Part shown: piece by piece, positions 1-64,000 of the stretch
Position numbering within the stretch: the stretch's first letter is position 1
Layout of the letters: each line of letters opens with the position of its first letter
Assembly (NCBI GenBank): GCA_020847375.1
Contig: JADLCB010000026.1
Coordinates: 1-64,000, forward strand
DNA length: 64,000 bases
Origin: Phycisphaerales bacterium
Lineage (GTDB): Bacteria; Planctomycetota; Phycisphaerae; Tepidisphaerales; Tepidisphaeraceae
Direction: 5' to 3'
Program-made: the position numbers and the translations under genes
The notes under the pieces: model-generated
The model's database searches: none
The model's input: the letters and a program-made list of their open reading frames with translations, nothing else
What the model was told of the DNA's origin: nothing

Positions 1-112
1 CCGTCGACGCCGTATAATCCAGCAGGATGGCGGCCTGAGCCGGAATCGACCACGAAACAATACCGATCGCGCCCGCAACAGCGAGCAACATATGTTTACC
101 ACCACTACGCAT
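1..112 (-). CDS. Exported protein, N-terminal part only (runs off the window)
   Basis: On the minus strand an ATG at 112 follows a strong ribosome binding site (GAGGAGG about 5 bases upstream). It opens a frame that runs off the left edge without a stop. The 37 visible residues form a classic signal peptide: a short basic start (MRSGGKH), a hydrophobic core rich in Leu, Ala, Val and Ile, and an AQA-A type cleavage site near residue 27. The mature start reads ILLDYTAST, which resembles exported planctomycete proteins that often end in PEP-CTERM anchors, but that end is not visible here. The product is predicted to leave the cytoplasm. Its function cannot be told. Confidence 0.7.
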   Translation of the reverse strand, partial: MRSGGKHMLLAVAGAIGIVSWSIPAQAAILLDYTAST

Positions 113-188
113 TGGAAAACCTCCTCACAAGGAAACATGAAATGGCCGACTGAACGCTCAGAAGGCCAGAACTTTTGTCGTGACTGGT

Positions 189-890
189 CTAAAACCACGG
201 AACATAAGTGGGATAGGCATCCACCACTTTGATCATCGTGCTCAGCGGCTTCCAGACTGCGTGCCCATCACCATACAAGACATTTCCCCCAGCAGGCTTG
301 CCGCCACCTTCAAAGTGACTGGATGCCGTCCAGGTATTGGGGCCATCTTGCAGCGTAAAATCAAACGCAATTGGAATCTCCGCAGCTCTGCGGTCACTAG
401 TTTTGCGCAACGGCGGAAGATTGTACCCCATCCAACTATTCCATTGATTTGTGACGCTGCTATTAACGCTGCCAGGTGCTCCTTCCCCCTCGGCGGGCCA
501 GAAGAAATACCCCGCAATCATTACATCTTCGGGCGGTGCAGAGTGTTTGTACGTCCAGTAACTATCATAGTCGTAGTAGGCCTTGGGGCAGAAAAAAATC
601 CGACCGTTGTTTTCCAGTTGATACTTTTCAGCAAATACCTCCCGCTGACTCCAAAGCAGGAAAAAAAGATTCCCATAACTGAGTCCGGTGTTGGGGAAAA
701 AACCGTGATGATCGTTGGCATAAATGTGCCAATACTGCCCAAGCTGACGCAAATTCGATTGGCAACTTACTCGCACGGCGGCATTGCGCGCCTTGTTCAG
801 CGCCGGCAGAAGCATCGCAATCAACAGTGCTATAATGCCTATGACGACAAGAAGTTCCACCAAGGTAAAGCCTTTGTTGTTCCTGCTCAT
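189..890 (-). CDS. Type II/IV pseudopilin-like protein (prepilin N-terminal methylation domain)
   Basis: This 233-residue protein starts [20 protein letters not shown], a textbook class III prepilin leader: a short charged leader, cleavage after Gly, Phe at mature position 1 and Glu at position 5, followed by a single hydrophobic helix. The C-terminal region holds a His followed by a Gly-rich stretch and GDGH, like the H-x9-DG C-terminal domain common in planctomycete pseudopilin paralogues. I chose the ATG at 890 because GAGGAAAGG lies at good spacing; the ATG at 896 sits directly on that site, and longer in-frame starts add residues before the leader. Planctomycetes carry many such paralogues of mostly unknown role, probably in type II secretion or surface filaments. 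The ROK regulator lies upstream on the same strand. Confidence 0.88.
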
Positions 891-985
891 ATCCATTCCT
901 TTCCTCGATAGAATTGTGGATCGCCGACCATCGGCAAACCCGGACTTAGTTAACTCCATCTCACTGGAACACTCATCACGATCGA

Positions 986-2275
986 TCACGCCTGACTGGC
1001 TGAGACCGTCGCTTTATCCTCTGTCACTTCTCGCGCATGCTGCAAACTCGGCAACTCAAACATCTCCTCAGCCACCAGCACCGCGGCACCCAGCAGCGGC
1101 AGCCGGTCCTTTTCCCGCGCCAGCCGGATCGTCAGCCCCTCGCGGCTGCGCGGCAGGGCGCTCTTTTCCACTTGTTCACGCACCGCCTGCAGAAACAGCG
1201 CCTCAACCATGTCGATCGAACCGCAGATCACCACCTCATCCGGCGCGAACAGGTTGATCATGTTGCCGATCGCAATTCCCAGATATTTGCCGATTTCCTT
1301 AACGATCTGGGCGCAATCCCGGTCGCCGCGTTTGGCGAGTTTATAGATCAGTTCCGGCCGTAAATCGCTCTTGCCGCGCATCGCCGCCACCAGAGCCTGA
1401 CACTTGCCCTGATGGATCATCTCCGTCGCCCGCGCCACGATCGCCGGGGCGCTGACGAACGTCTCCAGACACCCTTTGCCGCCGCATTCGCATGGCTTGC
1501 CATTGAGGTCCACCACCGTATGCCCGATCTCTCCTGCAAAACCCCGCCGGCCCGTCAGCAGATGCCCGTGGTGCATGATGCTGATTCCCACGCCTGTCCG
1601 CAGCGTCAACATCAACGTCGTCCGGTGGGCATGATTTGGATCCGACCATTTCTCATAAATCGCCGCCAGGTGAATCGACCGCTCCACCTGCACGGACACG
1701 CCCAGAGCCTTGTGCAAAATGTCGCGGATCGGCACATCCCGCCACCGCGGCAGGTTGGTTGAGCTGATCAGGACTCCGGCCTTCTGATCGACCAATCCGG
1801 GCAGGCTCACTCCGACACCCTGCAACTGCGCCCGATCCACATCCTCCATCGCCCGGCCGGCCAGCTTCAGCATCGTCTTGATGATCACATCCGGCTCGGA
1901 AAACCGGTCAATCGCCTGTTCCTGATAATTCAACACATTCGCCAGCAGATCGGTCACCGCCACTCGAATCCGATCCGGCTCCAGGTCAATCGCCACGATC
2001 CGCTTGGCATCGGCATTCACCTGCAACATCAACGGCGGCCGACCCCACCGCGCCCCCAGTTCACCGTTGCCACTCGGTATGGCTGCGGGGGCTTCGCTCA
2101 AAATCTGCTGCGCCAACAAATCATTGACAATCCCGGTCACTGTCGCCGGCTTCAACCCGGTCCGCCGCGCCACCGCCGCCCGAAACGTCGGCTGCATCAC
2201 CCGCACCGCCTGCAGAACCAACCGGTTGTTCACCGTTGATATCAGGTCGCTATTTCCGATCTGAGTCTTGTTCAT
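986..2275 (-). CDS. ROK-family transcriptional regulator (NagC/XylR type)
   Basis: At 429 residues it has the size of ROK repressors that carry a DNA-binding domain. The N-terminal 80 residues contain a winged helix-turn-helix ([20 protein letters not shown]). The rest is the actin-like ROK sugar-kinase fold, with GEIGH followed by the zinc-binding [10 protein letters not shown] cluster that defines the family. Such proteins sense a sugar or sugar derivative and repress sugar-use genes. It is not clear whether this copy keeps kinase activity. It is transcribed leftward toward the pseudopilin gene, and a promoter-like region precedes it. The target genes and ligand cannot be read from the sequence. 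Confidence 0.92.
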
Positions 2276-2312
2276 AACAATCTGCGATACGAGGGTCGAT
2301 TTGCTGTAACGC

Positions 2313-2345
2313 GATATAATTTACTACATAAATAAAGTCTGTCAA
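2313..2345 (-). promoter_or_regulatory. Possible promoter for the ROK regulator
   Basis: Reading leftward, a perfect TTGACA (2345 to 2340) is followed after 16 bases by TAAATT (2323 to 2318), with TATATC a few bases further. The spacer and flanks are very AT-rich compared with the surrounding coding DNA. The start codon lies about 40 bases downstream. This fits a sigma-70-type promoter, but the -10 element is only a partial match. Confidence 0.4.
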
Positions 2346-2356
2346 GAAAAATCTTT

Positions 2357-2581
2357 TTATTTTTTAGAAAGGATCCCAGGCATCGTACTCCCCTTGGGCT
2401 GCTGAGCGTCTGCCGGGGGCTGATGGACGAACGCTGGATCGACCGTTGAAAGAACTGGGCCGAGAACCAAGAAAAAGGGACACATGTCAAAATTTGTCGG
2501 CTCCTGGCAGGCCAAAACTGACTCACCCAAGGAAGAGGATGCTAAAAACAGGATGGCGAACAGAAGATAAAATCGGCTCAT
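2357..2581 (-). pseudogene. Short ORF with a duplicated lipoprotein leader, probably a decayed copy
   Basis: This 74-residue frame starts MSRFYLLFAILFLASS, nearly the same as the leader of the lipoprotein just upstream (MSRSHLLFTILVVASS). The similarity extends into the DNA before the start codon, including a shared inverted repeat. After the signal peptide the frame has no recognisable domain and ends soon. The lipobox Cys is displaced (SLGES instead of ALGC). It looks like a partial duplication of the 5' end of the neighbouring gene followed by decay, though a short secreted peptide cannot be excluded. Confidence 0.45.
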
Positions 2582-2584
2582 GCG

Positions 2585-2609
2585 ACTTAATTTACATCGT
2601 GAATTAAGT
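2585..2609 (-). repeat. Inverted repeat just upstream of the duplicated leader
   Basis: ACTTAATT (2585-2592) and AATTAAGT (2602-2609) form perfect 8-base arms around a 9-base spacer. The arm nearest the gene ends 3 bases before the ATG at 2581, where a ribosome binding site would normally lie. A near-identical element with the same geometry precedes the paralogous gene at 3527-3551. It could be an operator or an RNA hairpin that hides the translation start. Confidence 0.6.
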
Positions 2610-2622
2610 GGCGTCAAGTAAA

Positions 2623-3522
2623 TTATTCGAACTTGATCGAGCCAAAGAATTGAGGTTGATGAAAGCGGAGTTGGCCTTGAATGGGCGACCAACTGGCCCA
2701 ATGGGGATGAGAGGATTCACCGCCAGCCTTGAAAAAATTGCCCCGCCAGGTCTGATCGGATAGCGGATCCAACGGGCCGACATACGCTTCAAGAAGCGAC
2801 AACGGCACGGCAACGGTCAATTGCCAGGGGGTCGGCGCAGCGATTTCGGGATCAATGCGTTTGGGCAGCGAGCTTTGGATGAGAACCCGCCTGCCTAACT
2901 CTGGGGGAACAGGCGTGAATTTCTTAAAAAAGGCATCGGGTGCGGGCGTGGGGTCTTCGATGTAATAAAGCAGCATGGTGCCGCCACAGTTGATTTCAAA
3001 ATTAAAATAGCCTGCCGTCGCCTTGGGTTTGAGAAACATTTCGACACTGGTGTCCTTGCTGACCAGATCCTGATACTGATCGTGAACGCAGCGGACAAAC
3101 TGGTCTTGAACGTCGAATCGGACGAAGAGATACCGATCATCATGCAGCAGTCGTACATCTGTCTTTGGATGATGAGATGAGCTTTCCGGGCGATACTGAT
3201 CCACATGAAGCACGTCAGCAGCACCCCAGCTCGATAGATCAGCCATGGGGGAAAGATCAGGAGCTTCGGTGGATCGGCGTACGAGATATTGCATGGCGGA
3301 CATATGTACGTCATGAGATGGGGATGTACAAGCTGCTGAAGCCGGTTCCGTATTTGCCGGCCCGCCCGCAGGCGCAGTTACGCTGCACCGGGCAGGTTCA
3401 GCGCTGCTTTGGGGATCGACTTCCCCCGCTCGCTGATCAGCGCCGTTGCTCCGACTGGCGGCGCAGCCCAACGCAGATGATGCGACAACCAGAATAGTGA
3501 ACAGGAGGTGAGATCGGCTCAT
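2623..3522 (-). CDS. Lipoprotein with CBM9-like (carbohydrate-binding family 9) domain
   Basis: The 299-residue product has a lipoprotein signal peptide (LLFTILVVASSALGC; predicted lipidation at Cys20). A low-complexity Ala/Pro/Ser linker runs to about residue 75. The C-terminal 200 residues look like a CBM9-type beta-sandwich: a segment on a measured quantity set against reference (DVRLLHDDRYLFVRFDVQD), then SVEMFLKPKAT and YFNFEINCGGTMLLYY, and an end of the form WRGNFFKAGG followed by HWASW. These match the DOMON/CBM9-like domains of planctomycete and Bacteroidetes exported proteins. It is likely anchored in the outer or inner membrane and may bind sugar or heme. No catalytic residues are evident. 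Confidence 0.75.
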   Translation of the reverse strand: MSRSHLLFTILVVASSALGCAASRSNGADQRAGEVDPQSSAEPARCSVTAPAGGPANTEPASAACTSPSHDVHMSAMQYLVRRSTEAPDLSPMADLSSWGAADVLHVDQYRPESSSHHPKTDVRLLHDDRYLFVRFDVQDQFVRCVHDQYQDLVSKDTSVEMFLKPKATAGYFNFEINCGGTMLLYYIEDPTPAPDAFFKKFTPVPPELGRRVLIQSSLPKRIDPEIAAPTPWQLTVAVPLSLLEAYVGPLDPLSDQTWRGNFFKAGGESSHPHWASWSPIQGQLRFHQPQFFGSIKFE

Positions 3523-3526
3523 GGCG

Positions 3527-3551
3527 ACTTAATTTATCTCGCAAACTAAGT
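3527..3551 (-). repeat. Second copy of the inverted repeat, upstream of the CBM9-like lipoprotein
   Basis: ACTTAATT (3527-3534) and AACTAAGT (3544-3551) have the same 8-9-8 geometry and the same distance to the start codon as the element at 2585-2609, with one mismatch in the stem. There is no usual ribosome binding site between the repeat and the ATG at 3522, so the element itself occupies the initiation region. Confidence 0.6.
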
Positions 3552-3714
3552 TGCGCCAAGCATTCGCAGGCCAGTGATGTTCCGTGAAGGACCCGGAATA
3601 GTGCAATTCCTTGAGAAAGTCCGATATTTGCAACAGCGCGGCGCGAAATACGACGCGGTCGGTAGAGGGATCGGGCACGCTCCTGAAGGTTATACAAAGC
3701 ATCGTGTCGTTGTT

Positions 3715-3782
3715 GACCTTCCCCACGAACGGTGGGCGCTCTTCGGCCGTGGCACCGAGCAGTGCCCGGGGAAGATCACCTA
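3715..3782. repeat. Dispersed palindromic (REP-like) repeat, copy 1
   Basis: The left part (3715-3740) reads GACCTTCCCCACGAACGGTG followed by GGCGCT, and holds an internal stem CCCAC/GTGGG. An opposed GGGGAAGATCA lies at 3770-3780, so the whole unit can fold back over about 66 bases. Related copies lie at 4856-4881, 8384-8410 and 17852-17880, all between genes. No transposase accompanies it. It could be a REP-type element or the end of a small non-autonomous element. Confidence 0.5.
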
Positions 3783-3941
3783 CGCCTTACCAGGGCAATG
3801 GCTGGCTATGGCAATACCGTTCCATGCGTTGATGACAACGGCAAGCCACTTAATGGCAGGCGTTTCTTCTTTGGAAAGATTGGCTGCCGCTGGCTCGTAG
3901 ATTGTCTGATACAGCGCGAGTGCCGACTTGCCAAGGTTCAC
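3780..3941 (-). pseudogene. Carboxymuconolactone-decarboxylase/AhpD-like C-terminal remnant
   Basis: Minus-strand codons from GTG at 3941 (or the non-standard ATA at 3953) to TAG at 3780-3782 encode about 53 residues that end LAVVINAWNGIAIASHCPGKA. This matches the C-terminal helix of AhpD-like proteins, compare INAWNRMAIAARTVPGG in the complete gene at 38766-39227. The catalytic CxxC half is missing. A strong AAGGAGG (3958-3964) lies right after the attC-like site, 4 bases before ATA, which suggests a former ATG. Most likely it is a truncated, decayed gene. Confidence 0.4.
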
Positions 3942-3973
3942 GCTTTCGGCTATGCGACCTCCTTATGTTGTGC

Positions 3974-4030
3974 GGCTAACGGCTTGCATCAGCTGCGGCG
4001 CATAGTACCCCCGGCTGCATGTGTGTTAGC
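3974..4030 (-). mobile_element. attC-like site (integron cassette recombination site candidate)
   Basis: On the minus strand the element begins with GCTAAC (4030-4025) and ends with GTTAGCC (3980-3974), the two complementary core sites expected for R'' and R' of an attC. Between them, TGCAGCCGG on one arm can pair with TGCA, GC and CGG on the other, leaving unpaired bases, as in attC sites where such bases direct strand choice. The length, 57 bases, is at the lower end of known attC sites. The stop codon TAA of the epimerase gene lies inside the R'' core, which is common in gene cassettes. No integrase gene is in the window, so this would be a lone cassette site. Confidence 0.45.
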
Positions 4031-4760
4031 GCTTCGGTTCATCCAAACGGAACCCAGGCGCCCAGCCGAGCATTTCAGCGGCCTTGTCGATGGATACCGT
4101 GCCATCATCCTCCGCGATGTTGTAGATTCCGGTCTTTCCACGAGTCAACGCTCGTCGCGCCGCGTCCGCAGCGTCATCAACGTGCAGCGGACCGCCGCTG
4201 GGCGGCTGATCAAAGCCCGTTCCTGGACCATAAAGCCTGCCGTATCGCAAAATGATTCCCTCCAAGGGGGCGGCTAACACTTGCTTCTCAAGACTGAAAA
4301 CGGCCCGCGCAGTCTCACCGTAGGCGGGATCGTCCAGCATCAACGGCGCGTCTTCACGATAGGGCATCGGACCAGGCGCATAGACGAAGGCGAGGCTTTG
4401 CGCCAACATCCGCTTCACGCCCGCAGCGACGGCTGCGGCAACCAGGTTGCGCGTGCCGACCTCCCGCAGGCGGGCATTACGGACCAATGCGTCAGCCATC
4501 TTCGCGGGGTCCAGCGCAGGCGGAAGGTCGGTGAGTTGATGAACAACAATCTGCGGTTTCGCGTCGCAAATGGCGTCGAGCAGTCGCGCTGCATCAAATA
4601 CGTCCACGACCACTGGCTCGACGCCCAAATCCCGCAGCATGGGAACCTTGGCCGGCCAGCGGGTCGTGCCAATCACCGAGTAATTATCATCAACGAGCAA
4701 TCGGCAAAGTCGGCGACCAATCGCCCCGCTTGCTCCGGCAATAAATACTGTTTTATTCAT
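4026..4760 (-). CDS. NAD(P)-dependent epimerase/dehydratase (extended SDR)
   Basis: The 244-residue protein starts MNKTVFIAGASGAIGRRLCR, a Rossmann fold with the GASGAIG nucleotide-binding loop. Later segments (VVHQLTDLP, QSLAFVYAPG, YGETARAVFSLEKQ, ILRYGRLYGPGTGF) match the epimerase family. The usual YxxxK catalytic pair is not obvious: a Tyr lies in DPAYGETARAVF but the Lys is not at +4, so the active site may be atypical. I chose ATG 4760 because AGAGGA lies 5 bases upstream; a longer frame would add 8 residues. The gene ends inside an attC-like site and is flanked by opposed repeats, so it may have arrived as a cassette. The substrate is unknown. Confidence 0.8.
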   Translation of the reverse strand: MNKTVFIAGASGAIGRRLCRLLVDDNYSVIGTTRWPAKVPMLRDLGVEPVVVDVFDAARLLDAICDAKPQIVVHQLTDLPPALDPAKMADALVRNARLREVGTRNLVAAAVAAGVKRMLAQSLAFVYAPGPMPYREDAPLMLDDPAYGETARAVFSLEKQVLAAPLEGIILRYGRLYGPGTGFDQPPSGGPLHVDDAADAARRALTRGKTGIYNIAEDDGTVSIDKAAEMLGWAPGFRLDEPKR

Positions 4761-4855
4761 TCTGTCCTCTTTGGGCTTATCCACGGATGAAGGCGCAGGA
4801 AAAATTCATCAATCGAGGCAAAGGTGAATTCAAGTAACGATATCATCGCTCCTTG

Positions 4856-4881
4856 CGCCGACCATTGGTGGAGAAGGCCAC
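4856..4881 (+). repeat. Dispersed palindromic repeat, copy 2 (opposite orientation)
   Basis: GCGCCGACCATTGGTGGAGA followed by AGGCCA is the reverse of the unit at 3715-3740, matching at 21 of 26 positions. The two copies point outward around the epimerase, the attC-like site and the AhpD remnant, and so could also be imperfect terminal inverted repeats of a 1.2-kb element. I see no target-site duplication outside them. Confidence 0.45.
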
Positions 4882-4950
4882 CGTTCGATCAGTTGATGTA
4901 GAGTTCTTTGCACGGTCCGTATAAATATCCCTGCAGGTACAAATCTCAGG

Positions 4951-5907
4951 TTACTGAACCTCCGGCACGGGCGGCTGGGTCGAAGCGCTGCTCTTATCGC
5001 TGAGGGTGTTGATGTACCAGATGATGGCGTTTAATTCATGGTCTTTATCCTGAGGGGTGCTTTTAAGCTGATCGCCGTAGACCGAAGGCATGACGCCGGT
5101 AGGATAACCCTCAAGATGAATGCTCGAAGGCTTTAGGATCACATTTTTAATGTAGGCGTAGTCAGCCGTTCTGGTTGAACCATCGGCCATTTTCTGGGGA
5201 TATCCCGCCAGATTTTTCCACGTTGGGCCAATTGACTTGGTACCGTCGATGGAATGACAGGCAGTACAACCAAGGCTGGAGGCAAGTTTTTCGCCCTGCT
5301 CACTCATCGGCAACGCCAGCAGAGCCGGATCGATCCCATCTTCCTCAGCCATCTCATGAGTATCATCGGTCTGGCTGTCAGCCTGATGCGACATCTCCAT
5401 GCCGGACATATCCATCGGTACGGATTTTGGTGAAGAGCCAAAGCCGCCGGCAGCGCCGACGTTCATACCAATGACCAACACCGCTATTACCCACCCTTGC
5501 CCGCGCACGTAGGCTTCGGCAGAAAAAACTGCAATCAGGCTTAACAACGCGATGCCGATATGATCCAGCATGTGGATTACCGGCCGATTCATCATATAGA
5601 TGTAAAGAGTAGGCCACATCAACAGCAAGCTCAGCGCCGGGGCGAGGGTGGCTGGTATTGCCCACAAGGCGCTCTCACGATTGCTCGCGGATAAAAGCCA
5701 TTTAGCCAATGCCAGGGCTAAAAGGCTGGTACCGATGACCATGCCCGCGTGGAGCATATGATGCTCAGGGATGGTGGTAATCCTCGGCGAGAAGGCAATC
5801 ACCGTAATACCGTAGATGGTGATGAGCAAACCCAGAATACCCAGGATTGTCCATATCCACCTGCCGCAGTTGCAGCAGTTTTCACAAGATTGGTTTTGAT
5901 TATTCAT
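4951..5907 (-). CDS. Membrane protein fused to a COX2-type cytochrome c domain (third subunit of the heme-copper operon)
   Basis: In order: a Cys-rich N-terminus (CENCCNCG, residues 8-15), about four or five membrane helices with His residues (HHMLHAG near 49-55, HMLDH near 112-116), a Met/His-rich stretch (VPMDMSGMEMSH, 163-174) and a cytochrome c domain with heme site CTACH (214-218) and a probable axial Met in GVMP. The heme domain resembles the one usually fused to caa3-type subunit II. Here it sits on a separate membrane protein instead. The gene overlaps the catalytic subunit gene by 4 bases (ATGA), so they are co-translated. It probably passes electrons to CuA. The Met-rich stretch may bind copper. 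The membrane part slightly recalls CtaG, which is uncertain. Confidence 0.8.
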   Translation of the reverse strand: MNNQNQSCENCCNCGRWIWTILGILGLLITIYGITVIAFSPRITTIPEHHMLHAGMVIGTSLLALALAKWLLSASNRESALWAIPATLAPALSLLLMWPTLYIYMMNRPVIHMLDHIGIALLSLIAVFSAEAYVRGQGWVIAVLVIGMNVGAAGGFGSSPKSVPMDMSGMEMSHQADSQTDDTHEMAEEDGIDPALLALPMSEQGEKLASSLGCTACHSIDGTKSIGPTWKNLAGYPQKMADGSTRTADYAYIKNVILKPSSIHLEGYPTGVMPSVYGDQLKSTPQDKDHELNAIIWYINTLSDKSSASTQPPVPEVQ

Positions 5908-7409
5908 TGGGATCGGCCTGTTACGGGTTCGGGCCAGACGGGTAAATCGGCCTGGCGATTTCTTCGTAATGACACACCTTCGAAAAACGCAAGAATAAAG
6001 CCAATGATCATTATGGTGGCACCAATCGTACCAATCTGAGCCGTCAGCGGGCCTGCGCCGGGTTCAACAGCATAGCGACGGGGCACACCCAGCGCACCGG
6101 CTACATAGAACCCCAACAGGAATGTCGTCATGCCACCATAAATCAGCAGACCCAACAACCAGCGTATACTGGCCGACGTTACCCGGCTGCTGCGCGATTC
6201 CAAAAGTAGAAACACCCATCCCAGAACAAACAACAAGCACCCGCCCAATAAGTAAGTGTGGAAGTGAGCTGGAACCCACAAGGTATTATGCAAGTGCACG
6301 TTGAAGGCGATGCTGGCATCGATTTCTGCACCAATGCCGCCCACGACCCAGCCAATGATGCCGCTATACAGGAAGATGGCGCCCAAAGACCAGCGAATGC
6401 GCGACCGCCAGACCAGCATCAAAGCACCGGCAACGGTGACTGCGGTCACCGGCAGGGCAGACAGATATGAAGAGAGCTGGCCCGCGTAAGAAAGAATATT
6501 GGCCTGGGCAAAATCCATGTACAAGTGGTGGAAATAGTTGGTAAGCGTCAGGATGGTTGAACACCACCAGCCAATCACCAGAATTATGGAAGTGTGGTAT
6601 TGGCGCTTGGTCGCATAAGGCAGGGCTACGTAAATCACGCCTGCCAGCATGTAAATGACCAGGTTCACCATGGTATGAGCGAAAAAATAGATCAGATTTT
6701 TGGCCCAGAGGTTGTCGATCAACACCTTGGGATCAATCCAGTGGATAACCAGGGAAGTGACCACCAGCATGGCTGCCACGCCGCAGATTAAACCATCAAG
6801 ACCAGCTAAAAATGCTGCAAAAGCTTCCGGGGGAGGCGGTGCTTTCCCCGCTTCCTTAAATTTCTTGTTGGACCAGACATAATCCCAGCCAATAGCGCCG
6901 CGCAAACCACCAAAGGCCCGCATGCAGCCGCCAAGCATCTGCATACACCAGATCATCCAACCGATATTAACGAACACCAAGCCCAGCAAAAATACGCCCG
7001 TTGCCCACGATGGCCAGCTGCCCTTAAATGGCAATGGCATTAACACGGTGTACAAGCCTGCGTACTTACCGATCAAGGTGGAGACCAGAACAAAAACGAC
7101 GCCGATCCAGTTGAGTAACAAAGCCGCAATGGCCAGTGACTTGTTGAGATCAATATGACGGCGGAGTAGATACCATATCGCCCCCATGCCGCAGAGGATG
7201 AACCCCACCACCATGCCGGCGCCATGCAGGGATAACAGGGCGTAGAACCAGTCTGGATTTAACGGTGGCATCCAGCCCGCCTGGGCCGTGCGCATCGCCA
7301 AACCGTCCAGCAGCATTAAGAAAATGATGATTAAACCCGACCAGATATAGGCCTTCATCACGCCACGGCCTGCGCCAGCGGGTTGGTTGGTTGCTGAAGG
7401 AGTATTCAT
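5904..7409 (-). CDS. Heme-copper oxidoreductase catalytic subunit I, B-family-like, lacking the cross-linked Tyr (candidate NO reductase)
   Basis: The 501-residue protein has about 12 or more membrane helices. Metal ligands are all present: H62 (LHGAGMV) and H384 for the low-spin heme, H245, H294 and H295 for CuB, H382 for the high-spin heme (HNTLWVPAHFH). The helix that in oxygen reductases reads HPxVY reads H245-T-M-V-N249, so the Tyr that is cross-linked to His is Asn and the Pro is also lost. The alignment with ba3-type oxidase around this point is unambiguous (FFAHTMVN...VIYVALP against WTGHPIVY...IIYTILP). Loss of this Tyr is known in NO reductases derived from oxygen reductases. So NO reduction is my preferred role; an unusual oxidase is possible. 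It overlaps both neighbours by 4 bases. Confidence 0.85.
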   Translation of the reverse strand: MNTPSATNQPAGAGRGVMKAYIWSGLIIIFLMLLDGLAMRTAQAGWMPPLNPDWFYALLSLHGAGMVVGFILCGMGAIWYLLRRHIDLNKSLAIAALLLNWIGVVFVLVSTLIGKYAGLYTVLMPLPFKGSWPSWATGVFLLGLVFVNIGWMIWCMQMLGGCMRAFGGLRGAIGWDYVWSNKKFKEAGKAPPPPEAFAAFLAGLDGLICGVAAMLVVTSLVIHWIDPKVLIDNLWAKNLIYFFAHTMVNLVIYMLAGVIYVALPYATKRQYHTSIILVIGWWCSTILTLTNYFHHLYMDFAQANILSYAGQLSSYLSALPVTAVTVAGALMLVWRSRIRWSLGAIFLYSGIIGWVVGGIGAEIDASIAFNVHLHNTLWVPAHFHTYLLGGCLLFVLGWVFLLLESRSSRVTSASIRWLLGLLIYGGMTTFLLGFYVAGALGVPRRYAVEPGAGPLTAQIGTIGATIMIIGFILAFFEGVSLRRNRQADLPVWPEPVTGRSQ

Positions 7410-7939
7410 TTCTCGTCACCTACTGTAAATACTTTTTCCATCACATGATGGCCGACGCCACAATATTCCATGCAATGAGCCCGATACTTCCCCGGTTTTG
7501 TGAAAGTTACCGCCAGATAGTTGGTGTAGTCTGGCATGGCTTGCACCTGGGCGATTAAACCGCCCTGGGGGTCGTATAGGCCAAAGCCGTGGTTAACATC
7601 CATTGAAGTAACTTCAAAAATAATCTTCTTATTCAGCGGCAGCTGATCAGGCATTAAAAAGGCAAACTGAAACGTCTGAACCTTCACCTTCAGTGTGCCT
7701 GAAGCCATGGCCTCACTGGTGGTCATGTAGGGGAAGAACGGCACCATCAATATGAAAATCGCAATCAAACTTAAGAGCAGACCCAGGAACCACCGGCGGC
7801 GAATCGCGTATCCTGTCTTAACATACTCCTCATACTCCAGGGGTGGTTTACGGGTGGAGAGAACCACCACGAGGAAGACGGCAATCGCTATCCCCGACAG
7901 GATGGCGAACACTATCAGCAAAAGGATCGCATTGCTCAT
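7406..7939 (-). CDS. Heme-copper oxidoreductase subunit II with CuA site
   Basis: This 177-residue subunit has two N-terminal helices (about 5-27 and 49-70) and a short periplasmic cupredoxin domain. All CuA ligands are present: H117 (DVNHGF), C156, E158 and C160 (CMEYC), H164 and M167 (GVGHHVM). The aromatic segment before them reads QTFQFAF, where many oxidases have Trp residues that accept electrons from cytochrome c. No cytochrome c domain is fused here; it sits on the protein encoded at 4951-5907. It is the first gene of the operon, and its stop overlaps the subunit I start. A CuA site together with a catalytic subunit lacking the active-site Tyr recalls CuA-type NO reductases. Confidence 0.92.
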   Translation of the reverse strand: MSNAILLLIVFAILSGIAIAVFLVVVLSTRKPPLEYEEYVKTGYAIRRRWFLGLLLSLIAIFILMVPFFPYMTTSEAMASGTLKVKVQTFQFAFLMPDQLPLNKKIIFEVTSMDVNHGFGLYDPQGGLIAQVQAMPDYTNYLAVTFTKPGKYRAHCMEYCGVGHHVMEKVFTVGDEK

Positions 7940-8383
7940 AATAAATGCTCACTGTTCTCATATCAGACGTTGAACATTAGCAGCTCTTCAACATCCCATT
8001 TGTGACTGCCCGATGGTTCAAGGCGGACTTGGTCGCCGATATTTAACGTGTATTTAAGATAAAGGACTCCCGAGGTCTTGAATATAGCTGCTTGCACAGA
8101 TTCATGCCAAATTTTAATTATTCAATTTTCTTTGTAATTCGGAACTGATAATAATCGGCGCTCTAAACATTTTCAGGTCGAGACCAGTTTATAAACTCCT
8201 GCCCAATAAATATCAAAAAGTGAACGAGTTGTCCTGCGCTGCGATCATGCCGCCGCCTGAAGGTACAGAATTTCGATCAGGAAAGGATCAGAAGTCTAAC
8301 GAAGCAGAAACGCTTTGGGAAGCGTGGATTATCCAGGTTGTTGTACGCCAGTAGAATTATCACTGTTAAGCTCAAATAGAAGT
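7940..8383. other. Intergenic region upstream of the heme-copper operon
   Basis: About 440 bases, more AT-rich than the surroundings, with no convincing gene. It should hold the promoter for the operon starting at 7939. I see no full FNR/DNR box; only a half-site (TTGAT on the minus strand near 8211). A sigma-54-like TGGCA...TGC at about 8089-8110 has one base too many between the two elements. Confidence 0.5.
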
Positions 8384-8410
8384 GATCTTCCCCACGAATG
8401 GTAGGCGCGC
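8384..8410. repeat. Dispersed palindromic repeat, copy 3
   Basis: GATCTTCCCCACGAATGGTA followed by GGCGCGC has the same orientation as copy 1 (3715-3740). GTGGGGAGA at 8419-8427 forms an opposed partial arm. The unit lies immediately after the stop codon of the restriction-modification gene. Confidence 0.5.
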
Positions 8411-8431
8411 AGGACGAGTGGGGAGACTGGG

Positions 8432-11400
8432 TTATTTGATCGATTTCAAGGCCTCCCGGATGCGCTGACGGGTGGGGCCGATGCCCCCGTTGGCCTCATC
8501 TTCATCGGCCACGCCCTGAAAGGTTCCGAGAATGTATTGGATGTCGTCATCGCCGATGCCGTACAGGCGGAAGTAGGCTGCGTCCAGCTCGGCGCGGAGC
8601 TGATGCCGCTGGGCCTCGTTCCACTTGACGATGCCGGGCTTGAAGCCGGCTGCCTCGGCCAGCGGGCGCATGTCATCGCTCGTGCAGGTCAAGCGCAGCA
8701 CCCGCTCGCTGATCCACATCTCAAGCGTTTGGCTATTGTCCCACGGGCATTTCTCCTTGTAGGCGTCCGGCGGGAGCGTGGGGAGCTGCTCGACGATGAA
8801 GAAGTTTAGATTGTTCCCACCGGACTTCTGTCGAATGACATAGTCGTATGCGAATGAATTCAGGTTCGCCAGCAAGCAGCATCGTGAGCGGAACGGGATC
8901 GACGCGGGAAAGACAAAGACCGGCAAAGCGTCCATATAAGCGGCGTACGGGAGCATTGCTGCGATCATTGTCCGTTGATTGGTTGCGCTGCTGATCTTCT
9001 TGAACGTGAGGTGCGCAGCCTCTGCGTTGAGGCGTTGCGTGACCTCCCCTTCGAAGACCCAATACAACGGCTGCACGGCAAATTCCGGGTTCTGGTGATC
9101 GACTAGCGAACTCCCCTCGGTCTGTTGCTGTCGTTTCCAGTTTCCCTTCTCGTGCCGTACGGACGCAGCTCGATGGTCGAACATTTGGACCATCTTGCCT
9201 TCATACAGGGGAAGATAGCTGTCCCTCCGGTGCGTAAAGATGTTTCCCTCAAGCTTCGCGTCCACCGCCCTTAACTCTTGCTCGTTTCGGAACAATTCTG
9301 AAGCAAGATCGTAGTCAAAGCACCTTGTGAACGACAATTGCCACGGGTTGCCCCCCTCCCTGCGGTTTTTATCCACCAGCACGGGGACGCGGCGATAGAT
9401 CGCCTTGGTCAGCTCGGCATCCCGCTTCGTGCGGAAGATGGGGCAGGTGCGGGTGTTCGGGTTGACGAGTTTCAAATCCTTGGCGCTAAGGGTAATTTGC
9501 CGGTCCTTCTCGGCGAGGTCTTCGATCTGGTGGGCGAAGAAGATGAACTCGGCCGATTCATGCTTCACCGCCGAACCATTCATCAGGAGGATGGAGAACT
9601 TGAAGGCGCGGTGAACGTCCGCAAAGATCCCCAGCTTGTTCTCAAAGTCATAGAGGGCGACGAGGCTTTGGCTTTCGATCACATCGGCGAAGAAGTGTTT
9701 GGTCGTGTCATCGGTGGCGATGCCGCTGGGGACGAGCAACCCCACGCGGCCGGTCGGGGCAACGAGCTTGCGCGCCAATTCGGCGAAGAGCATGTAGGTG
9801 TTCACATCCCCCCGCGCGGTGAGGGGAAAGGCTTTGCAGGCGCGGACGTGGTCGAGCGTCCGTTCGGCGGCGGCGGCGGCGGCGGTGAATCTCTTGAACA
9901 GGTCCGGGCGCTTCTTCTCGGCTTCGGCAATGAGCTTACGCCGCGTGGCGGCGTTGACTGCGCTGGCAATGTCCGGCGCGCCCAAGGCGAAGAACTCGCG
10001 CTGCTGAAGCTTCATCCGCTCCCACGGCGGGTTGCCGATGACGCAATCAAACCCCCCGCGCACCATCACCTCGGGAAACGTATCGCCCCAGTCCATCGCC
10101 TTGGGATGGATGTTCGTGTCACTGACCAGTGAATTGCCCCAGACAATATTTTTGGACAGGTCGGCCAGCGTCTTGTCCTTGCGGGCCGAGCGAATCCACA
10201 AAGCAAGCTGGGTGATCTCGACGGCTTCGCGGGAGAGGTCCACGCCGTAGAGGTTTTCATGGAGAATATAACCGGGGTACGCGGCTTCGAGGGCGGTTGC
10301 ACCCTTTTCATTCGCATCGATGCGAAGCAGGCGCACGAGGTCGCCGTAGGCATCGTCGAGGCGCTGGTAGGCAGCGATGAGGAAGGCGCCGCTTCCGCAG
10401 GCGGGATCGATGATTTTCAGCGCCCGCAGGGCGGCGAGCTTCTCATCCACCGTTTTCAGCGGATCAACCCGCCGGGCGATCAGGTCTCCGACGGTCTGGT
10501 TGACGATCAGTTCGGTGAAGTCCGCCGGGGTGTAGTAGATGCCAAAGCGCTTGCGCAAGGCGCTTTTGGGCATTTCGGGCTGGCCATCCGAACCCGACTG
10601 CGGGCCGAAGAAACCGACGACGCGGAGTTTTTCCAGTTCGGTGATCGATTTCTCGAACAGATGGCCGAGGACTTCGACGTTGACTTCATCGCGGAAGTCG
10701 TAGTTATCGATGACGCCGAAAAAGTTCGTCCAGTCATCGGACAATTGCAGGTCGTCCACGACAGGATCGGTGGCAAACAGCCCGCCGTTGAAGGGCGGAA
10801 CGTCCATTTCGTCGTGGCCCTTGTCAATCATCCCAAAGAGTTTCTTGAAATTGTTCCAGATGGGATTGGTCGCGGCATCGAATGGGTTTTTGGTTTTGAT
10901 GGCCTTTTCGATGATGTTGCCGGGGAGCAGCCCGCGATCGGCGCAGAAGGCGATGAAGATCACGCGGTCGAGAAGCTTTTGGGCGGCGGCGATGGCGTCG
11001 TCGTAGCGTCGGTTATGATCTTCAATGAGATGGCGGATCAGGGCGGTGCGCTGGTTGGAATAGGCGTCGTAGAGATCGTCGCCGACTTCCTTCTGGCGGT
11101 CGCGGGTTTCCTTGAGCAATGCCAGAGCGCGGGCGGGTTCGACTTTGCTCTTGAGCAGACCGCCTCGCTCAAAGACATACCAGAAGCGGGCGAAGTGGTC
11201 GGGATTGAGCAGTTCGCCAAAGTGAAACTCCTCATACGCCTGCGGCGTGCGGTCGCGGTGATAAAGGCGAATCGTGCGGTAGTTGCTGACGATGCCCCAG
11301 GGACAATCGGGCAGGGCGTTGAGGTAATCCCACAACTGTTGAACCGGCGTACGGCCGTTGAACTTGTCGTGATCGAGATCGGTATTGGCGTCTTTGAGTT

Positions 11401-11797
11401 CGATGACTGCGGTGGGCTTGTCGTGGTCGGCGTCGGTGAACGCGCCCAGCGCGCCATCGGCGGTGCCGACGCCGGGGACATGGAACTGTTTCTGGCGGTG
11501 ATAGGCCGTTGGAGATTCTGCGACGGACTTGTAGCCCAGCGCCTGGCCGAAGATACGTTCGAGAAAATCGCCGTCGAGGGCGGTTTCGTTGTGATCCAGC
11601 GCGCGGGTGTCGGCGAGGTTGGCCCAATCTCTGATGATCGTATGGGCGGCGTCGCGATCGGGGCCTTGCCAGCGGGTTTCGCTTGCCTTGGCGGCCAGGA
11701 AGCGGGGAAGAAAAAGCGTGCGGTGCTTCGGCGCGGCGACGTCGCGGTACATGCCCGTTGCAACAATTCTGGCGGTTTTTCTGCTAGCGCTTGCCAT
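8432..11797 (-). CDS. Single-chain restriction-modification enzyme (type IIG / Eco57I-like)
   Basis: The 1121-residue protein has an N-terminal nuclease domain with the D...ExK pattern: D114 in GTADGALG, then VIELK with E133 and K135. A long helical connector follows. The N6-adenine methyltransferase carries motif I DPACGSGAFL (464-473) and motif IV NPPW (589-592). The C-terminal third is probably the target recognition domain. Such enzymes cut and methylate with one polypeptide and act as defence against foreign DNA. I chose ATG 11797 because the longer frame upstream has low-complexity, non-homologous sequence and covers an HsdR remnant in another frame; the ribosome binding site is weak. 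No separate specificity subunit or methylase is nearby. Confidence 0.88.
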   Translation of the reverse strand: MASASRKTARIVATGMYRDVAAPKHRTLFLPRFLAAKASETRWQGPDRDAAHTIIRDWANLADTRALDHNETALDGDFLERIFGQALGYKSVAESPTAYHRQKQFHVPGVGTADGALGAFTDADHDKPTAVIELKDANTDLDHDKFNGRTPVQQLWDYLNALPDCPWGIVSNYRTIRLYHRDRTPQAYEEFHFGELLNPDHFARFWYVFERGGLLKSKVEPARALALLKETRDRQKEVGDDLYDAYSNQRTALIRHLIEDHNRRYDDAIAAAQKLLDRVIFIAFCADRGLLPGNIIEKAIKTKNPFDAATNPIWNNFKKLFGMIDKGHDEMDVPPFNGGLFATDPVVDDLQLSDDWTNFFGVIDNYDFRDEVNVEVLGHLFEKSITELEKLRVVGFFGPQSGSDGQPEMPKSALRKRFGIYYTPADFTELIVNQTVGDLIARRVDPLKTVDEKLAALRALKIIDPACGSGAFLIAAYQRLDDAYGDLVRLLRIDANEKGATALEAAYPGYILHENLYGVDLSREAVEITQLALWIRSARKDKTLADLSKNIVWGNSLVSDTNIHPKAMDWGDTFPEVMVRGGFDCVIGNPPWERMKLQQREFFALGAPDIASAVNAATRRKLIAEAEKKRPDLFKRFTAAAAAAERTLDHVRACKAFPLTARGDVNTYMLFAELARKLVAPTGRVGLLVPSGIATDDTTKHFFADVIESQSLVALYDFENKLGIFADVHRAFKFSILLMNGSAVKHESAEFIFFAHQIEDLAEKDRQITLSAKDLKLVNPNTRTCPIFRTKRDAELTKAIYRRVPVLVDKNRREGGNPWQLSFTRCFDYDLASELFRNEQELRAVDAKLEGNIFTHRRDSYLPLYEGKMVQMFDHRAASVRHEKGNWKRQQQTEGSSLVDHQNPEFAVQPLYWVFEGEVTQRLNAEAAHLTFKKISSATNQRTMIAAMLPYAAYMDALPVFVFPASIPFRSRCCLLANLNSFAYDYVIRQKSGGNNLNFFIVEQLPTLPPDAYKEKCPWDNSQTLEMWISERVLRLTCTSDDMRPLAEAAGFKPGIVKWNEAQRHQLRAELDAAYFRLYGIGDDDIQYILGTFQGVADEDEANGGIGPTRQRIREALKSIK

Positions 11798-11939
11798 TGT
11801 TTTTGATGCCTGTGGCGTCGAGGTTCGTTGATTTGATCGTGACGCTGGCCTCAAGCTGGATATTGGCCGGTTGGCCCCTGTCCGGGACAAAACGCCAACC
11901 GGCGGCTTCCAGCAGTTTGTTGATCTTGATTCGCGCCAT
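11784..11939 (-). pseudogene. N-terminal remnant of a type I restriction HsdR subunit
   Basis: An ATG at 11939 opens a 51-residue frame, MARIKINKLLEAAGWRF then VPDRGQPANIQLEASVTI, ending in TAG at 11784. The pattern KINxxLExAGW...PANIxLE is typical of the very N-terminus of HsdR, which normally runs for about 1000 residues. Here the rest is gone. The remnant overlaps the start of the type IIG gene by 14 bases in another frame. It suggests that the present enzyme replaced, or recombined into, an earlier type I system. Confidence 0.6.
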
Positions 11940-12137
11940 CGCCTCTTTTGCTTATCTTCAGGACTCCCTTTGTGGATGAATGATACACGCAAATCCATTG
12001 TCGCCAAAGGAACGCGGCCGGTTCATCCCTTGTTGGATGCCCGGCGTTGGAATGCCATTTGAATGCCTGTGGATCAATCCGGCGATGATGGATGCCCTGA
12101 AGCGGATGACGGTGAAATGAATGCCTCTCCCGTGTGA

Positions 12138-13532
12138 TTATGAAGGTGTCACGGCCGAGTCGATCAGCGCATCACCTGTCGTCAGGGAAGACTTTTGGAG
12201 AACTGAAAATGCGTCGGCTGCGAACAGGCTTTGCCAGTATGTGTAGCGATGCGGATGGCATTTCTCTTTGGGCACAAGATACCCGCAGGAACCATTGACC
12301 AGATTCATCGCCACGACAGGCCGCCGGGCCCAATGTTGCCGCAGCGCGATTTGCCACTGGGAGTATGGCTCATTGGGCTGACCAAACAATAACGCACCGC
12401 CTACACGCCAGACCCACAGAGACATGTCGCACGTCGGCTTTCCGCCGAGGAATCGAACCAGGTGCAACTTGCGACGAAGCCGCTCCTGCATGAATGAATC
12501 CGTTGCCTTGGCCAATTGTTTTAAGACTTCATCCTCGGTGGGTTGCGCCTTGGCGGGCAAGGCCATCTTTGTTTCAATTGCCTCGACCGTCGTATCAACC
12601 TGCGCCGGCCGATCCGACCAGACGCCCAGCCTTGCCCCTGATTCCACAACCCGATCGAATTGAAGCACTTTCCCCGGCGGGCGCATTCCAAACATAGTGG
12701 CCAATACGGCATGACCCAGCTTGACGCCGTGCCCGTCGGCGACGGCGACATCCCCCGTATATTGCATCGCTGGTGCCAGATCGCCCGAAGCACCCTGTAA
12801 AAACAGGCAGGGCGCGTCAGTTGCCGCCTCAACCGTCTGTCGCATGGTGCCAACATAATCGGGTGAGGTCAGATGATTGTCCCAGGCCAGTGTCGTGGGA
12901 TGACAGGCATAATTGACGATCGTCGCGATGGTACGCCCATCCTCGCGGGCAGTGACCCGCCCCACCAGGAGTGTTGCATCGGCCGGTGCCGATGGATTAT
13001 ACCCCACCACGTATTTGTCCGGGTCATCGGGGTCAATCATATCCCGGTTGGTGGCCAGATCGCACAGGCCATATCCCCAGTCCAGCAGCGCTGGCTGCGC
13101 CTGAGCAATCGCTTGGCGCGCCGCCTCCAGCAAAATAGGACCCAGACCGCGCATGTATGGTTCGATCAGTGCCCCGCCGGGTTCGCCAGCATCGCCCAGG
13201 CAGATTGCTGGCCCAGCATGTGTGTGCGATATGCAGATCATGACCCGCGATGGATCTATCTGCAGCCCCTCCAGCAGCGGGCCGCGAATCATCCATTCAT
13301 CCGACGGTGTCTTAAACCAACCCAGATCAAGGGCAACTAAAATCAGCGGTGACGATTGATGATCCGCCAAGATCGCCAGCACCGTTGCCGTCAACGGGCG
13401 ATGAACTCCCTCGGCCGTATGGCGTGTCGCTGCGCCCCAGTTACGGGAATAAATGCCCAGCGGCGGGGTGATGTCGCGCCGAGCCACGCCGATGCGACCG
13501 GCAAATACGTAATCCAGCATATGAGGAGTCAT
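12138..13532 (-). CDS. Neutral/alkaline ceramidase-like hydrolase
   Basis: The 464-residue protein begins near FAGRIGVARRDITPPLGIYS, followed by VLVALDLGWF-like and CISHTHAGPA segments and by NYACHPTTLAWDN and FLQGASGDLAP. These match the N-terminal zinc-dependent domain of neutral ceramidases, as found in many uncharacterised planctomycete proteins. His residues in SHTHAGP and ACHPT are likely zinc ligands. No signal peptide is visible, so it is probably cytoplasmic and unlikely to act on sphingolipid. It is the last gene of the sugar-acid-like operon, starting 2 bases after the dehydrogenase stop. The real substrate may be an amide or ester formed in that pathway. Confidence 0.8.
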   Translation of the reverse strand: MTPHMLDYVFAGRIGVARRDITPPLGIYSRNWGAATRHTAEGVHRPLTATVLAILADHQSSPLILVALDLGWFKTPSDEWMIRGPLLEGLQIDPSRVMICISHTHAGPAICLGDAGEPGGALIEPYMRGLGPILLEAARQAIAQAQPALLDWGYGLCDLATNRDMIDPDDPDKYVVGYNPSAPADATLLVGRVTAREDGRTIATIVNYACHPTTLAWDNHLTSPDYVGTMRQTVEAATDAPCLFLQGASGDLAPAMQYTGDVAVADGHGVKLGHAVLATMFGMRPPGKVLQFDRVVESGARLGVWSDRPAQVDTTVEAIETKMALPAKAQPTEDEVLKQLAKATDSFMQERLRRKLHLVRFLGGKPTCDMSLWVWRVGGALLFGQPNEPYSQWQIALRQHWARRPVVAMNLVNGSCGYLVPKEKCHPHRYTYWQSLFAADAFSVLQKSSLTTGDALIDSAVTPS

Positions 13533-13534
13533 GA

Positions 13535-14356
13535 TTATTTTTCCTTTGGCGCCGTCGTCACACTGGTCAAAGATAATCCCCCATCCATCAGGATCGTGGC
13601 GCCGGTCATGTGCCGGTTGGCTGGATCGCAAAGGTGGGCGACCTGGGCGGCCACTTCCTCGGGCAAGATCAGGCGGCGCAGCGGCACCATTTTAAGGCTG
13701 GCCTCGCGTTTTTCAGGATGGTCGCGCCATGCCGTCCCACTAAGACCGGCATCAACGAATCCAGGCGCCACCTCATTGACGAGAATATCATATTCGGCCA
13801 GTTCCAGAGCCATTGTCTGGCAAAGCATGCGCAGCCCGGCTTTGGAAGCGCAATAGGCCGGAATATAGGTGTGCGGCGCATGGGCTGCCCAACTGCCGAT
13901 GAAAACAACGCGTCCGGGCTGTTGCTGCGCCCGCAAACGCAAAACACCCGCCTGCGCCAGATGAAATGCCCCGTCCAGATTGATGCGCAGATCGCGGTTC
14001 CATTGCGCCGGCGTCATGTCGCAGAATGACGCCACGGCGACGACGGCGGCATTGGGGATAATCAGTGTCGGTACGCCCAAATCCGCCTCCACGGTTTGCA
14101 CCCACTGTGTAACCTGTGCTGCGTCAGCGACATCAACGCGGTCGTAGCGTCCGCATCTGCCCAAGCGGCGTAATCCATCCAGAAGCGCCTGCGCCTCGGG
14201 CGTGGGGCGAATATCACCGATGGCAATATCCACGCCCCGGCCGGCCAGCTCGAGCGCGATCGCTGCGCCAATGTCGCCCAACCCGCCGCTGATGATTGCT
14301 ATTTGCCCGGCCAGATTCTGATGGCGATGGCTGGCCGATGCGTCATCTTTATTCAT
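13535..14356 (-). CDS. Short-chain dehydrogenase/reductase
   Basis: A classical SDR of 273 residues: cofactor loop ISGGLGDIGAAIA, the NAA motif in IIPNAAVVA, catalytic Ser in VVFIGSWAAH, and YCASK for the catalytic Tyr and Lys. The acidic residue after the second strand (GDIRP) favours NAD. The C-terminal segment MTGATILMDGG is typical. Its ATG overlaps the stop of the enolase-superfamily gene (TAATG), with GGGAG at good distance. In this context it probably oxidises a sugar, sugar acid or keto intermediate in the same pathway. Confidence 0.92.
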   Translation of the reverse strand: MNKDDASASHRHQNLAGQIAIISGGLGDIGAAIALELAGRGVDIAIGDIRPTPEAQALLDGLRRLGRCGRYDRVDVADAAQVTQWVQTVEADLGVPTLIIPNAAVVAVASFCDMTPAQWNRDLRINLDGAFHLAQAGVLRLRAQQQPGRVVFIGSWAAHAPHTYIPAYCASKAGLRMLCQTMALELAEYDILVNEVAPGFVDAGLSGTAWRDHPEKREASLKMVPLRRLILPEEVAAQVAHLCDPANRHMTGATILMDGGLSLTSVTTAPKEK

Positions 14357-15534
14357 TACCAATCTCCCACGCTTCCATCAGCGTAAAATGTTCGCAACAA
14401 TTCTTCCTGCTTGAACGGATGCTTGCGCACTTCGTTCTCATTGATTTCAATACCAAGTCCAGGCCGCGATGACGGGCGCGCGATGCGCCCCTTTGGTTCA
14501 ACCACAAATCCTTCGCTTACAACATCGCGCCGCCACGGAACATCCTCATGCACACTTTCACAGATGATGTAACTCGGCGTGGCGAATCCCAGTTCCAGCG
14601 AGGCCGCCGTGCTGACCGGCCCCTGTGGGTTGTGCGGCGCCAGCGCCACGCGATAAGCCTCAGCCATTGCCGCAATCCTGCGCGCTTCGCTCAGACCGCC
14701 GCAATGGGTGATATCCGGTTGCAGAACGCTGACTGCGCGTTTTTCCAGCAATTCGCGGAAGCCATGCTGGCTAATCAACCGCTCGCCCGTTGCGATCGGC
14801 GTCTTGACGGCGCGCTGAACCTCCGCCAGACCGTCGATTGATTCGGGCCAACACGGTTCCTCAAACCAGTACAGATTGTAAGGCTCCAGCGCTTTGGCAA
14901 AGAGCAACCCCATGCGCGGGCTGTGCCGGGCGTGGCAGTCCACCATGATGTCGATATCGTCGCCCACCGCCTGCCGCATGGCTGCCACACACTTTTCCGC
15001 GTAGCGTATCGGTCGCATTCCTTCCAGCGGCATCGTCTCGGGCGTCGCCATGGTCTTGAACGCGGTGAAACCCTGCTCCACGGCGCGCTGTGCCAACTCT
15101 GCAAATCGTCCGGCATCGGCTGGGCTGGTCTCGTAAAAATCCTCCATCTTCCCCCCGCCCAGATGGCAATACAGGCGCACATAATCGCGCACCGGTCCGC
15201 CCCAGAGCTTGTGACACGGCACGCCCAGTGACTTGCCCAGAATATCCCACAGCGCAATATCAATTCCGCTGATCGCGGTACCGCGCACAATTCCATTACC
15301 GTGCCAGAAATGCTGACGGTACATCATCTGCCACAGATGCTCGATGCGCGTTGGATCCTCGCCGATCAGCAGCGGGCTGATGTCTTCAATCGCCCCCACG
15401 ACCGCCCGCGTGTGCCATTCCAGCGTCGCCTCGCCCCAGCCATACAACCCCGGCTGATCCGTGACAACCTTGACGAAAATCCAATTGCGCATGCGCGCGT
15501 TGCACACATGCGTTTCAATCGCCGTAATTTTCAT
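14356..15534 (-). CDS. Mandelate racemase/enolase-superfamily sugar-acid dehydratase
   Basis: The 392-residue enzyme has the enolase-superfamily capping domain and barrel. The three Mg ligands are in [13 protein letters not shown] and ATGERL, and the catalytic His is in LAPHNPQGP. The His two residues after the Asp ligand (DCH) and the HNPxGP segment resemble galactonate- or related acid-sugar dehydratases. It should remove water from a sugar acid to give a 2-keto-3-deoxy product. A clear site, GAGGCGG, precedes ATG 15534. It lies second after the Gfo/Idh gene in the operon. The exact sugar acid cannot be told from the sequence. Confidence 0.92.
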
Positions 15535-15590
15535 AGATCCGCCTCATCAACCTTTGGATAACAGCTAAAACAATACTGACGATCGCCCTT

Positions 15591-16715
15591 CTACCACAAC
15601 CTCGAATCGGGAACGTCCAGCCATGCCCCGCCATCAAGGATCGACTTCTGACTGATCAACCCGGGCAGCGTCATATCCATCGCACAATGAATGTCGATCG
15701 GGTTGTCAATTTCCCCGCGGACCGCCGCGATAAAATCCTGGAGTACGAAATAATCCCCGCCGCCATGACCGGCATTGCGCAGCATCTCCGGTGGATTCTG
15801 CCACCCGGGGGACAAATACCGTCCATACGCCTCCTGCTGCATCAGCGTCCCAGCATCCAGCCACACATCCTTGTCGGCATTCACGCTGCGCAACCAGATT
15901 TTATCACGCTCATGGCTGCTTCGCGCCGATTCGTAGCTTCCATCGGTTCCCTGGAGCTGATAATTGGCCATCGCATGAGGCCGGTCCGACACGATGTCGT
16001 AACGGATCTTGATCAGGCGTTTCTGGCGCGTTTTGGCAAGCATCACCACTGAATCGCTCGAATAGGCATCGCCGCGCGGATCACGGTAATGCGTTCCGCT
16101 GTCTTGGCAGCAGACGCGCTCCACACGATCCCCCTCCATCCAGGTTAGGATCGGCCCCAGGCTATGCGTGGGGTAGACGACGCCGCGAATATTGTTGACT
16201 TCCCGTCGCCATGGCGTCTGCTCCATCAGTTCCTTTAACTCGTGAATGTATTCCCCCTCGGCGTAATAGACCTCCCCGAACAGCCCCGCCTTCACCAACC
16301 CGCGCACAAACTGGTTGGGCCGCATGTAGATATAATTCTCAGCCATCATATAAATGGCCTTGGACTGCCTGGCTGCTTTCACCAGCGCCTGGCATTCCTC
16401 AATCGACATTGCTGCCGTCACTTCGGACAATACGTGGATATCCCGCTTCAAGGCCGCAATCGCCTGCGCCGCATGAAACTGCATCGGAGTGGCGATCAGC
16501 ACCGCATCGAGCTTGCACGAGTCCAGCATCTGTTCATAGTCAGCAAACGCCGCCTCTGCTTCCATGAGCGACTTGCACTTGGCCAGACATGCCGCATCGA
16601 TGTCGCACACCGCAGCCACGGTGACATTCAACGCCTTCAGCGAGCTTGAAAAACTCGTCCCGCGTCCTCTCGCCCCCACCAAACCAATGCGAATGGATGT
16701 ACTTGTCCCGGTCAT
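15591..16715 (-). CDS. Gfo/Idh/MocA-family oxidoreductase
   Basis: The 374-residue protein has an N-terminal Rossmann domain (IRIGLVGARGRG) and an Asp after the second strand (AAVCDID). The usual EKP motif of this family reads HVLSEVTAA here, so the catalytic Lys is replaced by Val or shifted, which is unusual but seen in planctomycete paralogues. I chose ATG 16715 because AAGGA lies 9 bases before it; the ATG at 16724 sits directly on that site. The gene follows the regulator closely. The enzyme probably acts on a sugar or inositol derivative in the same catabolic operon. Confidence 0.87.
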   Translation of the reverse strand: MTGTSTSIRIGLVGARGRGTSFSSSLKALNVTVAAVCDIDAACLAKCKSLMEAEAAFADYEQMLDSCKLDAVLIATPMQFHAAQAIAALKRDIHVLSEVTAAMSIEECQALVKAARQSKAIYMMAENYIYMRPNQFVRGLVKAGLFGEVYYAEGEYIHELKELMEQTPWRREVNNIRGVVYPTHSLGPILTWMEGDRVERVCCQDSGTHYRDPRGDAYSSDSVVMLAKTRQKRLIKIRYDIVSDRPHAMANYQLQGTDGSYESARSSHERDKIWLRSVNADKDVWLDAGTLMQQEAYGRYLSPGWQNPPEMLRNAGHGGGDYFVLQDFIAAVRGEIDNPIDIHCAMDMTLPGLISQKSILDGGAWLDVPDSRLW

Positions 16716-16727
16716 GATCGTCATTCC

Positions 16728-17735
16728 TTATTTCTTGAGTTGTTCCAGACTTTCACAAACATCTGAACGTCGGTATCGGTGCCAATCCGGCTTGCTCAAA
16801 TAGTCCACGCCTACCGCAGACTTCTGCGTAAAATCCATCACCCGCTTCAAGGCCGGATGTTCATATCTTAAGTGCTCAGCCAAAGCCTCTTCAGCGCTGG
16901 CCAAATCCCCACGCAAAATCGCTTTCAGAATGCGCTGATGCTGAGTAACGGTCTCCACGGCTGCGGCTTGATCCGCCACTTCCCACACGAATAAGAAGCG
17001 GTAATAGCGCCCGAATCGCGCAAAAATATCCCTGATGTACCGATTTTGCGCAGCCTCAATGATCCAACCATGAAACCCATCATCAATCCGCAGTTTGGCT
17101 GTCGCCTCGCCCGCCATTGTGTTGCCGGACAGAAACCCCTCCATCGCCTGGCGCCCCTGGGCCGACTGAAGTGCTGTCCAGCTCAAGCGCAATGCCAGAC
17201 ACTCCAACGCTTCACGCACCACCGCGAAATCATCCATGTCCTTTTGCACAAATGCCCGAAGACGCCACCCCCGCCTGGGCACATGTTCAATGACCCCTTC
17301 TCCGGCCAGTCGATGAAATGCCTCGCGCACCGTTGTCGTGCTCACGCTAAACCGCTCGGCCATGGCATTCTCGCGCACGAAAACTTCCCGCCCGGCCAGA
17401 CTTCGCGTCACCAACTCACGCCCGATCACCTCTACATAATCCACCGGCGGAACAACGCTCGCGCGTCGGCCGTGTTTCAATCTGGTCGGCGCTTTGGGAT
17501 GACCACCTCTCCTGGTCGTCTGTCGGCCATGCTCCACCTGCACAACACGCCGGCCCTTGCCCAGCACCCCTTGCTCCTTCAGCCGTTTCAACGCCGTCCG
17601 CACTGGCCGCGTGCTCACCCGATAATGCGCCGCCAGCTTCTCCAGCGTAGGTTCACACGGCAGCGCCCGCCCCTGCGCCATCCGGCTCCCCAGATCCTCC
17701 TCAATGTACTGCGACCAGTTCATCCCCCAAAACAT
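16728..17735 (-). CDS. GntR-family regulator with two DNA-binding domains and an FCD domain
   Basis: The 335 residues contain two GntR winged helices: one at about 6-65 (LEKLAAHYRVSTRPVRTALK then LKEQGVL) and one at about 100-160 (ENAMAERFSVSTTTVREAFH then RLAGEGVI), joined by a basic linker. The rest, from about 165, is an FCD ligand domain with the DxxFH and QHxxI metal/ligand pattern (DDGFHGWII, QHQRILKAI). Most FadR-type regulators have one such helix. It heads the catabolic operon and is preceded by a perfect inverted repeat, so it most likely represses itself and the operon until a sugar acid binds. Start codons 17735 and 17723 are both possible. Confidence 0.88.
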   Translation of the reverse strand: MFWGMNWSQYIEEDLGSRMAQGRALPCEPTLEKLAAHYRVSTRPVRTALKRLKEQGVLGKGRRVVQVEHGRQTTRRGGHPKAPTRLKHGRRASVVPPVDYVEVIGRELVTRSLAGREVFVRENAMAERFSVSTTTVREAFHRLAGEGVIEHVPRRGWRLRAFVQKDMDDFAVVREALECLALRLSWTALQSAQGRQAMEGFLSGNTMAGEATAKLRIDDGFHGWIIEAAQNRYIRDIFARFGRYYRFLFVWEVADQAAAVETVTQHQRILKAILRGDLASAEEALAEHLRYEHPALKRVMDFTQKSAVGVDYLSKPDWHRYRRSDVCESLEQLKK

Positions 17736-17737
17736 AA

Positions 17738-17757
17738 TGACATTCTATGTAATGTCA
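17738..17757. promoter_or_regulatory. Palindromic operator candidate for the double GntR regulator
   Basis: TGACATT (17738-17744) and AATGTCA (17751-17757) are perfect 7-base arms with a 6-base spacer. The repeat lies directly before the regulator's start codon and in an AT-rich stretch. Position and symmetry fit an autoregulatory site for the GntR-type protein. Confidence 0.6.
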
Positions 17758-17851
17758 AATAGTAAGTGGAATCTTCCCCAAAGCCGATGGGAAAGAACCA
17801 CGATGAGCAAAACCTGCAGATGATTCAATTGAAATTCATATGCATGATTGT

Positions 17852-17880
17852 GACCCTCCCCGCCAATGGTGGGCACGCCC
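17852..17880. repeat. Dispersed palindromic repeat, copy 4
   Basis: TGACCCTCCCCGCCAATGGT followed by GGGCACGCC matches copies 1 and 3 in orientation. Here the internal stem is best preserved: CCCGCC / GGTGGG around AAT. It lies between two divergent genes. Confidence 0.5.
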
Positions 17881-17973
17881 GGACACCCGTTTGCACCTCA
17901 TGTTGGACGATCCAGCGGCAAAACAGAATGATACAGTGTGACAGCCAGCAAAATTTCGGTACATTGGTTCAGC

Positions 17974-18588
17974 ATGAAATCGATCAGCCTTGGCTTGAGT
18001 CTGGTTTTGCTGGGTGGATGTGTGACCGCACGCCATGCGGATGTGTCTGTCCCCAAGGATCAGGCGACCGCTGCGTACTGGTACGACCAGCCAGCGGAGG
18101 CGCGCGTCGAATCAACCGGGTTTGATCGTCTGTGGGACAGTTGCCAGCGCAGCGCCCGCCAACGGCTGTTTCAGATTGATCGCGCCGACTACCGCAATGG
18201 GATTCTCACGACATTGCCGCTGGTGTCGCAGCAGATTTTTGAGTTCTGGCGATCCGACACCCCACTATCGGAGCAGGGACAAAGCAGTCTGGGGACGCTG
18301 CGTCGGACGATTCGATTTGAGTTTACCCGCGATCAAGGGGCTGATGGCAGCGATAGCTACAGCGTCGTCCCCAAGGTTCTGGTGCAACGACAGAGTGTTC
18401 AGGGTCAGCGGATTACCAATTCGTCGCAATATCGCTGGGCCGTCGTGGGCGCTACCGGTCAATATGACGATGCCGGCCAGCCGCTGGTACAATCCTATTG
18501 GTACGCCATCGGGCGTGATAAGCAACTGGAGCAGATCCTGGCTGATGATATTCGTCAGAACCTGAAGCAAATGCCCATATCGCAGTGA
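17974..18588 (+). CDS. Putative lipoprotein of unknown function
   Basis: The 204-residue product begins MKSISLGLSLVLLGGCVTAR, a lipoprotein signal peptide with Cys16 as the likely lipidated residue. I recognise no domain. The mature part has two segments suggestive of beta structure (RRTIRFEFTRDQ and YSVVPKVLVQRQ) and a tail with acidic and Gln residues. It resembles small planctomycete lipoproteins found next to a membrane protein, as here, where the next gene starts 51 bases later on the same strand. The start at 17974 was preferred over an upstream GTG because it gives the complete signal peptide; the ribosome binding site is poor. Confidence 0.7.
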   Translation: MKSISLGLSLVLLGGCVTARHADVSVPKDQATAAYWYDQPAEARVESTGFDRLWDSCQRSARQRLFQIDRADYRNGILTTLPLVSQQIFEFWRSDTPLSEQGQSSLGTLRRTIRFEFTRDQGADGSDSYSVVPKVLVQRQSVQGQRITNSSQYRWAVVGATGQYDDAGQPLVQSYWYAIGRDKQLEQILADDIRQNLKQMPISQ

Positions 18589-18639
18589 ACCGGATCAGAC
18601 AGCGTCAGCCGCTGGATCATCCGCTCTTGAACTTACTTT

Positions 18640-19890
18640 ATGCCACAATTTTCCACGATGATTGCGCAGAATACGGTCACCGGTTTATCGGCGGGGACGA
18701 TCTTTTATCTGACGCTGTTGCTCGTCTTTCTAACCGCGATTATCACGGCGGTGGTCACCAAGTGGTCGCGCGATAAATGCCTCAAGTTCTTCACGCGCTA
18801 TCACATCACCCTGGAGCGAACAACCGGCCAGATGATCTGGGGCACGCTGAGGGTCTTTTCCAGCGGTCTGGAAGTCTTGTTTGATCACCCGTACACCGAC
18901 ACACGCGGACGGCGCAAAACCAGTTTCATGATGTATCAACCGGAGGTGGATACCCAGCTCATGCTCATCGTGCGCTATCACGATGAACTGAGCGCCAAGC
19001 AGCAGGCTCGTCGGCGTCGGCAGGTGTTGCATACCTTCAATCCCGGGCCGCTGCGCCGAATCTGGCGCGCCGTCCGCAATTTCGTCAATACACTGCGTGA
19101 TGCGTTCAACGCCGCCATTGGTGTGGTGGTCAACAGTTATCAGAGCAGCATCCCGGCCGGATCAACGCTGGCAACCCAGGCGGGGCAGGTCACCCAGCTC
19201 GGTCAGACCCTGCTGGGTAAATTTGCCAACGCCTACGAACCGCTGCTGGAGCAATACATCGGTCAGCCGGTGCTGATGGAAATGCCCGATCCGCAGAACC
19301 CGACAAAACTGATGCGCAGTTTCACCGGCTATCTGGCGGACTATACCCAGGGTTTTGTTGCAATTTTCAACGTCGAGCATGAAGCCGGGGAAAAGTTTGA
19401 GCTGCTGTTGCCCACTGACCCGGCCAGTTCATCCGGTGGATCGATCGCAACAACCAGCGACGCAACTGCCAACCCAGCCACACACTCTGACTCCCCCGCC
19501 ATCAAAGCCCCGGTTTCGCCAGAACAGCGCAACATGCAGGCACGTCTGGAAGGTACTCGCTTGAAAGTTCAAAACATCGGTTATGAACCCGTCGCCGTGC
19601 TGCGCCTGCAGCGCACTGGATTTGAACCGCTGAGTTTTGGCTGCATCATCCCCCCTTCAGCCATTCTGGATTTGCCGGCCAGCGATGCCGCCGGCGCGCA
19701 TTTGATCTGCCGGCCCGTGCGCCGACTGGATCTGGTAGCACCACGCAAGCTGGCGACCATCCGCCACGCCGGCGATCTTGTCCCACGCCGCAGCCTCGTC
19801 GATGAACTTTATCAGGAAGCCCTACCCCTGGTTCCGCGTATTCTCAAACACGACGACGATGGCGGGAACGACAACGTCACCGAAATTTAA
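18640..19890 (+). CDS. Membrane-anchored protein of unknown function
   Basis: The 416-residue protein has one strong membrane helix (about 18-40, IFYLTLLLVFLTAIITAVVT), so most of it faces one side of the membrane. Residues 43-90 form a compact, probably beta-rich region (TGQMIWGTLRVFSSGLEVLF). A helical part follows (about 120-200), then a region dealing with LMEMPDP and GYLADYTQGFVAIFNVEH, a Ser/Thr/Ala linker (about 268-290), and a final domain (LEGTRLKVQNIGYEPVAVLR). I do not recognise the family. It may form a pair with the lipoprotein gene upstream. A role at the envelope is an inference from topology only. Confidence 0.75.
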   Translation: MPQFSTMIAQNTVTGLSAGTIFYLTLLLVFLTAIITAVVTKWSRDKCLKFFTRYHITLERTTGQMIWGTLRVFSSGLEVLFDHPYTDTRGRRKTSFMMYQPEVDTQLMLIVRYHDELSAKQQARRRRQVLHTFNPGPLRRIWRAVRNFVNTLRDAFNAAIGVVVNSYQSSIPAGSTLATQAGQVTQLGQTLLGKFANAYEPLLEQYIGQPVLMEMPDPQNPTKLMRSFTGYLADYTQGFVAIFNVEHEAGEKFELLLPTDPASSSGGSIATTSDATANPATHSDSPAIKAPVSPEQRNMQARLEGTRLKVQNIGYEPVAVLRLQRTGFEPLSFGCIIPPSAILDLPASDAAGAHLICRPVRRLDLVAPRKLATIRHAGDLVPRRSLVDELYQEALPLVPRILKHDDDGGNDNVTEI

Positions 19891-19918
19891 TGAATCAGAA
19901 CCTTGCAGAACCGGGCTG

Positions 19919-19952
19919 AAAAAATTGCCCATGACCAAGTGTCATGGGCAAA
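19919..19952 (-). terminator. Rho-independent terminator downstream of nuoI
   Basis: An 11-base stem (TTGCCCATGAC / GTCATGGGCAA, 19926-19952) with a CAAGT loop is followed, on the minus strand, by a run of T (A at 19919-19925 on plus). It would end leftward transcription from nuoI. In the rightward direction the hairpin is followed by A, so it would not act as a standard terminator for the plus-strand gene. Confidence 0.75.
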
Positions 19953-20010
19953 AAACCGTCTTGAAATTCCCGCACACCAGCCAATACCCGGCTGCGCCAA
20001 GGATGCGAAA

Positions 20011-20544
20011 TTAAATCGGTTCAACTTCCTGCGTTTCGTCATAGACACGCAGCAGCTTGGACTTGTCAAACACCATCTCCTGGCGCGTCAACCCGACAAT
20101 ATCATACAAGCTGGTCAGCTCGATGGCATCGACGGGGCAGGCTTCCTCGCACATGCCGCAGTAGATGCAGCGCAACTCGTCGATATCGAACTTGGCTGGA
20201 TATTTTTCACGGTCTTCCCAGGGCGATTCATCCGCTTCGATATGAATACAATGGGCGGGACAGGCGGTTGCACACATGAAACAAGCCACGCACTTGACGC
20301 GCCCTTCCTCATCGCGATTCAACCGATGCACACCGCGGTAACTCCGGCGGTGCATACCCCCTTCGACAACAGGAATGTCTTCGCGGCGTTCCTCGGGGTA
20401 TTGGATCACGCGATCGGTTCCCGTCCAGACCCTGAGCATGTGCTTCATGGTCGTACCCAGACCGACCAGCACCTGCGGCAGGAAAAATTGGTCACCCAGA
20501 GTCATCCGGGGTTCGGCAATTTCAATTACATCCGTTGATTTCAT
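20011..20544 (-). CDS. nuoI: NADH-quinone oxidoreductase subunit I (two 4Fe-4S clusters)
   Basis: The 177-residue protein carries two ferredoxin-type motifs, CVACFMCATACP and CIYCGMCEEACP, with the spacing that binds clusters N6a and N6b of complex I. The N-terminal part (LGTTMKHMLRVW) and the ERREDIPVVEGGMHRRSYRG region match NuoI, which passes electrons along the peripheral arm toward quinone. Normally it lies inside a run of nuo genes. Here no other complex I gene is next to it: acylphosphatase is upstream, and a terminator ends transcription after it. It is therefore an isolated or duplicated subunit. Confidence 0.92.
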   Translation of the reverse strand: MKSTDVIEIAEPRMTLGDQFFLPQVLVGLGTTMKHMLRVWTGTDRVIQYPEERREDIPVVEGGMHRRSYRGVHRLNRDEEGRVKCVACFMCATACPAHCIHIEADESPWEDREKYPAKFDIDELRCIYCGMCEEACPVDAIELTSLYDIVGLTRQEMVFDKSKLLRVYDETQEVEPI

Positions 20545-20667
20545 AATGATACTATCGTCAGATAACGATCGACTTACCTATTCCACTTGAATAGCACTGA
20601 CAAACACGCAGACAGCAAGTATAAGCCTGACGTGCTGACACTTCCATGCCAGACCAGACAAAACAAT

Positions 20668-20937
20668 TTAATGACGAATTAAAAACTGCCGAAATTCACC
20701 CGTTGGCGGATAAACTTCCTCATCAACCTGCTTGATATACCCGCCCAGCCGCTCGCTGAGGCTGCGCACAACGGCTGCGATTTCCTCCTCCGGCCCTTCC
20801 ATCACCATTTCCACGCGCCCATCCGCCAGATTGCGCACATAACCACTGACATCATGCTGGAGCGCGATGTTATGGGCGGTGTATCGAAAACCAACCCCTT
20901 GTACCCGCCCGCTGAATAAACATGTCCGGCGCTGCAT
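20668..20937 (-). CDS. acyP: Acylphosphatase
   Basis: The 89-residue protein has the two family signatures: SGRVQGVGFRY, whose Arg binds the phosphate, and GYVRNLADGRVEMVMEG, whose Asn is catalytic. The length is typical. It hydrolyses carboxyl-phosphate bonds of small acyl phosphates in the cytoplasm; the physiological role is often unclear. It lies on the same strand as nuoI, 123 bases apart, so they may share a transcript. Confidence 0.95.
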   Translation of the reverse strand: MQRRTCLFSGRVQGVGFRYTAHNIALQHDVSGYVRNLADGRVEMVMEGPEEEIAAVVRSLSERLGGYIKQVDEEVYPPTGEFRQFLIRH

Positions 20938-21098
20938 AATTTCATCCTCGGTTCATTGAATCGATATCGTTATTCTATGGGCAATACACCTGTTTCGCCA
21001 ACTCTTGTGCAGGATATTGCCATTGGGTTGCTCACTGACGCTTACACCAGCCTATAATCGCCAAACGCCACACTGTCTCGATCAGAGAAAGGTAAACC

Positions 21099-21533
21099 AT
21101 GACCGACGAAGCCTGCCCAATGCCCACACCGCCAACACCACAGGAAGCCCAGGCCGTATCGCGTATCTTGTCGGCGCGTCGCATTGCCGTTGTAGGCGTC
21201 AGCGCCAAACCCGATCGACCCAGCCACTATGTGGCCAAATATCTGCAAAGTAACGGATACGAAGTATTACCGGTCAACCCCACGTTGACCGAAGTCCTTG
21301 GGGTCAAATGTCATAACTCACTGGCGGAGATCGCCGGTCAGTTTGATGTGGTCGATATTTTCCGTCGATCTGACGCCTGCCCCGAAGTCGTGCGCGAGGC
21401 GATTGCGGCCGGCGCCAAAGGGGTCTGGTTGCAAAGCGGGATCATCAGTGACGAATCGCGCAAGCTGGCCAGCGATGCCGGGATCGACTACGTGGAGGAT
21501 CGCTGCATGATGGTTTCGCACATGCACCGCTGA
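21099..21533 (+). CDS. CoA-binding domain protein (YccU-like)
   Basis: The 144-residue protein is one Rossmann-type CoA-binding domain: RRIAVVGVSAKPDRPSHYVA, then YEVLPVNPT, VDIFRRSD and GAKGVWLQSGI, and a C-terminal DRCMMVSH. It matches the single-domain CoA-binding proteins related to succinyl-CoA synthetase alpha subunits. The function in cells is not established for the family. ATG 21099 follows GAGAAAGG at suitable distance. It stands alone between oppositely oriented genes. Confidence 0.9.
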   Translation: MTDEACPMPTPPTPQEAQAVSRILSARRIAVVGVSAKPDRPSHYVAKYLQSNGYEVLPVNPTLTEVLGVKCHNSLAEIAGQFDVVDIFRRSDACPEVVREAIAAGAKGVWLQSGIISDESRKLASDAGIDYVEDRCMMVSHMHR

Positions 21534-21631
21534 GCACATCAGCGATCGGCGCGCCGTGCGATTCAGTGCTGTCGTTCAGTTCGTCACATCAACCGCAGGT
21601 CAGCAAATCGGAGATCGAACAGGTTCGCGTG

Positions 21632-23104
21632 TTATTGATTGCCCGTTTCCGGTGGCAGCAGCGTGTCGATGACCTGTTCGGTTGTCATGGCTGGTTTATC
21701 AGGCGTCGGAGGCGCCGTGGCGCGCCAACGGTCATAATTCTGCGACGCCATTTCAACAGCCACTTCGACCATGCCCGGATCGCGGCGAACCGACGCATTT
21801 TCCGCCAGTTTCTGACGCGCCTGATCCATCAACGTGCGCAACTGCTGCGAGCGCAGCGTTTCGCGGATTGACTCCTGGACGTTTTCCTCTTCAAACGCCA
21901 TGACCCGCCCCTGCTGCTTGGATTCAACCAGGGCAATATAAAACGCGCCGTCGTCGCCGGTCACAATATCTGTCACCGCGCCGACCGGTGTTTTCCATAC
22001 CGCGTCCTCCACGGCTTGCTGGCGATACGACCCGCGCTGCACCGGGCCGGGAACCTGTCCATTGTTTTTCATCAAAAAGGCATCGTGATTGATCTGGCCA
22101 GCCACCTTGGCAAAATCAGCCTCGCCGCGCTGCAACTGCCGCCACAGCGTGGTGATGCGATCCAGCGCCGCGTCACGCGATTCCATCTTTTTGGGATCGA
22201 TGCGAATCACCCGGAAGCTCGCCTCGTCAAACTGGGTGAACTGATCGATGTGTTCCTGGTAATAGCGGCGCAGGTCATTGGCTGAAAGCTGCACCCGTGG
22301 CATCAGTTTTTTCTGTACGTACACCTGGGTCATAAACAGGCGATACTGCTCCTGCAGCAACTGTTCAAAATCCTCCCCACGATCCGCCGCCTGACGCATC
22401 GCCTGCTGCAACGAACCACCGGCTGCGGTGATCTGGCTGTTGCGCCAAGCCATGGTCATACTCTGGGCCAGCATCTTTTCCTCGGGGCTGAGATTACGCT
22501 GGGCCGCGGCAAACAGAATCTCCGCCCGGATCAGTTCGTCGATCTGATTTTCGATCAAATCGCGTGCTGCCGTCATGAATTCCGGACGATCATCCTCGTG
22601 CGCCTTGGCTTGCAGCGCCCGGGCGAGAATATTCAAAACGCGGTTGGCGTAAATCGGCTGACCATTGACCTCCGCTACCACACCGCCGATGGTGTAATAC
22701 GTGCCTTCCTTCACCGGCGAATTGCCCGCCGCTTCAACTCCGTCCGGTGCTGAAGTCGGCTGGGTCGTGGCCGGTTGGGCCTGACCATCTGGTTTCGTGC
22801 CATCGACCACCTGACGAACAGTGCTGGAAACCTGTCGCACCGGTTCATCAGACGGTTCGTCTCTCTCCTTCAGGATCCCGCCCAATCGAGCCTCATCCTG
22901 ATGAAACTCAACATTGACCTGGTTGTAAATGCCTGCACCGGTATCCTCCACCGGTGCTGCCACTGCCCCTGCGCCAGTTGGCCGGGCCAATCGCTGATCG
23001 CCCGTCCGCGCAGCGCTGCCGCCACCGCCACCACCCCAGTTGCACCCGCCTGCCAGCAATGCCATGCCCAGTGCCGCCCGCCGCCATGTTTCACAACCTG
23101 TCAT
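21632..23104 (-). CDS. SurA/PrsA-like peptidyl-prolyl isomerase lipoprotein
   Basis: The 490-residue product has a lipoprotein leader (MTGCETWRRAALGMALLAGGC) and then a long Gly/Ala/Pro-rich linker to about residue 140. A helical SurA-N-like domain follows (VAEVNGQPIYANRVLNILAR, with DLIENQIDELIRAEILFAAA). A parvulin-like (PpiC-type) region ends the folded part (ASFRVIRIDPKK, ADFAKVAGQINHD, VTDIVTGDDGAFYIALVESK). Parvulin active-site residues are only partly matched, so chaperone activity may dominate. It probably helps fold proteins in the periplasm or at the outer membrane. I chose ATG 23104 since GAGG lies 8 bases before it; GTG 23113 is an alternative. Confidence 0.82.
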   Translation of the reverse strand: MTGCETWRRAALGMALLAGGCNWGGGGGGSAARTGDQRLARPTGAGAVAAPVEDTGAGIYNQVNVEFHQDEARLGGILKERDEPSDEPVRQVSSTVRQVVDGTKPDGQAQPATTQPTSAPDGVEAAGNSPVKEGTYYTIGGVVAEVNGQPIYANRVLNILARALQAKAHEDDRPEFMTAARDLIENQIDELIRAEILFAAAQRNLSPEEKMLAQSMTMAWRNSQITAAGGSLQQAMRQAADRGEDFEQLLQEQYRLFMTQVYVQKKLMPRVQLSANDLRRYYQEHIDQFTQFDEASFRVIRIDPKKMESRDAALDRITTLWRQLQRGEADFAKVAGQINHDAFLMKNNGQVPGPVQRGSYRQQAVEDAVWKTPVGAVTDIVTGDDGAFYIALVESKQQGRVMAFEEENVQESIRETLRSQQLRTLMDQARQKLAENASVRRDPGMVEVAVEMASQNYDRWRATAPPTPDKPAMTTEQVIDTLLPPETGNQ

Positions 23105-23233
23105 CAATCGCACCTCATCGTTCGGAGTATTACCATCCTGACGCCCCAGTTAGCCTATTCGACGTACGCTGACTCGACAAGCAGCAATCACGCGCTACAA
23201 TTGCCCGAGTCAATTGTTGCTTGTGATAACCAA

Positions 23234-23707
23234 ATGAACACCACCTCGCACAACTGCGCTGCGGCCCTGCTCGAAGCCATCCCGCTAGCCATGCGGGACA
23301 TCCGCCAACACATGCGTCGCCACCGCCTGGCGGGCATGTCCGTGCCGCAGTTTCGCATTCTGAGATTCCTCGATTGCAACGGGCCAGCCACCCTTTCCGC
23401 CGCAGCCGAGCATGTCGGTACAACCTTGCCATCGGCTTCGCGCATGGCGCAAAGTCTGGTTGAAGCGCGGCTGATCCGTCGTCACGCCGGCCAGCCGGAT
23501 CGGCGCACGGTGCGCCTGGAAATCACCGCCAAAGGGCGGCAGATTCTCACCGCAGCCCGTAAAGCTACCCTGAACCAGTTACAGGAACGCCTCGACAAAC
23601 TATCCAGTGATGACGTGACCCGTCTGCACTCAGCCATGGAACTGGTTTTACAAGTCTTTGCAGGCAATACAGGTTCGGCTGTCACCAAGGAAACGGTGCA
23701 ATCATGA
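23234..23707 (+). CDS. MarR-family transcriptional regulator
   Basis: The 157-residue protein has a MarR winged helix: SVPQFRILRFLDCNGPATLS, then recognition helix TTLPSASRMAQSLVEARLI and wing HAGQPDRRTVRLEITAKG. The ATG at 23234 is preferred; a longer in-frame extension has no homology. Its stop overlaps the start of the ABC ATPase gene (ATGA), so regulator and exporter form one operon. By analogy it represses the operon and is released by a toxic small molecule that the exporter removes. Confidence 0.93.
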   Translation: MNTTSHNCAAALLEAIPLAMRDIRQHMRRHRLAGMSVPQFRILRFLDCNGPATLSAAAEHVGTTLPSASRMAQSLVEARLIRRHAGQPDRRTVRLEITAKGRQILTAARKATLNQLQERLDKLSSDDVTRLHSAMELVLQVFAGNTGSAVTKETVQS

Positions 23708-24498
23708 TTATCCAGACCAATGCCCTGCGGCGCTGTTTCGGCGATCTGGTGGCGGTCAATCATCTGACGATGACCATTAACGACGGCGAAATTTTCGGAC
23801 TCGTCGGCCCCAACGGCGCGGGCAAGAGCACGGTCGTCAAAATGTTGACCACCCTGCTGCCACCAACCTCCGGCCAGGCACTGGTGGCGGGTTGCGATAT
23901 CGTCACCAACCCCGCCGGTGTCCGCCGAGCCATCGGATACGTTCCGCAACTGGTGTCGGCTGATGGCGCCCTGACCGGGCGGGAAAATCTCAATCTTTTT
24001 GCCAAACTCTACGACATTCCCCGGTCTGACCGGCGCCAGCGTATTGAACAGGCGATTGAATTTGTCGGATTGCAGGATGCTGGCGACCGGCTGGTTCGCA
24101 CTTATTCCGGCGGAATGATTCGCAAACTGGAACTGGCCATCGCCATGTTGCACCGTCCACGAGTTTTATTTCTGGATGAACCGACTGTCGGGCTTGATCC
24201 GCTGGCGCGCCAGTCCATCTGGCAACAGATTCGTCGCTTGGTGCAACAGCAGCAGATGGGCGTACTCATGACAACCCACTTCATGGATGAGGTGGACGAG
24301 CTGTGCGACCGCGTTGGCATTATGAATCATGGTGAGCTGGTTGTTGTCGCCACCCCATCGCAATTAAAAGCGGCCGTCGGTACGCAGGATGCGACGCTGG
24401 ATGATGCTTTTGCGTTTTATACAGGTAATCGACTTGACACTACTGGAGGCTATCGTGAAGTCAATCAAGCCCGGCGTGCTGCAGCCCGTCTTGGCTGA
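23704..24498 (+). CDS. ABC transporter ATP-binding protein (DrrA-like)
   Basis: The 264-residue protein has Walker A GPNGAGKST, signature YSGGM, Walker B VLFLDEP and switch His in TTHFMDE. The C-terminal tail (TQDATLDDAFAFYTGN) is typical of DrrA/daunorubicin-type ATPases. It energises the ABC-2 permease encoded next, for export of a drug, lipid or polysaccharide precursor. It is translationally coupled to the MarR gene before it. Confidence 0.95.
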   Translation: MIIQTNALRRCFGDLVAVNHLTMTINDGEIFGLVGPNGAGKSTVVKMLTTLLPPTSGQALVAGCDIVTNPAGVRRAIGYVPQLVSADGALTGRENLNLFAKLYDIPRSDRRQRIEQAIEFVGLQDAGDRLVRTYSGGMIRKLELAIAMLHRPRVLFLDEPTVGLDPLARQSIWQQIRRLVQQQQMGVLMTTHFMDEVDELCDRVGIMNHGELVVVATPSQLKAAVGTQDATLDDAFAFYTGNRLDTTGGYREVNQARRAAARLG

Positions 24499-25303
24499 AT
24501 CGTCAGCGGCGCGACCTGATCTAATTTGGCGCATTAAATCGATGATCCGCTGCACCCTGGCGGTTGCGGAGATGGATTTTCGCAAACTCAGGCATGATCC
24601 GATGGAACTGCTGACGCGCGCCATTCAGCCAGCGTTGTGGCTGCTGATCTTCGGACAGGTCTTTGCGCGAACCCGCGCCATTCCATCAGGCAATCTGCCC
24701 TACCTGGATTTCATGTCTCCGGGGATTCTGGCACAAAGCGTACTGTTCATTGCCATTTTTTTCGGCATTTCCGTGATCTGGGAGCGTGATCTGGGCCTGG
24801 TTCATAAATTACTGGCCACCCCCGCCCCGCGCGCCACGCTGGTGGCGGGCAAAGGGCTGGCGGCCGGTGTGCGCGCCTTGTCACAGGCACTGGTTATTTA
24901 TGTTCTGGCTGCGTTGCTTGGCGTGGGGATCAACTGGAATTTGGCTGCCATGGCCGGCGTGGCGGGCACGGTGATCCTGGGGGCAGCATTATTCTCGACC
25001 TTCTCACTGATCGTCGCGTGCATTGTAAAAACCCGCGAGCGCTTCATGGGTATTGGGCAGGTCATCACCATGCCCCTGTTCTTCGCCAGTAACGCCATTT
25101 ACCCGATCGACATGATGCCCAACTGGTTGAAAGTGGTCGCTCACTACAACCCACTGACCTATCAAGTCGATGCGATTCGCGCCCTGATGATCCAGGGAGG
25201 GGTCAGTATGTATGGCCTGATCACAGACTGGCTGGTGATGCTGGTCATCCTTTTTGCGTTGGTGGCCATTGGTGCCCGCTTATACGGTAGGCTGGCAACC
25301 TGA
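24455..25303 (+). CDS. ABC-2 type transporter permease (DrrB-like)
   Basis: The 282-residue protein has six membrane helices after an N-terminal cytosolic part. The ABC-2 signature region is near the end (FFASNAIYPIDMMPNWLKVV, AHYNPLTYQVDAIRALM). I prefer the GTG at 24455 because GGAGG (24445-24449) lies 5 bases upstream; the alternative ATG at 24542 has no such site. It overlaps the ATPase gene by 44 bases. Together with the ATPase it should form an exporter with two copies of each chain. Confidence 0.9.
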   Translation: MKSIKPGVLQPVLAESSAARPDLIWRIKSMIRCTLAVAEMDFRKLRHDPMELLTRAIQPALWLLIFGQVFARTRAIPSGNLPYLDFMSPGILAQSVLFIAIFFGISVIWERDLGLVHKLLATPAPRATLVAGKGLAAGVRALSQALVIYVLAALLGVGINWNLAAMAGVAGTVILGAALFSTFSLIVACIVKTRERFMGIGQVITMPLFFASNAIYPIDMMPNWLKVVAHYNPLTYQVDAIRALMIQGGVSMYGLITDWLVMLVILFALVAIGARLYGRLAT

Positions 25304-25393
25304 TTGGCCTCAACCAATGATCTCGGCAGCGATAACGTAAGAAACCAAAAAATGGATCGTCTGACACGGTGGCGCTGCGCATTGTCGCAGGTG

Positions 25394-25437
25394 TTGATTG
25401 GTTTCAAACTTGACATCGCGCCTATTGCGGATATCCT
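25394..25437 (+). promoter_or_regulatory. FNR/DNR-like box and promoter for the nor operon
   Basis: TTGATTGGTTTCAA (25394-25407) matches the FNR/DNR consensus TTGAT-N4-ATCAA at 9 of 10 defined positions. TTGACA (25410-25415) and TATCCT (25432-25437), 16 bases apart, could serve as promoter. The box centre would then lie about 43 bases before transcription start, close to the class II activator position. This fits oxygen- or NO-controlled expression of the NO reductase genes downstream. Confidence 0.6.
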
Positions 25438-25633
25438 TGCCCAGAATTCTGTAATACACTTTTGTATTCGCTGGCGTGTTTGGACGGAAAATTAGCATGC
25501 ACAGAGTGTGATTTTAACGCCATCATAAACGGAAATGGCTCCCTGATTCGCCGCTTTTAACCACTTCAATGGCTCGGGCGACAAGAAATCAATCAGGGTT
25601 ATTGGCAGCACCAACTGCTGAAAGGAATTCATT

Positions 25634-25900
25634 ATGGGACGACGCTCCATCGACCTGACGCTGGCAATTCTTGCGAGTGCGTTGGGTTTTGCTTTGTCAT
25701 GGCCTTTTTGGCGCGATTTCGAGTATTGGGCGGAATCCCGCGCCATGTGGTGGATCTATTTTGTTGTCGGATTTGTGCTGGCGGTCTATGTCTTCATGGT
25801 CTGTATCGGTTGCGTGCGTATGTTGTTCCTGCACGATTCGATCATGCGTCAGCGGGCGGCCAAAACCAACAGCGCCCCGAACACCACTAACAGCAAGTAA
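25634..25900 (+). CDS. Small membrane protein at the head of the nor operon
   Basis: The 88-residue protein has two predicted helices (about 7-23, LTLAILASALGFALSW, and 39-64, MWWIYFVVGFVLAVYVFMV) and a hydrophilic tail. An AAAGGA site precedes the ATG. It lies 18 bases before norC on the same strand, so it belongs to the NO reductase operon. I do not recognise the family. It may assist assembly or be an extra subunit. Confidence 0.75.
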   Translation: MGRRSIDLTLAILASALGFALSWPFWRDFEYWAESRAMWWIYFVVGFVLAVYVFMVCIGCVRMLFLHDSIMRQRAAKTNSAPNTTNSK

Positions 25901-25918
25901 CGGCAAGGTAGGTATATT

Positions 25919-26866
25919 ATGAGTTGTCCTGATGGAAGCTGTAAGGAACCGGGTAAGCGCCAACGAGCGCTGATCGCCTTCGGCTTGATGATGATCATTT
26001 TTATCGTGTTGTCCGGTTTCTCCTTCCTCAATTCACGAGGGCAGGTGGTTCCGGGCGACATTTCGTTCGGTTCGCACATGGCTGACGAGGGCAAGCATGT
26101 CTTCCAAGCCTATAACTGCATGGGTTGCCATACCATGGTCGGCAACGGCGCCTATCTGGCCCCGGATCTGACCAAGGAATACAAGGCGGCTGGCCCAGCC
26201 TGGCTGGCAGCGTTCCTGCCATCAGCCGGTACCTGGCCGACAGAAGCAGCGATCAAGGTTCAACTGCTGAACAACGATGACATCGCTGAAGATGCCGGCG
26301 TGGATAACATCGAAGACTATTACAAGAAGTATCCCGGTGCCAAAGAGCGGGTTCAGCGTCGTGTCGGAACCACCCTCATGCCCAATCTGCCCCTGAGCAG
26401 CGAAGAAGTCGGGCAGTTGATCGCCTATCTGAAATATACCTCGGCGATGAACACCGAAGGCTGGCCACCAGAAACCAAAATTCCGGATCTGAATAAACGC
26501 CTGTCACTGGCGCATCCGGTTGCCTCTGCTGCTGCAGCCGGCGCCAATCAAGCCCAGGCGGCTGAACCGGTTGACCCCATCGAACTGGGACACCAACTGG
26601 CGACGGATAACGGGTGTTTCGCCTGTCACGCAACCGACAACAAAAAGATGACCGGCCCGAGCTGGGGCAAGTTGTACGGTTCGCAGGTGAAGCTGACCAC
26701 TGGCAGCACCGTGGCCGCTGACGATGCCTACCTCACCGAATCGATTCTTCAGCCCAATGCCAAAATTGTTGACGGATATCAGACAGGTCTGATGCCCGCC
26801 TATGACAAGTTGCTGTCGAAAGACGAAGTCAAAGCCATCGTGGAATACATCCACAGCCTGGAGTAG
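25919..26866 (+). CDS. norC: Nitric oxide reductase subunit C fused to a second cytochrome c domain
   Basis: The first 190 residues are NorC: Cys-containing N-terminus (MSCPDGSC), one membrane anchor (18-36), heme site CMGCH (67-71) and the GTTLMPNLPLS region with axial Met. After an Ala-rich linker (about 200-217) a second cytochrome c domain follows, with CFACH (233-237) and axial Met in TGLMPAY. Usual NorC is about 150 residues and has one heme. The added domain resembles COX2-type cytochrome c and the heme domain at 4951-5907. It probably serves as a built-in electron donor. The gene ends 2 bases before norB. Confidence 0.93.
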   Translation: MSCPDGSCKEPGKRQRALIAFGLMMIIFIVLSGFSFLNSRGQVVPGDISFGSHMADEGKHVFQAYNCMGCHTMVGNGAYLAPDLTKEYKAAGPAWLAAFLPSAGTWPTEAAIKVQLLNNDDIAEDAGVDNIEDYYKKYPGAKERVQRRVGTTLMPNLPLSSEEVGQLIAYLKYTSAMNTEGWPPETKIPDLNKRLSLAHPVASAAAAGANQAQAAEPVDPIELGHQLATDNGCFACHATDNKKMTGPSWGKLYGSQVKLTTGSTVAADDAYLTESILQPNAKIVDGYQTGLMPAYDKLLSKDEVKAIVEYIHSLE

Positions 26867-26868
26867 CA

Positions 26869-28569
26869 GTGATACAGATTCAATACCAAACTCAACGTCT
26901 CAGTATGCGTTTTTTCATACTGATGCTGATTCTTTTCCTCGGTCAGATCGGTTTCGGTCTGCTGCTGGGGCTTCAGCACACGGATCCCACCCTGCTGGCT
27001 GGCACGTTGAACTTCAACGTCGTCCGGGCGGAGCATGTCAACCTCGGTCTGCTGTGGATTCTCTCGGGATTCATCGGGGCGATCCTGTTCGCCGGACCGA
27101 TGCTTTCCAAGCGTGAGCTGGCCTCTCCCTGGTTGATCAAGTTTCTATTTTATGCCCTGGTTGTGACTGTGGCATGGAACATCGGCACGCAGGTGCTGGC
27201 CATGACCGGTGTCGCGGGTTGGTGGGCCAATCAGCCGTGGTTGCAGGAAGGCTTGGAGTATATCGAAGCCGGTCGGGCTGCCGACGTGGTGATTCTGATC
27301 GGCTTCGCCATTCTAGCCTATGTGGTGCTGCGGACGTTCCCGCCGGTGCGTCAGTGGAATGAAATCCACTGGGGTCTGGGGATCGGGGTCGTGGCGCTGA
27401 TGGTGGTCTGGGTGTTCGGGTTGTTCTATGTCCCGCGCATCGACCTGCAGGAATACTTCCGCTGGTTCGTGGTTCACTACTGGGTGGAAGGCGTCTGGGA
27501 AGTGATTCATATCAGCCTGGTCGGTTTCCTGATCGTGGTGCTGTTCAAAGTTGATGTCAAATCGGTCGGTTATGCCGTCTTCTGGGGCGTAACGCTGGTC
27601 TGGCTGTCAGGTTTGCTGGGTAACGCCCACCACTACTTCTGGATTGGAACGCCTGAGTTCTGGCAGTTCTGGGGTTCACTGTTCAGTGCCATGGAACCCC
27701 TGCCGCTGATCTTCTGTTTCTGGCATATCTATATTGATGCGCATCAGAATCGCAAACCGTTGGAAAATGCTCCGGCTTTTTACTTCATCCTCGGTTCGGT
27801 GGTGCTGGAGCAAGTTGGTGCGGGCATCCTTGGTTTCACCATGACCTTCGCCCTGACCAACGTCTGGTCACACGGCACTTGGATTACCCCCGCCCACGGT
27901 CACCTGGCGCTGTTTGGCACCTTCGGTATGCTCGGTATCGCCGCAGCCTACTACGCGATTCCGGTGATGCGTAAAGCAACCGATTTTGACCAGCGCCTGG
28001 GTAAACTGGCGTTCTGGCTGGTCTTCACGGGTATCATGGGGGTCGCACTGGCGTTTGCCATTGGCGGTACGGTACAGATGTACTACTACCGCACGCTGGC
28101 ACTGGACTGGTTCGGTGGCGATGTGCTGCCGGCGATGAAGCTCTACCGTATCCTGGTACCGACATTCGGTTTCGTTTTCGCCGTCGGTGCCGGTATTCTG
28201 GCGTACGACCTGCTCACGCTGGGCAAGCGCAACCGCAATGCTGCCGCAGTTGAGGCACCGGTATTGAGCGCCTCTCCGGCGACCGGCTGGAGCCGCCCGA
28301 TGACTGGTTTTGAAGCAGGCATCTGGTTGATGTGGATGTGGATATTCGGCGGCATCATCACCCTGGGTATTTTGAGTTTCAACCTCTCCATCGTTCGCGT
28401 GCAGGGCGATCCGACGATTCCCTACATCATGGCGGGCGTGGGTTATCCGGGCCTGCTGCTGGTCACACTCTTGTTTGTCTGGCGTTTCCTGGCTTCGTTG
28501 GAAGCACGGGTCAAAACCGCAGGTGAGACGGAAGAACCAATACCGGATCTTTCCGTCGCCACCGCGTAA
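26869..28569 (+). CDS. norB: Nitric oxide reductase subunit B (cNOR type)
   Basis: The 566-residue catalytic subunit has all cNOR residues, each four positions before those of Pseudomonas NorB: H56 and H345 for the low-spin heme, H203, H254 and H255 with E207 for the non-heme iron, H343 for the high-spin heme, and E211 and E276 of the active site region. It reduces two NO to N2O using electrons from NorC at the cytoplasmic membrane. Compared with about 466 residues in known NorB it has a longer C-terminus with two extra predicted helices (FEAGIWLMWMWIFGGIITLG, and one near 525). No norD or norQ follows; a terminator lies 71 bases downstream. Confidence 0.95.
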   Translation: MIQIQYQTQRLSMRFFILMLILFLGQIGFGLLLGLQHTDPTLLAGTLNFNVVRAEHVNLGLLWILSGFIGAILFAGPMLSKRELASPWLIKFLFYALVVTVAWNIGTQVLAMTGVAGWWANQPWLQEGLEYIEAGRAADVVILIGFAILAYVVLRTFPPVRQWNEIHWGLGIGVVALMVVWVFGLFYVPRIDLQEYFRWFVVHYWVEGVWEVIHISLVGFLIVVLFKVDVKSVGYAVFWGVTLVWLSGLLGNAHHYFWIGTPEFWQFWGSLFSAMEPLPLIFCFWHIYIDAHQNRKPLENAPAFYFILGSVVLEQVGAGILGFTMTFALTNVWSHGTWITPAHGHLALFGTFGMLGIAAAYYAIPVMRKATDFDQRLGKLAFWLVFTGIMGVALAFAIGGTVQMYYYRTLALDWFGGDVLPAMKLYRILVPTFGFVFAVGAGILAYDLLTLGKRNRNAAAVEAPVLSASPATGWSRPMTGFEAGIWLMWMWIFGGIITLGILSFNLSIVRVQGDPTIPYIMAGVGYPGLLLVTLLFVWRFLASLEARVKTAGETEEPIPDLSVATA

Positions 28570-28639
28570 GCTGCAATCGAACAGGCAGTGAAATCGGATT
28601 GACTCCATTTCTCCTGCTCAAGTTGCTGCCAACTATTCA

Positions 28640-28672
28640 GACCGCCGGGGTAATTCCTGGCGGTCTTTTTTT
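28640..28672 (+). terminator. Rho-independent terminator after norB
   Basis: GACCGCC (28640-28646) and GGCGGTC (28659-28665) form a 7-base GC-rich stem with a 12-base loop, followed by seven T (28666-28672). It closes the nor operon. Confidence 0.88.
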
Positions 28673-28830
28673 GAAGACATTTTTCCCTGTTAAGTGGCGG
28701 AAATTCAAGAAATTACGCCTATTTTCAGGTGTATGGCTTCCCTTGTGCCCTATAATCCCGATAATGGTTTATTCGTGCTTTCGTCAGTGAAAGTCTATTG
28801 CCCTTTGAAAATCAAACATGAGGTTTCGCG

Positions 28831-29766
28831 ATGGGTTTGAATAACATCGCCTTGATCAAGCTTTATGAGGCTGATCAGGCACTGCGTGCGGCACAACAAC
28901 GTCTTGATCTGGCTACCCGCGAGGTTCGTATTCAGGAACGACGTTCCAGTGACGTCAAGACGCGGCTGGAGTCAATTCAGAACGCTCTCAAAGCCACGCA
29001 GACTCAGGCATCGGCATCGGAGCTGGATCTCAAATCCCGCGAAGCGCACATCGAAAAACTGCGCGCCCAGCAGCAAACGGCGCGTAACAACAAGGAATAT
29101 CAGGCACTGTTGATCGAAATCAATACGCAGAAAATCGATCGCACCAAAGCCGAAGAAACCACGCTGCACCTGCTGGAAAAAGTTGAGCGTGAACAGGCTC
29201 AGGCCAAGGATCTGGCTGCCCAGCTCGAAGGCGAAACCACCAAACTGACCCAGATGCGTCAGCAGATCGGCGACCGCGTTGCCACTTTGCAAGCCGAGAT
29301 CGAAGCGCTTCGGCCCGCCCGCCAGCAAGCCGCCAACGCGGTCACCCCCGCATCGCTGCATGCCTTTGAACGCCTGGCAGATCGCCTGGATGGTGAGGCG
29401 ATGTCCCCGCTCGCCCAGCCCAACCCCAAGGTCGAGGAATACATCTGCTCCGCCTGCAATATCAACATCGTCACCGACACCTACAACCATTTGTACAACA
29501 AGGATGATCTGGTCTACTGCACCAGTTGCGGGCGCATTTTATACATCCCCGAAAACCTGACCCCCGATCGTGCTGTTAAAAAGAAGAAGATCAGCAAACC
29601 GCGCAAGCCGCATCGGGATGAATATGCCACGGCAGCACCGATCGCCCGTCAAAGCAGTGCTGTGGATGTGCTGGAATCGATGCGTGCGGCTGAACCAGAG
29701 TCTGAATCGCCCGAACCCCCGGTGGACACCCGGGCTGAGCCTGAGCTTAATGATTCCAGCCGCTGA
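28831..29766 (+). CDS. Coiled-coil protein with C4-type zinc ribbon (CdsZ-like)
   Basis: The 311-residue protein starts with a long coiled coil (about 10-165, rich in Gln, Glu, Arg and Ala) and ends with a zinc ribbon, CSACN...CTSCG (about 208-235), followed by a basic segment (VKKKKISKPRKPH) and an acidic tail. This layout matches the CdsZ/zf-RING_7 family found in many bacteria. The role is unclear; links to secretion and to nucleic acid have been proposed. The basic patch after the ribbon suggests nucleic acid binding here. Confidence 0.85.
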   Translation: MGLNNIALIKLYEADQALRAAQQRLDLATREVRIQERRSSDVKTRLESIQNALKATQTQASASELDLKSREAHIEKLRAQQQTARNNKEYQALLIEINTQKIDRTKAEETTLHLLEKVEREQAQAKDLAAQLEGETTKLTQMRQQIGDRVATLQAEIEALRPARQQAANAVTPASLHAFERLADRLDGEAMSPLAQPNPKVEEYICSACNINIVTDTYNHLYNKDDLVYCTSCGRILYIPENLTPDRAVKKKKISKPRKPHRDEYATAAPIARQSSAVDVLESMRAAEPESESPEPPVDTRAEPELNDSSR

Positions 29767-29903
29767 TTCGCATTGATCCTCAGCCGCAACTGAATCAATC
29801 AGCGCGTTCATCGGCGCGTTGATCGTCATCAGGACAGCGGGCGTTGAATGTTCTCTTCAAGTCATTTACTGCGGTCAGCGGGATATCGCCAACAGAAATT
29901 GCC

Positions 29904-30926
29904 ATGAGTCAGGCTGAATCAACTTCCAATCCGGTTCGCGTCGCAGTCATTGGCTGCGGGCGCATGGGCAAATTGCACGCGCGGGTTTATTCCCAGATGC
30001 CATCGGTGAAACTGGTGGGCGTTTATGATGCCAACCTCGATACCGCCCACCAGATCGCCAACCAATATGATTGTATCGCGGTTGATTCGCCCGAACAGTT
30101 GTACGATCAGGTACAGGCCGTTTCGATCGCTGTACCAACCATCGCCCATCTGGCCACGGCTGAACCACTGTTGCGGCGCGGTATCGCCTGCCTGATCGAA
30201 AAACCTCTGGCGCGTAACTCCCAGGAAGGTGCGCGAATCGCCGCCTTGTCGCGCGAGTTTGGCGCTATCGCCCAGGCAGGCCATATTGAACGATTCAATC
30301 CGGCATTTCGCGCCTTGGCACAGATGAAGCTGCAACCGCGCTTTCTGGAAGTCGTCCGCGTTTCTCCCATGACATTCCGCAGCATCGATGTCGGCGTTGT
30401 GCTGGACATGATGATCCACGACATTGACATTGTGCTGAGCCTGGCTGGCAGCCCGGTGACTGCCGTTGAAGCCGTGGGCGTCAGTGTCCTGGGCACCAGC
30501 GAAGATATCTGCAATGCCCGGCTGGTCTTTGCCAACGGCTGTGTGGCAAATCTCACCGCCTCACGGCTGGCCTTGAAGACCGAACGGCGTTTGCGCGCTT
30601 TCAGCCACGATGCCTATGTCTCACTGGACTACCAGAAAAAATATGGCCTGGTGGTCAAACGCAGCGGTAATCTTGAGGCGATTCGTTCAACCGTCGCCAG
30701 GATACGCAGCGGTGAAATATCGGATTTGACCCAGCTTGATTTCCAGTCCCTCGTCGATGTCCAGGAATTGCCCATTGAAGATGCCGAGCCGCTGCGCAGC
30801 GAACTGGACGCATTCATCAGTGCAGTGCGCGGTGAAATCGCACCGGTGGTCAGTGCGCAAGACGGACTGGCTGCGGTACAGGTCGCCGAACAGATCGTTG
30901 CTGCCATCGAGCCGCAGAAATTATAA
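29904..30926 (+). CDS. Gfo/Idh/MocA-family oxidoreductase
   Basis: The 340-residue protein has a Rossmann fold (RVAVIGCGRMGKLHARVY), the EKP catalytic Lys (CLIEKPLARN), and the second-domain signature MMIHDIDIVLSLAG with Asp and His for catalysis. Planctomycete enzymes of this form are often near lipid A genes and act on UDP-N-acetyl-sugars (3-dehydrogenase type), but no such neighbours are visible here. ATG 29904 is preferred because it starts just before the Rossmann strand; 20 upstream codons are also open. The substrate is inferred only weakly. Confidence 0.88.
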   Translation: MSQAESTSNPVRVAVIGCGRMGKLHARVYSQMPSVKLVGVYDANLDTAHQIANQYDCIAVDSPEQLYDQVQAVSIAVPTIAHLATAEPLLRRGIACLIEKPLARNSQEGARIAALSREFGAIAQAGHIERFNPAFRALAQMKLQPRFLEVVRVSPMTFRSIDVGVVLDMMIHDIDIVLSLAGSPVTAVEAVGVSVLGTSEDICNARLVFANGCVANLTASRLALKTERRLRAFSHDAYVSLDYQKKYGLVVKRSGNLEAIRSTVARIRSGEISDLTQLDFQSLVDVQELPIEDAEPLRSELDAFISAVRGEIAPVVSAQDGLAAVQVAEQIVAAIEPQKL

Positions 30927-30997
30927 GCAGGCCGTCGGCTTTTTTATCCATGGCGCAATCAATTACGCCTGCCTTCAATCTGCCTCAGCAAAATCAC

Positions 30998-32161
30998 TCA
31001 TGACTGACCGGGGTTCAGTTGGTCAATCTGCGCCAGTTCCCGCTGCGCCTGCTCGCCAATACTTGTGCCCGACAGTCGTTCTGCTGCGATGCGCAAATGC
31101 TCCGTTGCGCGCTGATACTGCTGAAGATGACGCGCATAAATCAGCCCGAGCATGTAATGCACCTGGGCGGCATCGGAGACGTGCGGATAAACCTTCAGCA
31201 GCGTTTCATAGGCTTCACTGGCCTGGGCGTAGCGCTGTTCATGGCCGAGCCAGGTGGCCAGATCGTACTGGCGTGTCTGCGGCAGACACTGATCCGGATC
31301 AGCGGCTTTGAGCTGCGCATAAAGCGTGATCGCCTGATCCATCCGCTGTTCGTTCATTGCTTCGTAAATGGCTGCGCGGAGATCCATCACCCGCTGCGAC
31401 TGCGCCGAGACCGGTTCAGGATCAAACTTCGGTGGTGGTGGAGGCTGACCGCGCCCCGGCGAACCAAAAAAATCATACCCCTGGGCAACCTGCGCCCGGA
31501 AACGCCGCCGGCGCAACCAGCGACTGATCAAACCCAGCAAATCAAAGTGGTCACGCTGCAACAACCGCGTCAGCAGCAACACAAACATCAACGTGACGCC
31601 AAAGACGGTTCCCGCTGCGTGCGCCATGTGTGCCACCTGTGAGCTGCCGGTGAAATTAAGCACCACATCCATGATAAAGAACAGCCCGATCACAACAATA
31701 CTGGGCACTTCAATGGCGCCGATCAGGTAAAAAACATAGATCACCGTGACCCGCGAAACAGGATACAGCACCAGAAACGCCCCGGTCACGGCTGAAATGG
31801 ATCCACTGGCGCCCAGCACAGGCGACGTGCTGACCAGCACATGCCCCAGACCGGCAATCACACCGCCAGACAGATAAAAAGCCAGATAGCCGACATGCCC
31901 CAGACGATCGTTGACGTTGTTACCGAAGATGTACAGAAACAGCATGTTTCCCACCAGGTGCATCACGCCGGCATGCAGAAACTGATAGGTGAAAAATGAG
32001 GTCAAATGCAGCGCCCCCGGGTCCAGCAGCAGATTCTGCACGCGCGGGCCAACCAGATATTTCTGCTGCAACAGGAAGATCAGTACGTTGGTGACAATCA
32101 ACGCATAATTCATCCAGGGCGTTTTTTGCAGCGGTGCGTCAGTTCGGATCGGGAAGAACAT
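30998..32161 (-). CDS. Rhomboid-family intramembrane serine protease with TPR tail
   Basis: The 387-residue protein has six membrane helices. It shows the rhomboid hallmarks: HLVGNMLFLYIFG (helix 2, with HxxxN), catalytic Ser in LGASGSISA, and catalytic His in AHMAHAAG. After a Pro-rich linker (about 240-255) the tail carries helical repeats (ITLYAQLKAADP, YETLLKVYPHVSDAAQVHYM), which look like tetratricopeptide repeats and may recruit substrates. It cuts membrane-anchored proteins within the membrane. It stands downstream of the anti-sigma pair on the same strand, 47 bases away. Confidence 0.92.
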   Translation of the reverse strand: MFFPIRTDAPLQKTPWMNYALIVTNVLIFLLQQKYLVGPRVQNLLLDPGALHLTSFFTYQFLHAGVMHLVGNMLFLYIFGNNVNDRLGHVGYLAFYLSGGVIAGLGHVLVSTSPVLGASGSISAVTGAFLVLYPVSRVTVIYVFYLIGAIEVPSIVVIGLFFIMDVVLNFTGSSQVAHMAHAAGTVFGVTLMFVLLLTRLLQRDHFDLLGLISRWLRRRRFRAQVAQGYDFFGSPGRGQPPPPPKFDPEPVSAQSQRVMDLRAAIYEAMNEQRMDQAITLYAQLKAADPDQCLPQTRQYDLATWLGHEQRYAQASEAYETLLKVYPHVSDAAQVHYMLGLIYARHLQQYQRATEHLRIAAERLSGTSIGEQAQRELAQIDQLNPGQS

Positions 32162-32208
32162 GCGTTGGATGATAACAGGAGATGCGGGCTAATAAACGCT
32201 CGGCTGAT

Positions 32209-32748
32209 TCAACCGTGGGCCGACGGCGTGTCCGCCTGATTGAACTTGATCATGCGGACGCGCCGGCCACCCTTGGAATACTCGACCTTGCTCATGTAGG
32301 CTTCGATCAGCAGGATGCCGCGACCGGAACATTTGCAGAGGTTTTCCTCCGAGGTCGGATCGGGGACCTGCTCGCGATGAAAACCCGGCCCCTCATCTTC
32401 AATGATCAGCTCAACATGCTGGGGCGTCACGGCGTAATCAACCCTCACCTTTTTCTTCATGTCCAGCTTATTGCCGTGCTTGATCGCGTTGATCATCGCC
32501 TCTTCCAGGGCGAGCTTGATGGCAAACAGATTGCGCTCACTATAACCGTGGTGGATGACCTGCTGAATAATCCGATGTTGCAACTCGCGGCTGGCGGCAA
32601 AATCAGAGGGGATGACAGTAGTCACGAAATCCGTATCCCCCGCCGCTCGGCTGGTGTTGGCCGATTCGTGACGAGCAGACTCGGCGCGCCCGTGATTCGA
32701 GCGGGAGGTTCGGCGGGGTTGATGACCATGGGACCCGTTACTAACCAT
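32209..32748 (-). CDS. Anti-sigma-factor-like serine kinase (HATPase, RsbW type)
   Basis: The 179-residue protein has a disordered N-terminal 40 residues and then a GHKL ATPase: N box LALEEAMINAIKHGN, G1 box DEGPGF and G2 region GRGILLIEAYMS. It matches RsbW/SpoIIAB-like kinases, which bind a sigma factor and phosphorylate a STAS-domain antagonist. The STAS gene lies directly upstream (23 bases), making a partner-switching pair. No sigma factor gene is adjacent, so the target is not known. Confidence 0.9.
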   Translation of the reverse strand: MVSNGSHGHQPRRTSRSNHGRAESARHESANTSRAAGDTDFVTTVIPSDFAASRELQHRIIQQVIHHGYSERNLFAIKLALEEAMINAIKHGNKLDMKKKVRVDYAVTPQHVELIIEDEGPGFHREQVPDPTSEENLCKCSGRGILLIEAYMSKVEYSKGGRRVRMIKFNQADTPSAHG

Positions 32749-32771
32749 CTCCCAGCGTCCTGCTAATAACC

Positions 32772-33131
32772 CTAGGTAAAGCTCTCCATCGCCTCATCAC
32801 GGTTGGCGTAAATCCGGAACAGTTTATTGAGCTTGGTAATCACGAATACTTCAAAAATCTGTGGCTTGATGCTGGTCAGACGCAACTGCCCATTTTTCTT
32901 GCGCAGGCGACTATTGGCATTGATCAACATGCCCAGCGCCGCTGAAGACAGATGATCAACATTGCTGAAATCCAGCAGAATCACAGGATTGGGGCGCTGA
33001 TCGACCAGATCGTTCAGGATATTGCCGATTTCAGAGATATTGCCTTCGTCCAGAATCTTACTTTGCGTGAACTCGACAATATCCGTGTCTTTCACGCGAG
33101 TGACCGTAACGAGTGCGGGTGTTTCAGGCAT
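32772..33131 (-). CDS. STAS-domain anti-anti-sigma factor
   Basis: The 119-residue protein is a single STAS domain (VVEF...ILDEGNISEIG, LLDFSNVDHLSSAALGML). The Ser in DHLSSAA is the expected phosphorylation site. By analogy the unphosphorylated form captures the kinase encoded next and frees its sigma factor. I chose ATG 33131; 12 upstream codons are open but without homology. Confidence 0.92.
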   Translation of the reverse strand: MPETPALVTVTRVKDTDIVEFTQSKILDEGNISEIGNILNDLVDQRPNPVILLDFSNVDHLSSAALGMLINANSRLRKKNGQLRLTSIKPQIFEVFVITKLNKLFRIYANRDEAMESFT

Positions 33132-33315
33132 GCTCGATCGCTCAGGTAAACAGGTATCCGAGGCCAAAACAAACCGGGCTTATTCCCCAGCCTGTCACCT
33201 CGGGCACAACTCCACTCATCCACGCTGACAAGCGGAACATGGTGAACAGTAAAGCGACCAGTACGCGCTGTCAAGCAACCGATCGCGGCGCCAAACCCTG
33301 TTCCGTCATGCTCCA

Positions 33316-34674
33316 CTAGCTATGCGACAATGTTGTCGATGAGATACTGGCTGCTGCGGGGGAATTATCGATGACGACAACACCGCCCCCGCTGTCAGGC
33401 TGGGCGATTGTTGATTCGTCCATCGATGGCGTTACCGGCGGTTGTTCAGCGGTTTGCTCCCCCAGGCGTCGTGAAACCACCACCTTGCGCTCCTGCACCA
33501 GGCCCATTTTGTATGCGGCCACCATCAAGCAGCAGAAAGTCACCATCCAAACGGCAATGGCAAAGCGGGTGCGGAGATAAACGATCAACGACCCCAGCAA
33601 TACAAACCCGATCGCCATCGCGTACATCAAAACGACTGTCTGTTTGACGCTGAAACCGCGGCTGATGAACTGATGATGGATGTGGAACTTATCCGGGCTG
33701 AACAGGGGTCGATGATTAAACCAGCGACGGGCAAAGGCCAGGGCTGTATCCAGTACGGGCAACGCGAAAATAACCATGCCCGCCAGGAACCACTTGGGAT
33801 GTTGCTGCTGGCCCAGCAGAATCAACATCACCGCACAGACATACCCGAGCAGCATCGAACCGGTATCCCCCATGAATATACTGGCAGGATTAAAATTGTA
33901 CGGCAGGAATCCAAGCAACGCCCCCAGCAGCGACAAAGCCAGCACCACGCGCAGCCCGTCCCAGTTGATGCCCAGTGCGCCACCCCACATCGCCAGATTC
34001 ACCGCTAAAAATAAAAATCCGGCCGCAATGATGGCTGTCACCCCACCACACAGACCGTCCAAACCATCCATGAGATTGGTGGCATTGCAGCAAAACACGA
34101 CAACCGCCACAACGATGACGGAACTGATCGAAAGTGACAGGGTATTAAATACGCTGGAGGACAAAGGCTCCATGCCGAGTTTCAAAACCAACCCTGAATG
34201 GATATAGGTCAGACTGGCCCGGGCCAGCTCCGTACCCACGCCATCAACCAGCAGCATCAGGGCGGCAAGAACCTGGCCGGCGATTTTAACGGCGGGACTG
34301 ACTTTTTTGATGTCGTCCCATAATCCCAACAGCACGATGACACATGCCCCGACCACAATGCTGAACTTGATGATCAGATGCGACGGCCAACCCGGCTCAA
34401 TACGGTGCAGCGTGACAAACTGGCTGACCGTCAACCCCGCCAAAAGCCCCAGGAAAACCGCCACCCCGCCGAGGTAGGCGATTGGCGCATTGTGCATCTT
34501 ACGCTTACCGTCGGGGGCATCGATGATATTAAAAAACGAGGCGACGCTGCGCATGATGGGCGTAAAAATAAACGCCACCAGGAACGAAGCGTAAAAGACA
34601 TAGACGTAAGGCGACAGGACATCGGTTGCCGTGGGAGTTTGCGCCAGTATTGGGACAAAGTAGTGAGGTATCAA
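33316..34674 (-). CDS. Glycosyl-1-phosphate transferase, WecA/MraY family
   Basis: The protein of about 452 residues has around 11 membrane helices. Conserved loops are DAPDGKRKMHNAPIAYLGG, WDDIKK, NATNLMDGLDGL, FMGDTGSMLLG and the basic HIHHQF in the last cytosolic loop. These are the Mg- and undecaprenyl-phosphate-binding motifs of WecA-type enzymes that transfer N-acetylhexosamine-1-phosphate. It likely starts synthesis of a surface polysaccharide or O-antigen. The start is uncertain: the longest frame begins with TTG and no ribosome binding site is evident. The C-terminal 70 residues are hydrophilic and low complexity. Confidence 0.88.
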   Translation of the reverse strand: MIPHYFVPILAQTPTATDVLSPYVYVFYASFLVAFIFTPIMRSVASFFNIIDAPDGKRKMHNAPIAYLGGVAVFLGLLAGLTVSQFVTLHRIEPGWPSHLIIKFSIVVGACVIVLLGLWDDIKKVSPAVKIAGQVLAALMLLVDGVGTELARASLTYIHSGLVLKLGMEPLSSSVFNTLSLSISSVIVVAVVVFCCNATNLMDGLDGLCGGVTAIIAAGFLFLAVNLAMWGGALGINWDGLRVVLALSLLGALLGFLPYNFNPASIFMGDTGSMLLGYVCAVMLILLGQQQHPKWFLAGMVIFALPVLDTALAFARRWFNHRPLFSPDKFHIHHQFISRGFSVKQTVVLMYAMAIGFVLLGSLIVYLRTRFAIAVWMVTFCCLMVAAYKMGLVQERKVVVSRRLGEQTAEQPPVTPSMDESTIAQPDSGGGVVVIDNSPAAASISSTTLSHS

Positions 34675-35630
34675 AGGCTGTGTCCTTCATTGATCTGCGT
34701 GTATGCAGACTACGGCTGTAGGTTGGTTAGTTTACCACAAAAATCGGGGCAACAACAATTTGAACCACAAATTTCAGGCTTGGGGAGCTATTTCCCTTTT
34801 ATTGGACCTCGACTGATCCGACTTGACCCAGAACCTGGCTGAATCGTATGTCATTCAATGGTGCCGCCCGGAGCGGGCAGCGAAGCAGGTCCAATAATTT
34901 TACTGATCGACTGGGACAAAAAACTCCGGCTTGTTCAATCCGTGCTTTGAGTCGGCATCACCATTGTGAAGAATCACGCGCGATCAAAACCGCCGATAAT
35001 TCTGGTTGAACCACGCGCAATTTCAACTTTCCATGCTCCGCCAATCGCTTGAGTCCGGTAATCCTTTTAATGCCAAGCAGCGCAATCAGCCGCCGACTCA
35101 ACTACTGAAAATGCGCGATAAAGCATCGTCCATGCCCAATAACGCAAAGCTCATTTATTCCTCACAGACATCTTAAGTGCCCCCACTTGGCAGGTCGATG
35201 ACCACGATGACCTGATGGGTCTTCCCCGTTGTCGAAGCTGGCCTGGCGATGCTGGCGGGCAACGGAGCAAAGGAACGAACGAAAAAGGCCAAGCCTATGC
35301 AGTGAACCGGAAGGCGTCGCGTCTTCCAACACAAAATGATGGAACGGATCAGGGGATTGATGAATCCAAGGTCTGTTTCCTCATCAAGCATGGCTGCTGG
35401 GGTTTTCCATCCCTGACCCACCAGCGTCACAAACCTCTGGATGGCCTGAAGCCAGTGAATACCAGAACGGTTTAACGATCGTGAACGGCATGTGGAGCAA
35501 TGTCAATCACGAACAGCCGCATTCAAGGGAATGAATCTGGGGCGTGACGGGAAAGCAGATCCTGTAACCGCCCCAACCAATCGCCGCCCAGGATGTTCCC
35601 GGGGGCGAATCGTCAAGGAGAGACAGTTTT
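34675..35630. other. Long intergenic region before flagellin
   Basis: About 950 bases with only short, unconvincing frames on both strands. It must contain the flagellin promoter, but I see no good sigma-28 or sigma-54 element close to the gene. A GCCGATAA at 34992-34999 lacks a matching upstream element and is over 600 bases away. No RNA gene was recognised. Confidence 0.5.
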
Positions 35631-37049
35631 ATGAGCAGAATTAACACCAACGTATCGTCGCTGATTTCTCAGCGTATTCTCAATCGAAACAACACCTCGT
35701 TGAACAACAGCCTGGAGCGTCTGAGCACCGGTCTGCGTATCAACCGTGGTGCAGACAGCCCGGCCGGCCTGATTGCCAGCGAAAACCTGCGTGCAGAAAA
35801 AGCAGGTATCTCGCAGGCGATTGATAACGCCGAACGGGCCACCAACATTATCGGTACCGCCGAAGGTGGTCTGAGTGAAGTCAGCAACCTGCTGGTCGAG
35901 TTGCAGACCCTGGTCAGCCAGTCGGCCAACACCGGCGGCCTGAGTTCTGAAGAAGTCTCGGCCAACCAGCTCCAGGTTGACTCCATCCTCAACACCATCA
36001 ACCGCATTTCGCAGTCCAACTCGTTCCAGGGCACGAAGCTTCTGAACGGTAACTATGACTACACGACCAGCGGTGTGGCGACCAGCGCAATTACCGGATT
36101 GCAGGTCAATTCAGCCCGTATCGCCGATGGATCCAGCCTGAGCGTCGTGGTTCAAGTGGTCGCCAGCGGCCAGACCGGTACGCTGAGCTACACGGGCGGA
36201 GCCATCTCCGGTCAGACTGTGACCATCGAAGTTTCGGGTAACAACGGTACCGAGCAGCTCAGCTTTGCTTCGGGTACGACCGTCAGCTCGATCGCCACGG
36301 CCATCAACGGCGTGACGACGGCGACCGGCGTGTCGGCCACCATCAGCGGTGCAGACCTGGTCGTCAATTCGACCGGCTATGGTGCCAAGCAGTTTGTTGG
36401 TTTGCGCGCCATCACCGGAACCTTCAACCCCAGTGCCACCAAGGACTACGGGTTGGATGCCGACGTGACCGTCAATGGTGCTTCGGCAGAATCAACCGGT
36501 CTGAGCGTGAGCTACCGTTCCAGCAACCTCGACGTTGAGTTCGACCTGTCCAAGGATATGAACTACAACTCAGCGAGCAAGACGTTCAGCGTCACGGGTG
36601 GCGGCGCCAGCTTCTCCCTGGGTTCAAAGGTGACCGAATCTGAAAAGGCTTCGATTGGTATCCAATCGGTCTCGACAGGTTCCCTGGGCAACGTTGAAAA
36701 TAAAGACGGCACGCTCGAATACCTGAGCAGCTTGGCCAGTGGTGGTGCCAACGCCCTGTCCACCGGCACGTTGTCGCAGGCGCAAAAGGTCGTGGACAAG
36801 GCCATCAAGCAGGTCAGCTCGCTGCGTGGCCGGCTGGGTGCGTTCCAGAAGTTCACGATTGGTTCGACCGTGAACAGCCTGGGCGTGGCCTTTGAAAACG
36901 CCTCGGCCGCTGAGAGCGCGATCCGTGATACCGACTTTGCCAAGGAAACGTCTGAGATGACTCGGGCGCAAATCCTGTCGCAGGCGGCATCAACCGTGCT
37001 CGCTCAGGCCAACGCCAGCCCTCAGGCGGCCCTCATGCTTCTGCGGTAA
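35631..37049 (+). CDS. fliC: Flagellin
   Basis: The 472-residue protein has conserved flagellin ends: N-terminal INTNVSSLISQRILNRNNTS with LERLSTGLRINRGADSPAGL, and C-terminal LGAFQKFTIGSTVNSLGVAF with ASTVLAQANASPQAALMLLR. The middle (about 145-350) is variable, Ser/Thr/Gly-rich and surface-exposed. It forms the filament after export by the flagellar secretion system. AAGGAG lies 12 bases before the ATG. It is monocistronic, with a terminator downstream, as is common for highly expressed flagellin genes. No other flagellar gene is in the window. Confidence 0.97.
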   Translation: MSRINTNVSSLISQRILNRNNTSLNNSLERLSTGLRINRGADSPAGLIASENLRAEKAGISQAIDNAERATNIIGTAEGGLSEVSNLLVELQTLVSQSANTGGLSSEEVSANQLQVDSILNTINRISQSNSFQGTKLLNGNYDYTTSGVATSAITGLQVNSARIADGSSLSVVVQVVASGQTGTLSYTGGAISGQTVTIEVSGNNGTEQLSFASGTTVSSIATAINGVTTATGVSATISGADLVVNSTGYGAKQFVGLRAITGTFNPSATKDYGLDADVTVNGASAESTGLSVSYRSSNLDVEFDLSKDMNYNSASKTFSVTGGGASFSLGSKVTESEKASIGIQSVSTGSLGNVENKDGTLEYLSSLASGGANALSTGTLSQAQKVVDKAIKQVSSLRGRLGAFQKFTIGSTVNSLGVAFENASAAESAIRDTDFAKETSEMTRAQILSQAASTVLAQANASPQAALMLLR

Positions 37050-37158
37050 TGTCAGCGCCAGCGACTTTACCCGGCAGCCGCTTCCCCAGACTCGTTCGAG
37101 ACTGGTTCTAGCCGCTGTCCTGGCTGAGGGCAAGTTCCGCCCTTTCTCGTAAGTTCCA

Positions 37159-37194
37159 CCACTCCCGATCCAACCGGTCGGGAGTGGTTTTTTT
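37159..37194 (+). terminator. Rho-independent terminator after flagellin
   Basis: CCACTCCCGA (37159-37168) and TCGGGAGTGG (37178-37187) form a perfect 10-base stem around a 9-base loop, followed by seven T. It lies 110 bases after the flagellin stop. Confidence 0.92.
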
Positions 37195-37330
37195 ATCGAA
37201 AATCCCCGCCGGCAGGGCTGTTGCTCCGGCTGGATAATCGGCGATTTTGTTGCTGATTCTTGTCGCCGGTCGATGATAAACAATAACCAATTGATCCGTC
37301 GATCGACCAGGCGTATGACCAAGGCTGATT

Positions 37331-38635
37331 ATGAAACTTGAAACCCGTGACATCGCCATTGAACATCTTGGCCTGCCCCAGCACGATTCACCGCTGATCT
37401 CGCTGCTCCCCTCTGAAGCGGGGATGTTTTCGCGCGACACGACGCGCGTCATTGGTGATGTTGTCCGTCAGGAGGAATCATCCCCGGAGGTGGAAATTTT
37501 TGAGCGTGCCGGCCAGCGCCAGCGGATTTTTTTTGATCCCGCTAAAACGCGCGTCGGGATTGTCACCTGCGGGGGGCTGTGTCCGGGGTTGAACAATGTC
37601 ATCCGGTCGTTGGTGCTGGAGCTGTTTCACCGCTATGGCGTGGACCACATGTTTGGCTATCGCTATGGCTATCGGGGATTGAATCCTGCCTATGGGTATG
37701 AACCAACGCCGCTGCATCCTGATGTCGTGGATGATATTGAAAATGTCGGTGGAACCATCCTTGGTTCATCACGTGGCCAGCAGGACGCGACGATCATGGT
37801 TGATACGCTGATCAGGCATCGTATCAACATTCTTTTTTGCGTCGGCGGCGATGGAACCCAGCGCGGCGCCCAGGCGATCGCGCACGAAGTGGCCAGACGA
37901 CAGTTGCCCATTGCGATTGTGGGTATTCCCAAAACGATCGACAATGATATCGCCTACTGCGAGCGCAGCTTTGGTTACGCCAGCGCCATCGACCAGGCCC
38001 GCCGGGTATTGGAGGCCGCCCACGTCGAGGCCAAAGGCGCTTTTAACGGTATCGGGTTGGTCAAACTCATGGGGCGCGATGCGGGTTTCATTGCGGCTGG
38101 CGCAACGGTCGCATCACAGGAGAGTAATTGCACGCTGATACCCGAGCTGCCTTTTGCCTTGGACGGCAGCGACACTGCACTGTTGCCGTGGATGAAGCAG
38201 CGGCTGGTCGAGCGCAAGCACGCAGTCATCGTCGTGGCTGAAGGTGCGGGGCAGTCGCTGTTTGACGGGTCGGCTGGTCAGGATGCTTCGGGCAATCAAC
38301 GCCATCACGACATTGGTTCGTTTCTTGAAGAACAAATCAAGTCGTATCTGAAGCAGCACGATGTACCGGTTTCGTTGAAGTATATCGATCCCAGCTACAT
38401 TATTCGTTCCGTACCGGCCAACAGCGAAGACGCAATTCTGTGCGACCAATTCGCCCGCATGGCTGCTCATGCGGCGATGGCGGGCAAGACGAACCTGATC
38501 ATCGGCATGATGCACGGCCAGTTTGTGCATGTGCCCATTTCCATGGTGACTGCCCGAAAAAAGAGGCTGGATATCAGCTCGCCTTTGTGGCGCGCTGTTC
38601 TGGCATCGACGGGCCAGCCAGCCATAATGAAATAA
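37331..38635 (+). CDS. 6-phosphofructokinase (group II type, probably ATP-dependent)
   Basis: The 434-residue enzyme has the PFK motifs VTCGGLCPGLNNVIR, GGDGTQRGA and IPKTIDNDI, then NGIGLVKLMGRDAGFIA and VVAEGAG. Gly in GGDGT favours ATP as donor; pyrophosphate enzymes usually have GGDDS. Lys in PKTIDND places it in the long subfamily rather than with E. coli PfkA. It phosphorylates fructose 6-phosphate in glycolysis. The first 70 residues are an N-terminal extension common in this subgroup. No partner genes lie beside it. Confidence 0.92.
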   Translation: MKLETRDIAIEHLGLPQHDSPLISLLPSEAGMFSRDTTRVIGDVVRQEESSPEVEIFERAGQRQRIFFDPAKTRVGIVTCGGLCPGLNNVIRSLVLELFHRYGVDHMFGYRYGYRGLNPAYGYEPTPLHPDVVDDIENVGGTILGSSRGQQDATIMVDTLIRHRINILFCVGGDGTQRGAQAIAHEVARRQLPIAIVGIPKTIDNDIAYCERSFGYASAIDQARRVLEAAHVEAKGAFNGIGLVKLMGRDAGFIAAGATVASQESNCTLIPELPFALDGSDTALLPWMKQRLVERKHAVIVVAEGAGQSLFDGSAGQDASGNQRHHDIGSFLEEQIKSYLKQHDVPVSLKYIDPSYIIRSVPANSEDAILCDQFARMAAHAAMAGKTNLIIGMMHGQFVHVPISMVTARKKRLDISSPLWRAVLASTGQPAIMK

Positions 38636-38765
38636 TTTTCTCCCCCGTCATCGGTTGCCTATCCATGGCAGCAAACCTACTGTTATAAATCGATTGCACA
38701 CCTTGTTAGTGCGCAGCAAGAATCATTTTCGTTGAAATCAAGCACTTTTGAACAGGAGACCCATC

Positions 38766-39227
38766 ATGCAGCCACGTTTTAACCATGTTGAATTAGCCAA
38801 TGGTGCTTTCAAGGGTTTGTTCGAGGTTGAAAAATATCTGCGCAAATCCTCCTTGCCGGCCAAATTGTTTCACCTTGTTAAGTTGCGCGCCTCACAGATC
38901 AATGGATGCGCTTATTGCCTGGATATGCACTGGAAGGATTTGCGTGCCCTGGGTGAAACCGAGCAACGTCTGTACAGCCTGGATGCCTGGCGCGAATGCC
39001 CGTGGTACGACGACAAGGAGCGGGCGGCACTGGAATGGACCGAAGCGGTAACACTCATCAGCCAGACGCATGCCCGTGATGAAATTTTCGAGCGTGTTCG
39101 CCCGCATTTCACCGATCAAGAGCTGGCTGATCTGACGTGGAATATCGCAACCATCAACGCCTGGAATCGCATGGCAATCGCTGCCCGCACCGTCCCCGGC
39201 GGTTATCAGCCCGGCCAGCATGGATGA
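38766..39227 (+). CDS. AhpD-like carboxymuconolactone decarboxylase family protein
   Basis: The 153-residue protein has the redox motif in SQINGCAYCLDMHWKDLRAL (CxxC followed by His) and the family's C-terminal helix WNIATINAWNRMAIAARTVP. Members reduce peroxides or act as thiol-based reductases. GGAG precedes ATG 38766 at good distance. It stands alone. The truncated frame at 3780-3941 is a relic of the same family. Confidence 0.93.
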   Translation: MQPRFNHVELANGAFKGLFEVEKYLRKSSLPAKLFHLVKLRASQINGCAYCLDMHWKDLRALGETEQRLYSLDAWRECPWYDDKERAALEWTEAVTLISQTHARDEIFERVRPHFTDQELADLTWNIATINAWNRMAIAARTVPGGYQPGQHG

Positions 39228-39325
39228 ACGGTTTGACCTGCTCAGCCAGCTTCGGCCGGCCAGTCAGATTCCCACTAATCGATTCACACGTACAACCAGG
39301 CTGTACATGATACTTCTGGCGACGA

Positions 39326-40162
39326 TCAACGCTGCGCCTTGCGCCGCCGCATCAGCAGGGCCAGCATGGTTAATGTAGCCAGTGCGCTCGGTTCGGGAAT
39401 CTGCGTGATACTCTGAATCCAGTCCGCATAAACGGGAATCGAGACCGCCCAGGTGTTCATCGTTCCCGAGTTGGTGATGATCCCCGCCAGTTGCCAGGTG
39501 TCGTTATTTTTAATGAATATACCGCCGCCACTATCACCACCAGCAGCCAGAGCTTCATAGGGTGTGTCATTCTTGAGATAAGCGACCGAGAATGCAGATG
39601 AAGAATAACCGCCGCTGTTCAGACGCTGCGATGTACTGGCGACCTTGTTCGTGCCCCAGCGCTGCACACCTTCAGTGCCGGCCGTCCAGATTACCGAAGC
39701 CCAGGCATTGTCCTCGCCCGTCTGGCCATAGCCGATGAGTGTTACCGGCGTGGTGGATGCGACCAGCCCCGTAAACAGTTCATTGTAGACCGGAAGTGTT
39801 TTATCCACCTTGATCAGGCGTAAATCAGGCGACTGGCTGAAGCCCGGATCAGCAGGCGGCGTAAAGCTCTCGACAGCGCTATAACGCTCACCGTTGATGG
39901 TGGCGTAGTCCGTGGTGTTGCCGTTGACGTGACCCGCCGTAAGCAGGTAATTGGGCGCAACGGCGACGGCTGAGCCAACATACCAATTGCTGTTCCAAGT
40001 GGTATTCCACTGATAGACGCCAGCCGTTTGCAGCGACCAATTGTCGCCGCTCCATTCGCCGATCTGGGGTAATTCTCCTGTCTGCCCGGGGGCAATCGCC
40101 CAAGCCGCCGTTGCCAGACTCGCACCTGCCGCAAACGCGATACAAACAAACGATCGCCTCAT
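39326..40162 (-). CDS. Trypsin-like serine protease with PEP-CTERM sorting signal
   Basis: The 278-residue protein starts with a signal peptide (MRRSFVCIAFAAGASLATAAWA). The chymotrypsin-fold triad is visible: His in LLTAGHVNG, Asp in SPDLRLIKV, Ser in AAGGDSGGGIF. It ends IPEPSALATLTMLALLMRRR, a PEP-CTERM signal: motif, membrane helix and basic tail, which exosortase removes on the way to the surface. ATG 40162 follows GAGGAGAGG. It probably acts outside the cell or in the envelope. Confidence 0.92.
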   Translation of the reverse strand: MRRSFVCIAFAAGASLATAAWAIAPGQTGELPQIGEWSGDNWSLQTAGVYQWNTTWNSNWYVGSAVAVAPNYLLTAGHVNGNTTDYATINGERYSAVESFTPPADPGFSQSPDLRLIKVDKTLPVYNELFTGLVASTTPVTLIGYGQTGEDNAWASVIWTAGTEGVQRWGTNKVASTSQRLNSGGYSSSAFSVAYLKNDTPYEALAAGGDSGGGIFIKNNDTWQLAGIITNSGTMNTWAVSIPVYADWIQSITQIPEPSALATLTMLALLMRRRKAQR

Positions 40163-40294
40163 GGCCTCTCCTCGGTTTTTATCTGCTGCCAACCGGCAAC
40201 TCCTCTGACTGTCGCGGACTATACGCTATTGAAGATTGGCCGGTCAAAACAATAATTCCTACACGTTGCTTAGTGATAGACTAAGATGCTTTGC

Positions 40295-40726
40295 ATGAAC
40301 TATTACAGCCTGCTGGCTGATCTGGTATTGATTGTGCATACGGGCGTAATCGTATTCGTGGTTGGGGGTTTGCTGGCGATTGTGATCGGCGCCCTGGCTG
40401 GGTGGAAGTGGGTTATCAACCGCGTGTTCCGGTTGATTCATCTGCTGGCGATTACCTACATCGTCGGTCAGACATGGCTGGGAGCGAGTTGCCCGCTGAC
40501 ACGCTGGGAGAACAGCCTGCGCCTTGGCGCACACGAAAGTACCTATGAGGCGCAGGGGTTCATCGCCTACTGGCTGCATCGATTGATCTTTTATCAGGCC
40601 CCCTCATGGGTCTTTACCCTGTCGTATACGCTCTTTGCGCTGATTGTGGCCGCAACGTTGTTCTGGGTACCACCGCGCTGGCGCAACTCTGAAATACAGG
40701 CGCAGAAACAGACGCCGCAGGAATAA
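40295..40726 (+). CDS. DUF2784 membrane protein
   Basis: The 143-residue protein has four membrane helices and the family core LVLIVHTGVIVFVV, FRLIHLLAITYIVGQTW and CPLTRWENSLR. The DUF2784 family is widespread but uncharacterised. ATG 40295 is preferred over one 9 bases upstream by comparison with the usual N-terminus. It is divergent from the protease gene. Confidence 0.88.
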   Translation: MNYYSLLADLVLIVHTGVIVFVVGGLLAIVIGALAGWKWVINRVFRLIHLLAITYIVGQTWLGASCPLTRWENSLRLGAHESTYEAQGFIAYWLHRLIFYQAPSWVFTLSYTLFALIVAATLFWVPPRWRNSEIQAQKQTPQE

Positions 40727-40760
40727 AGGTAGATTTTATCTGATACACCAGCCCGCGTGG

Positions 40761-41399
40761 TTATTTGACAAGCTGGCTGCGGAAAGCCGTCGTCGGAAAG
40801 TATTGACCGACGCCGGCCGGGCTGTTCGTATCGTCGCGGACGATCACATTCTGGGCTGGAATCTGTAATTGATTTTGCAGCGCAGCCACCAATTTGTTGA
40901 GTCGCTGCACCTGGGCATTGGTCGGCAGGGCACGGTCAAAATCACCGACCAGACAGATGCTGATGCAGTTATCACTGATGTACACGCCCGGCTGCTGCTG
41001 CTGCCAGCGCTGGTTGATCCTGATCTGTCCGTCGGCCCCACCTTGCCCGTTGGTAATCACAAAATGATCCGCCTGTGTGCTGCTGGTTGAACTCAGGGTC
41101 TGCCCACTGCCATCATCAGGGGTCTGACTGTGATGAACATAAATATACTGCCAGCGGCTGGCTGTGGCGGGTTGGGTGGTCTGGAAAATCGTCTGAATGC
41201 CGTCCTGGGTTTCGACAGCGTAAAGCGTGTCGGGGGTGAGTGGCGGACGCGACAAAGCCAGCAGCAGCGCACTGGTTCCTGTAATAAATGTAACCAAGGT
41301 CAGAAGCACAACAAACGGGCGGCGATTGGCGTGATTGCCAGAATCAGCGCGACGATTGTTTGATCGGGTTGACTTGACGGCTGGGCTGCGTTTACTCAC
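40761..41399 (-). CDS. Membrane-anchored peptidoglycan amidase/PGRP-like protein, zinc ligands degenerate
   Basis: The 212-residue protein has a membrane anchor (30-50) and an amidase_2/PGRP fold: WQYIYVHHSQT (H89-H90), DHFVITNG, IRINQRW and NCISICLVGDFD. In active enzymes a later His and Cys complete the zinc site (as in gHxD...CPG). Here that region reads VIVRDDTNSPAGVGQYFP, so both appear lost. It may therefore bind peptidoglycan without cutting it. The start is GTG 41399 with GGGGAGA 5 bases upstream. Confidence 0.8.
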   Translation of the reverse strand: MSKRSPAVKSTRSNNRRADSGNHANRRPFVVLLTLVTFITGTSALLLALSRPPLTPDTLYAVETQDGIQTIFQTTQPATASRWQYIYVHHSQTPDDGSGQTLSSTSSTQADHFVITNGQGGADGQIRINQRWQQQQPGVYISDNCISICLVGDFDRALPTNAQVQRLNKLVAALQNQLQIPAQNVIVRDDTNSPAGVGQYFPTTAFRSQLVK

Positions 41400-41771
41400 G
41401 AATTTCTCCCCGAGTCAAAAACTGTACAAAATCAGGCCTCGATGCCGATAATCGCGCCGCTGCCTTGAGTCCCTTTACTTCGACTACTTCGACCGAATCG
41501 GGAAAAAAACTTGCGTTATTTTTACAGTTGCAAGGGAAAATTGCCGAAAGAGGTCCGCTATAAACCGCCGGATCAGATAAAAACGTACATATTGCGCAGA
41601 TTTGCCCCATCAGGGACTGAAAAAAGGCAGCTCGACTTGACCGGTGAACCGCCTTGTTCAGCTTGTTACCGGCTGGACAATGAGTATCAGTAAATGAAAT
41701 GAGATGACCGATGCATCCGTGCATCTTGATTAACGTCCTGTAAAAAGTCGCCCGTCGCCACCAAGCGGATA
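41400..41771. other. Intergenic region without a recognised feature
   Basis: About 370 bases between two leftward genes. Only short frames without homology are present, and no clear terminator or promoter is seen. Confidence 0.4.
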
Positions 41772-42842
41772 TTACGGGGTAGCCGCCTGCAATTCAGAAA
41801 TCTTCAGAGCAATCGCCTGACCGCCGCTGCTCTGGGAGATGCTCTGCAACGCCGACGATGCTTCTCCGATCGACAAGGTGTTCACTCTGGTATCCGTACC
41901 AGTCAGAACTGTCTTGACCATTGTGACAAAATTCTCGTCCAAATCCCAGCCCTTGGCGGTCACTAAAATTATTTCATCCGGATGGTTGGCAACGGCTGAC
42001 TCCAATGCCGGTTTGGCGTCGGATGAACCCCAGGCGAAAATATCTGACAGCGCGGCACGGGCAGCAGCCAGATTTTCCGGCGTAGCGCTGACCGGCCGGG
42101 CAATCGGGTAGGCTTCCAGTTTCCCGGTATCCCAGAAAATAACGCGAAACTCGCGCTGAGTGCCCAGCGACGCAATGGAACGATAGGTCGCTTCCATCGT
42201 CAAACTGAACGACTGCTGCGAAGCTGACCCTCGATCCAGAACATAAATAATTCGCTTGCCGCTCAGTGGTATTCCCAGAAAATCCGGGCCGGCGGCCGCA
42301 CGGGTTATTGTCTCCGACAGCGATGGTTCCGCCGATGGGGTCGCTAAATCAGCCCGCTTGGAACCGGTGAGCATCCAGACCGCCAGCAGCAGTGTCAATA
42401 CGCCGGCAGCAATGGCACTGGTTAACACAGGTTTGGCCTTCAACGGCTGGGCGATACGGAGGATCAGCGAAGGTTTGATCGGCGGCGTTGGTTTGGATGG
42501 TTCGCGCTGACCGGGTTGTTCCGGGCGTGACGACGACTGGCGCACTGCCTGCCGGGGCGGCGGTTGGCGCAAGCGCGAAGATGTCAAACCGCTACTGGCG
42601 ACGATCTGACCCAGCTCATCCAGGCCTGATCCACTTTGGGCTGGTTCATCCTGCTTTTGATAAAGAATTCGGCTGCGTTGCTGTTTGATTTTTGAGGAGG
42701 TTTTACCCTGGCCCGTTGTTTTCTTGAGTTGCGACGGAACCGTCTGAATGGTTCCGCAATGCTGGCAGCGGCAAACACCACCGGCAAAAGCTTCGTCGAT
42801 GGTCAGCACGGTCTGGCACTTGCTACACGTCAGTTGAATCAT
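41772..42842 (-). CDS. Zinc-ribbon, single-helix protein with VWA-like domain
   Basis: In order in 356 residues: an N-terminal zinc ribbon (CSKCQ...CQHCG, 6-29), a basic and Pro/Ser-rich linker, one membrane helix (about 141-158, TSAIAAGVLTLLLAVWML) and a von Willebrand A-like domain (about 195-350). It begins RIIYVLDRGSASQQSFSLTM, where the metal site D-x-S-x-S appears altered to D-R-G-S-A-S. The domain continues EFRVIFWDTG and DEIILVTAKGWD. Planctomycetes carry many such proteins; they may report on extracellular signals. The function is unknown. Confidence 0.75.
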   Translation of the reverse strand: MIQLTCSKCQTVLTIDEAFAGGVCRCQHCGTIQTVPSQLKKTTGQGKTSSKIKQQRSRILYQKQDEPAQSGSGLDELGQIVASSGLTSSRLRQPPPRQAVRQSSSRPEQPGQREPSKPTPPIKPSLILRIAQPLKAKPVLTSAIAAGVLTLLLAVWMLTGSKRADLATPSAEPSLSETITRAAAGPDFLGIPLSGKRIIYVLDRGSASQQSFSLTMEATYRSIASLGTQREFRVIFWDTGKLEAYPIARPVSATPENLAAARAALSDIFAWGSSDAKPALESAVANHPDEIILVTAKGWDLDENFVTMVKTVLTGTDTRVNTLSIGEASSALQSISQSSGGQAIALKISELQAATP

Positions 42843-42966
42843 GCGCCTGAATATCCTGCCAATGGTGGCTGCGCTTGTGGATCAGCCTGCATTCGTCCGC
42901 CGCAACTTGTTCGCGAACACTCGATTATTAAAGGCCATTCCCCCACCGCTGCCCCCTGCTATCGTG

Positions 42967-43950
42967 CTACCAGGCGTTCCATAGATAATAAAATCCGCTG
43001 GGCAGCATCGGACGGCTCATCGGCAGCTCCAGTTTCAGCACGCCGGCCTGCGGCTGAGGTGTTTGCGTACTGGCGTAGATACTGCCGGCATACCCGTACG
43101 GCCGTTTGTACAAAATCACTTGAGCATTGGGAATTTTCGCCATTTGACGCGCTGCGGCAATGGCATCGCTCAACTGGCCGGTGGCATCGACCAGCCCCAG
43201 CGCCAAGGCCTGCTCGCCGCTGAAAACGCGCCCGTCGGTGATCGATTCCAGCCGCTGTTCATCGGTAATCTTGCGCCGACTGGCCACCACCGCGACAAAG
43301 CGGCGGTAGTATTCATCAACCATGGACTGCATGACCTGGCGCTCCTCATTGGTTAACCGATGAAATGGGGAGCCCATGTCTTTCAGCGGCCCGCTTTTAA
43401 TCGCCTCTGCCCGTATGCCCAGCTTGCCCATCGTTCCTTCAATGTCAAAGGTGTTGAAAATAACACCGATGGAACCAATCACACTGGTGGGGTGGGCGAT
43501 GATCCGATCCGCCGCCAGGGCAACGTAATACCCGCCGCTGGCTGCCACTTCCTGCGTGGCGGCAATCACAGGCTTGCCCGTTTTTTCGCGGAAATCCATG
43601 ACCAACTGATACATGGTGTCGCTGGCCGTGACGGTTCCGCCGGGGCTGTTGATGCGCAGCACAATCGCTTTTACCCGTTGGTCGTTGGCTGCGTGATCCA
43701 GCTCCTGAGCCAGCAGACTGACCGGATTTTCCGTCGGCTGGAGCAAACCGCCCTTTTGCGCATTGGCCAGCAATCCTTCAACTTCAACGATGACAATTTT
43801 AGGTTGCGACCAACCCTGGCCGGGCTGAACGACATGCTCGCGCAAGGTGTTGGTATTGGAGACGGGCGTAATCAGCAGGCTTGGGGCGGAACAACCCGCC
43901 AGAACCACCAATATCATCAACAGCACAATCGTCGAAAAAAGTTGGCGCAT
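42967..43950 (-). CDS. sppA: Signal peptide peptidase SppA (36-kDa type)
   Basis: The 327-residue protein has a lipoprotein-like leader (MRQLFSTIVLLMILVVLAGC). The Clp-like core contains LRINSPGGTVTASD, the catalytic Ser in VAASGGYYVALAADR and the catalytic Lys in SGPLKDMGSPF. It degrades leftover signal peptides in the membrane. I chose ATG 43950 because AAAGGA lies 5 bases upstream. The lipobox is unusual for SppA and suggests it is anchored by lipid rather than by a helix only. Confidence 0.93.
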   Translation of the reverse strand: MRQLFSTIVLLMILVVLAGCSAPSLLITPVSNTNTLREHVVQPGQGWSQPKIVIVEVEGLLANAQKGGLLQPTENPVSLLAQELDHAANDQRVKAIVLRINSPGGTVTASDTMYQLVMDFREKTGKPVIAATQEVAASGGYYVALAADRIIAHPTSVIGSIGVIFNTFDIEGTMGKLGIRAEAIKSGPLKDMGSPFHRLTNEERQVMQSMVDEYYRRFVAVVASRRKITDEQRLESITDGRVFSGEQALALGLVDATGQLSDAIAAARQMAKIPNAQVILYKRPYGYAGSIYASTQTPQPQAGVLKLELPMSRPMLPSGFYYLWNAW

Positions 43951-44188
43951 CGCATCCTTTCTGCCATTGCCACCCGGATGAAAAGAACCGGCGATCAGCG
44001 ATGAACCTGTTGTCCAACCCTGTTCTGCTTGATCGCTGCAACGGTTCATCATAGCCGGGTATGAATGGAACACAAAAACTCAACGTCTGCGACTATCCAT
44101 AAGTCTGCGGGCAGGATCGTTGCCAATATCCGTGCCCATTGGCGTAAAACTGGCAACAAGTTGATTTGCCATTTATGCTTGCTGTTCC

Positions 44189-45151
44189 ATGGCAGAGCGT
44201 TTTCTTATCACCGGCGGAGCAGGATTCATCGGATCGCACCTGGCGCAGCATCTGCTAAGTCTGGGGCATACGGTCGTGGCACTGGACAATTTATCCACCG
44301 GCCGGATTGAAAATATCCAGCCGTTGCTGGGGCATAAAAATTTCCAGTTCGTGCGCGACACCGTTGAAAACGAAACAACGGTCAACCACCTGGTTGCCGG
44401 TGCAAGCCATGTTTTTCATCTGGCGTCGGCGGTGGGCGTGCAGTTGATCGTTGATGAGCCGGTGCGCACCATCCGCACCATCGTCCGCGGTACGGAAATT
44501 GTGTTGGAGGCAGCCTTTCGATTTAACCGGCCGGTGCTGATCACGAGTTCGTCGGAAGTCTACGGCAAAGGGGCACGGGTGCCTTTTTGCGAGGAAGATG
44601 ATGTGGTCATGGGACCGACGCATCATGCCCGCTGGTGCTACGCCTATGCCAAGGGAATCGATGAATTTTTGGGGCTGGCGTATCACCGTCAGTACGGCTT
44701 GCCGGTGACGATTGTGCGGCTGTTCAATACGGTCGGCCCGCGTCAGGTGGGAATGTATGGCATGGTGCTGCCCCGCTTTGCCAAGGCTGCACTGCAAGGC
44801 CTTCCGCTGCAGGTTTTCGGCACGGGCGAACAGACACGCTGTTTTGCGCATGTCAACGATATCGTCGGCGCCATCACCCGGCTGATTGCGCATCAGCAGG
44901 CACATGGTAATGTATTTAATCTGGGCGGGGAGGAGGAAATCAGCATTAACGATCTGGCGAGGCGCGTTATCGCTGCGGCAGGCTCAACCAGTACAATTGA
45001 ACATATCAGCTACGAACAAGCCTACGGTCAACCGTTCGATGATCTCAGCCGCCGCGTACCCAGCCTTGATAAAGTCCGCGCCCTGATCGGTTATCAACCA
45101 ACTCACAATCTGGATGACATCATCACAGCCGTGATTGCGCAGTACCGGTGA
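44189..45151 (+). CDS. NAD-dependent nucleotide-sugar epimerase/dehydratase
   Basis: The 320-residue extended SDR has GGAGFIGSHLAQ, the ASAVGV and SSSEVYG segments, and catalytic YxxxK in WCYAYAKGID, with RLFNTVGPRQ and DIVGAITRLI later. It resembles UDP-glucuronate decarboxylase- and UDP-glucose-4-epimerase-like enzymes, acting on a nucleotide sugar for surface polysaccharide. Exact specificity cannot be told. It is divergent from sppA. Confidence 0.9.
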   Translation: MAERFLITGGAGFIGSHLAQHLLSLGHTVVALDNLSTGRIENIQPLLGHKNFQFVRDTVENETTVNHLVAGASHVFHLASAVGVQLIVDEPVRTIRTIVRGTEIVLEAAFRFNRPVLITSSSEVYGKGARVPFCEEDDVVMGPTHHARWCYAYAKGIDEFLGLAYHRQYGLPVTIVRLFNTVGPRQVGMYGMVLPRFAKAALQGLPLQVFGTGEQTRCFAHVNDIVGAITRLIAHQQAHGNVFNLGGEEEISINDLARRVIAAAGSTSTIEHISYEQAYGQPFDDLSRRVPSLDKVRALIGYQPTHNLDDIITAVIAQYR

Positions 45152-45205
45152 AAAGGCCGCAATGGTTCGCGACGGACATGATTCGCTGGCCGTCCTGACC
45201 ACGAT

Positions 45206-45994
45206 TTATTTTTTATCCCGCCGTTTTTCCGTTTGCAGAATCTGTAGCACCTGCCGATGCAGCGCGGCATTGGTGGAAACGGCATCACCCGCCCAAATAT
45301 CCGCCCGATTTTTCCAGGAGGTGCAGTGCCCCCCCGCCTCCTGCAGAATCGGCAACAACGCCGCCATATCCCACGGATTCACCGCGTAATCCAGCATGAT
45401 GTCGGCTCGACCGCTGGCGACCAGCAGATGACCATAGCAATCGCCCCAGCCGCGCACCACGCGAACCTGGCTGGCCAGTTTTTCAAAAGCGTCCGAGCGT
45501 GCCATGCAGCTCATGGATGAAGTCGTCGATAATACGGCTTGATCGAGACTGGAAACATTTGACACCCGGCACGGCCGGCCATTGCAGGTGCATCCGCCCT
45601 GATGGCTGGCGGCAAACATTTCATCCACGGCCGGCAGATAAGCAACCCCGGCCTTGATCTGCCCGCCCACCTCGACACCGATCAACACCCCCCAGAGCGG
45701 TACGCCACAAATAAAACTTTTCGTGCCATCGATCGGGTCGATGATCCAGCGGTGGCTGCCATCACCAGCACTGGCTCCCTGTTCTTCGCCAAGGATACTG
45801 TGATCGGGATACCGCGCCTGAATGATCTGCCGAATGGTCGCTTCAGCTTCACGATCAGCGCGCGTGACCGGCGTGTTGTCGCCCTTCAGCTCGACCTCCA
45901 ACCGCGTGTTGAAATAGGCCAGCGCCCGCCGCCCACCCGTGTAGGCAGCATCAATGGCGACATGCAGCAAGTCAGACAACGGTATTTCAGCCAT
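45206..45994 (-). CDS. Inositol monophosphatase-family phosphatase (possibly histidinol-phosphatase)
   Basis: The 262-residue enzyme has the metal motifs GEEQG, WIIDPIDGTKSFICG and the final NPWDMAALLPILQEAGG. Enzymes with GTKSF are frequently histidinol-phosphatases (HisN), while GTxNF is the rule in inositol monophosphatases, so HisN is slightly favoured. ATG 45994 follows GGTGGA. It lies downstream of miaB on the same strand, so it may share that transcript. Confidence 0.87.
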   Translation of the reverse strand: MAEIPLSDLLHVAIDAAYTGGRRALAYFNTRLEVELKGDNTPVTRADREAEATIRQIIQARYPDHSILGEEQGASAGDGSHRWIIDPIDGTKSFICGVPLWGVLIGVEVGGQIKAGVAYLPAVDEMFAASHQGGCTCNGRPCRVSNVSSLDQAVLSTTSSMSCMARSDAFEKLASQVRVVRGWGDCYGHLLVASGRADIMLDYAVNPWDMAALLPILQEAGGHCTSWKNRADIWAGDAVSTNAALHRQVLQILQTEKRRDKK

Positions 45995-46099
45995 ACTCTT
46001 TTCCACCTGATTTTTATGATTGGATTTCCAATCGTACCCACCCACAAGCACCGCTGACCACAATCAGTCGGTGCAACATCGCCTCAAAAAATTGAATCT

Positions 46100-47602
46100 T
46101 CACACACCGGCCGTCACGGGCCGGCGATCCCTGGTCAACCGCCCGAACAGCGTCAGTGTTTTGCTGCGCGTAATGTCCACCTCCACCAACTGGCCGACCA
46201 GGGCTGGATCGCCATCAAACACGACAATCTGGTCGCCACGGGTTCGCCCGGAAAGTTGAAACTTCGGCTGATCCGCGTCCTGGGATTTCTGACGTTTTTC
46301 CCAGCCCAGCTCGACCTGATTACCATTGCCGCTGCCCGCCACCCAGCGGCTGGCGAGTTTACTCTGCCCCTCGACCATCACCTCAACTTGCCGGCCGACC
46401 ATTTCGCGGTTGTTCTGATCGCAGACCTGCGCCTGCACATCCAAAAGTTCGTTATTTCGCTGCTTTTTCACTTCCGGCGGTACATCATCTTCAAAGCGCG
46501 TAATCGCGGTCGTACCCGGCCGGAGCGAATATTTGAAAATAAAACTGTTCTTGAACCGGCACTGACGGATGACCTCCTTGCACGTCTGGAACTCCTGGTC
46601 CGTTTCCGTGGGGAATCCGACAATGAAGTCCGACGCTAAACTGATGTCCGGCATATATGCGCGGGCACGGCCGATGAACTGAAGATACTGTTCAGCGGTG
46701 TAACCGCGGTTCATCAATTTGAGAATGCGGTCGCTGCCGTGCTGGGCTGGCACATGCAGATAGCGGCAGATTCGCGGGCAATCGCGCATCGCCTGCAGGG
46801 CTTCATCCTCAAAGTCGCGCGGAAACGAGGTCACAAAGCGCAACCGCGGCAGATGTGACGCCGCTTCGTGAATCTGATAGAGCAACTGGCCGAATGTCGT
46901 AATCCGCCCGTCGCCATGATCGTAGCGGTAGTGATTGATCGTCTGACCCAGGAGCGTCACTTCCAGAACACCGGCATCGGCCAGCCGCCGGACTTCCTCG
47001 ATGATATTTTCCGGCGGACGATGCACTTCCGGCCCGCGGGTGTACGGAACTACGCAGTAGGTACAAAACTTATTGCAACCGCGCGTGATGCGCACATAGG
47101 CCTGTGCAGCGTTATCCGTGGGGGAAAAACTGCGCGACAAATCCAGCAATTCCAGGTTGTCATGCGCCGCCGCCAGGGTTGATGAACGCCGCGACCGGCT
47201 GCCCATCAGCGCCACCTGGCGCTCGCTGTGAAGCTGATTGCCAACCGTCGTCAGGTTGTCGATCATCATCGCCAGTTTATCCAGCTCGCCGGGGCCGCAC
47301 AGCAGATCGACGTGGGGAAACCGCTGAAAGATATTGGTTCCATCGCGCTCAGCCATGCAACCGATTACGCCAATGACCAGATGCGGCTTGGTCTGTTTCC
47401 AGTTGCGCATTTCGCCCAGACGCGACCAGACCTTTTGCTCGGCGTGTTCGCGCACAGAACAGGTGTTATAAAGAATAACATCCGCCTGCTGGCGATCATC
47501 GGTGGATTCATACCCACGGGCGCGCAACTGGGTCAGAACCAGCTCGCTGTCCAATTCGTTCATCTGACAACCAAATGTTTCCAGGTACAACGTTCGACGC
47601 AT
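46100..47602 (-). CDS. miaB: tRNA-2-methylthio-N6-dimethylallyladenosine synthase
   Basis: The 500-residue protein has all three MiaB parts. The N-terminal iron-sulfur domain has three Cys (FGCQMNELDS, NTCSVRE, GCMAERDG). The radical SAM site is CNKFCTYCVVPYTRG. A C-terminal TRAM-type domain carries an insertion of about 30 residues (WVAGSGNGNQVELGWEKRQ...). It adds a methylthio group to i6A37 of tRNAs reading UNN codons. It follows mnmE by 46 bases, giving a tRNA-modification operon. Confidence 0.96.
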   Translation of the reverse strand: MRRTLYLETFGCQMNELDSELVLTQLRARGYESTDDRQQADVILYNTCSVREHAEQKVWSRLGEMRNWKQTKPHLVIGVIGCMAERDGTNIFQRFPHVDLLCGPGELDKLAMMIDNLTTVGNQLHSERQVALMGSRSRRSSTLAAAHDNLELLDLSRSFSPTDNAAQAYVRITRGCNKFCTYCVVPYTRGPEVHRPPENIIEEVRRLADAGVLEVTLLGQTINHYRYDHGDGRITTFGQLLYQIHEAASHLPRLRFVTSFPRDFEDEALQAMRDCPRICRYLHVPAQHGSDRILKLMNRGYTAEQYLQFIGRARAYMPDISLASDFIVGFPTETDQEFQTCKEVIRQCRFKNSFIFKYSLRPGTTAITRFEDDVPPEVKKQRNNELLDVQAQVCDQNNREMVGRQVEVMVEGQSKLASRWVAGSGNGNQVELGWEKRQKSQDADQPKFQLSGRTRGDQIVVFDGDPALVGQLVEVDITRSKTLTLFGRLTRDRRPVTAGV

Positions 47603-47648
47603 GGTTTGTGATTCTACCCAACTCTTTGTTTCGTGCGACTTCCCGCCC

Positions 47649-49139
47649 CTATTTTCCGATGCAGAACTGGGAAAAAATCTCCCCCAGCAGCTCATCGGGG
47701 CTGACACTGCCCAGAATCGACCCCAGCTCATTCAGCGCTTCGCGCAAACCCAGGGCAACCATTTCCGTCCCATCAGCCGCCGCCGAACCGGCCAGTTCCA
47801 GAGCATGAATCGCGGCTTGGATCGCGCGGACATGACGGGCATTGAGCGCCAGAACATCGTCAGCCAGCGTCAGACCAAATGCGCTGCTGCTGAGCTGATG
47901 ACGCAGTTGTTCCATTCCTTGTCCAGTTAGCGCACTGACACTCAGAACAGGCGTGGAGGCTGGTGCGCCAAGGGTCGCGCCGCACGGCAAAGGCCAATTG
48001 GTTGCACCGGCAACTAAATCGCCTTTGGTTAATACGATCAGATCAGGCGATTGTTCGATTGCCAATATTTGTTGAAAACCGGCTGGGATAACGGCATTTT
48101 GCCCATCGATCACCAGCACAACAACGTCGGCCTGTTTAATCGCACGCAGCGACCGGGAGCGCATATCACGCTCAATCGCTGCCTGAGGTGATCGATCAGA
48201 TGACTGGTCGGCAGCGGCTGACGGATTCATATCAACGAGCGGCGCAACCGATGAATTGTCGAAATCAATACCGGCTGCATCCAGCAAAACAACCCGACCG
48301 GCGGGCAGATCAACCTCCGCCGACAGCACATCGCGCGTGGTTCCGGCGATATCGGAAACAACGGCGCGCTCGTGGCCAGCCAGCGCATTCATCAGCGTAC
48401 TTTTGCCAGCATTGGGCTGCCCCACCAGCACGATGGTCGGTTCATGACTCAACCGTTCCAGACGAACCGAATGATCGATTAGATTTTGCAGTTCGGCGGC
48501 TGCACCAGTCAGACGTTCCAGCAGACGATCAGTGGCAATGAAGGTGACATCTTCATCGCTGAAGTCGATCCCCACTTCCAGCAAGGCTAAAGTCTGGATG
48601 ATCTGTTCCCTGATTGGTCTGAGGCGATCAGATAATTCACCCGCCAGCAACTGCCGGGCAGCGCGCCGTTGACGCTCACTGACAGCGCTGACCATCGCTG
48701 CCACCCCCTCAGCCCGGGTCAAATCAATCCTGTGATTGAAGTAGGCGCGGGCGGTAAACTCACCGGCTTCGGCCTGACGCGCACCGGCATGAATCAATCG
48801 ATCCAGCACCTGGCGCGCCAACCACGGATTACCCGGTAAATGCAGCTCGATCACTTCTTCGTCGGTATAACTGCGTGAGGCGGCAAAATGATAAAGCCAG
48901 ACACCGGGAACGCGCAAATCACCTGTTTTTGCAGCACTCTTATTTTCTGGGCCATTTTCATTTTTGGTCTCCAGCCTTATCGCCACCCGGCAGGCTGAGG
49001 AAAACTCCGCCAATGGCAGTGGATTTTCGATCATTTGCTGGACAAACCGTACAGCCTCCGGCCCGCTGAGGCGCACAATGCACCGCGCCGCCGGGCCGGG
49101 GGTGCTGGATAGCGCAACGATCGTATCGCCGGTAATCAC
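47649..49139 (-). CDS. mnmE: tRNA uridine-5-carboxymethylaminomethyl modification GTPase
   Basis: The 496-residue protein has the MnmE N-domain (MITGDTIVALSSTPGPAARC), the helical domain with GEFTARAYFNHRIDLTRAEG, an inserted G domain (P-loop GQPNAGKST, 240-248; IAGTTRD) and the C-terminal FCIGK that binds the formyl group. Two deviations are visible: G3 is DAAG (287-290) instead of DTAG, and the nucleotide-base motif is TKGD instead of NKxD. A short insertion rich in Ser and Asp follows G3. It works with MnmG on wobble uridines. Confidence 0.95.
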   Translation of the reverse strand: MITGDTIVALSSTPGPAARCIVRLSGPEAVRFVQQMIENPLPLAEFSSACRVAIRLETKNENGPENKSAAKTGDLRVPGVWLYHFAASRSYTDEEVIELHLPGNPWLARQVLDRLIHAGARQAEAGEFTARAYFNHRIDLTRAEGVAAMVSAVSERQRRAARQLLAGELSDRLRPIREQIIQTLALLEVGIDFSDEDVTFIATDRLLERLTGAAAELQNLIDHSVRLERLSHEPTIVLVGQPNAGKSTLMNALAGHERAVVSDIAGTTRDVLSAEVDLPAGRVVLLDAAGIDFDNSSVAPLVDMNPSAAADQSSDRSPQAAIERDMRSRSLRAIKQADVVVLVIDGQNAVIPAGFQQILAIEQSPDLIVLTKGDLVAGATNWPLPCGATLGAPASTPVLSVSALTGQGMEQLRHQLSSSAFGLTLADDVLALNARHVRAIQAAIHALELAGSAAADGTEMVALGLREALNELGSILGSVSPDELLGEIFSQFCIGK

Positions 49140-49354
49140 AACTGCGATTATAAACGACAGGACTGTTCTGCAAACCCAGTCGCCGCAACGCCTTTTTGCC
49201 TGATCATTTTTTTATCCGATCATAAATTCACGTTGCGCCAATGGCAGCCCGCCAGCGCACAAATTGATCATCAGTGGAGATATTCATTTAACCGGCCTAT
49301 GCTTTTGCACAAATTCACAAAGTCGTGAATGGTCTAACAGGAAAGGAACGAATC

Positions 49355-49849
49355 ATGGATACGAAAACGTTGTTGGCGATGTACGATTTTGGTCATGCGC
49401 GCTTGCTGGAGTCTTTGCAGACGATTGAAAAAAGCGGCGCTGATCCGGCGAAGGTGCTGGCGTGGCGCCCCGGCGCGGGTCGGGCGCATATCGCCTGGCA
49501 GGCGATGCACTGTGCTGCCACGCTGGATAATTACGTCAATGCCCGCCTGCATGGTGGCAAGCCCGGCGATCCCGATCTGGTGGCACGCTACGGCGGCGGA
49601 TCGACTCCGGCTGACGATCACATTCCTGATCTGGCAACCATTCGCCATGCACTGGAAAAACACGGCAAGCCGTTCCGTGACTATCTGGCCAAAGCCAATG
49701 CTTCAGAACTGAGCCAGAAAAAGATGTTTGGCAAAACCGAGCGTACTGTCGGCGAGGCGCTGGTGCTGCTGATCTGGCACGAAACGCACCATCAGGGGCA
49801 GATTCACCTGACGTGGAATCTCTACAAAGCAGCCCACGGTATCAAGTAA
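49355..49849 (+). CDS. DinB-superfamily protein
   Basis: The 164-residue protein has the four-helix DinB fold with likely metal ligands His in RAHIAWQAMHC and in WHETHHQGQIHL. The second signature HxxxH...Q is typical. Family members are metal-dependent transferases that use mycothiol, bacillithiol or glutathione; no thiol type can be told here. AAAGGA precedes ATG 49355. It is monocistronic. Confidence 0.88.
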   Translation: MDTKTLLAMYDFGHARLLESLQTIEKSGADPAKVLAWRPGAGRAHIAWQAMHCAATLDNYVNARLHGGKPGDPDLVARYGGGSTPADDHIPDLATIRHALEKHGKPFRDYLAKANASELSQKKMFGKTERTVGEALVLLIWHETHHQGQIHLTWNLYKAAHGIK

Positions 49850-49937
49850 CGCCGTAATAACGATCATGCTCAGTGGCCTTTGACGCTGAGTCCAACGAAG
49901 TGGCCCGGACTAAACGAATTGAGCGAATTAGTCCGGG

Positions 49938-51377
49938 TTATTCGTTGCCCAGAATCGTGGGCAGATGCGCTTTGACACGTTGTTCTTCGGTTTCCAGCCC
50001 CGGGGCTGCGCCGATGAACTGCTTGTCAAGCTGGCGCACCTTGCGCACCGGTGGATCAGTCAGTTGAACCAGATCGGGTGAATCAGCCCCTTCGTGGCGG
50101 CGAAGCACATGGTAGTATTGATCGCGCTGAACCGGAATCCATCCACTGTCGCGGATCAACCGGCAAATCTCGCGGTCGCTGAGTTTATACGTCGTGCCTG
50201 CAGCTGATACGACGTTTTCCTCCATCATGACCGAACCCATGTCGTTGGCCCCGAAATGCAGGGCAATCTGACCAATCTTCGGCCCCATCGTCACCCACGA
50301 GCTTTGCAGATTGGTGATGTTGTCGAAGAACAGCCGGGCAATGGCCAGCATGCGCAAATATTCATCCCCGCCAGCCATGCGCACGACCCGGCCACGCACA
50401 ATGTCCTCATGGGTCGAATCATCAAACGGGCCATGCACAGCAGGATCCCACTCTTTAGCCCGGCCCAACGGTGTGTTTTCGCGCTGGAACGGCCAGTGGA
50501 TGAATGCGGTGTAGAAACCGGCGGCAATCGGCCCATTCAGCGCTGGAGGCGCCGAAGCTGCAAAAATACCCGGACGGCGCGCTTTGATGGCTGCAATGAC
50601 GCCGGCACTATCGGCGCCGCTCAACACTGGATCGCTTTGCCCGCGCAGCGCCTGGGCATAATCCTGCATATCGCGGATCGCAGCCATGTGTTCGATCCGT
50701 TCGCGGACAAACTCAATATGCCCAATGAGCATCGTGGCGCTGGTGTTCATTCCCTCTTCATGGGCCACGCGCATCACGCGCAGCCAGTCATCACCGCTGC
50801 ACTTGCCGATACCAATACGCCGCCGGACGCGCGGCGCGAAAATTTCACCACCGCCGCCGGGAATCGTATCCAGACCGGCCGCCTTGAACCGACGGATGAT
50901 TTCGCGCACATCCATCGAAAAAAAACGTTCAAATTCGACGAATTCCGGCGGGCTGAAAGCGTGAATATGCACCGTGGGAAACTGGGCCTTGATATAGCGC
51001 AGCAGGTCTTCGTAGTAGGTGATGGGCAGATCAGCATTCATCCCCCCCTGCATCAGAATCTGCGTACCGTTAATATCGACCAACTCCTGGATTTTGGCGC
51101 GAATGGCAGCGTGATCCAGCACATAGCTGTCCGGGTCATTCGGATCACGTCGAAACGCGCAAAACGTGCAACGCGCGGTGCAGACATTGGTATAATTGAT
51201 ATTTCGGTCGATTACGAAGGTGCGGTAGTCTTCGGGATGCTTGCGCAGCGCCACCTGATTGGCCCAGTCGCCCAGATCATGCAGCGAGGCCTGATGATAC
51301 AGTTCCATCGCCTGCTGCTGGGTAAGCCGGGCTTTTGCCTGTATGACCGCATCGATATCAAACGACAGTTTGCTCAT
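49938..51377 (-). CDS. mqnC: Cyclic dehypoxanthinylfutalosine synthase (menaquinone, futalosine pathway)
   Basis: The 479-residue radical SAM enzyme has NINYTNVCTARCTFCAFRR (CxxxCxxC), IPGGGGEIFAPRVR, SATMLIGH and FGANDMGSVMMEENVVSAAG, all typical of MqnC. It converts dehypoxanthine futalosine to the cyclic form on the way to menaquinone. Typical MqnC has about 360-390 residues. The extra length comes from two inserts, one before GFYTAFIHWPFQ and one after NTPLG. Menaquinone made by this route would serve anaerobic and nitrogen-oxide respiration. Divergent from the sulfhydrylase gene. Confidence 0.95.
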   Translation of the reverse strand: MSKLSFDIDAVIQAKARLTQQQAMELYHQASLHDLGDWANQVALRKHPEDYRTFVIDRNINYTNVCTARCTFCAFRRDPNDPDSYVLDHAAIRAKIQELVDINGTQILMQGGMNADLPITYYEDLLRYIKAQFPTVHIHAFSPPEFVEFERFFSMDVREIIRRFKAAGLDTIPGGGGEIFAPRVRRRIGIGKCSGDDWLRVMRVAHEEGMNTSATMLIGHIEFVRERIEHMAAIRDMQDYAQALRGQSDPVLSGADSAGVIAAIKARRPGIFAASAPPALNGPIAAGFYTAFIHWPFQRENTPLGRAKEWDPAVHGPFDDSTHEDIVRGRVVRMAGGDEYLRMLAIARLFFDNITNLQSSWVTMGPKIGQIALHFGANDMGSVMMEENVVSAAGTTYKLSDREICRLIRDSGWIPVQRDQYYHVLRRHEGADSPDLVQLTDPPVRKVRQLDKQFIGAAPGLETEEQRVKAHLPTILGNE

Positions 51378-51521
51378 GGTATTGGTGGAATCTTAAATTA
51401 CCCGCCGCGATCGAGAAAGACGCGCCTACACTATTTCAGCGTATTTGAAATACCCTTGCAGACAATGAGCGGTTGGATACATTGCACCATCCGCATCTTA
51501 ATTTTGAAGGAGAATTTTGTC

Positions 51522-52823
51522 ATGGCAGAGCAACCCAAGCAGAAACTGGCCACCATGGCCATCCACGCTGGCCAGGTGGTCGATCCGGCAACGAATTGCC
51601 GTACCGTACCGATTTACGCCACCACCAGCTTCGTATTTAACAACACAGAACACGCCGCCAACCTCTTTGGGTTGAAGGAGTTCGGGAATATCTACACGCG
51701 TCTGCAGAACCCCACGACCGACGTGATGGAAAAACGGCTGGCAGCTTTGGATGGTGGCGTTGCCGGTCTTGGGTTTGCCTCGGGCATGGCGGCGACCAAT
51801 GCCGCGATTCTCACGCTCTGCCATGCCGGGCAGAATTTCATCAGCGCCACCAGCCTCTATGGCGGTACGTGGACGCTGTTCACCCAGACGTTCAAAAATC
51901 TGGGTATTGAAGTACGTTTTTTTGATCCCAACCATCCTGAACAAATCGACAAGCTGGTCGATGAAAATACGCGCTGCGTCTTTTTCGAGGCCCTGGGCAA
52001 TCCGAAAAATGACGTGCCTGATTTCAAAAAAATCGCTGACATTGCCCACAAGCATGGTCTGCCGGCGATCTGCGACAACACCGTAATGACGCCAATGCTG
52101 CTGCGCCCCATCGAACACGGCATTGATATCGTCACCTACGCGGTGACCAAGTTCATTGGTGGCCACGGCACGCATATCGGCGGCGCGATTGTGGACAGCG
52201 GAAAATTCAAGTGGGCGGATAACCCAAAAAAATGGCCGGAATTCTGCGCCCCATCGCCAAGTTATCACGGCATGATTTTTGAAGAGGCGCTGCGTCCCAT
52301 CGGCAACATCGCATACATCGTGCATATCCGCACCCATTGGCTGCGCGATACCGGTGCTGCCATGTCCCCATTTGCTGCATTTTTGTTCCTGCAGGGCCTG
52401 GAAACGCTTCATCTGCGCATGCCGCGCCACTGCGAAAATGCCCTGGGCATTGCCAGGTGGCTGAGCAAACATCCGCTGGTGAGCTGGGTCAACTACCCGG
52501 GTCTGGAATCCCATAAAGATCACGCAATGGCGGTCAAATATCTTCCCAACGGCGCTGGCGCGATCATGGGTTTTGGCATTAAAGGTGGTTACAAGAGCGC
52601 GGTGAAGTTCATCGATTCGGTCAAGCTTCTTTCGCATCTGGCCAATATCGGCGATGCCAAGACGCTGGTCATCCACCCCGCCAGCACAACGCACAGCCAG
52701 CTCAGCGAAGAAGAACAGGCCCGGGCAGGTGTCAGCCCCGACTACATCCGTCTGAGTATCGGTCTGGAAGATATTGACGACATCAAGGCCGACATCGATC
52801 AGGCGCTTAAAGCAGCACAGTGA
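51522..52823 (+). CDS. metY: O-acetylhomoserine sulfhydrylase (PLP-dependent)
   Basis: The 433-residue protein belongs to the Cys/Met PLP family: TMAIHAGQVVDPATN, YTRLQNPTTDVMEKRLAALD, GGHGTHIGG just after the catalytic Lys in AVTKFIGG, and LAKTLVIHPASTTHSQL-like motif. The length and FEALGNP segment fit MetY, which makes homocysteine from O-acetylhomoserine and sulfide. ATG 51522 follows AGGAGA at good distance. No SAM riboswitch is visible in the 144-base leader. Confidence 0.93.
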   Translation: MAEQPKQKLATMAIHAGQVVDPATNCRTVPIYATTSFVFNNTEHAANLFGLKEFGNIYTRLQNPTTDVMEKRLAALDGGVAGLGFASGMAATNAAILTLCHAGQNFISATSLYGGTWTLFTQTFKNLGIEVRFFDPNHPEQIDKLVDENTRCVFFEALGNPKNDVPDFKKIADIAHKHGLPAICDNTVMTPMLLRPIEHGIDIVTYAVTKFIGGHGTHIGGAIVDSGKFKWADNPKKWPEFCAPSPSYHGMIFEEALRPIGNIAYIVHIRTHWLRDTGAAMSPFAAFLFLQGLETLHLRMPRHCENALGIARWLSKHPLVSWVNYPGLESHKDHAMAVKYLPNGAGAIMGFGIKGGYKSAVKFIDSVKLLSHLANIGDAKTLVIHPASTTHSQLSEEEQARAGVSPDYIRLSIGLEDIDDIKADIDQALKAAQ

Positions 52824-52902
52824 TCGTGTTAGTGGCTGTAATGATCGGGCGCCAGCCGGTACTGCGGCGAGTGTCTGCCTACAATACGTTTTGGGCTGAT
52901 CG

Positions 52903-53778
52903 ATGCACCTGCTAACCCGGGAAATTCGTTTTGCGGTCAACGCCAGGTCGGACGACCAACAAGCGCATGCGCCGACGAACGGCTACGGCGGGTATCCTTC
53001 GCTGACAGGTTTGGGATATTTTTTCACCCTGGCAGCCGCGGTCAAAGGGGCGCTGAATCCCGTCAGCAGTTATCTGCTGAACATCCGCCAGATCGATGCG
53101 CGCCTGCGCCTGGTGGCCATTGCGATTATCGAGCAGCACATCCGCCACAATACGTTTGGTGGCGGTGGATTGGTGATGCGCCGTTTGTTCGATGCCCTGG
53201 GGCCGACATGGGATCCCACCATGCCCCCGACTGATCCGCCTGTCGGAGCACCGCTTCGTGAAAACGCGCGCCCCGAATCGGGCGCGGTAACTGATCCGCC
53301 ACAACTGCAACAGCTCAAGCTGCAGCTTTCACCCTTTCAATCCTGGACCATCAACGCTGGGGAGTATCCAATGATTCGTTTCAGCCAGATGTTTGAATTT
53401 GCCGCAGCCCACCGGCTGCATAATCCCGCGTTGTCTGACGCGCAAAATCGCCAGACGTATGGCAAATGCAACAACCCCAACTTCCACGGCCATAATTATC
53501 ATCTGCAAGTCACCGTAATCGGAACTCCGGATAACGACGGCAGCTTGATCAACACCCCCGCGCTGGAACGGATTGTCAATGAAACGGTGATCGATCACTT
53601 CGATCACAAAAATCTGAATCTGGAAGTGCCGCAATTCGCCCAGCGCATCCCCACGCTGGAAAATATCGCGCGGGTGATTTACGAATTGCTCAAACCACGG
53701 CTATCCCTGCCGCAGGCGCGCCTGGCGGAAGTGACCGTCTGGGAGACGCCCAAAACCTGGTGCCAGTATTCGGAATAA
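52903..53778 (+). CDS. Tandem 6-pyruvoyl-tetrahydropterin synthase-like protein
   Basis: The C-terminal half (about 157-291) is a complete PTPS/QueD domain: FEFAAAHRLHN and FHGHNYHLQV give the three zinc His, Cys in YGKCNNPNF is catalytic, and DHKNLN and VWETPKTWCQY complete the site. The N-terminal half (LTREIRFAVNA, YGGYPSLTGLGYFFTLAAAV, YLLNIRQIDARLR) looks like a second, degenerate copy without zinc His. Such fused forms occur in planctomycetes. An ATG at 53371 with GGGGAG before it could also give the C-terminal half alone. The product is likely a pterin or queuosine precursor. Confidence 0.85.
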   Translation: MHLLTREIRFAVNARSDDQQAHAPTNGYGGYPSLTGLGYFFTLAAAVKGALNPVSSYLLNIRQIDARLRLVAIAIIEQHIRHNTFGGGGLVMRRLFDALGPTWDPTMPPTDPPVGAPLRENARPESGAVTDPPQLQQLKLQLSPFQSWTINAGEYPMIRFSQMFEFAAAHRLHNPALSDAQNRQTYGKCNNPNFHGHNYHLQVTVIGTPDNDGSLINTPALERIVNETVIDHFDHKNLNLEVPQFAQRIPTLENIARVIYELLKPRLSLPQARLAEVTVWETPKTWCQYSE

Positions 53779-53812
53779 CCGGCAGCTTCATGGTCGCCGA
53801 TTTGATTCTTAC

Positions 53813-55564
53813 TTACTTTTCGGTTGCCTGCAGCACACGAGGTTTATCAAAAGCGAAGTTCATCGCAGCCTTGACGAAACCGAGGAACAGCGGCTGGGGG
53901 CGCAGCGGCCGGCTGGTCAGCTCAGGATGCGCCTGCGTGCCGACAAAATAGGGGTGAACCTCCTGTGGCAGCTCGAAAATCTGCATGATCGGCTGGGTTG
54001 GATGCTTGCCGCTGAAGACCAAACCCGCCTTCTCCAGGTCGTCAATATATTTGGGATCCACCTCATAACGGTGGCGGAAACGCAAGCGGATTTTTTTTGC
54101 ATCATTGAACAGCCGGGCAGCCAGCGTGCCGGGTTTCAGCTCGACATCCTTGCCCCCCAGACGCATATTGCCGCCAAGTCCTTCAATGCGCTTCTGCTCG
54201 GGCAGAATATCGATGATGGGTGATTTGCATTGGGGATCAAATTCAGTGCTGTTGGCATCAGCCACCCCACAGACGTTGCGGGCATATTCAATCACCGCCA
54301 TCTGGAATCCAAGACAAATCCCCAGATAGGGCAGACCATTTTCACGGGCGTAGCGGATACAGTCGATCTTGCCTTCGGTCCCGCGAACACCAAACCCACC
54401 GGGAACGATAACCCCGTGAATACCCTTGAGATGCTCCGCCACGTTGCTGGCATCGATCGTGGTGGTGTCGATCCATTGCAACTCGACATTGCAACCCAGG
54501 TTGACGCTGCAGTGCTCAACCGCCTTGATAATACTGGCGTAGGCGTCGCGCAGGGCAGTGTATTTTCCGGTAATGGCAATCTGCACGCTGCGCTCGGCGC
54601 GACCGATGCGTTCAACGTAGTTCTTCCACTGGGCACGAACCCGGTCTTCATGCCGCTGAACAACCCGGTCATGCAAACCCAACAGGGTCAGCACTTCACG
54701 ATCAATGCTCGCTTCGCGCAGGGCTTCAGGAATCAGGTAGATGCTCGGCACGTCGTGCATGCTGATCACACGCGGCATTGGCACGTTGGTCGCCATGGAA
54801 ATCTTCTGGCGCACCTTGTCCGTTACCGGCGAAGGGGCGCGACAGGCGACGATGTTGGGCATAATGCCCATTTCCATCAATCGTTTGATACCCAACTGGG
54901 CGGCTTTGGATTTTTGTTCGCCCAGACTCCCTGGTTCCAGCACATAGGTCAGTGCCACGAAACAGACGCTGCCTTCCCCCTCTTCGTAGGCAAGCTGACG
55001 CACCGCTTCCAGGTAAAATATATTTTCGTAGTCGCCGACGGTGCCACCCACTTCGACAAAAACCACGTCCGCATCGGTCTTGGCCGCCAGCTCGCGCAAA
55101 CGCAGCTTCACTTCGCCGGTTACATGCGGAATCACCTGCACATCGCGCCCGAGATAGCCGCCTTCGCGCTCTTTTTTCAGTACGCCGGACAGAATCTGCC
55201 CGTTGGTCGTGAAATTAGCGCCGGTCAGATCCTGATCGAGCAGCCGCTCATAGGTGCCCAGATCCATGTCGCATTCCATGCCGTCATCCAGCACAAAAAC
55301 TTCGCCATGACGAAAGGGATTCAGCGTCCCCGAGTCGATGTTGAGATACCCCTCCATCTTGATCGGCGCAACCCGCAAACCCTTGTCCTGAAGTAATTTG
55401 GCCAGTGATGAGGAAAAAATCCCCTTGCCCAGCCCGCTGATCACCGTGCCGACGACAACCACATATTTGTGTTTGCCGCGGCGGTATCCTTCAGGCATCG
55501 GCGTGTAAAATTCCGTCTCTTCCTGTGACTGGCCGATGCGGGCAAGTAGGTCTTGTGTGCTCAT
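53813..55564 (-). CDS. pyrG: CTP synthase
   Basis: The 583-residue enzyme has the synthetase domain (YVVVVGTVISGLGKGIFSSS, VAPIKMEGYLNIDSGTLNP, RHGEVFVLDDGMECDMDLG) and the glutamine amidotransferase domain with catalytic Cys in YLGICLGFQM and His in GTQAHPELTSRP. It converts UTP to CTP. A 40-residue N-terminal extension precedes the core. kdsB lies 31 bases upstream on the same strand, a sensible pairing since KdsB uses CTP. Confidence 0.97.
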   Translation of the reverse strand: MSTQDLLARIGQSQEETEFYTPMPEGYRRGKHKYVVVVGTVISGLGKGIFSSSLAKLLQDKGLRVAPIKMEGYLNIDSGTLNPFRHGEVFVLDDGMECDMDLGTYERLLDQDLTGANFTTNGQILSGVLKKEREGGYLGRDVQVIPHVTGEVKLRLRELAAKTDADVVFVEVGGTVGDYENIFYLEAVRQLAYEEGEGSVCFVALTYVLEPGSLGEQKSKAAQLGIKRLMEMGIMPNIVACRAPSPVTDKVRQKISMATNVPMPRVISMHDVPSIYLIPEALREASIDREVLTLLGLHDRVVQRHEDRVRAQWKNYVERIGRAERSVQIAITGKYTALRDAYASIIKAVEHCSVNLGCNVELQWIDTTTIDASNVAEHLKGIHGVIVPGGFGVRGTEGKIDCIRYARENGLPYLGICLGFQMAVIEYARNVCGVADANSTEFDPQCKSPIIDILPEQKRIEGLGGNMRLGGKDVELKPGTLAARLFNDAKKIRLRFRHRYEVDPKYIDDLEKAGLVFSGKHPTQPIMQIFELPQEVHPYFVGTQAHPELTSRPLRPQPLFLGFVKAAMNFAFDKPRVLQATEK

Positions 55565-55595
55565 GTCGTTCTTCAGCAGGTGGCCGCCAACGCGA

Positions 55596-56336
55596 CTACC
55601 GTTGCCTCCTTGTATTAAATCGTTCGACAAATTCCTCGTATTGCGCCGGCGTATCAATGCCGTGGGTTGCGCGATCCGCTTTCAGTACAAAAATGCGCTG
55701 ACCACGATCCAGCACCCGCAACTGCTCCAGCTTTTCCGCCATTTCCAGCCGAGAAGGTTGCCAACTGGAAAAATCCAGCAGGAACTGCCGCCGGTACGCA
55801 TAGATGCCCAGATGCAGAAAATACGTCGGAGCCGCCATCGTATCGGGATCGCGCCAATATGGAATTGGACAGCGCGAAAAATAAAGGGCATATCCCTTTT
55901 GATTGATGACAACCTTGACCAGATTCGGATCTTCAACCCTGGCGGCTGGCGGAAATGCAGTCGCTGCCGTCGCCATCTGATCGTCCGATGTCTGCAACCG
56001 TTCAATCAGGCGGTCAATGATCTCCGGTTCAATCTCCGGCTCATCACCCTGCACATTGACAATAATCTCGTCCTCCAAGCCGGTGGCCACTTCGGCAATC
56101 CGGTCTGTGCCAGACTGGTGCGATGCGTGTGTCATCACAGCCAGCGTGCCAAAAGGCTGAACCGCGTCGATGATCTGTTGATCATCACTGGCCACGATCA
56201 CCTGCCGCACGCGCTGGCACTGGCGCACCTGATCGACCACATGCTGAACCAGCGGCCGGCCGGTCGATGAGGCGACTATTTTGGCGGGAAAACGGGTGGA
56301 ACCGAGGCGGGCAGGAATAATGACAGTCGCAGTCAA
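55596..56336 (-). CDS. kdsB: 3-deoxy-manno-octulosonate cytidylyltransferase
   Basis: The 246-residue protein starts TATVIIPARLGSTRFPAKIV, has VNVQGDEPEI, YFSRCPIPYWR and HLGIYAYRRQFL, and ends near GIDTPAQYEEF, all typical of KdsB. It activates Kdo with CTP for the inner core of lipopolysaccharide, so the cell probably has a Kdo-containing outer membrane. I chose a TTG start at 56336 because AAGGA lies 6 bases upstream and no ATG or GTG fits the known N-terminus. Confidence 0.94.
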   Translation of the reverse strand: MTATVIIPARLGSTRFPAKIVASSTGRPLVQHVVDQVRQCQRVRQVIVASDDQQIIDAVQPFGTLAVMTHASHQSGTDRIAEVATGLEDEIIVNVQGDEPEIEPEIIDRLIERLQTSDDQMATAATAFPPAARVEDPNLVKVVINQKGYALYFSRCPIPYWRDPDTMAAPTYFLHLGIYAYRRQFLLDFSSWQPSRLEMAEKLEQLRVLDRGQRIFVLKADRATHGIDTPAQYEEFVERFNTRRQR

Positions 56337-56544
56337 GATCGATCCTTCGCGAGGCTGGAGATCCGGTTCATAACTGCAGGGCAAAATTACGGTCTGAGGC
56401 TGCAACTGTCAAATCGACCATCGCTCCAACCGACCATCGCCGGGGTAAAAATAACACCCGCCAATACCGCCACCCGCGCCATTTTCAACTTAACCGACTC
56501 AGCGCCAGGGCAAACGCAAGTAGGCGTCCGATAGACAATCTCTT

Positions 56545-56608
56545 ACGAGCCGCGACCGTCAGGGAGCGGATTTGAGCCGATCACCGCTCCCTGACGGTCG
56601 CGGCTCGT
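56545..56608. repeat. Large planctomycete-type palindrome (25-base perfect arms)
   Basis: ACGAGCCGCGACCGTCAGGG plus AGCGG (56545-56569) is repeated in reverse at 56584-56608, with a 14-base loop. The arms match perfectly over 25 bases. From general familiarity this palindrome type occurs in many planctomycete genomes as an intergenic repeat and gives rise to short frames translating to SRSPLPDGRGSL. It can fold into a very stable hairpin on both strands. No T run follows directly, so it is not a standard terminator. It lies between kdsB and the cytidylate-kinase-like gene. Confidence 0.8.
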
Positions 56609-56664
56609 TAATACATCGACCCTCGCGGGTTACTTGCGATTGCCCTAGACTCTGGGCTGGGGCG

Positions 56665-57396
56665 TTATACAGTTTTACGCGTCGGCTGACGGATCAGCGG
56701 GACGATACATTCGATCATCTGCGCTTCGGTCAGGCGGCCGACATTCAGCGTCAGATCAAACGCATCTGAACTCAACGATCGCTGCGGCCAGTAACTGGTG
56801 AAAAAGGCTTGACGATTGCGCTCCAATCGGCGCATTTCTGTTTCCGCCTGCGTCCGGGGTATCCCGCGACGCCGCGCCAGCGCATCAATTCGTTTGTCCG
56901 CCGATGCCACCCGGCGCACATGCACGCCGCCGGCCAGATCGCCTGTGATGAAAACGCCCCCCAACCCCACAATCACCACCCGCCCCGCCCGGGCCAGTGC
57001 GCGCACCGTGGTCGAAACATTACGAAAAATCGTTTCGTCCGATGGTGATTTGCTGCCAACGGCCAAACCCGAAAGAATATCGCTCAACCAGCTTCGGTCA
57101 CGCTCCATCAACGATTCGACCACTTCATGCGAGATGTTGTGGTCCGTAGCCACTTTTTCAATCAATTCACGATCCCAGCTTGTCCAGGGAACCGGTGCTG
57201 GGTCTATTTCATTCAGCCGTTGCACCAAACGCTGGGCAATTTGTTTGGCACCAGCGCCGGCTTCGCGGCTGATCGTGATAAAGGGCACGCTGGGCGCGGC
57301 CGTGTCATCAAGAACGCCACGCCGGACGGGCGTTTTCAGAGCAGCCAGAATCGGGCGTATCTGTCGCTGAAGTGTGTTGGGATCAATCGCGGCCAT
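56665..57396 (-). CDS. Cytidylate kinase-like protein
   Basis: The 243-residue protein matches the cytidylate-kinase-like family: FITISREAGAGAKQIAQRLV (a modified P-loop), SWDRELIEKVA, LARAGRVVIVGLGG, VRRVASADKRIDAL and an SLSSDAFDLTLNVGRLT end. The family differs from true Cmk and its substrate is not settled; nucleotide or small-molecule phosphorylation is likely. GGGAGG precedes ATG 57396. The next gene upstream is serS, 128 bases away. Confidence 0.88.
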   Translation of the reverse strand: MAAIDPNTLQRQIRPILAALKTPVRRGVLDDTAAPSVPFITISREAGAGAKQIAQRLVQRLNEIDPAPVPWTSWDRELIEKVATDHNISHEVVESLMERDRSWLSDILSGLAVGSKSPSDETIFRNVSTTVRALARAGRVVIVGLGGVFITGDLAGGVHVRRVASADKRIDALARRRGIPRTQAETEMRRLERNRQAFFTSYWPQRSLSSDAFDLTLNVGRLTEAQMIECIVPLIRQPTRKTV

Positions 57397-57524
57397 CAAT
57401 CCTCCCTGTTAAGACGTGCTGTATTATATCACGTTCATGGAAGGGCTGCTGCAAAAAATTGTTCCTTCAAGAGACTACGGACCGGCCAAGTCCGTTTCAT
57501 CAATCAGTGTCATTTTTCACTTGA

Positions 57525-58835
57525 TCAACCGATGCGTTCACACCCGCCCAGATACGGCTGGAGCGCCTGTGGCACGGTGATTGAACCATCGTCATTCTGA
57601 TAATTTTCCAGGATGGGGATCAAAATACGCGGGCTGGCCACCACGGTGTTGTTGAGGGTATGACAAAAATGGATCTTGCCGCTGGCATCTTTGTAACGTA
57701 GATTCAATCGGCGGGCCTGAAATTCATACAAGCGCGACGCCGAGTGCGTTTCGCCATAACCGCTAGCATCATCCCTGCCGTCAAAGCGCGAAGGCATCCA
57801 CGTTTCAATATCGAACATCGCAGCGTTTTTCACCCCGATATCGCCCGTGCAGCACTGAATCACGCGATAGGGCAACTCCAATTTCTGCAGAAGCTGTTCA
57901 CTATAACCGAGCATCGTTTTATGCCACTGTTTGCTTTCATCCACATCATTGCGGCAGATGACGACCTGTTCACATTTGTCAAACTGATGCACCCGGTACA
58001 CGCCAGCCGTATCCTTGCCGTAGGTTCCGGCTTCGCGGCGAAAACAGGTGCTCACGGCGGTGTACTTGCGCGGCAGGTCCGCTTCGTCCAGCACTTCATC
58101 CATATGAAAGGCGGTCAACCCCACCTCGGCTGTTCCGGTTAAAAAGCGTACATCGTCCTCAGCTTCATGCTCCTCGCCCACGCGATACGCCTGCTCGCGT
58201 CCGGCGGGGAAGAACCCCGTCCCGCGCATCGCCGATTCGCGCACCAGCACGGGTACGTTGATCGCGGTAAATCCGTGCTGGCGTGTCATCAGATCCATTG
58301 CCAGGCGCAACACCGCGTTGTGCAGCTCCGCCCCTTTTCCCACAAGGAAATACGAGCGGCTGCCTGCCAGTCGTACACCACGGTCGCTGTCGATCAACTG
58401 ATGTTTCTGGGCCAGCTCAGCATGACTGCGCGGTGTAAAGGCAAACTGGCGCGGTTCGCCCCAGCGGTACATCACCAGATTATCCGCCGCATCCTTACCA
58501 ACGGGCACATCGTCATCCGGCGGCTGGGGAATGCTCAAAAGCAGCGGTTCGAGCCTGCTTTCAGCCTCGCGCGACTGCTCCTGTGCCGCCTGCACCTGTT
58601 GTTTGAGGCTTTGCATGCGGGCGACGGCTGCCTTTTTTTCCGCCGGGTCTTTCAAACGGGCGATCTCGCCCGACGCCTTGTTCTGCTGGGCGCGCAATGT
58701 CTCAAACTCGCGCATGGCGGCAGACCGCTTTTCATCCATCTGCAGCACCGCATCAATGTCCACCGCGACATTTTTCAGGCGCGCACCCTTGCGGTATTTA
58801 TCCGGATGCTCACGCAAATCTTTCAGGTCAATCAT
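57525..58835 (-). CDS. serS: Seryl-tRNA synthetase
   Basis: The 436-residue class II synthetase has the N-terminal coiled-coil arm (about 30-105) that grips the long variable arm of tRNA-Ser. Motif 2 is FRREAGTYGKDTAGVYRVHQF and motif 3 is HTLNNTVVASPRILIPILENY, slightly different from the usual TLNGSGLAVGR. It charges tRNA-Ser, one of which lies at the right end of this window. It follows gnd by 45 bases. Confidence 0.96.
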   Translation of the reverse strand: MIDLKDLREHPDKYRKGARLKNVAVDIDAVLQMDEKRSAAMREFETLRAQQNKASGEIARLKDPAEKKAAVARMQSLKQQVQAAQEQSREAESRLEPLLLSIPQPPDDDVPVGKDAADNLVMYRWGEPRQFAFTPRSHAELAQKHQLIDSDRGVRLAGSRSYFLVGKGAELHNAVLRLAMDLMTRQHGFTAINVPVLVRESAMRGTGFFPAGREQAYRVGEEHEAEDDVRFLTGTAEVGLTAFHMDEVLDEADLPRKYTAVSTCFRREAGTYGKDTAGVYRVHQFDKCEQVVICRNDVDESKQWHKTMLGYSEQLLQKLELPYRVIQCCTGDIGVKNAAMFDIETWMPSRFDGRDDASGYGETHSASRLYEFQARRLNLRYKDASGKIHFCHTLNNTVVASPRILIPILENYQNDDGSITVPQALQPYLGGCERIG

Positions 58836-58880
58836 GGCCTTGGGCTATCCTTCCCGTTGCTGTGCCGTTGGACGATGGTT

Positions 58881-60416
58881 TTACTTGGCCGGTTTGGTCA
58901 CCAGCACCTGTGGACGGCCGGCTTCGGGCCAATCCATATGGAAAAAATGACCACGTGGTTCGTCGGTGCGCTCGTAGGTATGGGCGCCGAAGTAATCGCG
59001 CTGCGCCTGCAACAAATTGGCTGGCAGGCGGGCCGAGCGATATCCATCATAATACGCCAGGGCACTCATGAACGCCGGAGCGGCAATTCCATTGACCGCC
59101 GCCAGACTCACCACCTGACGCCAAGCCGCCTGCCCCTTGCTGATCTGTTCATTGAAATACGGATCCAGCAGCAGATTCACCAATTCACTGTCGCGGGTGT
59201 AGGCATCGGTAATTTTCTGCAGGAAGCGGGCACGAATGATGCAGCCACCGCGCCAGATCGCAGCGATTTGGGCAAAATTCAACTTCCATTTGTACTCATT
59301 CTGCGCTTCGCGCATCAGTTGGAAACCCTGGGCGTAGGCACAGATTTTCGAGCAGTACAGCGCCTGGCGCACCGCGTTGATCAGCTCATCACGATTGCCG
59401 CTGTACGTCTGGGTCTGCGGGCCTTTGAGTTGCTTGCTGGCTTGAACACGCTCATCCTTCAGGGCAGACAGACAGCGCGCAAAGACCGCCTCAGCGATGG
59501 AATTGGCCGGGATACCCATGTCCAGGGCATTGACGCCAGTCCATTTACCCGTGCCTTTTTGACCGGCGGCATCCAGCACATAATCAACCAGAAATTCATT
59601 TTTATGTTTGGGATCATGCTGCTGAAGAATGTCAGCCGTGATCTGAATCAGATAGGAATCGAGGTCGCCCTCGTTCCAGTGGGCAAAGACCTTCGCCAGC
59701 TCGTCGGCTTTCAAACCCAGCAAATTACCCAGCAAAGTGTACGCTTCGCAGATCAACTGCATATCGATGTACTCGATACCGTTGTGAATCATTTTCACAT
59801 AGTGACCCGCCCCGTCAGGGCCAAGGTAGGTTGTACACGGCACGCCGCCTTGAACCGGCTTGCCCGGAGCGTAGTCTTCCAGCGGTTTTCCGGTTTTGAC
59901 ATCGACCTTGGCGGCCACCGCCTCCCAGATGCTCTGAAGATGTTTCCACGAGGCCGGATCGCCACCAGGCATCATCGATGCGCCAAAACGAGCGCCCACT
60001 TCCCCACCGGAAACGCCCGAACCAAAGAACTTGCACCGGCTGGCGTATTCCTTTTCGCGGCGGATGGTGTCGGTCCAGAGGCTGTTGCCGCAGTCAACGA
60101 CGATATCATCCTTTTCAATCCCGGCTTCGAGCAGTTGCTTGACCACCGCATCAACGGCCGCTCCGGCCTTGACGAGAATAATCACCTTGCGCGGCCGCTT
60201 GAGGCTGGCGACCAACTGCCTCAGGTCATGCGTCGGTATGATGCGGCTGGCGGAGGGTTCGTGCGTCTTGATTTTTTCGATCCATTCATCGGTCACCGAG
60301 GTCGTACGATTGAAAACCGCCACGCTGTAACCGTGATCCGCAGCGTTCAGCGCCAGGTTCTGGCCCATGACAGCCAATCCGATCAATCCAATATCTGCAG
60401 CATTCTGCTGTGCCAC
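58881..60416 (-). CDS. gnd: 6-phosphogluconate dehydrogenase (decarboxylating)
   Basis: The 511-residue enzyme has the Rossmann motif [20 protein letters not shown] for NADP binding, [27 protein letters not shown] with catalytic Lys and Asn, and [11 protein letters not shown]. The C-terminal tail [20 protein letters not shown] is typical of the dimeric form. It makes ribulose 5-phosphate and NADPH in the pentose phosphate pathway. It stands at the head of a run gnd-serS-kinase on the minus strand. Confidence 0.96.
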
Positions 60417-60641
60417 GACTAACTCCTTGAGTGTTGGCTGGAAAAGTAATTTTGGTCACCTGCTCATTACAGACGACAGGATCAGATATTATAGACCAAC
60501 CCTGCGTCGAGCAAAGCTGATGAAATGAAGATTTCGATCATCGGGCGGTCTGGGGCCACGATAAGGCATGCGCTGGCGCTGCAGAGGATAGCGCAATCCG
60601 GGCGCTGGTCGGTTCCATCATCAAGCTGGGGCAACCGGCCG

Positions 60642-62120
60642 TTACTTGCTTAACAGATCGACATACCGGCTGTACGCCTGATCCCACCGGGCGGTATCGC
60701 GCGGTTCATAGCGGCGCACGGGGAAACTATTGCGCACAATGGCACGCGCCTGCGCCAGCGAATCAACCACCCCCACCGCCATCGCCTGCACCAGCACATT
60801 GCCAATACCAGTGGCTTCGACCGGTCCGGCGACGACGATGCAACCGGTCGCATCAGCCGTCATCTGGTTGAGCAACTCATTCTGCGTGCCGCCCCCGACA
60901 ATATGAATGGTCGCAATCTTCCGGTTCAAAATATCTTCCAGACCTTCCAGCGTGCGGCGGTATGTCAGGGCCAGGCTATCCAGGCAGCAACGCACAAATT
61001 CGCCCGGACTGGCAGGGATCTTTTGCCCGGTGGACTGACAAAACGACTCGATTTTAGGTGGCATGTTCCCCGGTGCCATGAACGGCCCGTCATCCGGGTT
61101 GATCAACGAAACCAGCGCCGGTGCCTGACTGGCCATCTCCGTCAACTCAGCATAACTGTACTCCCGGCCAGCCTGCGCCCAGTAACGCCGGCATTCCTGC
61201 ACCAGCCACAGGCCCATGATATTTTTCAGGAAACGAGTCGTCCCACCGACACCCCCCTCATTGGTGTAGGCATACTGCTGCGATTTTTCATTGATGATTG
61301 GTTCAGGCAGCTCGACCCCCATCAACGACCAGGTTCCCGAAGAAATGTAGCACCAATCATGACGCGCGCCCTCGACGGGAACCGCTGCCACCGCACTGGC
61401 GGTATCGTGCGAGGCGCTGGCAATGACCGGCATGGCTTTGACGCTGCATTCTTCGGCAATCTCATTCAACAACGGGCCTAGCACGGTTCCCGAGGGGATG
61501 ATCCGCCCCAGGATTCCCGCTGGCAAATCCAGCTCCTGCAGCAATCCCCTGGCCCAATCGCGCTGACGCGGATCGTACATCTGGCTGGTCGAGGCGATGG
61601 AAAATTCGTTGCCGGCGACACCCGTAAAGAGATAGTTGAACAAATCAGGCATGAACAGCAACTGCCGCGCCTGCGCCAGACGTTGTGGGTTGGCCATTTT
61701 TTCAGCATAGAGCTGAAACAACGTGTTGAACTTCATGAACTGAAGGCCGGTGAGGGCGAAAATTCGTTCGCGCGGCACGCGGGCAAAAACGGCGGACATC
61801 GACTCATCGGTGCGCCCGTCACGGTACATGAAGGGCAGACCCATCAACTCACCCTGGCTGTCCAGCAGGCCGTAATCGACGCCCCACGTATCAACCCCGA
61901 TCCCGTCAACCTCAATCCCCTGGGCTGATTTGGTCAACCCTGTTTTCAGTTCCTGCCATTGCGCCAGAATATCCCAATGATAATGCCCGCGCATTTTGCC
62001 CATGGGGTTGGCAAAACGATGCCTCACATCCAGCGTCAACTTCTGGTTCTCCAGAACCGCCAGCAGCGCCCGCCCGCTTTCGGCGCCAAGGTCAAATGCC
62101 ACAAATCGCCGTGTGCTCAT
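60642..62120 (-). CDS. rhaB: Rhamnulokinase
   Basis: The 492-residue FGGY kinase starts RFVAFDLGAESGRALLAV, the rhamnulokinase signature. It has GIGVDTWGVDYGLLD (catalytic Asp), MYRDGRTDESM, ASHDTASAVAAVP, YISSGTWSLMGVE and VGGGTQNELLNQM. It phosphorylates L-rhamnulose. No other rhamnose genes are adjacent; a small frame and atpD lie upstream. Rhamnose from algal or plant polysaccharide is a plausible nutrient. Confidence 0.94.
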   Translation of the reverse strand: MSTRRFVAFDLGAESGRALLAVLENQKLTLDVRHRFANPMGKMRGHYHWDILAQWQELKTGLTKSAQGIEVDGIGVDTWGVDYGLLDSQGELMGLPFMYRDGRTDESMSAVFARVPRERIFALTGLQFMKFNTLFQLYAEKMANPQRLAQARQLLFMPDLFNYLFTGVAGNEFSIASTSQMYDPRQRDWARGLLQELDLPAGILGRIIPSGTVLGPLLNEIAEECSVKAMPVIASASHDTASAVAAVPVEGARHDWCYISSGTWSLMGVELPEPIINEKSQQYAYTNEGGVGGTTRFLKNIMGLWLVQECRRYWAQAGREYSYAELTEMASQAPALVSLINPDDGPFMAPGNMPPKIESFCQSTGQKIPASPGEFVRCCLDSLALTYRRTLEGLEDILNRKIATIHIVGGGTQNELLNQMTADATGCIVVAGPVEATGIGNVLVQAMAVGVVDSLAQARAIVRNSFPVRRYEPRDTARWDQAYSRYVDLLSK

Positions 62121-62124
62121 AGAT

Positions 62125-62301
62125 TCACACCTTTTGCGCAGGGTTATTTTGTTTCAGATGCAGACATTCACTAGCTGCAGCCACATCAGTATTGCAGCCC
62201 GCCAGCAGCAATGCAAAAGGTGGGCGCGTCATCGCACTCAAACCATGGCGCGATGCCAACTGCTCTTGCGCATCAGGCAAGTCGCCGGGAACTTTAATCA
62301 T
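62125..62301 (-). CDS. Possible small protein between atpD and rhaB
   Basis: A 58-residue frame from ATG 62301 to TGA 62125 begins 12 bases after the atpD stop and ends 4 bases before the rhaB start, filling the gap almost exactly. It has a basic N-terminus and a middle LLLAGC that is only weakly hydrophobic. I recognise no family, and it does not resemble ATP synthase epsilon. The tight packing is the only support; it may be chance. Confidence 0.3.
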   Translation of the reverse strand: MIKVPGDLPDAQEQLASRHGLSAMTRPPFALLLAGCNTDVAAASECLHLKQNNPAQKV

Positions 62302-62313
62302 GATGAATCGCGA

Positions 62314-63738
<1,425 letters not shown>

Positions 63739-63867
63739 TCACAGTCCTGTCAAAGTAAACAAAATTACCAATGTGGCGAAGGATTGTACAAATCCTTCAC
63801 AAAGTAACAAGAACCCACTGACTAAAACCGCTGATTGGCAGCCATAGCCGTCAGACAAATAAAACAA

Positions 63868-63954
63868 CGGAGGCGGAGGGATTCGAACCCCCGAGACCCT
63901 TTCGGGTCTACCGGTTTTCAAGACCGGCGCAATTAACCGCTCTGCCACGCCTCC
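63868..63954 (-). tRNA. tRNA-Ser (anticodon UGA)
   Basis: The 87-base minus-strand gene folds as a class II tRNA: acceptor GGAGGCG/CGCCTCC, anticodon stem CCGGT/ACCGG with loop CTTGAAA (anticodon TGA, serine UCA codons), a long variable arm (ACCCGAAAGGGT) and T loop GTTCGAATC. The discriminator is G, as expected for serine. CCA is not encoded. Confidence 0.95.
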
Positions 63955-64000
63955 AGCGTCGTGCGAACATACTATCTGCCCCCGGCTGGCAGGTCAAAAG

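What the first reader, a model, noticed from the sequence alone, without database searches (positions are those of the whole stretch)
5904..7409. Heme-copper oxidoreductase whose cross-linked active-site Tyr is replaced by Asn
All six metal-binding His residues are in place, and the helix aligns without gaps with ba3-type oxidase (H245-T-M-V-N249 against HPxVY). The Tyr that supplies an electron and proton for O-O bond cleavage is therefore Asn. Oxygen reduction by the normal mechanism would be difficult. Known CuA-type and other B-family-derived NO reductases lost the same Tyr, so this may be an NO reductase of a little-studied type. Which subgroup has Asn here I cannot say from memory.
Basis: partly seen in the sequence, partly recalled or inferred. 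Interest (0 to 1): 0.8.

Follow-up and report, generated by a model that had tools for sequence, protein, structure and literature searches.

The report
sNOR-type nitric oxide reductase, three-gene operon
A bacterial respiratory enzyme has lost the tyrosine that oxygen-consuming relatives need and carries an asparagine there, which marks it as a member of the already described but barely tested sNOR group of nitric oxide reductases; the less expected part is an uncharacterised histidine-rich membrane partner, here joined to its own cytochrome c.

Summary
The ORF (minus strand, 7409-5904, 501 aa) has all six heme/Cu histidines and Asn249 where oxygen reductases have the cross-linked Tyr. The protein belongs to a large Asn clade: all clade sequences that cover the site have Asn, the clade has 100/100 branch support against Tyr (ba3, aa3) and Gln (eNOR-like) enzymes, and it contains Ruegeria (Silicibacter) pomeroyi and Ca. 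Methylomirabilis, both with published sNOR assignments. The 12-helix subunit I and two-helix CuA subunit II match the 'type II qCuANOR' layout, not bNOR. The genome also encodes cNOR (same window), NosZ and NnrS, but no NirS and no NirK at cut-off, consistent with NO to N2O to N2. Most likely it is a cytochrome c-dependent NO reductase. No sNOR purification is reported in the papers I read, and O2 reduction has been proposed for N. europaea sNOR. The less expected part is the third gene: a five-helix protein with an invariant HHxxH...PxxY-x9-HxxxH motif, separate, fused to subunit I, or (here) fused to cytochrome c.

The parts
5904..7409 (-). Subunit I, heme-copper oxidoreductase of the sNOR clade, 501 aa, 12 long helices in the model; six heme/Cu His (H62, H245, H294, H295, H382, H384); Asn249 replaces the cross-linked Tyr
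6663..6665 (-). Codon AAC for Asn249, the residue in question
   Evidence: codon read; position follows from residue 249 of the ORF starting at 7409
7406..7939 (-). Subunit II, 177 aa, two N-terminal hydrophobic segments then a CuA cupredoxin domain with intact ligands H117, C156, E158, C160, H164, M167; overlaps subunit I by 4 bp (ATGA)
4951..5907 (-). Third subunit, 318 aa: five-helix membrane domain with HHxxH (H49, H50, H53) and PxxY-x9-HxxxH (P99, Y102, H112, H116), then a C-terminal monoheme cytochrome c domain (CTACH at 214); overlaps subunit I by 4 bp (ATGA)

Best explanation
It is a new member of the sNOR family: a CuA-containing heme-copper NO reductase. Most likely electrons pass from the cytochrome c domain of the third subunit to CuA in subunit II, then to the low-spin heme (H62/H384) and to the high-spin heme (H382)-CuB (H245/H294/H295) site, where two NO are coupled to N2O and H2O. 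Because Asn249 replaces the redox-active Tyr, the fourth electron for O-O cleavage is missing, which favours the two-electron NO reaction. Shown here: residues, subunits, clade, gene order, coexisting cNOR/NosZ/NnrS. Inferred: substrate, electron route, and that the third protein is part of the complex (supported by natural fusions). Likely role: NO detoxification or NO respiration feeding NosZ.
For: Asn at the Tyr position is the published mark of sNOR (PMC8756737 Table A4) and the published expectation for NOR function (PMC3475470). Asn clade 100/100, with Ruegeria (Silicibacter) pomeroyi, listed as sNOR, and Ca. Methylomirabilis, published sNOR. Tyr in all ba3/aa3 references, Gln in four eNOR-like ones. 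CuA ligands intact. Twelve-helix subunit I and two-TM subunit II, as in type II qCuANOR. Same genome: cNOR in the window, clade II NosZ at 794 bits against a cut-off of 625, NnrS. NosZ over cut-off in 10 of 30 genomes with the clade gene, against 4 of 95 non-carrier relatives (not phylum-matched). Third domain fused to subunit I in Actinomycetota-type loci and one Planctomycetota locus, and to cytochrome c in the window's own subclade.
Against: No purified sNOR with measured NO turnover appears in the papers read. Transcriptomics in Nitrosomonas europaea led its authors to suggest a high-affinity O2 reductase (PMC6967387). Two K-channel positions stay conserved (ba3 Y248->Y260, T312->T325), and an invariant family-specific Tyr253 lies one turn beyond Asn249, so some proton or redox role of a Tyr is not excluded. 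No NirS and no NirK at cut-off in the genome, so the NO source is external or unknown. Nitrosomonas norY and B. azotoformans bNOR themselves were not in my set.
Confidence: 0.78

Rival explanations
1. It is a high-affinity O2 reductase that works without the cross-linked Tyr, using another electron/proton donor (for example Tyr253 via Asn249, or the fused cytochrome c) at the active site.
For: sNOR of N. europaea is 2.7-10.8-fold up under O2 limitation and was proposed to be a terminal oxidase (PMC6967387). Y253, Y260 and T325 are invariant or nearly so, and a heme-copper rather than heme-iron centre is kept.
Against: The Tyr is kept in every ba3 and aa3 reference sampled that covers the site and lost in all covered clade members. 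No cbb3-like Tyr on helix VII. i+8 is too far along the helix for the known His-Tyr cross-link. The genome already has an A-type oxidase and has NosZ and cNOR.
Confidence: 0.15
2. It is a member of the bNOR/CuANOR family (B. azotoformans type I), which also has Asn.
For: Asn plus CuA subunit; bNOR is the biochemically characterised Asn enzyme (PMC3475470, PMC11388526).
Against: bNOR is described as a close ba3 homologue with 13 TMHs and a one-TMH subunit II; the window protein lies outside the ba3 branch, has 12 long helices and a two-TM subunit II. [quoted passage not shown] No bNOR sequence was in my tree.
Confidence: 0.04
3. Substrate other than NO or O2 (for example N2O, nitrite or NO dismutation), or a decayed, inactive copy.
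For: No sNOR has been purified in the papers read; three NO/N2O-metabolising enzymes in one genome look redundant.
Against: All ligands and the CuA site are intact and conserved over many phyla; intact operon with 4-bp overlaps; nothing suggests decay. NosZ already covers N2O.
Confidence: 0.03

Closest known systems
sNOR, Ca. Methylomirabilis type (Damo_0801-0802 in PMC6094997; relative here L085)
   Same: About 51% identity of subunit I, Asn at 249, six His, CuA subunit II upstream, and the five-helix His-motif protein immediately downstream
   Different: The downstream membrane protein is free-standing (149 aa) in L085, but fused to cytochrome c in the window
sNOR, norSY-senC-orf1 type (Ruegeria pomeroyi L038; gene order as described for Nitrosomonas in PMC4940428)
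   Same: Asn, six His, CuA subunit II, one clade at 100/100; 33-34% identity of subunit I
   Different: Ruegeria has SCO/SenC, orf1 and a nitrite transporter after subunit I. The window has none of these and instead the His-motif/cytochrome c protein; orf1 and the third subunit are not detectably related by hhalign
qCuANOR type II of B. azotoformans/Geobacillus (BAZO_04695-04710, PMC3475470)
   Same: Asn, 12-TMH subunit I, CuA subunit II with two TMHs, a 4-5 TMH polypeptide proposed as third subunit
bNOR (CuANOR) of B. azotoformans
   Same: Asn plus CuA subunit
   Different: ba3-like 13-TMH subunit I and one-TMH subunit II; window protein outside the ba3 branch
ba3-type oxygen reductase (T. 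thermophilus 3s8f)
   Same: Same fold (TM-score 0.76), same six ligands, Y248->Y260, T312->T325
   Different: 21% identity; Tyr237->Asn249; Y244, S309 and T315 of the K channel lost
eNOR
   Same: CuA-type NOR with the Tyr lost
   Different: Gln at the site (L145, L146, L196, L203) and a separate branch with ba3
caa3 oxidase cytochrome c domain (1w2l)
   Same: The cytochrome c domain of the third subunit is its best structural match (E=1.2e-3, 35% identity)
   Different: In caa3 the domain is on subunit II (own knowledge); here it is on a third membrane subunit. The overall model of this protein is of low confidence (pLDDT 59)

Membership tests
sNOR | Asn instead of the cross-linked Tyr | tested here: met
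   N249; PMC8756737 Table A4 gives N for sNOR
sNOR | Six heme/Cu histidines of the HCO superfamily | tested here: met
   H62, H245, H294, H295, H382, H384
sNOR | Cupredoxin subunit II encoded next to subunit I | tested here: met
   7406-7939, CuA ligands intact
sNOR | Phylogenetic grouping with published sNORs | tested here: met
   Groups with Ruegeria pomeroyi and Ca. Methylomirabilis at 100/100 against ba3, eNOR-like and aa3; Nitrosomonas norY itself not in the set
sNOR | NO reductase activity without proton pumping | not testable with these tools
   Needs enzyme assay; K-channel residues only partly kept
bNOR (CuANOR) | ba3-like 13-TMH subunit I | tested here: not met
   12 long helices, outside the ba3 branch
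eNOR | Gln at the Tyr position | tested here: not met
   Asn; eNOR-like sequences form their own branch
cNOR/qNOR | NorB-type glutamates and close relation to NorB | tested here: not met
   The window's other HCO (26869-28569) has the NorB pattern WVEGVWEV; this one does not
A/B-family oxygen reductase | Cross-linked Tyr at i+4 of the CuB His | tested here: not met
   Asn249
C-family (cbb3) oxygen reductase | Tyr on helix VII | tested here: not met
   T288 at the equivalent position, V/I/T/L in 46 relatives; by register, not by measured distance

The most novel reading that the evidence does not exclude
The Methylomirabilis-type sNORs, including this one, form a distinct lineage with a previously unnamed third membrane subunit carrying five invariant histidines (HHxxH...PxxY-x9-HxxxH) that is integral to the enzyme. 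It occurs separate, fused to subunit I, or, in the window's subclade, fused to an electron-donating cytochrome c, so that the complex carries its own donor; its histidines may bind a heme, copper or quinol, or it may be a captured CtaG-like copper-insertion protein.
Probability: 0.45. Interest if true: 0.55.

Novelty: new member of a known kind. Interest (0 to 1): 0.38.

Why it matters
Asn-type enzymes are annotated as cytochrome c oxidase (the Ruegeria and Thermomicrobium copies read 'cbb3-type cytochrome c oxidase subunit I'), so NO-reducing capacity in Planctomycetota, Verrucomicrobiota, Methylomirabilota and others is likely undercounted in surveys of N2O sources. sNOR chemistry is disputed (NO or O2), and the conserved third subunit gives a concrete handle for purifying an intact complex.

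Tried and rejected
(1) cbb3-like substitute Tyr on helix VII: rejected by register. (2) eNOR, cNOR and qNOR membership: rejected by residues and tree. (3) Third subunit as CtaG: shared spacing of HxxxH and PxxY-x9-HxxxH with T. roseum CtaG, but hhalign probability only 13% and Pfam CtaG E=0.05 in one member; left open. (4) Third subunit equals orf1 of the norSY cluster: no support. (5) An authentic bNOR reference: sampling of 199 genomes of the phylum of G105 gave ba3 oxidases with Tyr and eNOR-like sequences, no Asn-type ba3-like protein. (6) Murali et al. PNAS paper on sNOR/eNOR/gNOR/nNOR (recalled from memory): not held. (8) Structure of the third subunit: pLDDT 59, only its cytochrome c domain found a near-significant match.

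Full report
Observation. The interval 5904-7409 encodes, on the minus strand, a 501-aa heme-copper oxidoreductase subunit I. All six metal-binding histidines are present (H62, H245, H294, H295, H382, H384) and the residue four after the first CuB histidine is Asn249 instead of Tyr (codon AAC). A joint alignment with Thermus ba3 oxidase is gap-free across this helix and maps Y237 to N249. The AlphaFold model (pLDDT 87, pTM 0.90) has 12 long helices, with 233-267 a single continuous helix, and matches solved heme-copper oxidases at TM-scores of about 0.75-0.80, ba3 at 0.76.

Operon. Subunit II (7406-7939) is a cupredoxin with intact CuA ligands and two N-terminal hydrophobic segments. It overlaps subunit I by ATGA, and subunit I overlaps a third gene (4951-5907) the same way. 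The third protein has a membrane domain of five helices and a C-terminal cytochrome c domain. No regulator, SCO or transporter adjoins; the neighbours are a restriction-methylase-like gene upstream and an epimerase-like gene downstream.

Relatives. A scan of GTDB genomes with patterns that do not include the Asn column found 388 relatives. In every clade member of the joint alignment that covers the site (more than 80 rows, including the window and some duplicates of one genome) the residue is Asn and the six histidines are kept where covered; ba3 and aa3 references that cover the site all have Tyr, and four eNOR-like sequences have Gln. Maximum-likelihood trees put all Asn sequences on one side of a branch: SH-aLRT 100 in 75 rows, UFBoot/SH-aLRT 100/100 in 36 rows. 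The window protein sits with Verrucomicrobiota, Planctomycetota and Acidobacteriota sequences, inside a larger group with Trueperaceae, Eremiobacterota and Ca. Methylomirabilis. The root was placed at the midpoint, so the tree does not say from which oxidase family the clade arose. In 294 genomes drawn from the window's phylum only its own genome had a close match; within its class the close matches are in another family. The patchy pattern suggests horizontal spread (inference).

Literature. Asn at this site is the listed mark of sNOR (Betaproteobacteria, Silicibacter, Deinococcus, Geobacillus) and also of CuANOR/bNOR (PMC8756737 Table A4). Ruegeria (formerly Silicibacter, own knowledge) pomeroyi is in my tree; its locus has subunit II, subunit I, SCO, orf1 and a formate/nitrite transporter, like norSY-senC-orf1 (PMC4940428). 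Ca. Methylomirabilis oxyfera has one published sNOR (PMC6094997), and the Ca. M. oxygeniifera genome sampled here has one Asn-type enzyme. 'qCuANOR type II' is described with Asn, a 12-TMH subunit I, a two-TMH subunit II and a possible 4-5 TMH third subunit (PMC3475470), which is the layout seen here.

Does another Tyr substitute? In cbb3 enzymes the Tyr is on helix VII, six residues before the HH pair (own knowledge); here that is T288, never Tyr in 46 relatives. Y292 is Tyr in only 41 of 46. Y253 and Y260 are invariant. Y260 aligns with K-channel Y248 of ba3; Y253 is specific to this clade, one helical turn beyond Asn249, and could be a proton relay but not a cross-link partner by known geometry (inference). 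K-channel positions Y244, S309 and T315 are lost, T312 is kept as T325.

Genome context. The same genome encodes an A-type oxidase, a cNOR in this very window (25919-28569), clade II NosZ (794 bits, cut-off 625) and NnrS, but no NirS and no NirK over cut-off. NosZ over cut-off occurs in 10 of 30 genomes carrying the clade gene and in 4 of 95 non-carrier relatives of the window; these sets are not phylum-matched, and within the relatives alone the excess is 2 of 6 against 4 of 95 (Fisher P=0.04, not significant without the window's own genome, P=0.23), so this is suggestive only.

Third subunit. Homologues of its membrane domain were found in 69 loci of the set; 68 of 69 keep HHxxH...PxxY-x9-HxxxH. 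In Methylomirabilota, Eremiobacterota and Bacillota it is a separate protein downstream of subunit I (about 148 aa where the start is clear); in Solirubrobacterales/Thermoleophilia-type loci it is the C-terminus of subunit I itself; in Planctomycetota, Acidobacteriales and several Verrucomicrobiota it carries cytochrome c; in L065 subunit I, third domain and cytochrome c are one 816-aa frame; three Verrucomicrobiota loci, including the window's nearest neighbour L060, lack the cytochrome c. Such fusions argue that it is part of the enzyme. No Pfam family reaches its cut-off for the membrane domain. A CtaG-like origin is hinted at by motif spacing but not demonstrated.

Verdict. What is open is the chemistry of sNOR (NO versus O2; PMC6967387 argues for O2) and the role of the histidine-rich third subunit.

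Noticed in passing
window 4951-5907 (-); L060, L085, L101, L109, L107, L111, L065: Unnamed five-helix membrane domain with invariant HHxxH...PxxY-x9-HxxxH beside Methylomirabilis-type sNORs; found separate, fused to the C-terminus of subunit I, or fused to cytochrome c.
   Followed up: partly
window 25919-28569 (+): cNOR-type NorC-NorB pair about 18 kb from the sNOR operon; NorC carries a second, C-terminal cytochrome c domain.
   Followed up: partly
G000:C11:247995-249746 (L220): Clade II nitrous oxide reductase in the same genome, with no NirS and no NirK over cut-off: a likely NO/N2O-reducing but not nitrite-reducing organism.
   Followed up: partly
L004:1336-2976 (-) (G000:C15): 546-aa COX1-family protein (53 bits) in which I see no HH pair for CuB (GGGHVLQA... 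and TPAHYHAN present): possibly a degenerate or non-copper heme protein.
   Followed up: no
L005:1120-3003 (+) (G000:C2): NnrS with two DUF1858 domains, another sign of NO metabolism.
   Followed up: no
G099:C118, sNOR 49136-50548 and NosZ 67399-69243: In a same-class relative the sNOR operon and NosZ lie about 17 kb apart on one contig.
   Followed up: no
window 8432-12007 (-): 1191-aa restriction-modification-like protein (Alw26/BREX PglX-type adenine methyltransferase similarity, below cut-offs) directly upstream of the operon.
   Followed up: no
L012/L043 (G018:C317): A relative in the window's own family carries a different sNOR (36% identical, CuA subunit upstream), truncated by the contig end.
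   Followed up: no
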